Notes under the pieces: model-generated
Told to the model about the DNA's origin: nothing
Database searches by the model: none
Seen by the model: the letters and a program-made list of their open reading frames with translations, nothing else
Translations under genes and position numbers: made by a program
Shown here: piece after piece, positions 1 to 64,000 of the stretch
Position numbering within the stretch: position 1 is the stretch's first letter
How the letters are laid out: each line of letters begins with the position of its first letter
Assembly (NCBI GenBank): GCA_011503125.2
Contig: WWBZ02000073.1
Span: 868,001-932,000, forward strand
Length of the DNA stretch: 64,000 nt
Direction: 5' to 3'
Source: Botryosphaeria dothidea
Taxonomy: Eukaryota; Ascomycota; Dothideomycetes; Botryosphaeriales; Botryosphaeriaceae

Positions 1-3000
1 TTGCGCCACCTGCGGCGAGAACATGCAGGAGTGTCCCGGTCACTTCGGACACATCGAGTTGCATACCCCCGTCTTCCACGCCGGTGAGTAAGCCAGGAAA
101 TGAAATTTGTGAATTTCACTGATTTTTCTGTAGGTTTCATCAACAAAATCAAGAAGCTTCTTGAGTGTGTGTGCCACAATTGTGGCAAGATCTTAGCAGA
201 CGAAGTTAGTCGTCCTTGGGGGATGACGGCCTTTGTTGTTTGCTCGTGCTGACGCGTATTCTAGTCTGAGCAACAGTTCAAGGACGCCCTAAGGTTACGA
301 GACCCGAAGAAGCGCTTCGAAGCCATATGGAAGGTCTGCAAGCCTAAGGCTGTCTGTCAGATGGACCAACCCTCAGACGATTACGATGCCGGAGCTCAGA
401 AGAACAAGAAGCCCCAGATCCAACACGGCGGATGCGGCAACCGCCAACCAGAGCTTCGAAAGGACGGCTTGAAACTCGTTGGAACCTGGAAGCCTCAGAA
501 GGGAGAAGATGAAGAAGAGGCGCGCCAGCCGGAGAAGCGCGTCATCAAGCCCCAGGACGTGCTTAACATTTTCAAATTGATCACCGACGAGTCTCTCGTC
601 ACCCTGGGCTTGAATGTCAACTTCGCCAGGCCTGAGTGGATGGTCATCACCATGCTGCCCGTGCCGCCTCCTCCTGTCAGGCCTAGTATCTCCGTCGACG
701 GTACTGGACAAGGCATGCGCGGTGAGGATGACTTGACCTACAAGCTCGCTGATATCATCCGTGCCAACGCTAGCATCAAGCGCTGTCACACTGAGGGTGC
801 TGCGCAGCACGTCATCGATGACTTCGAGGTGCTTCTCCAGTGGCACGTAGCAACTTACATGGACAATGACCTTGCCGGTCAACCTCAGGCTCAGCAGAAG
901 TCTGGTAGGGCTTTGAAGACTATTCGTGGTCGTTTAAAGGGCAAGGATGGTCGTCTCCGTGGAAACTTGATGGGCAAACGTGTAGATTTCTCCGCACGTA
1001 CTGTCATTACTGGTGATCCCAACCTGGATCTGGACGAAGTCGGTGTTCCGCGATCCATTGCTAGGACTTTGACATATCCCGAGACGGTCACCCCGTACAA
1101 CATTGCGAAGCTCCACGAGCTCGTCAAGAACGGTCCCAACGAGCACCCTGGTGCCAAGTACATCATTCGTGACGATGGCACGCGTATCGACCTTCGTCAC
1201 CACAAGCGCGCCGGCGAAATCCAGCTTGCTTATGGTTGGAAGGTCGAACGTCACATCATCAGCGGAGATTTCATCATTTTCAACCGTCAGCCTTCCCTGC
1301 ACAAGGAATCTATGATGGGTCACCGCGTCCGTGTCATGCCATACTCGACTTTCCGCTTGAACTTGTCGGTCACTTCTCCTTACAACGCCGATTTCGACGG
1401 TGACGAGATGAACTTGCACGTTCCTCAGACAGAAGAAACTCGCGCAGAGGTCATGCAGCTGTGCATGGTCCCATTGAACATTGTGTCGCCGCAACGTAAC
1501 GGTCCGCTTATGGGTATCGTGCAGGATACGCTCTGCGGTATCTACAAAATGTGCCATCGTGATATCTTCCTCACCAAGGAACAAGTGATGAACATTCTTC
1601 TCTGGGTTCCGGACTGGGATGGCGTCATTCCTCAACCCGCTATCCTCAAGCCTCGTCCTCGCTGGACCGGAAAGCAGGTGCTCAGCCTTGCAATTCCCGA
1701 TATCAACCTGATCAAGCCAGGCAAGACCCATGCTCCTATCGACGACAGTGGCGTCGTCATCATTGGCGGCGAGCTCATGTACGGACTTTTCAACAAGAAG
1801 ATTGTTGGTGCAAGCAGTGGTGGTATCATTCACACGATCTACAACGAAAAGGGCTGGGAGTCGGCTGTTGGCTTCTTCAACGGTTCGCAGCGTATCGTCA
1901 ACTATTGGCTATTGCACTACGGCTTCTCTATTGGTATCGGCGACACTATTCCTGATGCCATCACGACCACGAAGATTGAGGGTGCTATCGATGAGCAGAA
2001 GGAAGAGGTCGCAAGAATCACCGACGAAGCGACTCAGGACAAGCTCGACCCACTTCCCGGTATGACCAAGAGAGAAACATTCGAGAGTAAGGTCTCGGTC
2101 TGCCTGAACAAGGCTCGTGATAACGCTGGTGCGGTCACCGAAAAGAGTGTGGCTAAGTGTAACAACGCAATTGCCATGGCTGCTTCCGGTTCGAAGGGTT
2201 CAACTATCAACATTTCCCAGATGACGGCGCTTGTCGGTCAACAATCCGTCGAGGGTAAGCGTATTCCATTCGGTTTCAAGTACCGCACTCTCCCGCATTT
2301 CACGAAGGACGACTATTCGCCTGCAGCCAGAGGATTTGTTCAGAATTCCTACCTCCGTGGTCTCACACCCTCAGAGTTCTTCTTCCACGCCATGGCTGGT
2401 CGGGAGGGTCTCATCGATACCGCTGTCAAGACTGCCGAGACTGGTTACATTCAGCGTCGTTTAGTCAAGGCACTTGAAGACGTCATGGCAAAGTACGACG
2501 GAACTGTCCGCAACTCTCTTGGTGACGTTGTTCAGTTCGTTTACGGTGAGGATGGCCTCGACGGTTGCTTCATCGAGAAACAGACTTGCGACTTCGTCAA
2601 CTGTTCCGACACGCAATTCAAGCGCAAGTTCTACGTGAACGTTATGGACCCTGCAACTTCCTTGTCAAGCGACATTCTCGAGCAGGCAGATGCTATTGCC
2701 GGCGACATTGAAGTGCAACGCTTATTTGACGAGGAATTCACTCAGCTTGAAGAGGACAGGGCTTATGTCCGTAATCTTACCAACGACGCAGACGATCAGC
2801 GCCAGCTACCTCTGAACATCCAGCGGATCATCGAAACCGCGAAAAGCAAGTTCCGTATCAAGGACGGCACCAGGAGCGACCTGCACCCTTCAGAAGTCAT
2901 TCCCAAGGTTCGCGAGGTGCTCGACAGGCTTGTTGTCGTTCGCGGTAATGATCCTTTGTCAACCGAGGCGCAAGAGAACGCCACATTCCTCTTCAAGTCG

Positions 3001-5166
3001 CAACTGCGATCGAGGCTGGCATTCAAGCGTCTTGTGCGCGAGTACTCACTGAACAAGCTTGCGTTCGAGAACGTGCTTGGTGACCTCGAGAACCGTTTCA
3101 ACAGAGCGATCGTCAGTCCTGGAGAGATGGTTGGTGTGCTTGCCGCGCAATCGATTGGTGAGCCTGCCACACAGATGACACTGAACACCTTCCACTTTGC
3201 TGGTGTGTCCTCGAAGAACGTCACGCTCGGTGTCCCACGTCTCAAGGAAATTCTCAACGTTGCAAAGAACATCAAGACTCCTTCTATGAAGGTTTACACC
3301 ACCACGCCCTTGGAGACTCACGATGAGAAGAAGAGAACTGAAGCCAAGCTGCTTCGTAGCCGTATTGAGCACACCACTCTGCGCTCTGTCACTGAGTGCG
3401 TCGAGCTATACTATGATCCTGACATTCAGTCGACTGTCATTGAGGCAGATGCCGACTTGGTTGAGTCGTACTTCATCATCCCTGACGACACTCAAGAAGA
3501 TATCGACTCCCAGTCCAAGTGGCTCATGCGTATCGTGCTCAACCGTGGCAGACTTCTTGATAAGGGCCTCACTGTACCCCAGGTCGCTACTAGGATCAAG
3601 GAGGAGTATCACAAGAACTTGGCAGTCATTTTCAGCGACAACAATGCTGAGGAGCTTGTCATCCGTATTCGCTTGATCAAGCACGACGCGGGCAAGGACG
3701 AGGAAGGTGAAGAGAACGATGAAAAATTGCTTGGCATGCTGGAGGAAAGGCTGCTCGACGACTTGACCCTGCGCGGTGTTCCAGGTGTTGAGCGTGCCTT
3801 CATCAACAGCGGTCAGAAGCAGGTCGTTCGGGATGACGGCACCCTTTACATGGCCAAGAGTGATGAGTGCACTGAGTGGTTCCTTGACACCACCGGTACC
3901 GCTCTGGCCCGTGTCTTGACCGTTGATGGAGTTGACGCAAGCCGTACCTACTCTAACAACTTCTTCGAGATTATCCAGGTGTTCGGTATCGAGGCTACCC
4001 GTACGGCCCTCCTCAAGGAGTTCACTCAGGTGTTGGCCTTCGACGGTTCCTACGTCAACCACCGTCATTTGGCACTTCTTGTCGATGTCATGACAGCTCG
4101 TGGCATGATCATGGCAGTTACTCGTCACGGTATCAACCGTGCTGATACGGGTGCTCTCATGCGTTGCTCTTTCGAAGAGACGGTCGAGATTCTCCTGGAC
4201 GCTGCTGCCTGCGGTGAGCTGGACGACTGCCGTGGTGTTTCCGAGAACGTCATGCTTGGTCAACTGGCACCCGCCGGTACGGGCGAGATGGACATCATGG
4301 TCGACAAGAATATGCTCAACACCTGCGCATCGGACAACGCCCGTTACGGCCTCATGCCCGGTCTGGCTGCTGCACCTGGCTACATCGCTGATGGCGCTGC
4401 CACACCCTACGACATTGGCTCCCCAAGTCACGAGGGTGCCTTCGCCGGCCCGGACTATGGCGCATCGTTCTCGCCCATGGTGCAGGCTGGTGGCGATGAC
4501 AGCGGTGGCTTCACGTCATATGGCTCATTCAGCGACGGCGGCATGAGCCCCTACGCCGGACGCAGTCCTGGCTATGCGCCAACGAGCCCCTTCAGTGGCC
4601 AGAGCCCGACGTCACCGGGTTATTCGCCAACCAGCCCTGGATACTCGCCCACGTCGCCAGGCCTCAATCTCACGAGCCCGCGGTTCGGTGGCACCTCGCC
4701 AGCTTTTTCGCCTACCTCACCAGGGTACTCACCTACCAGCCCCGGCTATTCACCTACCAGCCCAGGCTATTCGCCGACATCACCAGCGTACAACTCGTTG
4801 TCACCAACAAGCCCCTCGTACAGCCCAACTTCTCCCTCGTATTCGCCAACGTCTCCATCTTCACCGACCTCCCCGGCGTACATGCAACGTTCGGCCTATT
4901 CACCAACTTCACCTTCGTACAGCCCAACGTCGCCGAAGTACAGCCCGACAAGCCCTGCGTATTCGCCAACAAGCCCACAGTACTCGCCGACGAGCCCACA
5001 ATTTGGTGGAGGCAGCGACAGGCGATCGCCAACATCCCCTGCTGTGGGTTACTCTCCCACAAGCCCGGTCTACAGTCCGACCAGCCCTGGCAGCCCGGCT
5101 TATCCTCCTACTTCTCCGGGCTCTGGGCAGTACTCTGCTACGTCCCCGAAGTACTCACCTACGTAA
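1..5166 (+). CDS. RPB1: RNA polymerase II largest subunit, 5' end cut off by the window
   Basis: This is the catalytic subunit of nuclear RNA polymerase II. The visible exons are <2..83, 134..204 and 265..5166, with introns of 50 and 60 nt. The window opens inside the N-terminal zinc clamp ([20 protein letters not shown]). The Mg-binding loop [15 protein letters not shown] is encoded near 1384-1428. The bridge helix ([19 protein letters not shown]) is near 2389-2445 and the trigger loop ([19 protein letters not shown]) near 3148-3204. From about 4560 to the stop lies the CTD, with 14 exact YSPTSP hexamers separated by irregular heptads. The protein as written ends ...KYSPT. The stop codon TAA lies inside a perfect GTAAGT donor (5163-5168), so an alternative C-terminus is possible. 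Only the first part of the gene is missing. Confidence 0.98.
4560..5163 (+). repeat. CTD heptad-repeat coding region of RPB1
   Basis: Tandem 21-nt units encode YSPTSP-x heptads, the phosphorylation platform for capping, splicing and 3'-end factors. Fourteen exact YSPTSP blocks are seen. They are interrupted by non-consensus segments ([39 protein letters not shown]), a pattern expected for a filamentous fungus rather than for yeast. Confidence 0.95.
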
Positions 5167-6400
5167 GTCTAAGAAATTAAATTCAACTATGGGGTCGATT
5201 GTTTCTCTGACAGAGTCTTTAGTTCCCCACGTCAAGACTAGGCTCTTCGATGAGCTTTCTCTGTGGTCCCTGCTGGTGTTCCCTTGATTGGGCCCACATC
5301 GGCTGTGGCCTGCGTTTCCTGACTTTCTTGTAACATTATCCTCAAACTTGCTGCGACAAAAGAGAAGCATTGGCTTGAGCTTGGGCATGATCTCCTTTCG
5401 GTCTGCAGTCTTTACAAAACTACAAAGACCCGTCATAATTTGCGCCTTGCTTGAAATGCTGCGACGGTGTTGGTGGATTTTCACGGACTGGGTTCTCTTT
5501 TCTTTTTTTTGACGTGCATGAATTCCGGCGTTGCCCAAAAACAGATTGAGAGCGGGGGTCTTTTCCTTGGGCAGGCGGTTTCTATTGATTTTCCCTTTAT
5601 TCCTCAACTTTTGCGAAGCGGAACAACCAATTTGCTCTTGTATGAGGGCTGGAGGAGGATACACAATTTGAGATACAGGGTGTGTGGGTGGATAACGCGG
5701 ATGGGTTCCTTTTAACGAAGGTAAAGAAGGCGGGATGGTGGATAAATGGTTTCTCTATCGTCATTTTTCCGCCCTCGTGGGCTTTTATTCCGTTTTTGAA
5801 ACTAGTATGTTAGAAGAAAAAGCGTAAGATCGTTCCTCTTGAGAGAGAGGGCACCAAACAAAACAAATGCTGGATACCCCCCGCTTATTTGTCGCGCAAA
5901 GTGGTAGTGGGCGCGCGGTAGGGTCGATGCCGATGGAGGGGGTAGGAGATGCAAAATTAATGAAAATGACTTTTTGGTCGCCATTTACGAGTACTTGTGT
6001 GTGATTTGGGATTGATATCATGATGGACGTGCTCTACTATCTTACTACAATAAAGTGTTCTTGCATGGTCATCATGGTGAAGCAGTCGCTCTACAAATTC
6101 TCAGTCTTGAGGGTCCAGATTGCTTTACTTACGTGTGTAGTGTTGTCTCTTAGTGAAATATCTTCCTTTTTACTTATTTCCTGCTGACTATTTCATGTGC
6201 AGAGTGGTGCTAGAACTGACGGTCAAGCGCTGGCAAGAAATGATCTTACACGTGGCGCACATTTGACAGCTGTCTGCTGATCCACGCTCTTTCAGTTCAT
6301 TTCTCCTTGCTGGTGTCGCGGTTGAGGGCCCACATTTTGCCTCTCTACCTTTGAATTTTCTGTGCATGTACGGAAGCCCTCATAAAGCAATTCCTCATCC
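5167..6400. other. Intergenic, 3' flank of RPB1
   Basis: No convincing gene is seen. The segment is T-rich after the RPB1 stop, and an AATAAA lies at 6049-6054. Short open frames on both strands show no recognisable protein features. Confidence 0.6.
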
Positions 6401-6604
6401 ATGTGCGAATATAAATTCTACAAGTTCTCGTGCGGACACCTCTACCGCAGGCAATGGTACCGGTGCGGAGAAGCGCTAAAAAAGGATATTCCTGAGCACG
6501 GTTGCGGAGAGATCACAGAGATCCGTGGAACGGAGCATATTCGTGGTAAATGTCCTCAGTGTGGCGGCAGTGTGCAGATAAGGAGTCTTGAGCAGGTGAG
6601 GTAG
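6401..6604 (+). CDS. Small cysteine protein of the MCxY family, copy A (possible second exon)
   Basis: As drawn this is a 67-residue protein beginning MCEYKFYKFSCGHLYRRQW and carrying a CPQCGG knuckle near its end. C2, Y4, C11, G12, R16 and C22 have exactly the spacing found in two other small proteins here (9377 and 13332), so the start codon is well supported. Cysteine pairs suggest metal binding; the function is unknown. The 3' end is uncertain. The last codons overlap a GTGAGG donor (6596), a CTAAC branch site lies at 6624-6628, and two acceptors follow (6694-6696 and 6701-6703). Splicing to 6703 would add a 38-residue tail containing ACRNCCARLCC and end at 6820. Splicing to 6696 would end at 6789. 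The added cysteines favour the first, but this is inference. Confidence 0.65.
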   Translation: MCEYKFYKFSCGHLYRRQWYRCGEALKKDIPEHGCGEITEIRGTEHIRGKCPQCGGSVQIRSLEQVR

Positions 6605-6820
6605 AACGCGTTGCCCGAACTGACTAACCATTTTGTTTCTGCATTCGGGAACCCCCTATTTGATTGTTCTTCATGATATTCACCATGATTGACGAGGAAA
6701 TAGCGTCTTCGAAGAAATACGATCCGCGCATGCCGAAACTGTTGCGCTCGGCTGTGCTGCACGTCGAAGGAGAAGATTCAGAGCAATGATGTATGGGGTA
6801 AGCATGATTTTTCTTTCTGA

Positions 6821-7429
6821 ACATATGCCCAAGCGGCGGCTGACAGCCTCAAGTGCCTCTTGAACTGCGGCATCCCACCACTCCCTGGCCTTCCCTATTG
6901 CAGCCTAAGGACCAAACGGCTCAGATGCTAGCATGGCATGAGGAGGATCCGCCATATTCTCCTGATATCAGATCTCCTCCATACTGTTTGGTAATGTGAG
7001 AGCGAGGTGGCGCGTTGCGGGAGGATTGGCTGGAGTGCAGTGCAACAGCGACTCTGCTTATATAGGCAAAGTGCTCACCTGTATTCCCACAAGATTACGA
7101 GTGCTTTGGTGGTCTATGATCTTTCAGCATTCGTTGGTTTTCGGACCTTCGCCCTAAGAGTCTGAAGCTGTGGACGTGATTGGCCGGACAGCACCCATGT
7201 CTTGCCCCCATTCGAGTAGTTGCCGCATGTAGCATCGCGTAACCGCCTGGTTGGGCTTGACGTCACTGACGTAAATGTGGTCTAATCCCTGCAGGGCAGT
7301 TGCGTTGAGGCAAATGTGTGTAGGTAGCTACAGCCAAGCCAATTCTCAGACCGTCTACTCTACACCGAAAGTTCAACCAACACCTTCCGCACCTATCTTC
7401 ATACTATATACTCGGCCTGGTCTGACAAT
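6821..7429. other. Intergenic, upstream of the esterase-like gene
   Basis: No gene is seen. TATATA occurs at 7059-7064 and again at 7405-7410, the latter only 20 nt before the downstream start codon. Confidence 0.5.
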
Positions 7430-8825
7430 ATGGTGCGACCTTGCGTTCCTTCCTTGATCAAGGAAGCTGCCGAGCGGCTTCCGTCACTTGACGACAATGC
7501 GTTTGGAGCTATGTTCGACTCTTTTGGTCAATCTCGGGTGGTCCTCATTGGCGATGGAAGGTATGCCTCTCAGTTACCGCTTCGAGAGTGGAAGGCCCTA
7601 AAGGTACCAACGTCTCACCAGCCACGGCACCTCTGAATTCTACCGCGCCAGAGCCGCTATCACCAAGCACCTGATTCAACACCACGGTTTCAACATTGTC
7701 GCCATTGAAGCGGATTGGCCGGACGCCAAAGCCGTGGACCGCTACGTGCAGCACACGCCCTCCAAGTCAACCGACACCAGCCTCAAAGATCTTGGAGCCT
7801 TCAATCACTTCCCACGGTGGATGTGGCGCAACACCGAAGTGCAGTCCTTCGTGCACTGGCTGCGGCGGCACAACGTCTCGCTGGCACCCGAGAAGCGCAC
7901 CTCGTTCGCCGGTCTGGACCTCTACTCCCTCGGCACCTCCATGCGGCAAGTCCAGGACTACCTATCACGGCACGACCCGGACGCCGCTGCGCTGGCAAAG
8001 AAGCGGTACTCCTGCCTCGAGCGGTGGACGGACGACCCGGCGCTGTACGGCCGACACGCGTTCATCAAGAGCGCCGCGCCGTGCGAGCAAGGCGTGGTGG
8101 CGATGCTGCGCGACCTGCTGCAGAAGCGGCTCGCCCTCATGGCACAGGACGACGGCGAGGACTTCTTCGACGCGGAGATGAACGCGCGGCTGGTGCGCGA
8201 CGCCGAGGAGTACTACCGCGCCATGTACTACGGCAGCGACGCCAGCTGGAACCTGCGCGACTCGCACTTCTTCAGCACGCTGCTGCGCCTGCTGCAGAAC
8301 CGCGAGGGCGCCAGGGCGGTCGTGTGGGCGCACAACTCGCACGTCGGGGACGCGCGGTTTACGGGCATGGGCGAGAGCAGGAACGAGCTGAATCTCGGGC
8401 AGCTGTGTAAGGAGCAGTTTGGCGCCAGCTGCAGCATCATCGGCTGCGGGTCGCACGCGGGCACGGTGGCGGCGGCGCACGGGTGGGATGATCCGATGGA
8501 GGTCATGGATGTCAATCCGTCGAGGCCCGATAGCTACGAGTGGCTGATGCACGAGACGGGTCTTCCGTCGTTCATGCTGGATCTGCGCGAGGGGAAGCTG
8601 AACGAGGATCTGAGGGCGGAGTTGCTCAAGAAGCGCCTGCAGCGGTTTATCGGCGTGATGTACCGGCCGGACACGGAGCGCTGGAGCCACTACTCGCAGG
8701 CTATCTTGCCCAGGCAGTTTGACTGCTATGTCTGGTTTGATGAGACGGAGGCGGTGCATGCGTTTGAGAGGGCCCAGCCGGACGAGCCGCCGTCCGCTGG
8801 AGAGACTTATCCGTTTGGCTACTGA
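7430..8825 (+). CDS. Erythromycin esterase-like hydrolase
   Basis: Exons 7430..7560 and 7622..8825 give 444 residues, the usual size for the COG2312/Ere family. The 61-nt intron (GTATGC...CCAG) interrupts the diagnostic motif: splicing joins GDG to SHGTSEFYRAR, recreating the G-x-HG-x-x-E/F active-site region. EADWPD follows, as in the family. Bacterial members hydrolyse the macrolide lactone ring using a histidine and glutamates; the substrate of fungal members is not known. Exon 2 is markedly GC-rich compared with its flanks, and it carries long antisense open frames that are shadows. The family is mainly bacterial, so old horizontal transfer is possible, but the intron and the context argue for a settled fungal gene. 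No signal peptide is seen. Confidence 0.88.
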
Positions 8826-9376
8826 ACGACTACGGAGAGAACACAATTTGGGGAAAGAGAAATTGTATCATGGGCAGAAATGACGGCAAACAATGTTGTA
8901 AGTCATGAATTTATGGCGTTTCCGCGTTTGCAGGAACAAGGTGAGAATACAATCAAGCATTCGTTGTTCTTCCAACTACTCGGCTCACAAACATGGCACT
9001 ACCAAACACAATGCTCTCATAGGCTGTTGGACTAGATATTCCAACGTGAATTTCCGTTACGGGTAAGACACCCACGTCCGAAGGACCGCTGCAGGACTAC
9101 ATACCTTTTTGCTTTCACTTGCCTCTACAAAACGAGGCAAGCCCGAACACGCAGTTCTTGCTACGGAACTACCGAGCATGCAAGATTCCTTATTCCCCAT
9201 TTGCGAATATCACGAGAGCACCGCGTGGCACGTCAGTGTGCTGGCATTAGGAACACGCCGCTCAAAACACCCTACAAGAACTGCCCGCAACAACCTCAAA
9301 CGGTGCCTCGGAAATTCAACGGACAGTCTTTCCATAGGTACTATTTTCAAGAATTAGTCACTAGCTTTAGTTCAGT
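8826..9376. other. Intergenic
   Basis: No gene or RNA is recognised. It is the 3' flank of the esterase-like gene and the upstream region of the next small gene. Confidence 0.5.
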
Positions 9377-9803
9377 ATGTGCAACTACCAAGACATCCTC
9401 CACACCTGCGGCTGCGATACCCGCCTCCTCGCCCAGGAATGCCGCACCGCTACTCGCAACTCCTCGTCACCTTGCCCCAGAACCCGAATCACTAGCGTCC
9501 GTTATGGTAATTCGCGGTGCAAGGACTGTCGGGAATGGGAAGTTGTAGATTTCACGCCGGCGGTGTGCATCGCGCCACCCGTGGAGCGGGGAAAGGGCGG
9601 GTATGGGCGGCTGGACCAGGGTTGGTGGTAGGTATTTTTGTTTCTCTTTTCACGGCATACTCGACGGCGCAAGATTGCTGACTGTGCGAGCGTGTCTTTG
9701 CAGGAGCATGGCGTGGGATATTATGAAGACGCTGGCGCGGTCGAGACATGATCGCGTTTGGCACGGCGGAGCGTGGGATCGGGGTTGGGTGGCCGTTGTT
9801 TGA
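9377..9803 (+). CDS. Small cysteine protein of the MCxY family, copy B
   Basis: Exons 9377..9627 and 9704..9803 give 116 residues. The 76-nt intron has GTAGGT at its start, a CTGAC branch site near 9679 and TTTGCAG at its end; without splicing the frame stops at once at 9629-9631. The protein begins MCNYQDILHTCGCDTRLLAQEC, so C2, Y4, C11, G12, R16 and C22 match copies A and C exactly. Further cysteines follow (CPRTR, CKDC). The C-terminal exon is tryptophan-rich. No known domain is recognised. It is probably a small zinc- or disulfide-stabilised fungal protein of unknown role. Confidence 0.6.
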
Positions 9804-10332
9804 GATGGCGTGTGGCTGGTTTACATGTACAGGTCAGCTCATGGAGGGTTAAGGAGTCATTTGGATGTGAATGCTGTGGAATTAAGTTCACTGGTTGGGA
9901 AGGGCTCGCTGTCTTATCCCGTCTACCAGGTACTTTTCCATTCAGCTGTGGCAGTGTATGTCAGAGAAATGGCAAGATTTACATAGAGAGGTGAAATTTC
10001 CTGCAATCATATGAATGTTTTTAGTCTCTCTCTCCAGACTTGCAATCTCGTTCGGGCTACTACTTGAATTCCATGCGCAAGATCCTCCCAGAGTCGTTGT
10101 TACAAGTGCATAATGGAGTTGCCATATCTCCATAACCGGCAGAAAAAGCAAAAAGAGGCACTAAAGAGGGTTTGTGATGTAGAAATTGCTATAGTCTGTC
10201 GAAGTCATTGGTTTTGACGTGTCCAGCGCAAGGAGGCGCAGCGGGGAAGCGGCTGAGTCAAAAATTTGGCGCGGGCTTGAGAAAACTTGAGGCCGCCCTG
10301 CCAAACCACGCCTGCTCGCAACATCAACCATC
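9804..10332. other. Intergenic
   Basis: Nothing recognisable is seen. It forms the promoter region of the THG1 gene. Confidence 0.5.
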
Positions 10333-11864
10333 ATGGCAAATTCAAAGTCTGTACCCCACATAGCCCAGGAAATGCAGTGCCAGGACTAATTGCATCTAGA
10401 TACGAATACGTAAAGAGCTTTGAGCGGTGCCAGCCCGACATCCTCCTACCCAACACCTGGGTCGTCATCCGCATCGATGGCCGAGGTTTCCACAAGTAAG
10501 CCGTCTCCATCTTCTCAAATCTCTTCCAACCTTCGAATTCTTTCTTGAGTTCCAGTCAGACTCCAATTCTCCTGCTTGACCCGCTATTTTTTTTTTGCAA
10601 CGTTAATTTTTTTCCTTGTCCCTTTTCAAGTATTTTACCCTCGATTGACCCGCAAAGAATGACAACTCGTACACTAACACTCGTGCGCCCTGGGTGAAAA
10701 GACTGACGGCAAAATACGGCTTCGAAAAGCCCAACGACCGTCGCGCGCTCGATCTTATGAACGCAGCCGCGGTCGCCGTGTTCAAAGAGCTGCCCGACCT
10801 CGTGCTGGGCTACGGCATCAGCGACGAATACAGGTGAGTGAGACAGGAATGTGGCAGAAACCGCTCTTCCTCCTCACCGCGAACAGCGCTATGCTTGGAC
10901 AGAATGCTAAGATTCCACAGCTTCATCTTCCATAAGGACTGCAACCTCTTCGAGAGACGAGCGGCGTAAGAAACATCACCATTCTCGATGCCATTTCGAG
11001 GGGGCGGGGAAAAAAAAATACAGACTGACGGCGTCCTGTTCGGGCGACACCAACAGCAAGCTCATCACCACCATCGCCACCACTTTCACCTCTCACTACA
11101 TCTACCTCTGGCCGACGTACTTCCCAGAGAAGCCGCTCTCGCCGCCCATGCCGAGTTTCGACGGCCGCGCCGTCATGTACCCGAGCGTGCAAAATCTCCG
11201 GGATTACATGAGCTGGCGGCAGGTTGACTGTACGCATTCTTTTCTTTGCAACCACATTGATCATTTAGATGCTAAATTTTTTGGAAGGCCACATAAACAA
11301 TCTCTACAACACGACCTTCTGGACGCTCATCCAAAAGGGCGGCATGGACGCCACGGCCGCCGAGCAGCGCCTCTCGGGCACCGTGTCGGCGGACAAGAAC
11401 GAGATCCTGTTCAAGGAGTTCGGCATCAACTACAACAACGAGGACGAGCTGTACAAGAAGGGGAGCGTCGTGTTTCGTGATGTAAGTTGAAAGTTTTTTT
11501 TTTTTTGCTTTTTTCCCCTTCTCTTTTCTCTGGCTTCTTTCACCTCACCGGACCGGCGGAGTTCTCGCTCCCATTGGCATCGCTTCACGCAGGGTGTTGG
11601 CTAATTATGCATGCGGCGCATTTTTAGTATGAACTTGTAGATCCGCCAGCGCTGGCGGCGCCCGTGGGGTCAGCGGCGCTGGAGACTGACACTTCGGAAA
11701 CAAGAGCTCAGGAGCAGCCGTTGAGCAAAACGGCGGCCGAGAAGGAAAGGAAGAAGAGGGCAAAGGCGCGCATCGCAGTCGAGCACGTCGACGTCATCAG
11801 AGATGAGTTTTGGCTCCGGCGGCCGTGGATCCTGAGCGGGAAGGCGGGGAAGCTCAATGAGTGA
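10333..11864 (+). CDS. THG1: tRNA-His guanylyltransferase
   Basis: Seven exons give 296 residues: 10333..10346, 10400..10495, 10702..10833, 10921..10965, 11057..11229, 11288..11481 and 11628..11864. Thg1 adds the extra 5' guanosine (G-1) to tRNA-His, which histidyl-tRNA synthetase needs. The N-terminus [13 protein letters not shown] is the classic family start, split after 14 nt by intron 1. Metal-binding RIDGRGF and the SDEYSF motif of the polymerase-like palm are present, followed by [12 protein letters not shown]. The fourth exon has only 45 nt. Intron 2 is unusually long (206 nt), and intron 1 has a weak GTCTGT donor. A lysine/alanine-rich stretch before the C-terminus makes it longer than the yeast enzyme. 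Each junction restores the conserved reading frame. Confidence 0.93.
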
Positions 11865-13113
11865 GGGATTGCGCGTCTTGCGGTGCAAGATTTGGGCAAG
11901 GGAAGGAGTGCTCCTGTGAAAAAAACGACAGAGAAGGACTGAATGGGGTAGCATCATAAGTCACTACACTTCACGATGAGCAATGAAAGCTTTTTGAGTA
12001 TTGTTAATGATATTTGTCTAGGCTTGGAACACCTCGATCTGAGCTTGGGACTCGCAAGAACCGGTCCACTCAGCAAAAGACAAGGTCGAGTGCTACAACT
12101 AAAGCCCCATCATGGCTTGTGGTTGTTTCGGAGTGCTCCAAAGATTCTTGAACCCACGCTTAAGGAGGCGTGGGCGGGCGGCTCGGAGGCGGTGGGCGAG
12201 GAGGGGGAGGATCTGGCGGACGAGGCTCAGGCATGATTACTTCTGAAAGGGAAGTATATGTTTGTAACTGATGTTGTATGGGTGCTTCAAAAGGTCAGCT
12301 TACTTTTGCGCGGTTGGGTGCAAGTTTCTCACTGTTGCTTGCTGGTGTTTGCAGCTCGGGTCAGAGAATATATGGAGGATTGTGGGATAGAAGAAGCGCG
12401 GTAGAATTACCCAAAAGAATGTCATATATACTTGAAACCATGTAGAAGCTATGAGCTCATGAGTAAGGTGCTTTGTTGATCATGGGAAGGAGGTATTGTT
12501 CATTTTCGCCTTCATTGCTGGGTTACTCATGCTTCTCAACCCCTTGGTATGCTAATGTATCAACTGGAAAATTTCTCCTTATAATAACCAGGTACTGCTT
12601 GATGTCTTATGTTAGAAAGTGAACATCATCTGGCCTTGCCGCTTGACTGAACTCATTTCCTTTGACGTGTTGACAACCTCATGAACACCCCTCATGGTGT
12701 TGGCACACAAAAAACGCAGCCTGATTGGATCTTGGATCTGAACGAAGCTCCGGTTCATCATGGATGATGGGGCAAAATACTGTGCTACTTTTTTTTGATC
12801 CGAATCTACGTATCATTGGCTACCATGTGAAGCATTGTTGATTTGCCACGTGCGTGTATCAAACTCGCCCTCCAGGCAGGAAACTTTTTACCAGAATGGC
12901 TTCTAGGAATGCTCTTGAACCCCACCCCTCGCGCCTGGCGAAAATAAGAAAAAAGGCCCTCGAGACCTCCGCAAAAAAAAAAAACGAGACCCAACCCATG
13001 CCCAAAAGAGCTCCTCCAAGCGCCCTGCTTTAAGACAACGCACCCTAAGTGACAGAATGTCAATCAGCAATGACTAGTGATATTCGAAGAATGGTGAAGA
13101 CTCACCCCAGACA
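11865..13113. other. Intergenic between THG1 and a convergent small gene
   Basis: An 86-codon frame at 11976-12236 has no recognisable features and is probably noncoding. Nothing else is seen in about 1.2 kb. Confidence 0.5.
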
Positions 13114-13332
13114 TCAGACCAGCTTTTCACACCCGATACTCATAACAGGCGAGTCCATCCGCTCATAGCGGCTCGGTGTTGGCGGACCGCCATGGCCAGG
13201 GCAATCGCAGACCAGCGCGATGGGCTTCTTGGCGTATGATGTTGCTTTGCGGCAGGCAGGATCTGCACAGCGACGCGCTAGCAAGCGGTATTGGCAGCCG
13301 CAGAAAAACTGGTAGATGAAGTAGTGGCACAT
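13114..13332 (-). CDS. Small cysteine protein of the MCxY family, copy C
   Basis: This is a 72-residue intronless protein starting MCHYFIYQFFCGCQYRLLARRC. The open frame continues upstream, but the internal ATG at 13332 is chosen because it puts C2, Y4, C11, G12, R16 and C22 in register with copies A and B. Residues 13-19 (C-x-x-R-L-L-A) are almost the same as in copy B. Later cysteines (ADPAC, VCDCPGHGG) could complete a metal site. Function unknown. The region upstream of the start is pyrimidine-rich, as expected for a fungal 5' leader. Confidence 0.65.
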   Translation of the reverse strand: MCHYFIYQFFCGCQYRLLARRCADPACRKATSYAKKPIALVCDCPGHGGPPTPSRYERMDSPVMSIGCEKLV

Positions 13333-14544
13333 GCTGTCGCCGTTTCTTCTATGCTTTGGACTGGTGAAGAGTGGTGGCAAGGAGGGTCGATGTGGTCGTT
13401 TGGCCTTTGGCGTTGAGGTCGTAGCGCTGCGGTTACGTATGGAATGGAGCGGTTGGTAGGGTTCCGGTGGTGTTTGTGTCGTTGGTAGATCTCGCTGAAG
13501 TCGTATGTATGGACTGGGGGGTAAGATGGACAACAAGGTATCAAGCAAGAAATGTGAGCTGCGTAGTATGCAAAAGAAGTGAAAGGTAAGATGGGAAGTT
13601 GATGCTCGAAGAAATGACGGGGGCTGGTGGAGTATATGTACCGCTAGGACAGAAGAATCAATATCGAGGACGTGAAGTTCGTTTTCCAATGAGTGACGTG
13701 TCCACAGGTAAGACCGGAACCAAGAGTAAGATCGTAACCTACCCTTTCGATCGCTCCGCTCTCACAGGAAGTTTGGGCGGCAGAGGGCAGACGGCGGCAG
13801 CCTGCTAGAATAGGTCGTCATAATTATCCCTTGGAGCCCAAGAAAGGTAAGGAAAGTGAGACAAGGCTGAATCTCAAACGGCGGAGAAAAAGTAAGGAAA
13901 CTACCCTTCTGGTTGGCCCACTTTCATGGGGTCTGCTCTATGGGGAAGGTGCAAAGTAGCAACGCGGAAGGGAAGAATAGATCCGAAGAGTATCACCCAA
14001 TATTTGGAAGATGGGTGTTGCTGCCGGTTCAATGTACATGTCTTGTAGGAGAGAGGGAGTACGACGAGAGAAAATTTTTGTGTCTATTGAAGATACTTTG
14101 TGTAACTGTGTTGCCTCAGATCTACTTGGTATCACAAATGGCAAATACAGAAGATGATGAAATCTTAGGGTATATCTTGCCGCGCGATCTATCGCATTTG
14201 ACGAGCAAAACAATCCCGTGAAGAGTCTCTAGGGTAGAGAACCTTGTCAGTGATCCAACTGCTGCTTTGGATACGCCCTGAAAATTGCCGACGAAGGCCT
14301 TTGCGGCCTGTGACGGGTAAGCATCGTCGGCTTTTCCGTTGTAAGATTTGAGGAGCCTCTCTGGTGCAATAGGCCAGGCTAGACCGAGCAATTCCCGCGG
14401 TTACCTCGACAGCAGAGGTGTGCTGCAGTGCAAAAAAGGCTGCAAAGGGATCTCAGCTCGGGCATCGACGCTGCAGTTGTCCGACCGCGTCGGAGAATTT
14501 TCCAAAGAAGAAAGGGTATCCAATTCGTGCTCCCATCATTTCGT
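13333..14544. other. Intergenic with one doubtful frame
   Basis: A minus-strand frame at 14122-14391 (89 codons, alternative start) reads like protein in places (SYNGKADDAYPSQAAKAF) but lacks an ATG and any known motif. It may be a remnant or a stray exon. Nothing else is seen. Confidence 0.4.
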
Positions 14545-15541
14545 TCATTTTTTTGCCTTCTCTTTCTCGCTTTCTTTCTTCGCCAGATAGGCCTCAACCG
14601 TCATGCCCTTCTCTGCTGCTTTCGCCGCATATTTTTTGAGCTTCTTCGAAATGTCCTTTGTAGATGCCTCACTGGTAGCCTCTGCAGCCGCTTGAGGTTC
14701 AGCTCCCTTGCCTGCATCAGTTCGCCTTTTCTTGCCCTTTTTGGCCTTCGTCGTTCCGTCCGTGGAACTCTTGGACTTCCCGTCGTCTGTGGTTTCGTCG
14801 TTCTCGCTGGCCGACTTAGTCTTAGCCTTAGCCTCCAGATGTGCTCTTTTCTGCCTCAGTGCCTTCTTGGCGGCCCTGCGAAGCAGCTTCGGATCTTCGG
14901 TAGCAGCAGGTTTCGCCCCATCAGATAACGCCTGTTCCGACTGGCTGTCCTTCTTTCTTGTGGCCTTGCCCTTCCCCTTGCTTTGTGTGACGCTGTCTTC
15001 TTTCCTCTTTTTCCGCCTATTCTCCTTTTCACCCTCGCGCTTTCGCTTTTTCTCGGGTTGTTTCGATTCCGACGCGGAATCTACCTCAGGTGTCGTTGCT
15101 AGCGTAGAGTTGTCCGAGGGCGAGGAGATGCTGTTGGATGCTGGATCCGTTCCGACGCTGCTGTCTGAGATTGTGCCCGCCATTCCCTCACCCCTCACGA
15201 AGAAGCCGTAGAGGCCGCCTTTGTTCATGCCGTTTTGTCTGATCGACGAGAGCGCAGTCTAGCACCGTTGTGTCAGTCCTAGCGTCTGGTTTCAAAGCCA
15301 TGGCGGTCCAGGGACAGGATTGACGAGAACGAACCTGCTTGCCGGTACCCAGCTCCTTCAAACCATTGTCATATGCGCGCATCCACCACTGATCAGCCAC
15401 CTGGATTTTCTTCTTGCCCAAGCCGAGCGCATCCTGTTTGTTGGAGATGAGGAGCGGTCTTGCGATACCGTGACCCGTGCTTCCGAGACCGTGACCGGCG
15501 CCGCGCCAGCCCTGTTTGGCGAGAAGGGCGGAGGCGTCCAT
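14545..15541 (-). CDS. G-patch domain protein with lysine-rich tail (GPATCH4-like)
   Basis: Exons 15541..15335 and 15258..14545 encode 306 residues. The start ATG at 15541 gives MDASALLAKQGWRGAGHGLG, the usual beginning of this G-patch subfamily; an in-frame extension upstream is not supported. The G-patch (residues about 8-60, with GLGSTGHG and ALGLGKKK) recruits DEAH-box helicases in ribosome biogenesis or splicing. A short conserved part after the 76-nt intron (MNKGGLYGFFVRGEGM) is followed by a long lysine/serine/glutamate-rich disordered tail ending in KKLKKYAAKAAEKGMTVEAY. The tail has nucleolar-type basic clusters. A nucleolar role in pre-rRNA processing is inferred from the family. 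Confidence 0.85.
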
Positions 15542-15758
15542 GGCAGAGAGGGCGGGGTAGAAGGCGGGAGAACGAGTGGAATAGTCGAGTTGTGGGCGCG
15601 AAGATGGTGACGGGAAAGCGGTCACTGGAAATTTTGGCCGATCGCATGACTCGCGCAGACCAGCGCTCGAAATAATCTTGGCCAATAGCTCACTCTTCGA
15701 CTGCAAGAACACAACAACGATCTCGTCTTCATCGCTATTGGGAATTCATGCTACGCTT

Positions 15759-16088
15759 TTACGGATTGGAGTGTCTGTTAACATAGATTTCGATCACCAG
15801 AACACCCATAATTGTCCATCCGGCTTCTTGCAACCTGGTCGAAGCGGCAGCACTTTGCCTACATGGACAGCTCACGCGAGTCAGCAGAGCTTCCAGCCTG
15901 GGGTTCGGTACTTCTGTGTATTCGCAGCCTCGATCGGTTACGTCATAATAATGATCTCCACACTCAAAACATATTGATTTCACTCGTGTGTATTCCTTTG
16001 AATCGCGCCATCTACCTGGACATGCACCATGCCGGCGGTCTTCTGCATCAACCACAGAGAATCGGATGATTCGGATGCTGACACCCAT
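15759..16088 (-). CDS. Possible small cysteine-containing protein, doubtful
   Basis: A 109-residue frame from an ATG at 16088 contains a CFECGDHYYDVTDRGC segment and a later SCPC, which could form a zinc knuckle. It does not share the MCxY motif of the three other small proteins. No intron or known domain is evident. It may be noncoding; the cysteine pattern is the only support. Confidence 0.3.
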   Translation of the reverse strand: MGVSIRIIRFSVVDAEDRRHGACPGRWRDSKEYTRVKSICFECGDHYYDVTDRGCEYTEVPNPRLEALLTRVSCPCRQSAAASTRLQEAGWTIMGVLVIEIYVNRHSNP

Positions 16089-16415
16089 ACTGGACGTCCA
16101 AAGATAAGCATTTCCTCGAACCCACGAGATTTCACACGCGGATGAGCTCCTCTGAGGCCACTTTATCAGTTGGACGATCAACAACATCACGGATGGAGTC
16201 GGAACGAGGGTCGTACACTGCAATTGGTCCACTTCGGATCCCCAACCATAACACAACCCCGCCCGGCTGATGACACACCTGCCGCGGTTCTAAATATCGT
16301 TCCACGGCCTTCCTCCACCACAATTCCAATAACCTGGTTTGCCATCAGTACGTGCCATTGAGTCCTTCCTATCTCCAAGAACAATACCCCACCCACCGTG
16401 AATACACCACCCACC

Positions 16416-17114
16416 ATGCCGACACCCGAACTCTTGTACGTGGGCTCGGCAATCAAGGACCCAGTCCTTACAGAAGACGCCTTTGTCAAATGGTACGATG
16501 AAGTCCATATTCCCGACGTCCTCGCCAGCGGTCCGCTGTTCGCCTTGCGCTACAAGAACACCAATCCGTCCGCGGCCTTCCCTCACCTCGTGCTCTATAC
16601 GGTCGAACCGGGGTACCTCGAGTCGGACACATTCAAAAACGCCAAGATGTCGCACGACACTCTTCCTGGCGGCCGGTCGCACTTCGAGCTGATCAACTTC
16701 GACGCCCGGGTCTACGAGAAGATCCAGACGTTCGAAGGCCAGATTCCGAAAGAGGGGCGCGCCGCGAAGTGCCTCATAGCCGTAGCTATGGAGCCGGCAG
16801 AGGGCGAGGAGGCAGACAAGGACTTTGATGCTTGGTACAGGCTGCAACACTTGGACATGCTGAGCACCGTCACCGGATATCGCCGGTCAACCAGATATAA
16901 GCTCAAGTTTTCGCCGAACCCCGAGGCTGCGGGGAAGAAGCTCCCGCGCTATCTGGCACTGCATGAGTACGACAAAACGGATATACCCCAGGAGCAGATA
17001 AAGCTGGCGGTTGGAACAGAATGGAGTAAGAAGGTAATCGGAGGAGCGAAGGCCTTCGTCAGGGACGTTTATGTTTTCCAGCATGAGGCTGGTGATCCAG
17101 AGGTCAAGTTGTAG
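16416..17114 (+). CDS. EthD/ABM-like protein with two tandem dimeric alpha/beta-barrel modules
   Basis: An intronless gene of 232 residues. The ATG at 16416 (MPTPELLYVG) is used; the frame upstream has only a GTG. Each half repeats the pattern F-x-x-W-Y-x-x-x-H (F23...H31 and F137...H145), followed by a leucine-containing helix and an RYK strand. This is characteristic of the EthD/antibiotic-monooxygenase ferredoxin-like fold. One chain therefore seems to carry both halves of a normally dimeric barrel. Such proteins are common in filamentous fungi; some take part in oxidation or decarboxylation of aromatic polyketides, but no substrate can be named here. No signal peptide is seen. Confidence 0.75.
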   Translation: MPTPELLYVGSAIKDPVLTEDAFVKWYDEVHIPDVLASGPLFALRYKNTNPSAAFPHLVLYTVEPGYLESDTFKNAKMSHDTLPGGRSHFELINFDARVYEKIQTFEGQIPKEGRAAKCLIAVAMEPAEGEEADKDFDAWYRLQHLDMLSTVTGYRRSTRYKLKFSPNPEAAGKKLPRYLALHEYDKTDIPQEQIKLAVGTEWSKKVIGGAKAFVRDVYVFQHEAGDPEVKL

Positions 17115-17219
17115 GTTCTTGATCACAACGCTCGGCAGTCCATGATTGCCATCGATGGTATAGAAACCTTTTCTGCGAGCTCGTACTCCATCAAACAGCA
17201 TGGGTCTGTGGTTTAGTGG

Positions 17220-17274
17220 GTAGGTCTTCTTTGACACCGATTCGTCACCGAAAATAAAACTAATGAACTCGTAG
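17220..17274 (+). other. 55-nt mRNA-type intron-like insertion in the tRNA D loop
   Basis: It begins GTAGGT, ends TAG and contains CTAAT at 17260-17264, about 10 nt before the end. These are the signals seen in the protein-gene introns of this window, and the length is typical. Removal exactly at GT...AG gives a canonical D loop; any 51-nt removal using the flanking GTAG repeats leaves the loop four nucleotides too long. Eukaryotic nuclear tRNA introns normally lie only between 37 and 38. Confidence 0.75.
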
Positions 17275-17292
17275 TATAATACTCCCTTAGCA

Positions 17293-17320
17293 TTACCATC
17301 ACGTCAAAGTGATATCTGTC
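17293..17320 (+). other. Canonical-position tRNA intron
   Basis: 28 nt inserted after A37. It contains the hairpin ATCAC-gtcaaa-GTGAT (17298-17313). Position and size fit removal by the tRNA splicing endonuclease. Confidence 0.8.
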
Positions 17321-17390
17321 TGGGAGTGGTCCCGGGTTCGATTCCCGGCGGATCCATTCTAGCTGGTTAGACTCCAGTGTGTTCCCTTCC

Positions 17391-17396
17391 TTTTTT
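17391..17396 (+). terminator. Pol III terminator candidate
   Basis: A run of six T 34 nt after the tRNA 3' end is a normal RNA polymerase III stop signal. Confidence 0.65.
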
Positions 17397-17953
17397 GCTT
17401 TTGTATAGGCCGAAGGGTGGTGTTGAATACTCAGGAGAGAAGTCGATGGACTGCGAGCGATGCTTGAGGGTTTTCTCCTCTACCACCACCATTTTTGGTT
17501 ACCGAACATCATCCGGCGTGCAAAAGAGCCAAAAGCCCTAACATCAATACGTATTTGCTTCAGGATTTGAGTCCATGTTGCATGTGAATGCTGAGCATTG
17601 AGAGTGGTTCGCCTTCAGTCGGAGAAATGAGTCGTTATTGCACTTCCGGAGCAATGCTGGATTGCTGGAACTGAATGTACAAAAAGCAGCTACGCTAGTG
17701 ACTGCAAGAACGGGTTAAATTTGAACAGCACACCTTCGGGGAGGTCCTCAAACTTTTCCCACACAAGACGGGTCCAGGTGGACGCTCGGACCATCTCGGC
17801 GGCCGGAGCGGAGCAACGTCACCCGAGCGTGCTCTCCGTCGCGGCTCTCGGGCAGCATCACCGCATCTCATCCAAAAGCTCCAACAAACCCCTCCGCACT
17901 CCCCCACACCACACAACCCCCCCCCCGCCGCGGTGCGCAACCACAAGCCTATC
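17397..17953. other. Intergenic, TAF9 promoter and leader
   Basis: No gene is seen. The last 70 nt before the TAF9 start are very C-rich (a C-tract near 17919-17929), as in many fungal leaders. Confidence 0.5.
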
Positions 17954-18790
17954 ATGGCTTCGCCTGCGACCGCCGATGCGCCCAACGGCATCAGCACGCC
18001 CGCCAATCCCGCCGGCGGCAGCGGTCAACCCGCCAGCACTCCGCCCAGCAGCTCCGCCGCGAACGCGACCACGACGCCCGCGACCGCCGACGCAAACGCC
18101 GCCGCCACGACCGCCACCGCGCCCGCCGCGAACGCGACCGCCGCACCATCCTCCACGCCCATCCAGCCCAGCACCTCGACCACCGACAGCGGCCTCGGCA
18201 AGCGCCCGCGCGACGCCCGCCTGCTGCACATGGTGCTCGCACACCTCGGCGTGACGGCCTACCAAGAGCGCGTGCCCCTCCAGCTCATGGACTTCGCGTA
18301 CCGCTACACCGCGGGCGTGCTGTCCGACGCGGTCGCCATCTCCGCCGAAACCATCGCCGCGACCGGCGGCAAGGGCTCCGCGCCGGGCAATCCTGCGCGC
18401 GGCGCCGACGAGAACAATGTCAGCTTACCGGCGATCCGGAGCGCGATTGCGAGCAGGCTGAACTACCAGTTCAATCCCGTGCTGCCGAAGGAGTTTCTGC
18501 TGGAGCTGGCGCAGGAGAAGAATCGGGTGAGCTTGCCGAGGCCGGAGAGGGAGTATGGCGTGAGGCTGCCCCCGGAGAGGTATTGCTTTACGGGCGCGGG
18601 GTGGAGCTTGAAGGAGGAGTGGGAGAGCGAGGTGGAGGATAGTGGCGAGAGGGAGGCGGCCAGTGATGGTGTGAATGGGGGTGATCGGATGGAAGGCGTG
18701 CGGACAGAGGGCATGGATGAAGATGAGGAAGACGATTTTGAGGAGGTTATGGGTGTAGGTGGTGAGGATAGGGAGATGATGGATGCTTGA
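17954..18790 (+). CDS. TAF9: TFIID/SAGA subunit TAF9
   Basis: Intronless, 278 residues from the ATG at 17954. A long alanine/threonine/proline-rich N-terminus (residues 1-80) precedes the histone-fold domain, recognised from PRDARLLHMVLAHLGV, followed by YQERVPLQLMDFAYRYT and VLSDA. The conserved part then continues through the LPAIRSAIASRLNYQF region to PLP-type strands. The C-terminus is acidic. TAF9 pairs with TAF6 in TFIID and SAGA and supports promoter recognition by Pol II. The low-complexity N-terminus is longer than in yeast, which is normal for filamentous fungi. It is transcribed in the same direction as the tRNA gene just upstream. Confidence 0.93.
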   Translation: MASPATADAPNGISTPANPAGGSGQPASTPPSSSAANATTTPATADANAAATTATAPAANATAAPSSTPIQPSTSTTDSGLGKRPRDARLLHMVLAHLGVTAYQERVPLQLMDFAYRYTAGVLSDAVAISAETIAATGGKGSAPGNPARGADENNVSLPAIRSAIASRLNYQFNPVLPKEFLLELAQEKNRVSLPRPEREYGVRLPPERYCFTGAGWSLKEEWESEVEDSGEREAASDGVNGGDRMEGVRTEGMDEDEEDDFEEVMGVGGEDREMMDA

Positions 18791-19402
18791 GGGGCTGCAA
18801 CTGCTAGCCTGGGATTGAAGGTCGCCGAAGGCCTTGGACGAGCAGCCAAGTACACGGCTGGTGGGTATCATGACGGACCCAGAGTGACACCGCAAGAATG
18901 ACGAAGTCCTGCGGTCAGTTTCGACACATGTCACAATGATAAAGAACAAAACGAGGCACGGGAGGCGGTAATAGCGTCGGGCGTATGGCGTTTCGATTTC
19001 TCAGCTGGTGAAGCTGAGCTACCGTTTTATTTTATTTTTCTCTTTGAAGCATTGAGAATGCTTTTGGCTTGTGAAAGTACATGTACGATGGAAACAAGAA
19101 GTAGAGCCGGGATGTGTTCATTTTTCAGCATCGCCTTGGACTACAAAAAATTGAGTACACTCGTGCACAATCTGCTGCACGTCTTCCTTTTATACAAACC
19201 ACCATTCCATGCTTCAGTGGCAGGCAGACATGAATGTCTAAACGCCTTGGTTCTTCAGCAATACAGACCCAGTCAAACGCCTTCCATGATGCAGTCAGTG
19301 AGCCGTTCCCGGCTATTTCCCTCATTCCATCCGCTGAGGAGCGCCATCGTTCCTCATCCCATGTACCTCGTGGTAAGCCACCAGTTGATACCCACAGATT
19401 TT
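18791..19402. other. Intergenic between convergent genes
   Basis: 3' flanks of TAF9 and CMC1. T-rich stretches are present, with no gene seen. Confidence 0.5.
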
Positions 19403-20022
19403 TCATTTCTTGTCAATCTTCCGCCTGCCCTGCTCGTCCAATCCCCACCACTCGCGGTGAAACTTCTCCTGCTCGACACGCTTCCGCTCCTTCTCTTCCC
19501 GCTCTCTCTTCCGCAGCTCCCTCGTCGCGAACCACTCTTCTCGCGCGCGGTCCTGCTCTTCCTGCGTCGCGTGCGCGACCATGCAGTTATTCATGGCCAG
19601 GCGCTCCTGTCGACATGCCCATGTCGCGCTGATGGTGCGATGGAGGGCGCAGGAAGCGAATTCTATAAACACATGTTAGCGTCCAGAGACAGAAAATCCG
19701 CGCCCATTTCCCTTTTTTTTTGCTCCTTATAATTCGTCCTGCCTGCAAACAGGCAAAGACTTCTACAGCACAGACAGAAACTCGGCATTCTCCCAGGACA
19801 CCGGGGTGAAAAAAGAGCCAACGAGAGAAAAAGTGAGTCCGCCGTACCTTTTATCTCGTCCGCACACCTCTGCCTCACTCGCTTGTAATACAGGTCGCGC
19901 ACCTGCTGCTCCTGGCCCGCCGACAGCGGCACCGGGTTGCGTGGTACGGGGTCGCGCGGCACCGCATCCTTGTCCAGTGTCGATGTTGCTGCCGCAGCCG
20001 CCTTCGCGCCGGTCGTCGCCAT
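19403..20022 (-). CDS. CMC1: Cytochrome c oxidase assembly protein CMC1 (twin CX9C)
   Basis: Exons 20022..19848 and 19662..19403 give 144 residues. Splicing of the 185-nt intron restores the first motif C53-x9-C63 (CADEIKEFASC); the second is C75-x9-C85 (CRQERLAMNNC). This twin CX9C pattern marks Mia40 substrates of the mitochondrial intermembrane space. The CHCH helices followed by the NNCMV and REEWF region fit Cmc1, a copper-binding factor for Cox1 maturation. The C-terminus is a highly charged arginine/glutamate helix. The start at 20022 (MATTGAK) is preferred; the frame is open further upstream, but that part looks like leader sequence. Confidence 0.88.
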
Positions 20023-20776
20023 TGGAGGGGCTACGTGTGATGAAATCCCTCGGGTCGTTTGCGGGAGGATAGTCGACGCTAATTCAGGCCTTGTGGGCGC
20101 AGGTGGTGGGAAGCAGCGGGGTGGGGGAAGAGCGCTGGGGCTCGCGATGCGAGGTTTGAGCACGTTTCGCCGCCGGTTTTCTGCGGGAGATGCGGAAAGT
20201 CGTTGGTTGGGCGGAGGATTTTCTTTTTTGTCGATTGGGCGGTTCGGTGATGGACTCAGGGGTTGCGGGGAGGGGAGGGCGCGCAGGAGAGAGCAGATGA
20301 GACGAGCTCGCGCGAGCTCTGCTGCGTTTCTCTGGCTTGATGGTGGTTCGAGACTACTGGGCCCTCGCTCTGTCTCACGTCGGCGCGCGCGCCCTGCGGT
20401 TGCCCCGATCTGCGGAAGGGACCGCGCTAGCGAGGGCGGTGAGGGGGACGCGGGCTGTTGATTCGTCCGCGTTGCCGTCCGAGGTTCCTGGGAGCTTGAG
20501 CTACTGATCTGCTATCTGCTGATGACTGAGATCTACTCAGCTCACGGAATTGATATTCGAGACCATATCGTCCAGTTCATGAGATTTGACCCTAATCCAC
20601 GTTAAAGATGAGAGTTCGCGCGCGAGGTTCAGTTTTGGTGCCATGACGCTGCTTATTCGCATTTGCAGACCATGTGCAGCAGAATGCATTCAGAGATGAT
20701 GAGCTGAACGGGCGTGGGCTTTGAAACCCGTGCTTTCCATTCATGTCGGTAGAATTCGTGGCTTCCTACGCGGTGG
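20023..20776. other. Divergent promoter region
   Basis: Lies between CMC1 (minus) and the gene at 20777 (plus). It is GC-rich and purine-skewed between 20100 and 20460, with long but featureless open frames. No RNA or gene is recognised. Confidence 0.5.
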
Positions 20777-21527
20777 ATGACGGCGATGCACCTGCCCGTA
20801 CCAATCCGTGAACATGCGCCCAAGACGCCTACCACAGTCCGGAACCTATATTTCTCCAGAATTTTGTATCTGCTCACCAACCCTACAGCACCACCAGCCA
20901 TGACATATGCGGCAGGCATTCCTACTCTTGTCATCCAGGCCATGCATGAAAGCCACACCATGCAGTTGAAAGCCGAGAAACTCGAGCGGATTACAGAGGT
21001 GGTGGCCAATATGAGCAGACAACTCTTGTCCCGTTCCGCTGAGGGCACTGAGGTGAGTTTCACGAGCGATGCAAAAAAAACGCATTTAACCTGTACTCGA
21101 ACAGATAAGCTGGCAGGACGTGAGGGAGCGGCTCACGCGTGAACGCCTGAAGGGACTGGAGGATCCATCCTCTGAGCAATTCCAACTGTATGATACCGAC
21201 GGTCTAAAGCGCAAGGCAGCAGCTCAGCTTGGCTTGATGTGCGTCTCCATTGTCACCCGACTGAAGGAAGCATGGCCTCTTTTCATGTTGACCCAAATTC
21301 ATCCTAAAACGCACGATGAAATGATGCTGGCCGAAAGGCTGCTCTTCGAGATACTGGAGGCCAAGGATGCCATCTGGGAAAGCATGACGAAGCTCGAGAT
21401 GGATTTGAAGAACGATGGAGGGTTCTCAATGCCAGCTTCTCTTGCTAAGGAGAAGGACAACGATCGTCAGCTCCTCTTTTACGAAAGAGAGCTGAGAAAG
21501 CATCTCGAACAACTGGATAGGACGTAA
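20777..21527 (+). CDS. Unrecognised alpha-helical protein
   Basis: Exons 20777..21052 and 21105..21527 give 232 residues; the 52-nt intron (GTGAGT...AACAG) keeps the frame. A second ATG at 20900 (MTYAAGIPTLVIQAM) has good context and may be the true start, giving 191 residues. The protein is helical and rich in glutamate, lysine and leucine (AEKLERITEVVANMSRQLL; FYERELRKHLEQLD), with possible coiled-coil ends. The segment KRKAAAQLGLMCVSIVTRLK is the most hydrophobic. I do not recognise a family. The gene lies 0.5 kb before the dehydrogenase on the same strand; no functional link is evident. Confidence 0.65.
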
Positions 21528-22030
21528 GGTATCATGAAATGGAGTGCGGACCAAAAGAACGTGTATATCAATGCAAAAGAGCTAACATATGGCTGAAGTA
21601 AGACAGTTCGGAAACAGGAGCAGGGCATCGATGATATTTAAGGTCGGAACCAGACTCGAAGTGTATCACTCATTTCACAGAAAGAGACACTGCAAATGGG
21701 AAAGCTTACGGTTTGTTGCGAAATGAAATAAATGATGAACAGTTCAGAAGGCAATGCGGACGGCAGCGTCACATAGATAGCGCCTCTTTCAGCGGTACAT
21801 CAATTATCCGAATCAGTCGAAGGCGGTGAATGTTACAGCAAATTCCTATTCGCTCAGCTCACAAGCCGAGGTCCCTTGAGCTGCAAGCTGACATCTGACA
21901 TATGAAGCTGCTCTCTCTTCCAGACTTCCAAAATTCAAGATAATTTTACCTTCAATCTGAGCCCATCTTTTTGACTTTCTTTGTCTGATCATAGCCTTCC
22001 CCTCTTGACGCACGGCACCCCCTCCACACG
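21528..22030. other. Intergenic
   Basis: About 0.5 kb with no recognisable gene; it forms the upstream region of the dehydrogenase gene. The last 60 nt are pyrimidine-rich. Confidence 0.5.
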
Positions 22031-23040
22031 ATGCAGATCCCCAACCGCCTCTTCATCGTCTCCGGCGGAGCCAGCGGGCTCGGCCTCGCAACCGTGAAGC
22101 TGCTGCACAGCCAGGGCGCCTACGTGTCCATCCTCGATATGAACAGCAGCGCAGGCGAAGATCTCGTCAAGGAGCTGGGGGACCAGCGTGCATGCTTCTT
22201 CGAGACTGATGTGACGGACACCGACAACATTGCTGCCGCCGTAAAGGGAAGTGTCGAGTTCGCCAAGGAGAAGGGTGTGCCGCTGGGCGGCGTGCTGGCG
22301 GGCGCCGGTGTGGGGCTGCCCGGATTGGTAAGTTTCTCTAGCTTCTGCAAAGTATTGCAAAAGTAAGCGAAAATAGGTGTATGAGGTTGAAGCACTCTTT
22401 CGAACGTGAAAATCACCGATTCTTCCGAATACTTCAACTTCTCTTAAGGCATACTTAGGGTTTAACTTCGTAATCACCGAAAAGGGCGAACTTTGATTTA
22501 ATTCGCAATTGGTCATGACTGATATTCTTTTTTGCGTCTGTCTAGATAATTTCCCACAAGAACGAACCTCTACCCCTCAGCTCCTTCGACATGGTCGTCG
22601 CAATTAATCTCCGCGGCACCGTCGACCTGATCCGCCAAACTCTGCCCTATCTGACGCAGAACGAGCCCTCCGGCCCGGACAACGAGCGTGGCGTGATCAT
22701 CATGGTTGCTTCCTCCGCGGCATATGATGGTCAGATGGGCCAGGTGGCATACGCGGCATCCAAGGGTGCTGTGCGAAGCATGACACTGCCCATGGCGCGC
22801 GATCTTTCGCGGTTTGGTATCAGAGTGGTGACGCTTGCGCCGAGTCTGTTCGAGAGCAATATGACCGCCATGATGAGCGACAAGGTTCGCAAGAGTCTAG
22901 AACGCGTTATGGAGTTCCCAAAGAGGGCGGGCAAGCCGGAGGAGTTTGCGAGGACGGTGAAGGATGCGATCGAGAACGGTATGTTGAACGGGGAGGTCAT
23001 CAGGTTAGATGGTGCCATGAGGATGCCGAGTAAGCTGTGA
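22031..23040 (+). CDS. Short-chain dehydrogenase, HSD10 / 3-hydroxyacyl-CoA dehydrogenase type 2-like
   Basis: Exons 22031..22327 and 22546..23040 give 263 residues, typical for a classical SDR. The NAD-binding motif is GGASGLG (G12-G18). The catalytic residues S155, Q162, Y168 and K172 fall at the same numbers as in human HSD10, which argues strongly for this subfamily. An acidic residue after the second beta strand (ILDM) suggests NAD(H) rather than NADP(H). Human HSD10 oxidises short branched 3-hydroxyacyl-CoA in isoleucine breakdown and is also a subunit of mitochondrial RNase P; whether the fungal protein does more than the metabolic step is unknown. The intron of 218 nt is long for this region. 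The gene converges on UTP11 with about 100 nt between the stops. Confidence 0.88.
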
Positions 23041-23141
23041 GGCCGGGTTCTTGGATAGCAATAGATACCCGATACAAAAGTTCGGCATCGCGTCGTTGGA
23101 GGTCATGATTCTTCCCTTCATGTGTGAGAGCGAGACATCGC

Positions 23142-24041
23142 TCAGCGTTTGCGTTCCCGGACCTTGAACTTGACACCGTTCTTGTTGACACCGCCGACGT
23201 CGTTGTTCATCCTGGCCCTCTGGTTTTCGAGCTCCTTTTCGGCTGCCATGAGGTCTCTCTCCTTATCCTTCAAAGCCTCCAGCTTCGAGCGCCGCGCGTC
23301 TTGTGCCTTTTCCCGCTTCCTCTGCAGAGCCCGTTGTTCCCTGGAATCCAACTCTTCTTCTTTTCCCTTGGACTTCTCCTCGTTCCCGGCGAGCCCATCA
23401 TCTGCTTTCTGCTTCGGTTGCTTTCTCGGCCTGTTCCAAGTCCTCTCCAGATCCATCTCATTTTCCACTCCAAACCATTCCTCCGGCGCAAACGACTTTT
23501 GCTCCTCCTTATCCCCCACGAAAACGGTATGCCTTCCTTTCCCAGTCGTCCTTCCCTTCAACGCCTCGATCTCGCCCTCCTCCTCATCCAACATAAAACC
23601 CTCCTCCACCCTCTCCCTCTCCTTCCGGACCTTCTGCAGCATCGTCCGTATGTATCCGGCGTCCTGGGTCTTGAGCAGCTTGACCACATCCGTCGACAGC
23701 GCTGAGTTACCCCGGTCTCCATGCTTGGCGCCTGTCTTCTTGTTCATGCTACTCGACATCATGCCGAACGAGAACTCGTCCGGGTTGCGGTCGGCGGCCT
23801 TCTCCTTCAGGATCTTGAGCCGTTTGCGCTTCTCGTTGTGGTCGCGCGCCCGCAGCGTGTAGTCCTTGTGCTTCTCGAGGAGACCCCATTTCTGGCGTTC
23901 GAGGGGTTGCGCGCGCTCCTTGTGGTTCTGTTGCATTGTATAAGGTTAGTTGCGGGAAAGAAAAAAGTCTTGGTTGCTGGGGCGGGCGCTGCTGAGGTGT
24001 GGACTTACGCGCCGCTGGACGGCATTTCGCATGGACGACAT
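23142..24041 (-). CDS. UTP11: U3 snoRNP / SSU processome protein UTP11
   Basis: Exons 24041..24009 (11 codons, [11 protein letters not shown]) and 23927..23142 give 272 residues. The continuation [20 protein letters not shown] and the [12 protein letters not shown] segment are hallmark Utp11 sequences. The protein acts in the nucleolus in early 18S rRNA processing as part of the small-subunit processome. The middle has [14 protein letters not shown] and the C-terminal half is a charged helix ending in a basic KFKVRERKR. The 81-nt intron directly after the eleventh codon has good GTAAGT and AACAG signals. The 3' end approaches the dehydrogenase gene tail to tail. Confidence 0.93.
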
Positions 24042-24890
24042 GGCGAATGGATGTGATACGCAACACCTGAGTGGAGGTGTGCAGGATGCGCGGATCTGAT
24101 TGTTGTAGAAAGGTTGTTGTAGAAAGCAGCGCGATGGTCCGCTCACACCAAAATCTCAACCCGCGTCGGCCAAAATTTTGCCGAGGGCGCCGACCGGGGA
24201 CTAACGCCCGCCGCCCAAAGAGGCAAGAGGTCACTTCCTTCGCAACTTCGTTCGCAGCGTCATTCTTCTCTTACACGTCTTGTGAGAAATCAGATGGATT
24301 TTCGTCAGGATCATGAGCTGTTCGAGGTTATGTGTGCATAGCCTGCTGTGTATTGAGTCGATTTACGAGGTCCATGAAGTTCGAGAACCTCGGGTATGTA
24401 CTTTTGATGGATCCATCTGTATACGTGAAGCATGGTTATGCTAGGTTCTGATTCAGAATCTCGCTTGCAACAACATTGTTCGCTTACAACTGGAAATCAG
24501 AGTTTACGACGCCCCTCTCGATGACGATTTCGAGTTCATAGAGGGAGAAAGCCGTTCGGAACTGGCTACTTCTGGCTAACTTCTTCGCCACCATGACTCG
24601 ACCATTAAATATACTTTGCATGTACCAACTTAACGCTGACCTCACTTGCACTATCAAGACAAGATTGATGATCGTGAAAAGTATACAGCAATACAGCTTG
24701 AGTCTAGAAACAAACGGCAAAGTAATTACAAAAATCTAGCGATCCCTAGTGACAAGCGCCCTCGCAATGCTTCCCATGTTCCTCAAAGACAGCCGGTAAA
24801 ATAAAAATCCATCTTTACACCGTCCCCTATGCACCTACCGTGGTTTCAAGAAGAATCGCAACTAAGAAGAACGCCTAGTATGTTGAACCT
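24042..24890. other. Intergenic between UTP11 and PAH1
   Basis: No gene is seen. It contains the UTP11 promoter and the 3' flank of PAH1. Confidence 0.5.
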
Positions 24891-27376
24891 TTATCTCCGA
24901 GGAGTACTTGGCTCTATGGTCTTTTCTGAACGCGCAGGCGAGCCGGGTACGAAGGGTTGAGCCTCCTTTGTTGTGCCTGGTGAAGAGGGTGTGTCGGAAT
25001 CAATGTCGAGGGCGTCCAGTTGCCTGTCCAATTCCCTCGCCTCCGCTTCGTCGATCTCATCGTCTGCCTCCTCTTCCTCCACTTGCTCCACTTCCTCTTC
25101 GTCTCCTTCCTCTTCGTCATCGTACTCCTCCTCTTCAACATCATCACCCTCGACGCTCTCCGCCATCGAGCTAGCCATCATCGAGTCCTCCATCATAGAA
25201 TCTTCCATCTGGCCAGTCTCGTCGATGGAGTCCCGAGACAAGTAGCTGTCGCCCAGCTCTCCCCCCATCTCCGCCTCGTCCTCGCTGTGCAAGCTCCTGC
25301 GATCGTCATCTTCGTCCTCGCTATCCGAACTTTCGCTGCTTTCGCTGGCCGAAAATTCATCAAGGTCAAGTGGCCGTTCGCGCCAGTAATTGAAGTCGGT
25401 GAACTCCTCTCCTCCATTCTGTACCAACAAGGTTACAGGAGGGAAGTAATGATCGACGATCTCGCGCATGCTCTGATAACCCGTTTTGTACTTGTTCAGG
25501 GACAGCAAGTCCAGAGAAACCTCAGCATTGGAGTTGATCGTAAAGATACGTGTGGAAGGTATGTTGACCGAGCGATAGCTCAGCGCATCCGTGAACCGGT
25601 TACCGAAACCTGCGTAGAATGGGGTTTGTCCTGTGGGCTTGTTGAACAGGTTCATGATGTCGCGAAGACATGCCATTTTGAACACTTCCGGTTTTCGAAG
25701 GTAGACCTCTCGACGGAGCGCCGCTAACGTGCGATCAGGACTCATGATGACAGGTCCTCTTGGCAGCTTATGGCCATCTTGAACAACACCATTCAAGTAA
25801 GCTCTTGTTGTGTCGGCCTGACCGACAGAACGCGAAGTGAGATACAACAGGTTGTATCCATTCGTGGCAATGTCAGTGTATAACTTAGCAACTCCCAGGT
25901 GAGTCCAGTCACGACCAATCATGTTCAACACGTGACCCAATGCATCTGATCTGGAAGCTTGTCAGCAGCCGACGTCATCGGACAATTATAGAAACATACT
26001 TCGTGATCGTTCCATCGATATCAGAGATGACGATGGGGACATCATGACGCCAGTAATAGATGAAAGCCTGACAGGTTGCCCGATTCACTGTAAATGACAT
26101 CGAGTTCTCGCCAGGCTTCAGACCCAGGGACTTCAGCTGCTCATTCGTAAGTCTCAAAGTTTTGGCATAGCTCTTATGCCCCTCAGTCGAAGGTTTATCG
26201 GGAGATTTTGGGGGAGTGGGAAGTCCGACTCCACTATCAGAGTCGCGTCTAACATGCTGAGACTGCACTCCGACTTCTGTCTCTGCATCGCTGGGCGAAT
26301 CATCACTATGGTAGCCAGGATCGCTGATGGCGTCCGATGATCTCATGGCCTGAGGCTGCAGGCCTTGGATAGCGAGTTTGCGTGCGGCAGCATCCTTCGC
26401 TTCCTCGCTGCTGTAGATCCAGAGATTTCCCTTGTCATCAGCTCCGATCAGTGCACCGATATCATAGTTTCCTTCCAGTTCCTCCGATAGAATTTTACGC
26501 GCGACAACCTCTGCCCGCAGAGCATCCTCCTCATTACTCTTATAGCCAGTCATATCCAACATCAAATCGCCCTCTTCTGTGACCTGAGAGGGAACATTCG
26601 AAGTCCACAGCTTCTTCGACAAATTCATTGCGCGTGCTACGGCTTCGTTACGGGAAATCGGAGGCGGACTTGTAGACCGCTGGTAGATTTGACCCGGGAA
26701 CGGCTCGTTTTGTGCAGAGATCGTGGGGGTTGTCGCCGTATCAGTGAATGCCTTCGACAGCGCTGCTTTGGTTGAAGGGAGAATCTCGTCGCTGATGCCA
26801 CGATCGAGAGTGGTAGGAGGCCGTTCTGTCATTATATTGGGAAAATCGATAGAGGGATTTTCGAGCATCGGCGAGCTAGGATTATCGCCTTTGTGGTGTT
26901 AGTCGTATGTAGTCCTGAAGAAGGCACAGCTACTTACCGAGATCACTCTTTGCCCTAAACCTACCTGGCCGATCATTGTGCCCGTCTGTTGCCAAACTCA
27001 GAGGCGGTGGTTCTGAAAGCTGATCGGCGGAGGAAGATTCCGGCTGTGCTTCTGGGCTTTGTGCGGGCGACACCAAGGGCGAGGTCTGCATGGACTCGGG
27101 GATACTGTCGGTGGTTTCGAAGACGAAGAAAGCCTCGCCGCCCTCGCCCAGCTTCATGGAGTAAGGCTGCTTCTCGCCATTTACGGTAAACTCGACCTTC
27201 TTCTCGAAGGGGCGCAGCAGCGAGAACTTGCCGAAGCGGACGTGGAACGGGGAGCAGGCCAGCGAGCCATCTTCGTGCTCAACGACAATGACGTCGATCG
27301 CGCCGCTAAGGGTGGCAGGGTTGATGGAGTTCCACGTCTTGGACACAGAGCTGGACAGCCCGCGGACGTACTGCAT
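24891..27376 (-). CDS. PAH1: Lipin-type phosphatidate phosphatase
   Basis: Exons 27376..26938, 26888..26000 and 25950..24891 encode 795 residues. The N-lip domain starts at once (MQYVRGLSSSVSKTWNSINP). The catalytic HAD motif D-I-D-G-T-I-T-K (D436 and D438) is split by the second 49-nt intron in the lysine codon and continues SDALGHVL. The enzyme is Mg-dependent, removes phosphate from phosphatidic acid to make diacylglycerol, and controls membrane versus storage lipid; yeast Pah1 is activated at the nuclear/ER membrane by Nem1-Spo7. Serine/proline-rich linkers (RRDSDSGVGLPTPPKSP) look like kinase targets. The C-terminus has a long acidic glutamate/aspartate tract, as in fungal homologues that bind Nem1-Spo7. 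Introns have GTAAGT/GTATGT donors and CTAAC-type branch sites. Confidence 0.95.
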
Positions 27377-28093
27377 GATGGAGGGCTTCGGCGCTGCAGA
27401 GGAGAGGGGCAGGAGGAGAACGGTAGGGCTCGTGGGTTTTGTAGGGCTTGCGCCGGAGCTTGTGGCTCAACAGCGGCGGTTGTTGGGCCAGAGGCAGGCC
27501 AGCGCCGGGCGCTTGAGCGAATGGAAAAGGAATGGGGTGCAGAACGGTGCAAGAGGCGGCCTGAGGCTGGGGTGCGAGGAACGGGCCGGGGCAGTGGAGT
27601 GGAGAGAGGAAAGGAGCGCGGCGCAAGCTTTAGGAGGAGGGTGAGCCTGACATAGTCTCAGGATGCGATCTGGTGGTGCCGAGCGCGTCACGAGCTTGTT
27701 AGCAGAGCCGCGGCAGCCCGAGGCAGATGCAACCAGACGGCGGAGGCGGCTTATGCGCCGCGCTGGAATGCTGCGCAAGACTTTGGAGCTTCTACGGCCG
27801 CAGGCGATGTATCCGGAGGCGCGCCGATGGGACGCTTGAGCGGTGACAGCTAGGAGCACCGTTGGGCTGGTTGAGTGGGCGCACGCCTTGTGGGGATCGC
27901 ATCAATGCATGGCAGGAGTCAGTGGCGGCGATTCGGCTCTGCCGCCGCGAAATAGCCGGCTGCCTGCCCGCTGCCGACTCGCGCGAAGAGGCGCCTTCTG
28001 AGGCGTGCTAGCCTGCCCGTTTTGCAACACCACACCTCCGCTCTCACCCTCGCCCGCGAGAGAAACACCCCCACACCCGAGGAGGCCGGACAA
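27377..28093. other. Divergent promoter between PAH1 and the FN3 gene
   Basis: About 0.7 kb, GC-rich, with several overlapping open frames on both strands that show no protein features. Both genes start outward from here. Confidence 0.5.
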
Positions 28094-31000
28094 ATGCCTT
28101 CGCCAGAGCTCATCGCACACTGGCCCGTCCGCGCCGCCGGCATGGAGCCGCTGGACGCGTTCTCCTCCGCGCCCTCCTTCACGGCCCTGGCCACATGCGC
28201 CGCGCTGCTATGGTGCGCCTGTCGCGTGCTTGCAAAATCCCCCGATTGATCGCTGACGCGCTTCAGGCTTGTCTACCGCGCCTGGCTGGTCATGGTTATC
28301 AAGGAGGATGACCTGATCAAGCTCCTCGGTCTCGATGTCCCCGCAGCTCCCCAGGTTTCCCTCGCCGGCATCAAGGCCGACGGCGCAGTCCTTCACTGGG
28401 AGCCCGCAGAACCCCGCAGTGGAGTGCAGGCCTACCAGATCAAGATCAATGGCGTGTTTGGTGCGCCGCCTCTTCTTCCTTACGTGCTGTTGCGTGTTGT
28501 TACGTGCTGATGGAAAAGCAGTCGAGGAAGTCGGCCCTAAAGATACCTCCGTGAACATCACCAACCTGAAGCCCGCCACCGCCTACACCGTACGAGTCAT
28601 CGCAATCAACCACCACAATTTCCACACCCAGAGCGACCCTCTCCGCTTCCGCACGAAGCTCCCCTCGACCGACGACTTCTTCGATTTCGCCGCATACAAC
28701 CGCGCTGTGGAAGTTGCCAACGATGAGGAACACGAGAACGATGAGAAGTGGTGGGTGGAGCCCAAGATCATTCCGTGCAAGGGTTTTCTCGAGCCGTCTT
28801 CACCTCTTCCCACTCCCTCGGACATGGTTCGTTCGCACAGCAACAGTACCTCGCATCCTCGGAGAGCGACCCCCGGTCGGAGGAATTCGCCTGCAAATGC
28901 GAGCACGTTTCAACAGGCCGACGACTTTGCTGAAGATTCCAAATCGGGAGAGACCGAGGCTCAGCTGCAGGCAGAGGGAGATAAGCTGCGCTCAGATATT
29001 GCGACGACTCGCAAAGCCATAGAAGAGGAGGAAAAGACTTTCAAGGATCAGAAGGAAGTGTTCAGTCAGAAACACAACGAATTGAAGGATGAACTCGCCC
29101 GCAAAACAGCCGCCAGTACCGAGTTGAGGAAAGAGGTGGTCAATTTGGAAAAAGAAAATCAGCGTGCTCAAGCGAAGAAAACGGCGGAAGAAAAGGCTCT
29201 TCAGCAGAAGCTCAACGAGAGGAAGAAGATGCAGGACGATGTGCAGCGTTTCAAAGTTGAGATGGACGATATGGCTGTTGAGATCGAGCGGACCGGCCAG
29301 CTCAAAGTGGAATACCAACAAACCGCGGAGCAGAAGGCCCAAGAACTCCGTGAGAAACATGCGGAGGAATTGCAAACCATCAAAACCCTCGAGGACTCAG
29401 TCCGAGAGATGGGAATCCAGAACAGAATTCTTGAGGAGGAGCGCAAAAAGTTTGAAGGTGGAGAGGGAGACATTGATGCTGAGCTCAGGGCTCAATGGGC
29501 GGAGGAAGAGCGTCAATGGAGCGACCGGATCAGAGGCTTGCAGCAACGCTATCAGGCGGCTTGGGCTGCACTTCAAGCTGCAGATCGAGCATACAATGAA
29601 GCGCAGAATCAGCTCCAGATTCTTTCCAACAGGGCTGCCAGTCAGCCTCAGATGTTCAGGCCGCCTCCAGTATTAGACGCTGCGCCGTCACGTCGAACGA
29701 GCCAGAGGCGGAGACAACACGCTGGCAGCATTGGACAAGATAACTTCTCGGCCGCGCCTGGTTTCCCCGTCACAACCGCTCCTTATAACAATAACAGCAT
29801 CTCTAGCATCTCCCCCACGGTCACAGCATCCACGCCATTCTTCAACTTTGCCAACGGTGCGGTTCCGATAAGCAATAGGGAAAGCAGTTTCTCGCCCGCC
29901 GAGATAGAAATGCTCACCGGCGGTGCACCGATGAGCCCGAATGCCGGCGCTCTTCTTCCCTCAGACTTGTTTTCGAACGAGACAGACAGGTCTGCAGATG
30001 AAGGTGAGTCGGAGTTCAAGCCTGAGTTTGATGAGGATCGTAATTCTTCCGGATCATTGGGAGGAGTGCCAGATGTACTGGCAATCCCCGGACTTGGTGC
30101 TCTTCAAGCTCGGGAGACAGCGAACAGGAGCCCGAGCTCTCCAGCATCGGCTCAGAGTCGGTCACCTAGCCTGTTTGCGAGCCCACGGGGCAGCTCAAAC
30201 CAACTGTCTATCGGGCAATATCCTCAAGATTCTGGAAAAGAAGCAGATGCGTTGTCCATCAAATCTCTCTCCGGTTCCACCAGAGGCGTGGGTGGCTCCA
30301 CTCTACACAGCAGATTCGGTCAACTTTTCAATCGTCAGAGAGGGAAGACGATGTCAGATGAAGGACCAGCTTTGGGTTCCCTAAAAGCGAGCCAAAGCCA
30401 CTCGATGCCTCGTCCTGAGCACGGTGATTTGGATCCGATCGGAACGCAAAGGCGGCGGGGTAGCCACTCTGGAGGTTCCAGCTGGATGGACTCCATGTCG
30501 AAACCCTTCCGGAGCTCCACTGGCGCTAGCTCGAGTAGTCCGAGCCATGTCCAGACAAGGAAACGAGGATTCAAGCTCTTCCCCAGCAAAGACGAAGAGC
30601 CTTCATGGCCTCCGGCTTTCGGAATGGAGCGGCCCTCGTCCCCAAGACCAGGTTCCACTAGGTCTTTCGGTGATGTGAATCAACTCCCACGCCCCTCGAC
30701 TGAGAGTTCTCAGCGCTTCGGATGGGGTCCCGCTGAGCAGGCGGTTCAGCGATCAAGCCCGCTTAACCACAATGTGGAGCTTGGTTACAACGCAATGAGC
30801 AGCTTCTCACACCATCCTTCACGCCGTCCATCGGTCCAATATGGTCCATCAAGTGGCTTGGGTTATGAAGATATGGTAGAAGACAACTTCGACTTTATGC
30901 CAACCACACGATCGCCGCCTCAAGCTCCTATTGGAACACGCCCTCCATCGCAGCCACAGCCTACGCCCGCTACCCCGCCCAGCGGTAAGCTGAACCCTGC

Positions 31001-31850
31001 TGCGCCCGTCTTCAAGGGTCTGTGGGGCCGCTCGACGGATAAGAACAAGACGGATAAGGAGAAGCCGGAAAGGAGCAGCAAGTCCAAGAGCAAACACAAG
31101 TCCAAGTCCGACAGCGTCGACACCACCGACGAGCCCTTCCCCTCGGCCACAGCTGCCACCGACTTCGCCACGTCCGTCTCGTCGACGGTGCCCACGGTCG
31201 AGACGCCGCCGAACGGCGACGTCCTGGTCCACCTCGACGTCTCGCCAACGTCGACGCGCAAGTCGCGCGACGGCCGCGCCAGCACCGTCACCAGCAACGC
31301 CGAAACCGCCTCGCTCTCGCTCTCGGCGTCGTGGAGCCCGCGCGCCTCGCTCGACCGCTCCGGGTCGCGCAACTCCGAGGAAGTCCTCACCGGCACCTCG
31401 GCCGGCAAGGAATCCTGGATGAGCAAGCTCTCGCGCAAGGGCTCGTCCTCGAAGTTCCAGCTGCCCGGCTTCGGCTCCAGCAAGGAGAAGGGCGCGAGCT
31501 TCTTCTCGCGCTCCCCGCGCGTCGACCGCGACCACGACGACGCCGACGACACGAGCAACGCCGGCACCGAGCCGCCCACGCCCGGCCTGGTGTCCAGCTT
31601 CAGTGCCGCCAGCAGCCCGCAGGTGGGCGCCGAGCGCAGCAAGGAGGAGAAGAAGGCCGATCGGAGCAGCGGGCTCAGCTGGAGCAGCTTGCGCCGGAAG
31701 AAGAAAATCGGCAGCGAGAAGGCGCCGAGTATCAACGAGAGCGTGGCGAGTGAGAGGGATGAGGAGGAGGCCATGGCGGCGGCTGCGGTGGATGCGGAGA
31801 GGGAGAAGGAGAAGGAGGGTGTGGAGGGACTTGGTGTTAGCGGTGCTTGA
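28094..31850 (+). CDS. Fibronectin type III / coiled-coil protein with N-terminal membrane segment
   Basis: Exons 28094..28212, 28267..28460 and 28522..31850 encode 1213 residues. A hydrophobic segment near residues 29-50 (ALATCAALLW-LVYRAWLVMVI) is followed by one FN3 domain (about 65-150; VLHWEPAEP, YQIKINGVF, ITNLKPATAYTVRV). Then come a serine-rich linker, a long coiled coil (about 220-430) and a large disordered serine/proline-rich region to the end. Both introns have the unusual donor GTGCGCC; the frame across each is restored exactly. FN3 proteins of this design occur across filamentous ascomycetes but have no established function; a scaffold on an internal membrane or at the cell cortex is only a guess. 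The last 0.8 kb is much more GC-rich than the middle. Confidence 0.82.
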
Positions 31851-32323
31851 TTGGGCGGTATTCATTCCTAGGAGTTTTCCTGGATTACCGGGATGGGAAA
31901 TGGATTGTACAGGATTGGTATGTAATAAAAAAAGGCTGGGGCAAAAAACGGGAGAGGAACGGGAGGACATCAGGGGACTATCGGCTTTCGTTGAAAGCGA
32001 GCACCATTCTTCTTTTTCGAGAAAGAGAAAGAGACTGCATTGCGTCGGCATTCTTACGGGCGTTCTTTGAGAGGAATTCATAGCGGATTTTTACTTCCAC
32101 CACATAATGAGGTATCCTTGATTTGAAAAATCTGCTCTTGTGAGGAGTTGAAGCATAAGTAAAAAGGGGTGATGATATCTGACTGTTACGAAGTAGAACG
32201 AACCAAACTGCTCCTCCCTCCGTCCATACTGTACCATGAACGAGCTCTCGACCGACCTCCCAGAAAGTTTCATTCCTTCTCAAGCACATCTTAGTTGACC
32301 CCAGAGCCTCCCTCTTCTTCACC
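31851..32323. other. Intergenic between convergent genes
   Basis: 3' flanks of the FN3 gene and the MFS gene. No gene is seen. Confidence 0.5.
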
Positions 32324-35300
32324 TCACTCCCTCAACAGCCGATTCAACCTCCTGATCTCGCTCCACCTTGACCACCTACCCAGTTCCAACACATTCACCC
32401 TCCTAATCCGCCCGCTCGGATTGCCGATAATGACGGGTTTCCAGTCATCCGCCCTCGCACCAACCTTCTCCGCATCAGCATCATCGCCCGCCCCGCTCAG
32501 CGCCATGACAGCCGCCCTCCACGCATCCGCCTCCTCCGCACCGCTCAGCCCCAACTTCGGTCCGCCAGGCCCCCGACCACCAGTCACATCCCCAAAAACA
32601 TCATCCGGGATGACCTGCACGCCATGGAAGCGCCACATCACGACCGTCAGAGCGAGCGTGAGGAGCAGCAGCACGCCGGCGACGACGCCCGTGCTGGTCT
32701 GCGCGCCGAGATGGCGGGTCAGGACGCCACCGACCCAGGTAGCGGCGGCAGCGAGGAGGAAGGCGAGGGTCTGGGCGACGAAGAAGCCGGCGCAGACGCG
32801 GGGGAAGCACGAGTAGGCGGTGCGGCGGCGGCGGTCGACGTCGGCCATGCTCTGCAGACGGTGCCGCGTGTTGGTTCCCGGCTGCAGGTCGCACGTGTCG
32901 AAGGCTTCCATGACGAGGCCGTGTGTTTCGGCCCAGGCGAGGACGGATAGGAAGCCGATGAGGGCGGCGAAGACGATGGGCAGGATCCAGGGGGTGCGGG
33001 CGCCGTTGGAGGAGAGGGTGTAGGCGAGGCCGGCGAGGGGGAGGAGCGTGGTGAAGACGATGCGGCGCGTCATGTGTGAGGTCCAAGAAATTTGGCGTTG
33101 GAAGGTCATGCTGTCGGTGCGAGGGCCGTGGGTGCGTTCACGACTAAAGAGGCCGGCTTTGGTGAGGGGGATAGCGAGGAGCGCGCCAATGGCGAGTGAA
33201 GTCACACCTGCGCCAACTTTGTCTGGGTGCCAACGGTAATCGCGGGAGAGGAGGGCACCGAGGAGCTAGGCTCCCGATTAGTGTTTCATGGTGCTGAAGA
33301 CGAGGCTGCAGCTTACTACGATTATGAGGACAAACTGTGCGTAAATCCAGGCGATATACGTGGCTAGGATGTTGAAGCCAAGCTGAAAGTACATCCGGAT
33401 GCTGAGGTAGATACCAGCGAATACTTCTTGACCCCACCAATCCGGACCGTCGGTGGAGATATGGAGCTTTATCTCGCCCCGAACAATGCGCTGGTAGACG
33501 TACTCTGACTTCGGATCAATCAAGTCAATGGCGGAACGGCGGAAGCGTGCGCGCCTTGTTTCGGGGGCCATGACGTTGAGTACGAGGACTGAAGCAATCA
33601 TTATGACCACGATGTAGAAGCCCCAAGAGGGATCCATGCTTTCGATCAAGGCTGCTCCAATCATGAACCCCACTGCAATGCTGGCTAGGAAGGACCATGC
33701 CCAGATGCCCAACCATAGGCCCATACCCCCGCCGTGGCGACGTACATCATTAACGAATACGAGTTCCTCATGAGGGTTGGTGGACTGCAATGATGCGCCG
33801 AAGAGGTCAAGAAGGGTGGTAACGAAGTTTATGTTGGCGAGACCGAGGAATAGGCCAGAGAATGCCCTAGGAAGCAGAAGTCCAAGACGGTACAGGCATG
33901 TCTCTGGGTCACGCTGAGTGCCAACCACAAGGGCCTGAGGAAACTGGAGCGGCAGAAGAATTGCGAGAGCACCCAGAACGTAGGGTTTGCGCCCGTGCAG
34001 AAGTGGTAGCGGCCAACAAAAGAACGTTGAAAAGGCCATTCCCAAATACAAGCTATATTATCAGCATAGTAATTTATACCACATTCAAGTGTAACTCACA
34101 AGACATTTCCCATGATAGCAATATGCCCCTGATCTGCAATGGCGTACTGGATTCGAGGAACCTCACCAGCCTATTCCAAATCAGCACATGCGACACAAGC
34201 AATTGACAGATACTCACGTAGACCCCAATAAGAAACCCCACCAATGCAGTGTTGATACACGCGATCGTGGCTGTGATTCGTTTCTTCGTCGTTCCCCAGT
34301 TTCTTGCGATTGGTTGGCGCCGCTGACGCTTAAATAATTCCATCCCTTTTGATCCACTGTAACTGACATGCGTCCGAGCCGGTGTTCCCATGCCAAGGCC
34401 TTTGGAAGGTGTATCATTGATATCGTCCCACGGATTATGAGGCTTGCGGCGCCTCACTGCACCGTATCGCTCATTCCTTTCGCTCCGGTGCTCTTTACGT
34501 CGATCGCGAATCTGACGGGTGTGGTCGGGGTTTCCATAGCGATTGTGCGCAGGTCCGTCAACATTCCGATGTCTTAAGGAGCTATTCCGAACAGGAGTTG
34601 GAGGGACACCATAGTGCCTGATGTGATCATGGACCTCGCTTTTAGTTGGGGCCTTGCCTCTGCGTCGAAAGCGGCGATCATTATGATACACCGGAGGGTT
34701 TGTGTTGTCGTGCCACGCTCTCCAGTGCGAACTCTTTTGTCTCTCAAGGTCGGTTGGCGTGCTGATCGAAGACGAGCTCGACGATGCTGGTTGGCCTGTG
34801 GGATGGGTTGGCGTCTTTGCATTGACGTATGCCCAGTCAGTGACAATCGAGTCGGCTGATTTTCGTTCGTAAAACTGCTTCGGGGTCAGTGCAATTGAGC
34901 TTGAGCTGGACGAGGAATCGCTTTGAAAGGACACTGATTTGGTCCCTCGAGTTGGGCTGACAGCGCTTGCGATCTCCGGCAGATTCGTCGTCGAAGTTAA
35001 TGCCGTGTGGAAAGACGGGCTGCTTCTCGGACTTATTGATGTTCCTGAATCAGTCGGCGAATGATCCGAAGATGCGTCCAGAGAGTCGGATACCAATAGA
35101 GGATCCATCCTTGAGGACAATGAGAGAGTCTCCGTGAGGGATTTCGAAGCGCCTTCTAATACATCAGATACGCTGTCGGATGTTTTGTGATAAGCGCCAC
35201 CATTCGCAAGCTCTAGTGCTTTTTGCATGAGGCCCTCCATGCCTGTGATTGCTCTTTTAAGCTCAGTCTCGGCTTCCGTTGTCGAAGGATTCCTGTCGGA

Positions 35301-36017
35301 ATCTTGTTCTGGATGTCCAACCTGCTTTGGCGATAGTGGCACGGAAGTGATTCCCTTTGCTGTCAGTGGAGATTCAAGCGTGGGTGTGGACACTGTCGAG
35401 TCCCCCATATGGGAACTCCTTCGTCTCTTGCGTTGTGAATTCTGCAAGCCACTCCGGACCTCATTGCTCGCAGTCTCTGACCTGTCAGGCGATGAAAGCA
35501 AAGCCTCGTAAGACCTGTAGGATCTTGGACTCTGGATCGTAGGTCCGACACTGACCCCGCTCCCTGCTCCAGTACTATAGATCGATGGACTATAGGCTGA
35601 ACTTGTATTTTTAGGCACATCGAGGGCGGCAGTTGGGATTGCGGAATGCCGTCCAGGCTGAGACGCTGAAGGCGGGGCGTTGCTGCTCCGGGTCGAAGAT
35701 GTATCATCATCGTCTGAGATGATAAATGCGCCCGGCACATGCGTATTCCGCTTGCTATCTCCCCTGCCAGACAAGTTCTTGCCGTCAAGCCAAGGGAGTC
35801 TCCTCCTCGGCACGCTCAGCATTGACGCTCTGCGTGACGGAGGGCCTACCGCATTGGGCACAGCGTCATTCCCCGTTGTCAGTCCTGTCCCCGGCTTTGG
35901 CGAGTTTTGGAAGGCCGGTTTTCTGGGGAATATGCTGTGTCGTCGAGAGGTGTGGTCGCTCGTGTTGTGAATAGAGCTCTCTCGTGCGGTACTGCACGTA
36001 GTAGCCATTTGGTCCAT
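32324..36017 (-). CDS. Large MFS-type transporter with long cytoplasmic N-terminus
   Basis: Exons 36017..34218, 34170..34100, 34052..33317 and 33265..32324 encode 1182 residues. The first ATG in the frame is at 36017 (MDQMATTC). Residues 1-560 are a disordered serine/proline-rich tail. A basic stretch (GTTKKRITA) then leads into a first membrane half of about six helices, closing with the MAPETRRARFRR loop, which resembles the PET motif of DHA1 drug:H+ antiporters. A second half follows (YFQLGFNILATYIAW, VTSLAIGALLAIPLTKAGLF, GVLLLLTLALTVVMWRFHG) with a short cytosolic end. Introns are 47-51 nt. The location is probably the plasma membrane; the substrate cannot be named. The N-terminal extension is far longer than in usual MFS proteins and suggests phospho-regulation. 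Confidence 0.82.
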
Positions 36018-38002
36018 GCCGAAGGTGCTCGTCAAAGGACAGTCAGCGAACGAAAGATGTATGGAGACTAATTCAGGAGCAGAGATCGGATGGCTTGGTT
36101 CCAAATAGGATGAAAGAATAAGAAGACGGTACGCCTTTTGGTCTAGCAAAAGGTCGCACCTTGACGTGGCGATGAGAGGGTAAAGGTCATGTCAGTGAGA
36201 GAGGTGACGGAAGGAGATAAGCAGACGTTGAGATTGCATGTTATGGCTGGAAGGAAGCGAGAGTTCGCTCCTTCCCTTTTCATATTTCTCAGGTACTGGT
36301 GCTGTTTCCATGATGCGTGGGGATGCGACTACTGTAGACGGCAAGAGCATTTGGACGATGCATCTTATGCGCAAGATGGGCCATTTGGTGAAGCATGAGG
36401 AAAAAGAAGAACGCCGCGATCTATTCTTGCAATCATATTCCCGGGCCATTGGGAGTATGCCTGAGCCTGGCCCTGTACGGGCATGTCGCCAGGGCGTACC
36501 AGATAGTAAGGGAGCTCGTACATCCGGAGAAACTTATTGCATGGGTTCGAAGCTTTTAAATGGGCATTCCAACTAACGAAATGCCTGCACGGCGGCACCA
36601 GGGCTTGGGGAGGGCGCCAGAGCACGTGGCAAAAGCCTTCAGATGTCGCGAGATGGTGCTGATGATTGGTGTTTGAAACAGCCAACGGAAACGGGAGCGA
36701 AACGGGACGACACGGCAGGATGCGTGGAGGCGCCGACGTCTGCGTTTGAAGATGGTCTGGCGCCAAGCGGCGGTGGCCATCAGTCCTCTCGCTTCGGCCG
36801 GCCGCTCGCCGCCCTCATTCCCACAGGTCCCACAACTCGACAACGATCAGCCACCACGGATCGACACATCGCAGACACAGCGGCGGGTCGTAATCATGTC
36901 TTGGCCGGGATTCTCGCTAACAGCTGACCCTCTCGGCGGGGCCGGACGGCCACGCACAGCCATGATCTAGCGTGGATGAGGCAAGGCACCTCACGGCGCG
37001 GATTGGCGGGCAGCTTTGGCACCATCAGCCTGGGTGACGCGCATTAGCTGCCGCGGTGCGCAGCTCGCGGGCTTCATTGGCAGGCGGCGCTCCGGGCTTT
37101 TGGTTCTCCTGGGACTCGGGCTGCGGCTGGTTGTGGGTGTGTAATGGCGACGTGACCTCGCCGCCCGGCTGCGAGGGCTGATTGGCAGCGCAGCATGGGC
37201 GCACGGGCGCGCCATTGCAGGGGCCTCGCCATCACCGTCAACCACACATCGTCCGCAGCTCAGGTGTGACGGGAAACGGCTCCTTTAGTAGCATGGTGTG
37301 CCTCCAGGATGATTTTCTGGAATCTCTCGCTCGACTGGCCGCCCTTGGGACTTCATTTCTTTTCTTATTGTTCCCGTGTACTTCAGCTCTCACCTCCTCA
37401 GCTCCCGAGTCTGAGGGCTGCTACTTCCTCATCCGTATCTCCACCACCCTTCGGCCTCCGCAATGCCTCGTTTCTCTGCCGTGCATATCTGCACCCTGTA
37501 ATCGTAGTTTCTTTTGCCCTCTCTCTGAATCGCCGCGCCCGTGTTCCCTCGTTGGACTTTCGTCTCTCAGACCAGACGGCCGAAACCGCCTTGAACGAGC
37601 TGGCCTTGTTCTGCCCTCGTTTCGTCTTATACCGTCCTCTGATCTGCGGCCTATACAATAGCAGTTCGGCGGAGGAGTTCGAGGAGAGGCGTGGATGAGG
37701 GCCTTTCTTTGAGTTTGGAGTCTCCGTCTTGATGTGAGTGAGCTTGAGAAGTCGAGGAAAGTACGTGCTACTGACAGACTCTGTCAACAGAAGCCAGGGC
37801 GACTTTCCAGTATCCTGGCATTTGTCGTATTGAGGCAGGCGAGCGACGTGAGCGGAGGGGTGAGACCACAATGCCTCGGTGCTGATGAAGTGTGGAATCC
37901 GGCAAGGACCTCTCCATTCATCCCACAACAGCGATTCAAGATCTTTCTGAAGGCCATCGCACGCAGCGTCTGCCCACGTGTGAGCGCTGCGCGTGCCAAG
38001 AA
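36018..38002. other. Two-kilobase divergent intergenic region
   Basis: Lies between the MFS gene (minus) and the serine-rich gene (plus). No gene is recognised. Many overlapping short frames occur on both strands between 36550 and 37700 without conserved features. Pyrimidine-rich stretches near 37310-37560 fit a long 5' leader of the plus-strand gene. The frame of that gene is open back to 37892, but without an ATG. Confidence 0.5.
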
Positions 38003-41000
38003 ATGTCGACATTTTCGGCGACACTCCACCAGCGCGTCGCGACTCCAGTCACGCCGCCCGCACACTCGCCACAACACTCCCACCACTCCGTACCCTCTTC
38101 TTCCTCGACGCGCTCTTTCACACCAGTCCATTCTCTCTCGTTGCACGACTACCGCAAGAAGCAAGCTTCATCGACCACGCCGGAGCCACCGGGCGGCAAG
38201 CGGCTCAAGAGGAAGACGGCCGCCACTCACTTGAACGCGAGCGAGCGAGCGCCTCTTCTTCCGCCGCCGCGCCCTCCACCGCTCCCTCCGACGCCTCCAT
38301 CCACCTCCCACTCCGAGCCGACTCGTCGTGACGCCACGTCGCCCTTCACAGGTCTGCACGTGTCCTCGTTCCGTTCACTCCCAGCTCTTCAGCAGCGGCC
38401 GTCGCTTGGTCTTCGCGACATTGCCAAACTCAACGCTTCCTCCGCAGAGCTTCCAGCCATCGGCGCGTCCAAAGCCGCGTCGCACCCACGCGACTTTGGC
38501 TTAGGATCCAGGAAGAGACTGCCGCGACCTAAGGATATCGAGATCCGCCGCCCGCTGAACTCTTCGCCCATCCGCTCCGACCCTTCCAGTCTAGATCTTC
38601 TTTCCACGGCGGGGCTTGCCAGCACCTCCACCTTCACACTATCCAAGTTTCCTTTCCCTGAGCCGCCAGCATCAAAACCTGCCACGCCGCCGCTCAACGT
38701 CTGGCCACCCGAATCGAATCCGGAACTCACACCCTCGCTGCTTGATACTCCACCAGCTACCCCAGCTGTTCTCCATTTCAGAGGCACGTCCTTCGATGTC
38801 GTTAATCCCCATAATTCCCTGTACCTGTCGAACCTGGAGACCCCTGCAGATCTTGAAAATGAAGACAATGACTACTTTCACAGGACCTCTTTGGACCAGC
38901 TTCTGCCGTCAGACATGGATCCGCCGTCCAGGAAGGACCATGAGCCGGCGGAGCGGCACCAGAGGGCGCTGTACCACGACCTGAAATCTGCACACGCGGG
39001 TATCGCCAAGACTAAATTTCAAGCCCCTCAGCAGCCTCAGAAACAGGTCTCACATCAACATGATCATGCGGAAGCTATGCTTTCTTCGGTGGCCCCGGTA
39101 CCTCGGTCAAGCGAGAAGCTCGACCGGCGGGCATCCATCATCGATAGGGCTCGTACGGTTTTCAAGAGAAGAGACGCCAAACCAACTGAAAATGATGAGT
39201 TCAAGGCGATGCCTTACCATACAACCTCCGACGCTCACATCGCTCCTCGTATGGACGGCTCAAACTTGTCTGGATTCAATGATCGTGTGAGCATCGAGCT
39301 TATCCGTCCATCTGGTGACACTTGGGAGACGTACTCGGAGCCGGGCGCGCCTCAATACGACAAGGCATCCGAATATGCGAATTCAGAATTCGATTCAAAC
39401 TCCATGTACTTTGGCCCTCTGAACAATCGCCGGAGTGTACCCTTTGGTGTACAGAATCAAATCACGGACTACAGCGGCGAAGTTTCCTACCAGTTCGAGG
39501 ATACCCCCCGCCATTCTATATATGCACACCATTCCGCACATCCCTCTGCCGAAAGCCGCATCAGCGAGTATATGACAAAGGCCATTGACAACACCATCGG
39601 TAACATCTATGATCAGTATGGGGGTATGGAGGGTAATGAAGCCACCATCTCTACTGAAGGTCTGGTCAGCGGCGACGACGACGATGATGATGATGATGCT
39701 GCAACCATAAAGGTGCCGAGTCTCCGAAGCATGGTCCCGACGAGTCCACATGGTGATCGCACTTCCGGGCTGAGCAAGTTCGATTTCGGCCTTGATGATG
39801 TGCGTAACAGTGGAAATGCGGACAGTCCTGTTACCAGTCCTGTCACTCCACAGGACGGCACGTTCCCGAAAATTCCAGCCATCATGCGTGCTCCTGCTGG
39901 GGTTCCACCGAAATCACCGCCACCGCTTGCTCCTGGAATGAGCGAAAAGCTCGACAAGGCTTATAGCTATGCGTCTGAGGACTATTCCAATCGTGGCACC
40001 TCATACGGAGATACCCGCAAGCTTCTTGGTATCTCTGGCAACATCGATTCGACCAACAGAATGTCTGTCATCACCGAAGGAAGCCGCTTGTCTGAGGGCG
40101 ATAGACTGCCACCCTCTCCGCTGCAAGAGTTCATTGATCGTTGTGATAGCCAGCGGGGCACCCCCGAGTTCGAGCAGTATCATCAGAAGCCCTCGGAGCC
40201 TTCGCAGAACAGCCTGGCTAGCGTTCATACCGATAACAGCATGACTTCTGAAGACATTAGCATCGGTGGCATCGTCTTCCCAATGCCAATCAAGGAGAAT
40301 CTTCCCTTCGACCTTCCGGAGCCAGCCCTCCGCAAGAAAGCCATGCTCACCAGTGCTGAGCGCAACAGCGCGGGCAATGACATCCCTGCGATGTGGATGC
40401 GTTCTGCTTCACCAGGGCCAGCTAACCCCCGCAACGAGTCACCAGCCACAATGGCTACGGAAGGTACCGATGGTGATTGGGAGACACTTGCTCAGACCAC
40501 AACTGCTGGTGACCATTCCAGAGAGAATTCCCATGGTCATACTCCACATGAAAAGGTTACTGTGCAGGGTGTGTCCTCTATGATGAGGTCCAACACCAAT
40601 CCCTGGCGCAAGAACAAGACGGACGACGGTTTTGACAGCAGTCCGATCATGACATCGCCTACCGAATTAACGAACATTCCGCGCTTTCCAAGAGACAGCC
40701 AATTCTCTTTTCTCCGCAACAGTGGTACAACAAGGGACTCCCACCATGTGCCTGCTACCCCTTCAAAATCGGCGGATAGCCAACCATTTCAGCTGTCGCC
40801 GCAGCAGATGAGTAACTTCGTGGCTAATGGACCGAGCGATGAAATTCTGGTCGAAGAATACGAGATGTCGCCATTGAGCCATAAGCCCAAGTATCGGGAT
40901 TTGCAGATGTTGAGCTCTCGGACGCATGCACCAGATCGTGTTAATTCGTTTGACAAGCTCGCCGTTGTTGGCCCAAGAGCAAATTTGACAGGTACACCTA

Positions 41001-41878
41001 TGGGCACTGGGATGCGACATGCAGGAAGCAGCACCGTTGGCGACTCCTCAAGCCCGCCGAGCAACATCAGGGCGTACAACGATATCTTCGCCAGCTCTCC
41101 ACCAGATGTATCAACTCCTGCTCGGCAAAGTCTCTTGGGAAGATCAGATAAGACTGTGGTATACAGTCCGACTGCCGGTGGAATGGTCAACCCAGGCCAT
41201 TATATGAGCCCCCGAACTCCTTCCACGTACAATGCTTCGTCTCCACTTGCTCAGGGTAGCACAGTGAGCAGTCAGTCGAGCCGAATTCCAATGATGGGCT
41301 CATATGGAAAGCAGATCGAGGGCCTTCGTGCAGATGCCTCAAACCGTGCTGAGCGCTACCGAAGGATAAAGGCTGCATCTGTAGCCTCTTCCTCGAGGAC
41401 GACAATGCCAAGGACAAATGGTTTGACTATGCCACGTGCTTCTGTGCGGGGCATGACCTCTCCTTTCCCATTGGAACTTCGCAACAAGGAACTTCGGCAT
41501 CAAGACAGCTTGACCTTTAGCAGTGAGAGGTCCGAACCTGCACATGTTATTCGCCCAGACTCTTGCCATACTGTTGAACCACTGTACCGACACTCGCCCC
41601 ATCTGATTCGGGTCTCGCGTCCGAACTCATCGAACATCGAAGAAAATCGCGGAAGGAAAAAGAAGCTCTCATGGATTATCTTCGCTATGTGCTTCTGGTT
41701 TCCTCCAACAGCTATCCTGCTATTCCTTGGAATCTTGGACGGTATGATTTTCCACATGAGCGGTAGAGAGATCTACCACGTTGGTCAACTTCAGAAGAAG
41801 TGTGCCTTGGTTGCTTTCATTCTGGAGATTGTGTCCTTGATCACCGTCTTGGTTTTGTGGCTCAGTCACGTCTTCTGA
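38003..41878 (+). CDS. Serine-rich protein with two C-terminal membrane segments
   Basis: Intronless, 1291 residues from the first ATG (38003, MSTFSATLHQRVATPVTPP). Almost the whole protein is low-complexity serine/proline/asparagine sequence with many SP/TP sites. It has an eight-aspartate run at 39674-39697 and an occasional basic cluster. The last 80 residues hold two hydrophobic helices (WIIFAMCFWFPPTAILLFLG; ALVAFILEIVSLITVLVLW) joined by a short loop containing GREIYHVGQLQKK. This layout, a long cytosolic tail plus a C-terminal hairpin anchor, recurs in filamentous-fungal serine-rich proteins of unknown role. A membrane-linked signalling or cell-wall scaffold is possible but unproven. 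Confidence 0.78.
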   Translation: MSTFSATLHQRVATPVTPPAHSPQHSHHSVPSSSSTRSFTPVHSLSLHDYRKKQASSTTPEPPGGKRLKRKTAATHLNASERAPLLPPPRPPPLPPTPPSTSHSEPTRRDATSPFTGLHVSSFRSLPALQQRPSLGLRDIAKLNASSAELPAIGASKAASHPRDFGLGSRKRLPRPKDIEIRRPLNSSPIRSDPSSLDLLSTAGLASTSTFTLSKFPFPEPPASKPATPPLNVWPPESNPELTPSLLDTPPATPAVLHFRGTSFDVVNPHNSLYLSNLETPADLENEDNDYFHRTSLDQLLPSDMDPPSRKDHEPAERHQRALYHDLKSAHAGIAKTKFQAPQQPQKQVSHQHDHAEAMLSSVAPVPRSSEKLDRRASIIDRARTVFKRRDAKPTENDEFKAMPYHTTSDAHIAPRMDGSNLSGFNDRVSIELIRPSGDTWETYSEPGAPQYDKASEYANSEFDSNSMYFGPLNNRRSVPFGVQNQITDYSGEVSYQFEDTPRHSIYAHHSAHPSAESRISEYMTKAIDNTIGNIYDQYGGMEGNEATISTEGLVSGDDDDDDDDAATIKVPSLRSMVPTSPHGDRTSGLSKFDFGLDDVRNSGNADSPVTSPVTPQDGTFPKIPAIMRAPAGVPPKSPPPLAPGMSEKLDKAYSYASEDYSNRGTSYGDTRKLLGISGNIDSTNRMSVITEGSRLSEGDRLPPSPLQEFIDRCDSQRGTPEFEQYHQKPSEPSQNSLASVHTDNSMTSEDISIGGIVFPMPIKENLPFDLPEPALRKKAMLTSAERNSAGNDIPAMWMRSASPGPANPRNESPATMATEGTDGDWETLAQTTTAGDHSRENSHGHTPHEKVTVQGVSSMMRSNTNPWRKNKTDDGFDSSPIMTSPTELTNIPRFPRDSQFSFLRNSGTTRDSHHVPATPSKSADSQPFQLSPQQMSNFVANGPSDEILVEEYEMSPLSHKPKYRDLQMLSSRTHAPDRVNSFDKLAVVGPRANLTGTPMGTGMRHAGSSTVGDSSSPPSNIRAYNDIFASSPPDVSTPARQSLLGRSDKTVVYSPTAGGMVNPGHYMSPRTPSTYNASSPLAQGSTVSSQSSRIPMMGSYGKQIEGLRADASNRAERYRRIKAASVASSSRTTMPRTNGLTMPRASVRGMTSPFPLELRNKELRHQDSLTFSSERSEPAHVIRPDSCHTVEPLYRHSPHLIRVSRPNSSNIEENRGRKKKLSWIIFAMCFWFPPTAILLFLGILDGMIFHMSGREIYHVGQLQKKCALVAFILEIVSLITVLVLWLSHVF
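39674..39697 (+). repeat. GAC/GAT trinucleotide run
   Basis: Eight consecutive aspartate codons (three GAC, five GAT) inside the serine-rich gene. A likely length-variable microsatellite. Confidence 0.85.
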
Positions 41879-43139
41879 GCTCCAACGCTTTAGGCGCCTT
41901 GAATGGACCTTCATGTCCTCAGTTTTGGCAGAAGATCATTGCGGAAGCTCGGTTGTTTGCACGAAAAGGTAGATCCTTTGTGGAGCTTGAAGTCTTTGGG
42001 ATTGGAATTGAAGTTGGTGGATGTGCCTCCATCGCAAAGTTTACGAAGTCACGTTCGAATGGCCACATGGGCAAAGGAAATCCGGCGTATTGCAATACCG
42101 GTGCTGGTGTACGTGGTGTCGAGAAGGAAACAATACTCACATGCTGCTAGCCAACTGGCTTGGCCAAAGCAGTGCCTCATAACGGCGTCTGAAAGCGGTA
42201 ATCACAAGCCTTCAAACGCCTTTCTCGAAAAAGCTTTTGTCGACATTTCTTTTTTTTTCTCGTTGGAATTTGCGAACAGCCTCTTCGGCTTTTCTTCTCA
42301 ATTTCTCATCCCCTCGACGATGCGGTAATCAAACGCATCCCATTACAACGAGAGGCAACCGTCCTGGTTTGACTGCCGCTTTCATCGTTCTAATTCCACC
42401 TTCATTTCGGCATATTGTCCTTTCTGCATTGCGTTGCATAGCATGGGCGGGTTTCTTTTGCGAACACGAGACTAACGGCATCTGTGATGTGTTTTCCTTT
42501 CTTTACACGGACTTCAATAATGGGCGGGAGATGTTCATGGGGTTGAAGATTTGGTCGACTGGAAGTAACGGCCCCCGTCACAAATTCAGCTCTTCCACTT
42601 GCTGCTTCCATTTCCTCTCTTCTTCAATGAGCGCATACCTCGTTTAATCCACCCAAAACCAAAAATCAATACAAGTCATCCTGTCGTTCCACTAGAAGAC
42701 AGCAGCAGGATTTGGACAACCAGAGCAAAGATGAACTGGCATTCAATTAGCTATATTCACAAATAGACTGAATGCAATCAAAGATCTCAAAATTCAATGA
42801 CGGTCATTGTGCGTTGTGATACAGTTGTAATCTTTAATCGTGAAATACAGTCTCCTCAACGTCACATCGAGAGCATGATAACTAGTCTTGTTCAAAAGCA
42901 TACTGTGGAGAAAAGTCGTCTGTGAGCTTTCTGACCTGCACCACCTTCTCGTTCATATCCGGAGGGAGTTGAAGCATCCATCCGGACGTGGATGAACACA
43001 TACATTCGCGTCCTGATCACTGCTTCAACTCCCCATGCGTATCATTGCTATATTTCTGCCCTTCAGGGTCACGTTCGTGCGTCTCGTTATCCACCATCCA
43101 CATCCAAATACACTCATTTGCATTCTCCCCCCTCCCCCC
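41879..43139. other. Intergenic between convergent genes
   Basis: About 1.3 kb of 3' flanking sequence for the serine-rich and nitrilase genes. T-runs are present. No gene is recognised. Confidence 0.5.
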
Positions 43140-44078
43140 TTACTCCTCAAACTTGATCTTCCCCTCACTAACATCCGGATAGACGTCGAACCTCCTTTGC
43201 GTATAGATCGGAATGCCCTTCCGCACCTCGTCGATCCTCTCCCCGCTCAACTCCGCATACACAATCTCCTCGCCCTCGCCGGCCTCGACCAGCTTCTCCG
43301 CATTCGGATCGACTACCATACTGTGCCCCCACGCATTGTAATCCGCATCCATATCCCGCGCGGGGCTGCACAGCCCCACATACACCTGATTATCCACCGC
43401 CCTCGCGCGGGCCTGCAGCTCCCAATGCAGCTTCCCGGTCGTGAGGTTGAAAGCGCCCGGATACAGCAGCAAGAACGCGCCCTTGCGCGCCGCCACCATG
43501 GCCAGCTCCGGGAAGCGCACGTCGTAGCAGATCGCGACGGCGACCCTCCCGTACTCGGGCAAGTCGACGAGCGTGACCTTGTTGCCGGCGGACAGCGCGT
43601 CGCTCTCGCGGAAGGTGATCTTGCCAGGGATGTCGATGTCGAACAGGTGCACCTTGCGGTGCGTCGCCAGCAGCGCGCCGGACGGGTCGAACGTCAGGCT
43701 CGTGTTGTACAGCGTCTCGTCGTCGTCGTCGTCTTTGCCCTCCGTCTTCGCGCCGTCCTTCCACACCCGCTCCGGAATCGACCCGCCGACAACATACGCG
43801 CCCGCCTCCTTCGCGACCTTGCTCAGCGCGTGCCAACTCGGCGACTCGTCCTCCGTCGGCTGTTTCTTCGTCCCCGTGTGCAGGACCTCGGCGTACTTGG
43901 AGAAGTGCTTGACGCCGTACGGCGAGTTGAAGCATTCGGGCAGGACGACGATCTTGGCGCCGGCGCCGGCGGCCTCGAGGACCTTTGCGCGGGCGCGGGC
44001 GAGGTTGGCGGTCTTGTCGGCCGAGGTGGCGAGCTGCACGAGGGCGAGCTTGACGGGTTGTTTGAGGAGTTTGGACAT
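43140..44078 (-). CDS. Carbon-nitrogen hydrolase, omega-amidase (Nit2/Nit3-like)
   Basis: Intronless, 312 residues. The catalytic triad of the nitrilase superfamily is present: Glu48 in LPECFNSPYG, Lys in HRKVHLFDIDIPGKITF, and Cys in AICYDVRFPE. The PGKITF and SPYGV signatures point to the Nit2 branch (yeast Nit3). These omega-amidases hydrolyse alpha-ketoglutaramate and alpha-ketosuccinamate to ammonia and a 2-oxoacid, clearing a by-product of glutamine transamination. An inserted charged loop (KTEGKDDDDDETLYN) is longer than in yeast. Third-position GC is very high, which produces long antisense shadow frames. The gene lies 0.6 kb before the urease start-to-stop direction, both on the minus strand, so two ammonia-releasing enzymes are neighbours. 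Confidence 0.9.
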   Translation of the reverse strand: MSKLLKQPVKLALVQLATSADKTANLARARAKVLEAAGAGAKIVVLPECFNSPYGVKHFSKYAEVLHTGTKKQPTEDESPSWHALSKVAKEAGAYVVGGSIPERVWKDGAKTEGKDDDDDETLYNTSLTFDPSGALLATHRKVHLFDIDIPGKITFRESDALSAGNKVTLVDLPEYGRVAVAICYDVRFPELAMVAARKGAFLLLYPGAFNLTTGKLHWELQARARAVDNQVYVGLCSPARDMDADYNAWGHSMVVDPNAEKLVEAGEGEEIVYAELSGERIDEVRKGIPIYTQRRFDVYPDVSEGKIKFEE

Positions 44079-44699
44079 CCTTTTTCTATCCTCCTTCTTT
44101 TCGCTACTTCCTCGTTACGATTGTGAAGGCTCTCTCCGGACAAGGTGGGTTTTCTGGTGGGTAGCTCGCTTTTTTCCCGCAATCCAGGCCGCTCCGGATG
44201 GGATATCGATGGTGAGGGCTTCGTCTAGGAGGCGTATAGGTCGGAGGTACGGCGAGGGTCAATGGCGTGAGGAAGAGGAGTTGTGTTGGAAGGTGGGGAA
44301 GGAAAGTGGGATGGCATTGTTGATGTGATTGATTGACATGGGGTCGCCGGAGTTAAGCTTCCGCTGTCGGAGCCCCACGCGCCTTGTGACATGACCACTG
44401 TAATTGGTTGCCGCTTATAGATTCCCATTATGGCAATAGGTTGAACGGAATGTGAGTAAGGCACCTCCATGTAGCTGTCTTAGAGCGAATCGCAGTCATC
44501 GAGAAATCATAATGTGAGGATTGAATACTAGTTTAAACAGGAGCCTCCAAGGAAACCTCGCCATTATCTAATGTATACTTTCATATACAATTTTCCTTTT
44601 TTTTTTCCTTTTTGCGACCCCCCTTCATCCCTACCATATCCTTAATGAACAAAGGGAAAAAGAAAGAGTCGTTACTGCAATCTTCCTCCCGTACACCTC
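44079..44699. other. Intergenic between the nitrilase and urease genes
   Basis: Promoter of the nitrilase gene and 3' flank of urease; a T-rich run lies near 44590-44610. No gene is seen. Confidence 0.5.
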
Positions 44700-47500
44700 T
44701 CAATAAACGAAGTAGGCTTGCGCCAACGGCAACCACTCCGCCGGCTCTGCCGTGCACAATTCTCCATCCGCCTCAACAGTATACCTCTCCGGATCGACCT
44801 TCATCTTGGGCATCGTATCGTTGAACTTCATGTCCCTCTTCCCCACGGTCCTGCAGCCCTTGACCGGCTCCACCCTCTTCCTCAGCCCATAGCTCGCCAC
44901 GACGCCATTGTCGATGCTCGCCTTGCTCACGAACGTGACGCTCGTACTAGGCACCAGCGGCGCGAACATGGGCCGCATATAGATGGGCTCGATGGTTGGG
45001 ATGGACGCGTTGGGGTCGCCCATCTGCGCGTACGAGATCATGCCGCTCTTGACGACCAGCTTAGGCTTGACGCCGAAGTTGGCCGGATCCCACACCACCA
45101 AATCGGCCAGCTTGCCGACCTCGACGCTGCCGATCAGGTGACCCATGCCCTGGGCTACCGCCGGATTGATGGTGTACTTGGATACGTACCGCTTGACGCG
45201 GAAGTTGTCCGCGGGACCGCCCTTGTCCTCGGGAAGCTGGCCGCGTTGAACCTTGTTCTTGTGAGCGGTGTGCCAGGTGCGCGTTATCACCTCGCCGCAG
45301 CGGCCCATGGCTTGCGAGTCCGAAGACATCATGCTGATGGCGCCAAGATCGTGTAGCACGTCTTCCGCTGCAATGGTTTCGGCGCGAATGCGCGATTCGG
45401 CAAATGCGACGTCTTCGGGGATGTTGCGAGAAAGATGATGGCAGACCATCAGCATGTCCAGATGCTCGTCCAAAGTGTTTCGGGTGTACGGCCTGGTGGG
45501 ATTTGTGCTAGACGGAAGGACGTTTTCATGCTCCACTACAGAGATAATGTCTGGAGCGTGGCCACCACCTGCACCTTCAGTGTGATAGGTGTGGATAGCA
45601 CGTCCCTTGAATGCCTTGATGGTCTGCTCAACGAAGCCGGATTCGTTCAGCGTATCAGTGTGGATCAAAGTCTGGACATCGTATTCATCGCAGACAGTCA
45701 AGCAGGCGTCAATGGCGGCGGGCGTACTGCCCCAGTCCTCATGCAACTTCAACCCGACCACACCAGCCTCGCACTGCTCCCGGAGCGGCAGCAATTCGGC
45801 GTCATTGCCTTTGCCCGTAATGCCGTAGTTGACCGGTAAGCCGTCACATGCCTGAAGCATCTGGCGGATGTGAGTCTTGCCCGGCGTGCAAGTAGTGGCA
45901 TTGGTGCCAGTGCTGGATTTGTGTCAGTGGAGCTTCGAATAAGCTTTAAGCGAGCATACCTTGGACCAGTGCCACCACCAAGCATAGTGGTGATACCAGA
46001 TGCGACGGCCTCGTAAGCTTGCTGCGGGCAAATGAAATGGATATGCGTGTCGAACCCTCCGGCCGTGATGATCTTGCCTTCGCCAGCAATGACATCCGTG
46101 CAAGAACCGATGACCAGGTTAGGATGAACGCCTTTCATGACATCCGGATTACCGGCCTTGCCAATGCCAACAATGAGACCATTCTTGATACCAATGTCTG
46201 CCTTGTAGATACCTGACCAGTCGATGATGAGAGCGTTGCTGATGACCGTGTCCAGAGACTCGCTGTCTGAACGCCCGCCAGCTTGACCCATGCCCTCACG
46301 CAAAGATTTACCGCCACCAAACGCACACTCATCTCCGTAGTGAGTAAAGTCCTTCTCGACTTGGACCCAAAGATCGGTAGCACCGAGACGCACAAGATCA
46401 CCAGTAGTAGGACCGAACATACTCACGTACGCGTGTCTCTCCATGGTAGCAATATCGATGTGCGCCGCATCGCCAGCAGGTTCAGGAACATGCAAGAAGC
46501 CGCCGGCTTGAAGACGCTCCACCAGGCCTTCAGCGATTGAGAAATCCTTGATGTAACCTGATGCAAGGTTGTTGCCGCCCTTGATGACTTGGTGGCCGTC
46601 AATCTGGACAAGCGTGACTGTCTTGGTATCACCAGGCTCAAACCTCACAGACGTCCCTGCCGGGATATCAAGACGGAAGCCATGGGCCCTGACGCGGTCG
46701 AACTCCAGAAGAGGGTTTGTCTCGACAAAGTGGTAATGTGAACCAACCTAGACTCCATCAGCACCACGAGCTAGACATGCTGTTTGTAACCGGCGTACCT
46801 GTATAGGTCTGTCGCCCTTACTTGTGACCTTCAGCCTGATCCTCTGCCTTCCCTCATTAAGGGTAATTCTGTCCTTGATCGGTATGACAGCGCCGGGTTG
46901 CTTATTCGCCTCGTACAGGCTCGGGTCCCAGGACGGGAACAAGTCCTGGCTAGGAACGGGCAGAAAACTGCCATAAAGAGCCTTCTCCAGATCTCCATCC
47001 TCAGTGCTGATCGGGTGGTGGACTGTGACCAGATAGGTGCCGGTAGGGAAAGTTCCCTCTATTTGGAGCTCGGCGAGCGTGTTCACGACGGAGGGGAGGA
47101 CGTGGCGGCGACCAAGCATGGTCTTGCCGATGGACATAAGGTCGGCGACCGTATGCCTGCCATCGCGGACGAGCTGTACACCATGCCGTCAGCATCAGAA
47201 GCGCAGGACGGAAGGAGAGGGCGGGCAGTACTTCTTGGAGATTGTTCGCTATGAGGGCCTGCAGCGAGTCAGTCAGTCGTCAGGCACAGCGACGGAAGGC
47301 CCAATGGCACGCACGGTAGCTTCGGCATGGTTCAATTTCACGCCTCGGGCAAGTCGGCGCTGTGCGAGCAGGCCCAGTTGGGTAATAACGAGCTTGTCGA
47401 CCTGTCGCGGTGGTGCGTTAGCACGAATGCGGGGCTCCGCTGGTGTTGGCGTTACGTGAAGAGAGCCGGGGGGTCAGACCTCCTTGGGTGCGAGCTGCAT
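44700..47500 (-). CDS. Urease (single-chain eukaryotic type)
   Basis: Six exons encode 836 residues: 47500..47480, 47401..47315, 47258..47232, 47173..46799, 46747..45960 and 45912..44700. The gamma part ([21 protein letters not shown]), beta part ([33 protein letters not shown]) and alpha part are fused in that order, as in plants and fungi. The nickel centre is recognisable: HIHFICPQQ, the carbamylated lysine in GLKLHEDWG, and [21 protein letters not shown] is completed across the last intron. Urease hydrolyses urea to ammonia and carbamate in the cytosol and needs Ni-loading accessory proteins that are not in this window. The first and third exons are only 21 and 27 nt, with weak donors (GTCTGA, GTACTG). 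Confidence 0.95.
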
Positions 47501-48854
47501 GGCGACGGCACCGCAATGACGGCACACTGCTGCAGATGATACACTTGAATGGGCCGAAAGCTGCCTCGAGCTCAACCTCCAGGCGGATCTTGGAGATAGA
47601 GACAGAGCAGCTCCAGCCTGGGGCGCTACTCAATGGGCCCGACCCCGCTCCTCCCCAGAACGGCCGCAATTGGACGGTGCGCTGAGTTTGATAACGGCGG
47701 CCGACGCCGGCGATAACACGTAAACGGCCTGTGGCGTCGTCCGCTCGTCAGATCCATTTCGGGCAGCGCCACCGCCGCGCGGGGCACAGCTAGATTCAAT
47801 GTAATGTTGTGTGTGCGTGCGTGCATCGCGGTGCGAATCCTGCAACTGAGCTTTGAAGCGTTGCTGCGTGTGCTCGCGGCAGGGAAGAGGGCGCCGGACG
47901 CAGCGCCGATGCTGAAGGTCCAGGCCGCAAATTCTCGCCCGCAAGCGCGGCCATGGATGGTATGCCGTCATTGACGCACCGCGCTAGAGATATATGCACC
48001 TTCATGCCGCCGCCATCAATCGAAATTCCAGCCATTGACCAAGCAGCGCCCGTCAGGCACGTCGTCGGCATTGCGGCATGCACCGCTAACGACAAGCGGG
48101 AATCCGTCAGTGGTATTAGCAAGGTCTTGGCTGGCAAGAGGATTCTTCCCAAGCGCGCGCCGGTGCATGAGAAACCTTCCGCACCCATGTCTGCTCGTCC
48201 TGGCTGGTGGAGCGCGCGAAAAGCTCAAACTGCCACACCCAGGCCGCCCCTCCCACGCGTCCACACGTGCCAGAGATCAGGTGCTCGACACCTGCTGCGG
48301 CAAGGATGTCCTCTCCCGTGCTCTGCCGTGCCAAAAGCCCGGGGTTCCACGCAGAAGTTGGGTCCGCTGCGACGAAAAAACGCCTGCGCCATGAATCAGG
48401 CACGCGCAGATTCCCCCATCCCTGCTGAAAGTATCTAGACGCATCAGAACGGCTTAGCTGCAACTGCAGGTCACGTCAACGCGAGGGAAAAACCGCATGA
48501 CGAAAAATACGTGGATCACCGAGAGTGGACCAATGCCAATGTGCCTGCCCGGCTGAACTCAGCTTGCATCGCGCGATGAGTCGACTAGCCTTTATTTTCG
48601 CGCATTCCAGCGCCCTTTTTACACATTATGATGTATCTGTTTTACACGTTTTACCCCCTTGGAGCCGTCCTCCAAGCCAGCAGTCCAAATCCCTGAGCCA
48701 GAGTATGCTGCATCTGTAACGCCAGCCGAAATCTCGGTTCAATCCTCCCTCTTTTTTTTCGCTACACCAGACGCCATTCCAAATGCGAGGACCGATGCAG
48801 CATGCTTTGTCGAACAGGAGAACCCCCGCTTCTAGCTCCGTCTGCGCCGCCCCA
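47501..48854. other. Intergenic upstream of urease
   Basis: About 1.4 kb without a recognisable gene. It is GC-rich, with short overlapping frames on both strands. A run of eight or more T lies near 48750-48760. Confidence 0.5.
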
Positions 48855-49146
48855 TTAAGCCAGCCGCTGATCGATGTTGCTGCCTTGCCCAATTACTCCG
48901 GGACTCGACATCGTCCCACTTTCCGATCGCTGCACTGAATCCCTCTTTTCCGCCCCCTTTGTGTTACTGCCGTCCTCCATCTGCTGTGAGATCGCCATCC
49001 TGTTCAGGCTGTCGGCCAATTCCCCATGGCTAGATCCTGTGATCGGTGACTGCGGCGATGACATCGATGACAAAGTATGGGGCGGGAAGATAAGGGGTCT
49101 TGGTAGAGACATCGTCGGCGGGAACTGCGGCGCAGTCATGTACATA
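48855..49146 (-). CDS. Candidate 3' exon, coding-like, of unknown parent gene
   Basis: A 97-codon frame is preceded by a CTAAC branch site and a TAG acceptor (49147-49149), so it looks like a last exon. The peptide (MYMTAPQFPP; SPITGSSHGELADSLNRMAI; ending GSNIDQRLA) has the composition of a conserved C-terminal tail rather than random sequence. The only same-strand gene upstream is the three-RRM protein, 0.77 kb away. However, the phase required (two nucleotides carried in) does not fit its obvious last donor, so an extra exon or another parent is needed. It may be an alternative C-terminus or noncoding. Confidence 0.35.
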
Positions 49147-49149
49147 CTA

Positions 49150-49910
49150 CGTCCCATCGTGTTAGCAGCCCAACGGACAGGGGAAGGAAGACGTCGAAGG
49201 TGCGGGCGGGAGACTGGCGACGAATCATTCGGCGAAAAAAAGGTCTGTCGGCGGCCGGCGCTCAAACTGAATCGTGATCGGACTGCAAACGAGTAAATGC
49301 ACAACCAAGAGCATATCGGCAATAGGCGACTGAGCAAACCAAGCAAACATTGGTATAAACGCGCGCAGTAATACACAAACGAAGAGTAAGCGTGCTGAAA
49401 AGTCATGAACTCGCAGTTTTGCAATTTAGAGAGGAAACGCAGAGTATGCTCTAAAAAGCATCCTTCCCACCAAACGAGAGCTCTGGCTCTTCTGCAAAGG
49501 GGAATCGAAAATGACTAGCTACAACCCGAGAAAAACCTCCTGTTCGTCGAGAGGATAAAGCAAAGCATAAATGTGGTTTCCGTGAGAAGAGAATTAGAGC
49601 TGCAGAAGACCCCTGGCTAAGCCGTGTTGTACAGGATTTTCTCTAGACCGCAGTCGTGAAGAAGAGAAAGAGGCAACTTTTTGGTATTGGGAAAGGCATG
49701 AAAACCCGTGAATGAGACCGAACTGGATGAGAGTCGTGACGTGGCATGCATAAAGTAAAAAAGCGTGACCGAGCCAACCGAGTGAAAGACCTTGAAAGAC
49801 CTTTGAATGCACGACGTACGCGAACTCCCGCTGAACCCTCAGAAATGTAAGGAATGTAGCTTACTGTAGCAGGGTCAGCAAGCCTTGAGAATGGGGGTAA
49901 AGTCAGCACT
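49150..49910. other. Gap between the candidate exon and the RRM gene
   Basis: Either a 3' UTR or a long intron of the RRM gene. Open frames here (for example 49643-49909 minus) have no clear features. Confidence 0.45.
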
Positions 49911-51292
49911 TTAGTGCTGCCATACCTTCATGGGAGCAAATCCGCCGTAAGCCCCAGGCGGCGGCATGCCCATGTTGGGGTACACCGGTGGCGGGGGCGC
50001 GGGGCGGTACGGAGTGCCGGCAGGGCCAGAGTTGTTCTGGCTGCGGCCCCAGCTAAGACGAACGCGCGAGTTGCCGATGGGGTAGCCCTGCATCTGGTTG
50101 ATGGCCATCTCGGCGGCGTGGCGCTGGACGAACTGCACGAAACCGCAACCCTTGCCCGGAGGAATCTTGACGTATGTGATCTCGCCGAAGCCCTGGAAGA
50201 AGGAACGGAGTTCATCCTCGGTGACATAACCGGAAAGACCACCCACGAAGACGGTAGTGTTGTTGGGATCCGTGAATTGATTCATAGGCTGGGGAGCACC
50301 GTAGTAGCCGAGCGGAGGGGCGCCCATTCCGTACATACCAACGGGGCCAGGGCCATGCATGCCACCCATGGGACCAGCACCAGGACCGCCACCACTCTTG
50401 TTCTTGGGAGTAGCAGTGGAGATGCGCATGGGACGGTTGCCGCAGTAGACACCCTGCATCTCGTTCAGAGCACGCTGCTGTTCGCTCTCGTCCGAGAAGC
50501 GGACGAAGCCGTAGCCGCGGGACATGCCGGAGATAGGGTCGGACATGATCTTGGCCGACTTGCAGGACGGGTACTTGCCCTGGAAGAGCGAGACCAGAAC
50601 GTATTCGTTGACCTCGGGGCCAAGGTCGCCGACGAAGATCGAGTACTCGGGGCCGCGGTCATCCCGGCGATCCTGCAGACCACCACCGGAAGCCCAGTTC
50701 AGCTTGAAGGGACGGTTCGAGTTGGGAATCATGGAGCCGTTGAGCGTAAGAGCCTTCGCAGCAGCCTCGGGAGTCTGGAAATCGACGAAGCAGTAACCAG
50801 CGTTATTGCTGAACACATAAGCATGTCGGTGGTCTGAAGTTAGGAATTGCGCACTTACCCAGAGAACTTGTCGCGGATCATCTTGACGTTGACCGACTCA
50901 CCCATGCCGAACCAAACGCTGCGCACGAAGTTCTCGTCAATCCAGGGCTCAAGCTCGCCCATCCTACGAGAGTTAGTGAAATTCCCGGCAAAAAAAATAG
51001 TGTGCGCGACCGAAGCGTATTCCAGCCTGGCGAAAAAAAACTTCATCCAGGTGAATGGTCTTCAGCGCAATGCGCAAACGTACCAGAGAGTGGTCTTGGA
51101 CTCGCCGGGGCCCTGGCTGCCGGGGCCGGAGGAAGGCGCGCCAACCGGCATGTTGCCGCCTTGGAACTGACCCGCCGCGCTCTCAATGGGCTGCCCCATC
51201 TGAGGTTGTTGTTGGCCGGCGGCGACGCCCTGCGCGTTGGCGTCCTCAGCGCCAGGCTGGCCTTGGAAGGAGTTGTCGTAAGGAAAGCTCAT
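49911..51292 (-). CDS. RNA-binding protein with three RRM domains (Csx1/Nam8/Ngr1-like)
   Basis: Exons 51292..51084, 50963..50859 and 50808..49911 encode 403 residues. A glutamine/glycine-rich start (MSFPYDNSFQGQPG) leads into RRM1 (TTLWMGELEPW; GYCFVDF), RRM2 (YSIFVGDLGPEV; GYGFVRF) and RRM3 (TTVFVGGLSGYV; GCGFVQF; RVRLSWGRSQ). RNP1 and RNP2 motifs are intact in all three. Homologues bind U/A-rich RNA and act in mRNA stability during stress (Csx1) or in U1-dependent splicing and decay (Nam8, Ngr1). Between RRM2 and RRM3 is a glycine/proline/methionine linker. The end is uncertain: APMK is followed by a possible donor GTATGG, and splicing to either nearby acceptor would shorten the tail to APMK or APMKAC; unspliced it ends VWQH. 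Confidence 0.9.
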
Positions 51293-53245
51293 TTTGTTCG
51301 TTTATCGTGTGGTTCGATAGCTATACTCGGAAGAGCGGAAATGTGGTGGGAAGAAGTTGTAGTGGTGAACGTCCAAGCGTTGATGACGGCAGAAGTCTGT
51401 GTCGGACCGGCACTTGTCAGCACGGACGCTCAGATCGCACGGTCGACGACGTATGAAAAAAGACGAACCGCGGTTGCGGGTTAGCTTGAAGTGAGAGGGC
51501 GACGCACCTTGTAAAGCTCTGCTACCAATTGGCTAAAGTGTCGCGGCGACGATGAAGCTCGCGTAAGAGGGACCGTGGGTGAACGACCAGGATCGCGCGC
51601 GTAGGCAAGCTTTAAGTGAGCTGAAGCGGCAGTCCAAGTGGAGCAAGACTGCGCAGAGGGAGAGGCCGATGGAAAGTTGGTTGGAAGTCCTAGGAATGCT
51701 GAATCGATAGGCAACCCAGGAGATGATGACGCGCAATCGTTGAATGAACGGTCGTTTGCCTGAAGCTGGTGAGGCAGCAGAAGAGGTCACCCACGAAATC
51801 TGTGGCGCTGGTCAGCGACGTGACACTTGCCCGGATCACATGCGCGGGTGCAGGCGTGGCACGAGGGCGCTGCAGAATGGACGGCAGGTACGAGAGGGCT
51901 CGGGTGGGCGATGGGTTGGTGATGCGCCGCGGGCAGCTGGGCCGCCGCCCTGCCGCGCTCCACCTTGGGCGCGCATGCGGGCGCAGCAGCACAGCGCGAC
52001 GGCGGCGCGCTGGAGGGCGGGCGGCGACGACGGGGCAGCGGCTGGGACGATGCGCGCACCGGCTCGGCGGGTGGTGATGGGGCGGCGCAGGCAGCGATGG
52101 GAAAATTCTTGACGTGGACTTACCAATGACGACGTACGTGAAGCAGAGCCGCAATGCAGAAAGGCGAGGGACGTGCAGAGGGAAACAGGACGAAAGGACC
52201 CAACACCCGCAACGCAAAGGGAAGACGAGAGGAGAGGCCCGTTGAATAAATAGAGGCTTGGGGGGGCGACTTGTCGAGGTGGAGGTGGAGGAGGGCTGCG
52301 CAGGTTGGGCGAGGTGGAGGGGCATTAGAAAGGCGAATCCCGTGACCGGGGCCGCTAGCAGAGTGCGGCTTGCCTCGCGCGCTCTTTGGGGAGCAGTTCC
52401 ATGTTTTGGGCGCCGCCGTAGCTGGGACCGCCAGAGTCTATCGTACATCACGGCCTCGCGGCGGCGCGCCCAACAACCAGCCGCGGGCCTGCGTCCGGTT
52501 GCGACGCCATCGCCAGCCCGCGCCTGCACGACATGATCTCCGGCTGCCTCCATAGGGCTGTTTCAGCAAGATGAAGACGATCGAGCGCGCGCACACGAGC
52601 GTCCCAGGGCCCGCGCGGCGTGCGCCACTTTTCGCGCGGCCAGCTGGGCGATCTGGAGAGGCCGACTTCAGCACACACCGCTTGCAGCGCCAGCGCCCGC
52701 AGCCATCCAATCCTCAGCCAACACTCAAGCAATGATCTTCCTCATGCCGGTCCGGAGACCCGCGGTGCCGGGCCTCTGCAAACAGCTGGGCAAATGAGAC
52801 CAGTCGCATTCTTCATCGCGAAGAGCCTCACCCGCGCATTGGATTGCGATGACGCCCGCCGCTCCAGCGCCCGCCACGTATCTCCCGCCAACGGCTGCGA
52901 CGGTGCCGTCTCCGCCAGCGAATGAGCCCACCGCTGCCGTGCCTGGCAGTCCGGCCGTCGTGCCTGTGCCTGTGCCTGCATGACCATGTCCACAACCATG
53001 CGCTGCGCAGGCCTGGACGCGGTGACGCGATGGCAGCGCACGCACCGCGCGAAGTGGGGGATCAGTTCCCGTCCGTCTGTGCTGGGCGAGCATGATGTGC
53101 ATCACGGCGAGATCACGTTGGCGCTCGTGGCCCGGTAACTGCTGCATCACAGATCCATTCGCTGCTGATCCTGGAAAGCTCGACATAACGTAACCGCCGC
53201 CCGCCGCCCTCACTTCACCTCAAAACCCTTCCGCCACCACTCTCC
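51293..53245. other. Long leader/intergenic region upstream of the RRM gene
   Basis: No confident gene. On the minus strand a perfect GTAAGT donor lies at 52123-52118 and a branch-plus-acceptor (GCTGACC...CACAG) near 51801, which suggests a 5' UTR intron of the RRM gene. High GC gives long open frames on both strands (for example 287 codons at 51690-52553 minus) with random-looking, proline/arginine-rich sequence. Confidence 0.45.
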
Positions 53246-53983
53246 TCACGACGCCGCTGCTGCGACCGCTGGCGTCTCTACCTCCGCCTTCTCCGGGATG
53301 CCCTCCACCGCCTTGGTCTCGCCGAACTCGTCGCGCCCGCTGGCAAATACCTTGTCGAAGTCGTACTCGCCCCATCTGATGTCCGGGTTGAGGCCTGCAA
53401 ACTTCCACACGCCATTGACCTTTTTGTACCAGTGCGTGTTGGTGCTGTGAGCGTGTCCCTTGACTGCCACGGTGGTACGGGTCTCGTCGGTGTATCTCTG
53501 GTGGGGCACGCGCAGCTGGTGCACTCCAATCACCTCGTCGTCCGAAATCTTCTCCCACTTGGAGCCACCGATGAAGTGCTGCGTCTTGAGGAGCGGGTCG
53601 CCCAGAACCGCGGGGGACGAGATCATGGCGACGAATTCCTCGGCCGGCATAGCCTCCCACAGCTTGTCGAGGAAGGAACGGTAATCAATCTATTTTCCAC
53701 GTCATTCGCCCAATGTTTCTCCGAAAGAAGGAGGCTTTTAACCTACCCTGAGCGTAGGTGCGATGCACTTGCGCAGCCTGTCCCAGTCCTTCACGTGCAG
53801 TCAGACACTGCACGAAATCATGAACGTATGCTGTGGGGCTCACCTTGCTATCGTAGCTGTCCGCCCACTCAACAACAGCGTTGCAGAGGCCAAGGTAGTC
53901 TGTCGCGTCTCAGCAGCCGTTCCACAACAGCGTGTCACGCTATTGGTAATCGTACCCTCGAAGCTAATATTGCTTGCAGCCAT
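53246..53983 (-). CDS. Scytalone dehydratase (DHN-melanin pathway)
   Basis: Exons 53983..53956, 53899..53844, 53788..53747 and 53689..53246 encode 189 residues, slightly longer than the Magnaporthe enzyme (about 172). With an offset of five, all known active-site residues are present: Y25, D26, Y45, H80, H105, S124 and N126 (Magnaporthe Y30, D31, Y50, H85, H110, S129, N131). Signature stretches are [27 protein letters not shown] and VPHQRY. The enzyme dehydrates scytalone to 1,3,8-trihydroxynaphthalene and vermelone to 1,8-DHN. Three introns of 55-57 nt interrupt the N-terminal part. An alanine/glutamate-rich C-terminal tail is additional. No polyketide synthase, naphthol reductase or laccase gene is near. 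Confidence 0.95.
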
Positions 53984-55405
53984 GATTGCGATGATGACTT
54001 TTCGATTTCAAAAGGCAAGGGCTGGTGTATGATAGGTTTGCTGGCACTTGGTGAGTTGACTTCAAATATCGTGCCCTACTACCAGAACTTTTCTCGTAGA
54101 TATATGTGGTCGTTGCCGAAATGCAGGGCCCGGATCCCCATGGTGGATAGCGTCCGCTCCGGGAATTGCGGGGGAGGCCGAACTCGAGTCCGAAAACTTT
54201 CTGGAACACCAACACCAGTTTCGCTACACTGCTGTCTCTTCGTAAGCGAGCACTGAACCGTTACCTCTCATTCTGAAGCCGTTTCAAAGTCGTGGTCGAT
54301 CATTCAACGGCTCGTGCCATTGCAGTAGGTCCAGGATCATCGCCGCAGGGCTTCCAATCAAATACTGCCTCAATGACTCAACAACCGGTCTATTGGGTAT
54401 TCATGGGTCTTCATCTTTCCTCTTCTTGCTCCTCATCTAAAACTGGATGAGAGTAGATTTCAAGGAGGTACAAAAGTCGAAGTGCGGTCTCAACAGGGTA
54501 GGGTGAGATGTCCGACTTGGCTACACACCTCCGGGCCGGATATTCGGACTGGCCCCCAAGCTCAGCAAGGCCGTTCGGAAAGCCATCGGATTGCAATAAG
54601 CGAGTAGTCATAGAGATTCAGTCTCATGTTCAGCGGTATATTCCGGCTAGACATGCTGGGATCAGAAATGAGAGAACTATCGTTGCAATGTACCTCGACA
54701 CTAATTCCTCGATTTTCTTTGTGAGCTGAATACTCTGTGCAATTTATCAGCATACGCTAATAGTGCGCACTTGAGTCAAGCATCTGTATAAGCAGTACTC
54801 CGGTAAGAGAAACGTGGATCAGAGTCGGTCTGCTTATAGCGTTGTAGGCACGTGGGGAGTCGTCACTTGCGATAGAGTCGCCCCATTTCCACAACCTACG
54901 GGCGCACACTCCAACTTTAATAGATCGATCATAAGTCATGGCAGTGATCGACTGCGGGCACTAGCTGGTCACGACTATTCATTTATAAACCGGTGTAGAC
55001 CATGGCCGTATTTGCAAAAAACGGTTCGTATCCGGTGGAGACGAGCATCGAATATCCTGCTGCATTCGTCCAGTCAAATGATGGGACGAGATGGTGCGTC
55101 TTCGCAGCATTTTGCACTGTTGTTCCTGGACACCGCCGCGCACCCCATTCCTACGCGTCATCCCTCGCATCGTTTGCCCGCCGCAAGCACCGTCGGTTCA
55201 TCAGCCCAGCCAACGAAGCTCCCTGCTCGGAATTAAGATACCCGGCCTCCCGTTGACGCAAGCACGCTCGCCAAGGCGTTAGTTCTCCTCCGGAAGCAGA
55301 TCAAGCAACTCCCGCAACAGCAATTGACCCAGAATCTTACGTGACCCCCTCGATCCAGCAAGAAAAGACGAGGGATTAGAAGAAATCCCGAAACCCTCTC
55401 CTCCA
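53984..55405. other. Divergent intergenic region
   Basis: About 1.4 kb between scytalone dehydratase (minus) and the Maf gene (plus). No gene or RNA is recognised; no mobile element is seen. Confidence 0.5.
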
Positions 55406-56476
55406 ATGCTCCGCCGGCTCACCATGTCGTTCACCGGGACTCCCGACACAAGCAATTACGAACCTGCGCCCTCCGAACCGCCGCCCTCCTACGACTCGGT
55501 CGACAAGCAACCCGGCTCCGTCGCTGGCGGCGCGCCAGCGCCTCCACGACCTGGACAGCCACGCGCGCCGCTGCCGCTCGAGCTTGCGGCACTGACCGCG
55601 CTGCGCGGCAAGAGGGTCATTCTGGCGTCGGGTTCGCCGCGGAGGAGACAGCTGCTCGCACAGGTTCGTGCTCGTCATCGCCGCCCCCCTTCCCCTCTCG
55701 AAAAAGATATACAGCATTCCGCCACATCCTCCACCAACACCACAACCACGCATTCGCAGAAGCGTTTCTGGGCTGTACTAACATGGAGACCGCTTATTCC
55801 TGCAGATCGGCCTCTCGAACATCGAAATCATCCCATCCGCCTTCCCCGAGGACCTGCCCAAGAACATGGCCCCCTTCGAATACGTGCTCGAGACGGCGAC
55901 GAAGAAGGCGATGATGGTGTACGAGCAGGAGATTGACAACAAGGAGAAGGGCGAGCCGGCGCTGATCATCGCCGCCGACACCGTCGTCGTCGGCCATTTT
56001 GGCGAGATCCTCGAGAAGCCACGCAGCGAGCGCGAGCATATTGACATGCTCAAGAGCTTGAGGGATCACGGCGAGCACAAGGTCTTCACTGCCGTGGCGT
56101 GCATGCGTCCGCTGGAGAGCGCTAAGGATCCGGGATATGCCATCAAGACGCATGTGGAGGACACAACGGTTAAGTTTGATAGAGCTGGTATGTGTGAACC
56201 ATGTTCAAGAAAACTGGGGGAAGTAAGCTAACGCGATCGTGAATAGTGACGGACGACCTTATTCTCGCATATGTCAGGACTAGGGAAGGTGCCGACAAGG
56301 CTGGCGGCTATGGCATCCAGGGCATCGGCTCCATCTTGGTGGACAGGATAGAGGGGACTTTCGACAACGTCGTCGGCCTACCGCTGAGAGCCACCCTGAA
56401 GATGATCGAGGACGTAACGAAGTCTGAGGAGGAGATGGAGGAGGAGATGGCTGACGCTGATGTTAACATTATGTGA
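55406..56476 (+). CDS. Maf-type nucleotide pyrophosphatase (ASMTL-N/YhdE-like)
   Basis: Exons 55406..55663, 55806..56187 and 56247..56476 encode 289 residues. After a proline-rich N-terminal extension of about 65 residues (a second ATG at 55424 is also possible), the Maf fold begins with [13 protein letters not shown]. It continues with [16 protein letters not shown] and [18 protein letters not shown]. Maf proteins hydrolyse non-canonical or ordinary NTPs (dTTP, UTP or m7GTP) to NMP plus pyrophosphate and act as house-cleaning enzymes. The fungal substrate is not settled. The C-terminus is acidic ([13 protein letters not shown]). Introns are 142 and 59 nt. The PPSYDSVD stretch in the extension could be a PY-type binding motif. 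Confidence 0.9.
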
Positions 56477-58925
56477 TGAGGCCACGTCGGCTGAATCTCT
56501 TCCGAGTACGCACTGTTGATGGTACACCTAAGATATACCCTATCTTCAAAATGAGCATGCACGACCAGGCGTTTTGGGGTTTTAACGATAGATGGGCATC
56601 GAGTACTCCATAGACATTGAATGGGACATGTGAATATCTGCTTCCTGAAATGCAACTCCGCATTACCTCTGAGTTCATGCTGGCCTTCGGCGAGGTTTAG
56701 CAAGGGTACTACCGTTCATCGATACCCAAGGGCCTTTGGAGCAACGATAAAGTTGCTTACGTTTGGAACGAAGCTTGAAATTATGAGTTAGTACGTGTAG
56801 CAAAAGAAAGGCACCCTGAACTGCTGTTGTAATGCTTAGAAAAGTGGAAATGTCGTGATAATCGGTCTCATACACCGACATGCAGCCTTCTTAATGAATA
56901 GCGATAGACTGACAAGAGAAAGGCTCCACAGAGAAATACTGCGGTGGACAGTTAAAGGCAGTGGCTCTCAACATCTTCGTGGGTAGTGGAGGCATTTGTC
57001 CAGAAGCAAGTGTATTGCATTTCCAGATCACGGAGCTATCAGGATGAATGATTCCCCTTCACACTAATTACTATTCAACTTGCCTTTGGGAGAATCGTAT
57101 TCGGCTCAGACTGTCAATTGCAGCGTCTCTCTAGGCGCCCCTCTTTTAATAGCTTGTTTGTCCCAGGATTGCATTTCCCGGACGGACTGTAGCCCCTGCT
57201 GTGCCAATGACTTCAACAAAATCTCGAATTTCGATCGCAAGCGTCTTAGGAACCTCGTGAGGCAACTGAGGACACCAGTGTCTTCAGCAATAATTGCCAT
57301 TTTCCATAGCGTCATAAAAAGCGGATATAAAGAAAAGTTGTATGGTGGATAATGCACAATTGACATGACGATCAGCCGCAGTTGATACGTGACAGGAATC
57401 CAGCTACAAAAGCTCCCTGAAGAAGTTGTACAAGTAGAGGACAGATGACTTCTCGGGGCACTTGCATCTTAAGGAGCTCCATACGAAACACGACTTGTCC
57501 ATGGAAAATGTTCATTGAGAAGGTTTTTGAAGCATGTCCAACATGCAAATCGTATTCCGAGAAGGACAGCTGCATAATTAGGCATGTCCATAGCCCATAG
57601 AGCTTATAAAATGAACTTGTTTCCTTTCTTCGGCTCTTAATTAGAGATGCCATGATTGGATACTCCGGGATTCTTGCACAAAGGCACGTTATCATAGCGA
57701 GGCAAAAGTGCTTTTCTTTTTACTCGAAGCTATACGATAGTCTACTGCACTAACTTGAGAGGATATCGTTTAGAAAGCTAAAAGTGTAACAGGTTTACCC
57801 CTCTGATCTGGAAGGCTATTGTTTGAGATTTAATATGCGGAGGTTTCTTGGGCGTCTGCGAAGCGTGTTATTGAGTTTTCGAAGCCCCGATTACGAAATG
57901 GTCCAAAGATATCAGACAGCTTGCACGAAAGTCAGTTGGCTGGCTACCATCAGTAAAGAAAAAGGAAGCAGATATCCCAGTCGGTTGTGCAAATTGCCTA
58001 CACCGCGGGGCCAAATGCGGGCTGACTGCAGGTGTCCGGCCAGCAGACAGCACGGAACCGTCAACCCTCCAGAAACACGTGTGCGCATGGCTGCATTGAC
58101 TCTGCGGTTCAGATAGCCCTAATTGGATGGGCTTCAGTGCCCAAAGAATTCATGTGAGCGTTAGAATGAGGGCGATCATCAAGCTGTGGGTGAGGCGAAG
58201 AAGAGCGCTGCAAAGACCGGTGAGATGGGCGGGCGAAATGGGCCGTAAGAACACCAAGCTTAAGGGCCTGTGTGCTGTGGGAATGGGTGTGCTGATGGGG
58301 GGCTGCAGCTTGGGCGGCCCCTGGGCGGCGCTGAGACGGTAGCGGGAAGGCCACGAGAGCTGGAACCAGTGCTCGGCAGGCGCACAGGCAGTGCTCACCC
58401 GGGACAGCCTAACAGTTGGGCTGTCTTAGGCGGTGGGCGTCGAAATGGTCTGCAGATGGGCCCACGACGAGCAGTCCGGGCTGCGAAAAGCAGAGGCTGG
58501 TGGCCACAGGAGAGCCTATTCCGCTGCTGTCCTTCCCGACAGAGCTTGCACGAAGCATCCACTCAGCGTCCAGGATGCCTGCAGGCAGTGGCACCACGAA
58601 CATGCCTCGCAAAGAGTCGCCCCAACGGCTCCAGCGGTCGTCGCCGGCTGTGGCTCTGCAGCTCTTCACTACACTGCAGAAAAGAGCGCGTGCACTGCAT
58701 TCAAGCACGGGGTGGGGAAAAAACGACTCGTCGCGCGGGCGGGGGGCTGTGGTAGGCTCAGGTAGGGCCCGCAGGGTAGGCTCCAGGGCCGGGTTTGCGT
58801 TCTGCTGGGGGGGGCTAAATAGCGCCTGGCCGCCCTCGGTCGCCTCGTCCACTCCTCCCACCACAAACCCTCTGCCGAAATTCCAAGCCCATCACTTTTT
58901 TCATCACCAACGCGACTGCATCACC
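56477..58925. other. Long intergenic region before the HMG-box gene
   Basis: About 2.4 kb. The first half (to about 57.8 kb) is AT-richer, with many stops in all frames. The second half becomes GC-rich and has open frames without features, probably the promoter and leader of the HMG gene; a TAAATAG element lies near 58813-58819. No transposon ORF or terminal repeat is recognised. Confidence 0.5.
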
Positions 58926-60448
58926 ATGGGTCGCCCTCGCAAGGATGAGAAGCAGAAGGAGACTGCTGAGCTCATGATCAGTGTGGAGGACTTTGCCAGG
59001 ACGCGCGATTCGGTAAGTCGCGCTTTGTTTTGCAACGCGCGCCGCCTGCCCATGCGCGCCGTGCCAACGCCTCACCACCACCCTCAATCAACCAAGCCTC
59101 GCGCCCGCCGCGCCATTGAAGATGGTTTCCCTGATGCTTGCTCTTCCTTCATGTTTTAGCGCATTCACTCCTCCAAAATGCCAGCTAGCGCATTCCTGTC
59201 ACCGGCCCAGGCGCGTCACGTCCGCGCCTCCATGGGCGACATGTCACGCCAGCTGCATGAGCTCATCTGCTCCATTCCACTCGTTCTCGCCCAACTGAGA
59301 CTGATTCCTAACCCGCAATTCTTCCTCCAGGTCGTCACCGGCTTGACTACTCTGCAAACCGCCGTCAGCGACCTACTACGTTCGTACCTCAAGCACACCA
59401 ACTCGGTGCTCGGCCAGACGCCCTACCGCCTTGACACCTTCGGCATCTCGAATCCTCTCAATAACAATGAGATCCTCGCAGGAGCTCTGCGCGACTCGCC
59501 CCCAGCTGCCGCCGGCCCGGCCACTTCCGCAGCCCCTCAAGCCCCCGCAGCCCCCGCTAGTGCGCCTGCCACCGCTGCTGCCCCGGCAGGAGAAGAACCC
59601 GCGAAGAAGGGCAGAAAGCCCAAGAAGGAAAAGAAGGAGAAGGATCCCAACGAGCCTAAGCGCCCCCTGACCATCTTTTTCCTCTTCGCACACGAGGCGC
59701 GTCCAGTTGTGAAGGAAGATCTGGGCCCAGACGTAACTCCGGGCCAGGTCGAAGAGGAGATCAACAAGCGCTGGAGGGAGCTCGGTGAGGAGGAGAAGCA
59801 AGTACGTGAATACTGAACCCTCGTAGGAACTAACACTAATCACCCTTTCAGGCGTGGAAGGCTGTCTATGAGCAGAACCGTGAGGTGTACAGCAAGAAAA
59901 TGGAGGAGTACAAGGCCAGTCTTGCCGCTGAGGCTGCGAAGAGCCCTGCTGGTGCGAACGGTGACGTCGAGATGGCTGAAGGTACAGCCACCGCCGCTGG
60001 CGCCGACGCTGAGGAGTCCGCCGACGCTGATGCTGAAGAAGAGAGCGAAGAGGCCAGCCCTCCCCCGAGGGCTCCCAGCCCTCCGGCTGAGGCCAAGACC
60101 CCCAAGAACAAGCGCCGCAAGACTGGCAAAGAAAACGGTGTCGTCGCGGCCTCTTCTGCCACTGCTCCGACTCACGCTGCCAGCCCCATCCCTCTTCCCT
60201 CGCATCCTAAGACTTCGGGCGTTGAGAGCACGCCCGTTGCTAAACCCAAGGAGAAGAGGGGCAAGAAGGAGGAACCCGCTCCTGCTGTTGAGGCTGTCAA
60301 GGAGCCCGCCCCCGAGGAACCCGCTAAGAAGAAGCGCGGCAGGAAAGCAAAGGCTATTGAGGAGGTGGCCCCCGCCGTTGAGCCTGCTGCTCCTGAGCCG
60401 GAGAAGAAGAACAAGCGTAAGCGCAAGAGCGATGTCGCCGCTGCTTAA
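58926..60448 (+). CDS. HMG-box protein with long basic/acidic tail
   Basis: Exons 58926..59012, 59331..59801 and 59852..60448 encode 384 residues. The N-terminus (MGRPRKDEKQ; MISVEDFARTRDS) continues across intron 1 into VVTGLTTLQTAVSDLLRSY, a conserved helix pair of fungal HMG proteins. One HMG box spans residues about 137-206 (DPNEPKRPLTIFFLF; INKRWRELGEEEKQAWKAVY). It bends DNA and probably acts in chromatin or rDNA transcription (Hmo1/Nhp6-like); the exact orthology is uncertain. The C-terminal half is alanine/glutamate/lysine-rich with several GRKAK/KKKRG basic clusters. Intron 1 (318 nt) contains a second acceptor at 59157-59159 that would add 57 in-frame residues, so two isoforms are possible. 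Confidence 0.88.
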
Positions 60449-61588
60449 GGCTTCCCTCGACGCGTGATACAGAGAATTCGGTATATCTTCTTGCTTACAT
60501 CTGATATTGTTCTCTTAGCGAATGGGGTCTAAAATGGGGTTTCGGCGAGAGTATTAGGTTTCATTGGTACTCTCGAAATGCAGATGGAATCTGAAGATAT
60601 GCGCAGTTTGTTTTTGTCTGTGTCTTTTTGAGGTTCGAACCAGGGGCTACTTTTCTCTTTCGGCTTCCTTTTTTTTTGTACGGTGTGGTGTTTTACTATA
60701 CCGCTCTTACTCTTCTGGGTCCTGAACGTTTTTGCTTGTCTTTTAGCTCGCTGGTTCTCTTTTGAGGCGGGAAAGCTAAATGATTATGAGTGTGGGGATG
60801 GCTGTATGCTTGCTTTGCTATTGCTTCTCAGTGTCCGAATGACAACTCAAGGATATGGTGTAAACGAAGTATCTCTTTCTAATCCGCTTTTAGTCTCATG
60901 GGGAGTTGAGGTATTCATCTGGGCGCATGTGTGTTGCTCTCTTGTTGACGAAGGTATTCAGACTCATGCTTCGACTTCCCATAACAGTCTGATCTGGCCA
61001 TCTGTGGAAATGATGCATTCGCCTTTAACTGGCTGCGGTTTCCAGTAAGTTGTGCTTCATATGGTTTCTTTTTCATCCTTCATAGCCTAGGCAATCTGGA
61101 GTGCATCAAAGATTGTGCTACGTGATCGAATGAGCTGTTTTCCATATTATGTGCCTGCAGATACGAAATCGTCTGACATTTTGCAGATGCCCTTGCTGTG
61201 AGTAGTCGACGCATTCGTCCGGGCGTGGCTGTAACCATTTTTCCTGAACAGTTTGATCCTTCAATCGCCCTGCCTGTTTGTTTTGCCGTCGAAGACCTCC
61301 GGAGCCGATCTGGAGCATGCACTTTTTATAAAAATCCTTTGAAACAATATAAAACATGGGTCTGTAAATTCGTTGGATCCCATAATTGATAATTAAACCT
61401 CAACCTGTCTTTCCTTGATTTCTACGAGCAACCGGCGTGGCGACTTACATCATTTAGTCCTCCTGAGATTTCATCTTGCTACGGGACGAGAGAGCCCTCG
61501 ATTCATCCTTAAAACAACCTGTTCTTCATCTGGCTCTCATTCTGGAACATCTCCTGTTTGCCTCATGGAAGACACGTTTTCGAGCCTC
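60449..61588. other. Intergenic between convergent genes
   Basis: T-rich 3' flank of the HMG gene and 3' flank of the oxidoreductase. A plus-strand frame at 60683-61048 is leucine-rich but has no conserved motif; considered noncoding. Confidence 0.5.
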
Positions 61589-62924
61589 TCAATCCTTCCC
61601 CACCCCCTCCGTGTCCGCAATCCTGAACACATACTTCACCGCACTCGCCTTCCCCTCCTTCAAGTTCGTCAGCCCCTGACTCACACCAGCCAGTCCACCG
61701 GGCACGACCTCATGCGGATGCGCCTTGAACTTGCCCTCGGCAATCTGGCGGAAGATCCAGCGGAAGTAGACGAAGCCGACCTCCTTCTGCGGGCCGTGCA
61801 CGTCGCCCACCATCGTCCAGTCGGTCGGCTTGTACGTCGCCGGGTACTTGAAGCCCGGCGGCGCGAAGCGCTCGACGGGCAGGACGTTGGTGACGGCCGC
61901 GTCGTCGGCGAGCACGGCGACGATGTTGGCGTGCGAGCCCTTCTCGGAGACGGCGTCGAAGGCGTGGCGGATGGGCTCCGTCGCGCCGGACGCTTGGAGC
62001 GCGGATTGGATGCCTTGGATCAGGGCGTCGTTGCCTTTGCGGTAGTCGATGACGGCGTCGCCTTGGGATTTGTCGAGGAGGGTGTCGACATAGGGGATGC
62101 CGTTGCCGGCGACGGCGATGATGCTTGTTGGGCAGTGTTAAACGAGTGGATTTGTGGATCGACGATGGGTAGTAGACTTACGGATGGATGTTGGACAAGC
62201 GGGCGAGCTTGATGGCATAAGCTCCGACTGCAGAAGCGGCGCCATAAACCAGGAAGGGGAGTTTTTGGCCTTCAGGGAGTGGCTTCCATGGCTCGGGGAG
62301 GTCGAGGCGAACGTAGTTGCCAATAACAGCAGTGAGGAAAGCAAGGGGGATGGTAGCGGCCTCTGGTGGGATGAGGATGTATCAGCGGAGGCTCTTGGAC
62401 GAGTTTCTGAGCAGTGCACTTGTGCATACCTTCAAAGCTCAGGTTTTCGGGAATGTGAGAAGTAGTGTGCTGCCAGGCAACGGCGTACTCGGCGTAGCTC
62501 CCACCTGGCGTACGCATCTCGTGGAAGGCGGCGACACGATCACCGGGCTTAAATTCATACACGTCCTCGCCAACACTGTGGACAATGCCAGCAATGTCAT
62601 CGCCGCCATTGATCCTCATGTCCAACCATTCTGGGGTTTTCCTGGTGAAAGGTGAGTTTTTGATTAAGAAAGTCTCGTGAACATGCTGACCAGTCCTTGG
62701 GGTTGGAGCCGCTCTTCAAATTCAATTAGCTTGAGAGTTTGGTCGGTCCGCAGCAACCGAAACCTACAACGACAACTTTAATAACGACCTGATCGGGGTC
62801 CGGCTTAGGGACGGGAGCGTCGACGATTTCGACCTGCAGTTGGTCAGCGGAATATTCACAGGTATGCATTCATTAATTACTGGAGACGGGCCTTCTCCGC
62901 GTTGTGGATGATAGCTTGCTTCAT
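61589..62924 (-). pseudogene. MDR-family quinone/enoyl reductase-like gene with two frame disruptions
   Basis: Six exon segments can be traced: 62924..62881, 62833..62768, 62713..62691, 62641..62430, 62362..62182 and 62124..61589. They spell a zinc-free MDR oxidoreductase (VVIKVVVSGSNPKDW; GDDIAGIVHSVGEDV; FKPGDRVAAFHEM; FLVYGAASAVGAYA). Two one-base problems exist. The first junction lacks one base: the exon ends in CA before GTAATT where CAG is needed. One extra G near 62100-62102 breaks the frame in the cofactor-binding strand AVAGNG/IPYVDTLL. An in-frame ATG at 62869 inside intron 1 could rescue the start but not the second break. The rest is intact, so the damage is recent or an assembly error. 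Confidence 0.7.
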
Positions 62925-64000
62925 AGTGGCAGTAGTATGTTTTATTCAGGTCTCAATGTGGTACTGAAGCCCAATGTCGGCATTGCCTCAGGCGTCGGGG
63001 GTCAGAATTTATATCTCCTGACGTAATGGATGGGGAGGTGGGGCATTGATGGAAAGGAGGGGCAGCACTCCAGGTGGCTAGCCTGTCCCCGGACCGGGTT
63101 ACAAAGCAACGGGCCATCTGAACAGAGCACGACATACGGTCCCCGGATCGCGGTAGCAGCCGATGCGATAGCCGGAGTAGTGGTCGGACATTATGAGTCG
63201 CTAAGTCCGAGAAGTGGTGACACGCTTACCTCATAGGTAGTGTGTTCATTGTTGTGGCAAAGGGAGCTATGGCCATCGAGGCGGGAGAGAGCTGCCACTG
63301 GTTCCCTTCAGGCCGTCCCTAATTCTTAAAGCTTCTACAGGTGGCAGGCCTCAAGCGCACGTAATTTAATGCAACGAATCCTCATGCTTGATACTCGATA
63401 AAATTGCGTCTACTACGCCTTCCCTACTATCGATCATTCGATTTCGCATTAGCTCCGTTCTGCTCAAATATAGCCAGTTTAGGTAGCGCTCATTTACGCA
63501 TTACAATACTTGATTGCTATGTCAAATGTCTACCATGGGAGTCCTAGAAAGTTGATAGGCCTGGTTGTCGTGAAAAACTCCCTAGAAAATGCACTCACCG
63601 AGTTGAGAAGCAGCCATGTCAGCTGCCGATCTGCGCGCCCTCCTCGCCTCGCTGGAAACAGTGCCAGGGGTCTCCAACATCTCTCCAGATCTCGACATCT
63701 GTCCAACACAATCCTCGATCTGATTCATTGCGACCTTCTGTGTACGCACTTCAGCCCCTGTTCGCACTCTCAGTCAACACCCAGTCGCCTGCTGGATCAA
63801 TTCCGCCTTTGCGACGAACATGCTTTAGCACTCTGCAGTGTTCCTGACTGCAGATGAGAGGGGCCGTAGCAGTCCTGCTCTGCATCTTCTTATCTTCATC
63901 CCTGGCGAAATCTCTCTTGTGACTCACAATGGAGTATCTCTTCTCTTCCTATGCATCATGCCGGCGATATGTTCTACTCCACGAGTATTCCAACAGGTGT
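62925..64000. other. Terminal intergenic region
   Basis: No confident gene. A short frame at 63854-63922 (22 codons) begins with a signal-peptide-like sequence and may be a first exon running off the window, but this is weak. Other frames have no features. Confidence 0.45.

Follow-up and report, generated by a model that had tools for sequence, protein, structure and literature searches.

In Botryosphaeria dothidea, the tRNA-Ala(AGC) genes form a family in which every copy that we found is interrupted, both by a short insert with mRNA-type splice signals in the D loop and by an intron at position 37/38 of the kind cut by the tRNA endonuclease. Judged from the sequences, it is highly probable that this is a functional tRNA-Ala(AGC) family whose precursor is processed by the spliceosome as well as by the tRNA endonuclease.

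The interrupted tRNA-Ala(AGC) gene

The window, a 64,000-nucleotide stretch of contig C69, carries one such gene (Table 1). A sequence-only reading had described it as an intact alanine tRNA (G3:U70, A73, AGC anticodon, A and B boxes) interrupted after G19 by 55 nt with GTAGGT, CTAAT and TAG, and again after nucleotide 37 by 28 nt. All of this was borne out, and the junctions it had drawn (17219/17275 and 17292/17321) are exact to the base: G3:U70, A73 and the AGC anticodon are all present, the Rfam tRNA model (RF00005) gives the unspliced locus 35.5 bits (gathering score 29), and ARAGORN, with the D-loop insert removed, reports a tRNA-Ala(agc) with a 28-nt intron in the anticodon loop. With the insert kept and introns allowed, the same program wrongly calls Val(cac), and at default settings it finds no tRNA in the window or in the six paralogous loci. 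In the mature form 20 of 21 stem pairs are made. D-stem pair 13:22 is a U-U, a point against a functional gene. Going by sequence features, a box A, a box B and a T run equip the locus as a Pol III gene, with intron 1 placed straight after an intact box A. Folding the precursor with its introns in place told us little (z −1.32). Letters related to the trailer hairpin at 17363–17377 also trail the tRNA in the other Ala loci.

Table 1. Parts of the tRNA-Ala(AGC) locus, in window positions
Feature	Position	Strand	Basis or remark
tRNA-Ala(AGC) gene, two inserts	17202–17356	+	ARAGORN after removal of the D-loop insert; Rfam tRNA
Exon 1, nucleotides 1–19 (18 bases)	17202–17219	+	same letters in 7/7 loci
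Box A, ending at G19	17209–17219	+	within exon 1
Intron 1, 55 nt, mRNA-type: GTAGGT, CTAAT (branch A 11 nt before the end), TAG	17220–17274	+	
Exon 2, nucleotides 20–37, with anticodon AGC	17275–17292	+	same letters in 7/7 loci
Intron 2 at 37/38: canonical tRNA-endonuclease intron of 28 nt	17293–17320	+	helix and A-I pair
Exon 3, nucleotides 38–73	17321–17356	+	
Box B GGTTCGATTCC	17335–17345	+	within exon 3
Trailer hairpin CTGG-TTAGACT-CCAG, 15 nt, box-B-like	17363–17377	+	lies after the tRNA 3' end, before the terminator
T run, probable Pol III terminator	17391–17396	+	

Elsewhere in the window, 265–5166 encodes RPB1, the largest subunit of RNA polymerase II (Pfam), and 46012–46300 matches Rfam 5_ureB_sRNA at 100 bits, antisense to a fungal urease gene; that match probably reflects conservation of the urease coding sequence rather than an sRNA.

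A family of loci with two or three introns

How widespread is this architecture? Locus and exon-pattern searches of the 51.7-Mb assembly (78 contigs) returned seven loci with both inserts: the window, C1, C58, C36, C78, C12 and C3. The C3 and C12 loci are identical across 8,487 bases and were therefore counted as one, leaving six distinct loci; among the remaining 8.5-kb stretches, any two share at most about 410 bases. L036/L038, L053/L055 and L062/L063 are further cases of one tRNA gene and its flanks present on two contigs, and these pairs, like C3/C12, represent either segmental duplication or assembly redundancy. With the D-loop insert in six distinct loci, the assembly artefact that the sequence-only reading had considered is not what we find.

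The mature 72 nt are the same in all seven loci except at nucleotides 50 and 64 (49 and 63 in linear numbering), where a C-G pair in three loci is a G-C pair in the four that carry a third intron: a compensatory swap, and one that spans intron 3. Intron 1, after G19, measures 53–60 nt across the loci, and intron 2, at 37/38, 21–42 nt. ARAGORN recognizes Ala(agc) in 7/7 loci with all introns out and in 0/7 with all introns in; when intron 2 alone is retained, it does so in 4/7, calling C36 Met and both C12 and C3 Phe. Rfam, run on the six other unspliced loci, gave only sub-threshold tmRNA-like matches, in three of them. A run of four or more Ts follows 33–43 nt downstream in all six distinct Ala loci; of 40 further distinct nuclear tRNA loci inspected for comparison, 39 have one within 50 nt. 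The upstream WCAAM motif (5/6 distinct Ala loci) says little, since just 16 of the 40 other loci have it. Overall, the sequences of the tRNA-Ala(AGC) exons look selected.

The two shared introns differ in kind. Intron 1 begins with GT[AT][AG]GT, contains CTAAY with its A 10–13 nt before the end, and closes with YAG in 6/6 distinct loci, in each case at the junctions whose joining re-forms the tRNA. For each distinct locus, the window included, none of 200,000 shuffles held all three signals jointly; the product of the three separate shuffle frequencies is 2.7e-7 to 6.6e-7 per locus, values that are not independent of one another because the loci are related. In intron 2, by contrast, the 5' splice motif and YAG occur in 0/6 distinct loci and CTAAY in 2/6, whereas the outer (anticodon-stem) helix with 4/4 pairs and the A-I pair are present in all six. 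Between the signals, intron 1 has diverged: Its interiors are 45–70% identical between distinct loci versus 48–52% in shuffles, a comparison that left the branch motif in. They are not entirely down at shuffle level, with z at or below 1.0 in five of the 15 pairs, 2.1–2.8 in six and above 3 in four (at most 6.7, for the window and C1). From this pattern we infer that intron 1 is probably removed by the spliceosome. For comparison, one mRNA intron of the urease gene and one of a second gene in the window are similar in size (47 and 49 nt) and differ from intron 1 in their 5' site and branch letters, having GTATGC or GTATGT, CTGAC and CAG. The comparison covers these two introns; another pair of mRNA-intron anchors yielded no junction.

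C36, C78, C12 and C3 have a third insert, of 52–53 nt, which follows TTCG in the T loop (57/58) and whose removal yields a complete T arm. It reads GTTAGT...(C/T)TAAT...AG, with GTTAGT in all three distinct three-intron loci; it closes with TAG in C78 and with AAG, a weak 3' site, in the other two of the three (C36 and C12). Intron 3 splits box B in these loci. It carries the box-B-like GTTCGAATC (GTTCGAATT in C78), and the trailer of the same loci has GGTTCAATTCC; as a guess, these elements might substitute for the split box B. Identity among the three distinct loci is 79–98% for intron 3, against 45–61% for introns 1 and 46–64% for introns 2. Intron 3 lies on a 3' module of ~300 bp found in C36, C78, C12 and C3 only. 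Downstream stands the 3' half of an older tRNA, its last 31 nt intact in C36 and decayed in C78, with its box B segment 210 nt (C36) and 234 nt (C78) behind the new tRNA end; none is recognizable in C12. The similarity of intron 3, the restriction of the module to four loci and the older 3' halves argue that the module was probably inserted into Ala genes that were already dispersed, or copied between them.

Are there uninterrupted copies as well? None was found in the genome with exon patterns, box B patterns or the Rfam list. The exon-1 and exon-2 patterns (up to three mismatches), which a copy devoid of intron 1 would match, each returned the seven loci plus one non-tRNA site; near-miss sites at C58:1899792 and C36:4342569 were rejected as tRNA genes on reading. 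Anticodon patterns, TTAGCA or TAGCA followed by the box B GGTTCRAWYC at spacings that range from the intronless one to a gap of 73 nt, had 0, 4 and 10 matches. Three of these are the Ala genes of C1, C58 and the window; the 11 remaining matches were Asp, Glu (two identical loci, the second assigned via its identity to the first), Gly, His or non-tRNA by reading or ARAGORN. The three-intron loci escape these patterns because intron 3 splits their box B, and GGTTCRAWYC is one form of a box for which other tRNAs of this genome use further variants. From the Rfam list, ARAGORN called 46 of 47 fetched loci, none of the 46 as Ala-AGC; the underlying RF00005 search scored 63 of 1497 candidates and is thus no full tRNA census. 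Listing the tRNA-Ala(AGC) genes, a check proposed by the sequence-only reading, hence gave seven loci, all interrupted, and the many intact genes that it had named as evidence against itself did not appear in the searches made.

Outside the family, a general pattern of box A followed by GTRRGT matched nine sites in the genome, six of them Ala loci and three non-tRNA on reading (seven sites for the reversed control pattern); C78 was missed because its intron 1 begins GTTAGT. The exact exon-2 pattern had no match in viral contigs and matched two bacterial contigs among genome contigs, neither a tRNA by ARAGORN; exon 1 plus 5' site matched four times in viral contigs, none with CTAAY or box B behind. 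A search for box B plus TTTTGC returned 29 rows, from which 16 sites were fetched; ARAGORN called a tRNA at 12 and none at four, and the 12 are interrupted in the anticodon loop only (L113 doubtful).

A tRNA-His(GTG) gene on the minus strand of C58 (about 1226400–1226600; L103/L108) has a 57-nt insert between nucleotides 8 and 9 whose motifs, GTAAGT...CTAAC...AAG, are mRNA-type, and at 37/38 an intron of 23 nt. The gene is recognized as His by ARAGORN only once the 8/9 insert is removed, and a search at up to three mismatches found a single copy. Another His gene, at C58:1171k, is without the 8/9 insert. Between these two genes, 10 of 71 positions differ, with three double compensatory changes, of which pair 5:68 spans the 8/9 site and pair 28:42 spans 37/38.

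Proposed dual processing and its alternatives

We favor a precursor processed by both machineries, as the sequence-only reading had suggested, because one architecture is common to all seven loci, whose exons vary in nothing but a compensatory swap; because their introns, though strongly diverged, preserve the splice signals; and because the searches brought up no uninterrupted copy. Pol III would produce this precursor, containing two or three introns; the spliceosome would remove the short GU-AG intron of the D loop and, in four loci, that of the T loop, while the tRNA splicing endonuclease and a ligase would take out the 37/38 intron. We infer the order of these steps, as we do the dependence of GCU/GCC decoding on them. 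Several points count against this model: As far as is known, Pol III RNAs go without the cap and the CTD that aid mRNA splicing; exon 1 offers just 18 nt plus leader; the U6 gene has no insert; the two mRNA introns compared differ from intron 1 in their letters; intron 3 has a weak 3' site in two of three distinct loci; the interiors of intron 1 stay partly above shuffle level; and neither ARAGORN with intron 2 retained nor Rfam on the unspliced loci recognizes the tRNA in every locus.

Could the endonuclease do all the work? The inserts in the D and T loops might be atypical tRNA-endonuclease introns as in Cyanidioschyzon merolae, their GT...AG ends incidental, and with the register shifted by one, intron 1 indeed forms three of the four central pairs of a bulge-helix-bulge (BHB) in 2/6 loci, as does the 8/9 insert of the His gene. 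Yet a BHB calls for a central helix of 4 bp, flanked at the splice sites by two 3-nt bulges, and for intron 1 the full helix (4/4 pairs) is found in 0/6 distinct loci in either register; what the loci have in common is splice motifs and not a helix. Within these genes, the introns at 37/38 do have their outer helix and A-I pair in 6/6. We therefore regard this explanation as unlikely. Still less credence goes to the loci being tRNA-derived repeats or pseudogenes with an intron-like insertion, the functional Ala-AGC genes having been missed or being absent from the assembly. Seven dispersed loci, four of them with a common 3' module and two with remnants of an older half, would suit such elements; their exons, however, have not followed the divergence of introns and flanks, the sole exon change being compensatory, and the searches made brought up no further Ala-AGC gene. 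For the same reasons—all seven loci alike and no uninterrupted copy found—the other option of the sequence-only reading, a copy hit by an intron-like insertion, is disfavored.

Least probable, and only slightly below the pseudogene account in our estimate, is excision of the tRNA from a spliced Pol II transcript. In the window an ORF on the same strand stops at 17114, 87 nt before the tRNA start; its protein is 97% identical to one database record and 84% to Macrophomina phaseolina MPH_04309, with further named matches from Neofusicoccum, Lasiodiplodia and Diplodia; by these matches the host would probably belong to Botryosphaeriaceae. Against a Pol II origin stand the whole box A and the downstream T runs in all six distinct loci.

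Known systems and implications

What would a dually processed tRNA precursor resemble? Intron 2 is like nuclear 37/38 introns of the TSEN/SEN type in position, size and A-I pair, whereas introns 1 and 3 interrupt the tRNA at other positions and have GT...CTAAY...AG, and intron 1 is without a BHB central helix. The closest precedent that we met is C. merolae with its BHB motifs (PMC9602550): Its multi-intron tRNA genes are interrupted at 12/13, 37/38 and 53/54 with hBHBh' motifs (PMC9602550, PMC4090602), as opposed to 19/20, 37/38 and 57/58 with splice-site motifs in the fungal Ala genes. Among the papers listed in literature searches, titles and abstract openings describe no spliceosomal tRNA intron, and the reviews consulted treat eukaryotic tRNA introns as endonuclease-processed.

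Introns of the mRNA type are known in fungal U6 snRNA genes, likewise as GU-AG introns in a Pol III gene. The Ala case differs in that it concerns a tRNA, involves several loci and adds a tRNA-endonuclease intron, whereas the U6 of this genome is a full-length match with no insert.

To our knowledge, decoding of GCU/GCC in eukaryotes needs an AGC tRNA, and these Ala genes should therefore be functional. That every copy found is interrupted suggests, from sequence, an essential tRNA relying on the spliceosome. A wider evolutionary picture seems reasonably probable to us: GCU/GCC decoding would be spliceosome-dependent, with all Ala-AGC genes carrying a D-loop intron behind box A; some loci would have gained a second spliceosomal intron that splits box B and brings a box-B-like replacement, and a His gene one at 8/9, pointing to repeated intron gain in Pol III tRNA genes within limits set by the internal promoter.

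Why might such genes stay unnoticed? For tRNAscan-SE 2.0, the step that looks for non-canonical introns is described for candidates from archaea (PMC8450103), which could be one explanation. Splicing of tRNA and of mRNA are described as separate systems, and a tRNA needing both would connect them. If true, the spliceosome of this fungus acts on tRNA precursors, and translation is linked to spliceosome activity.
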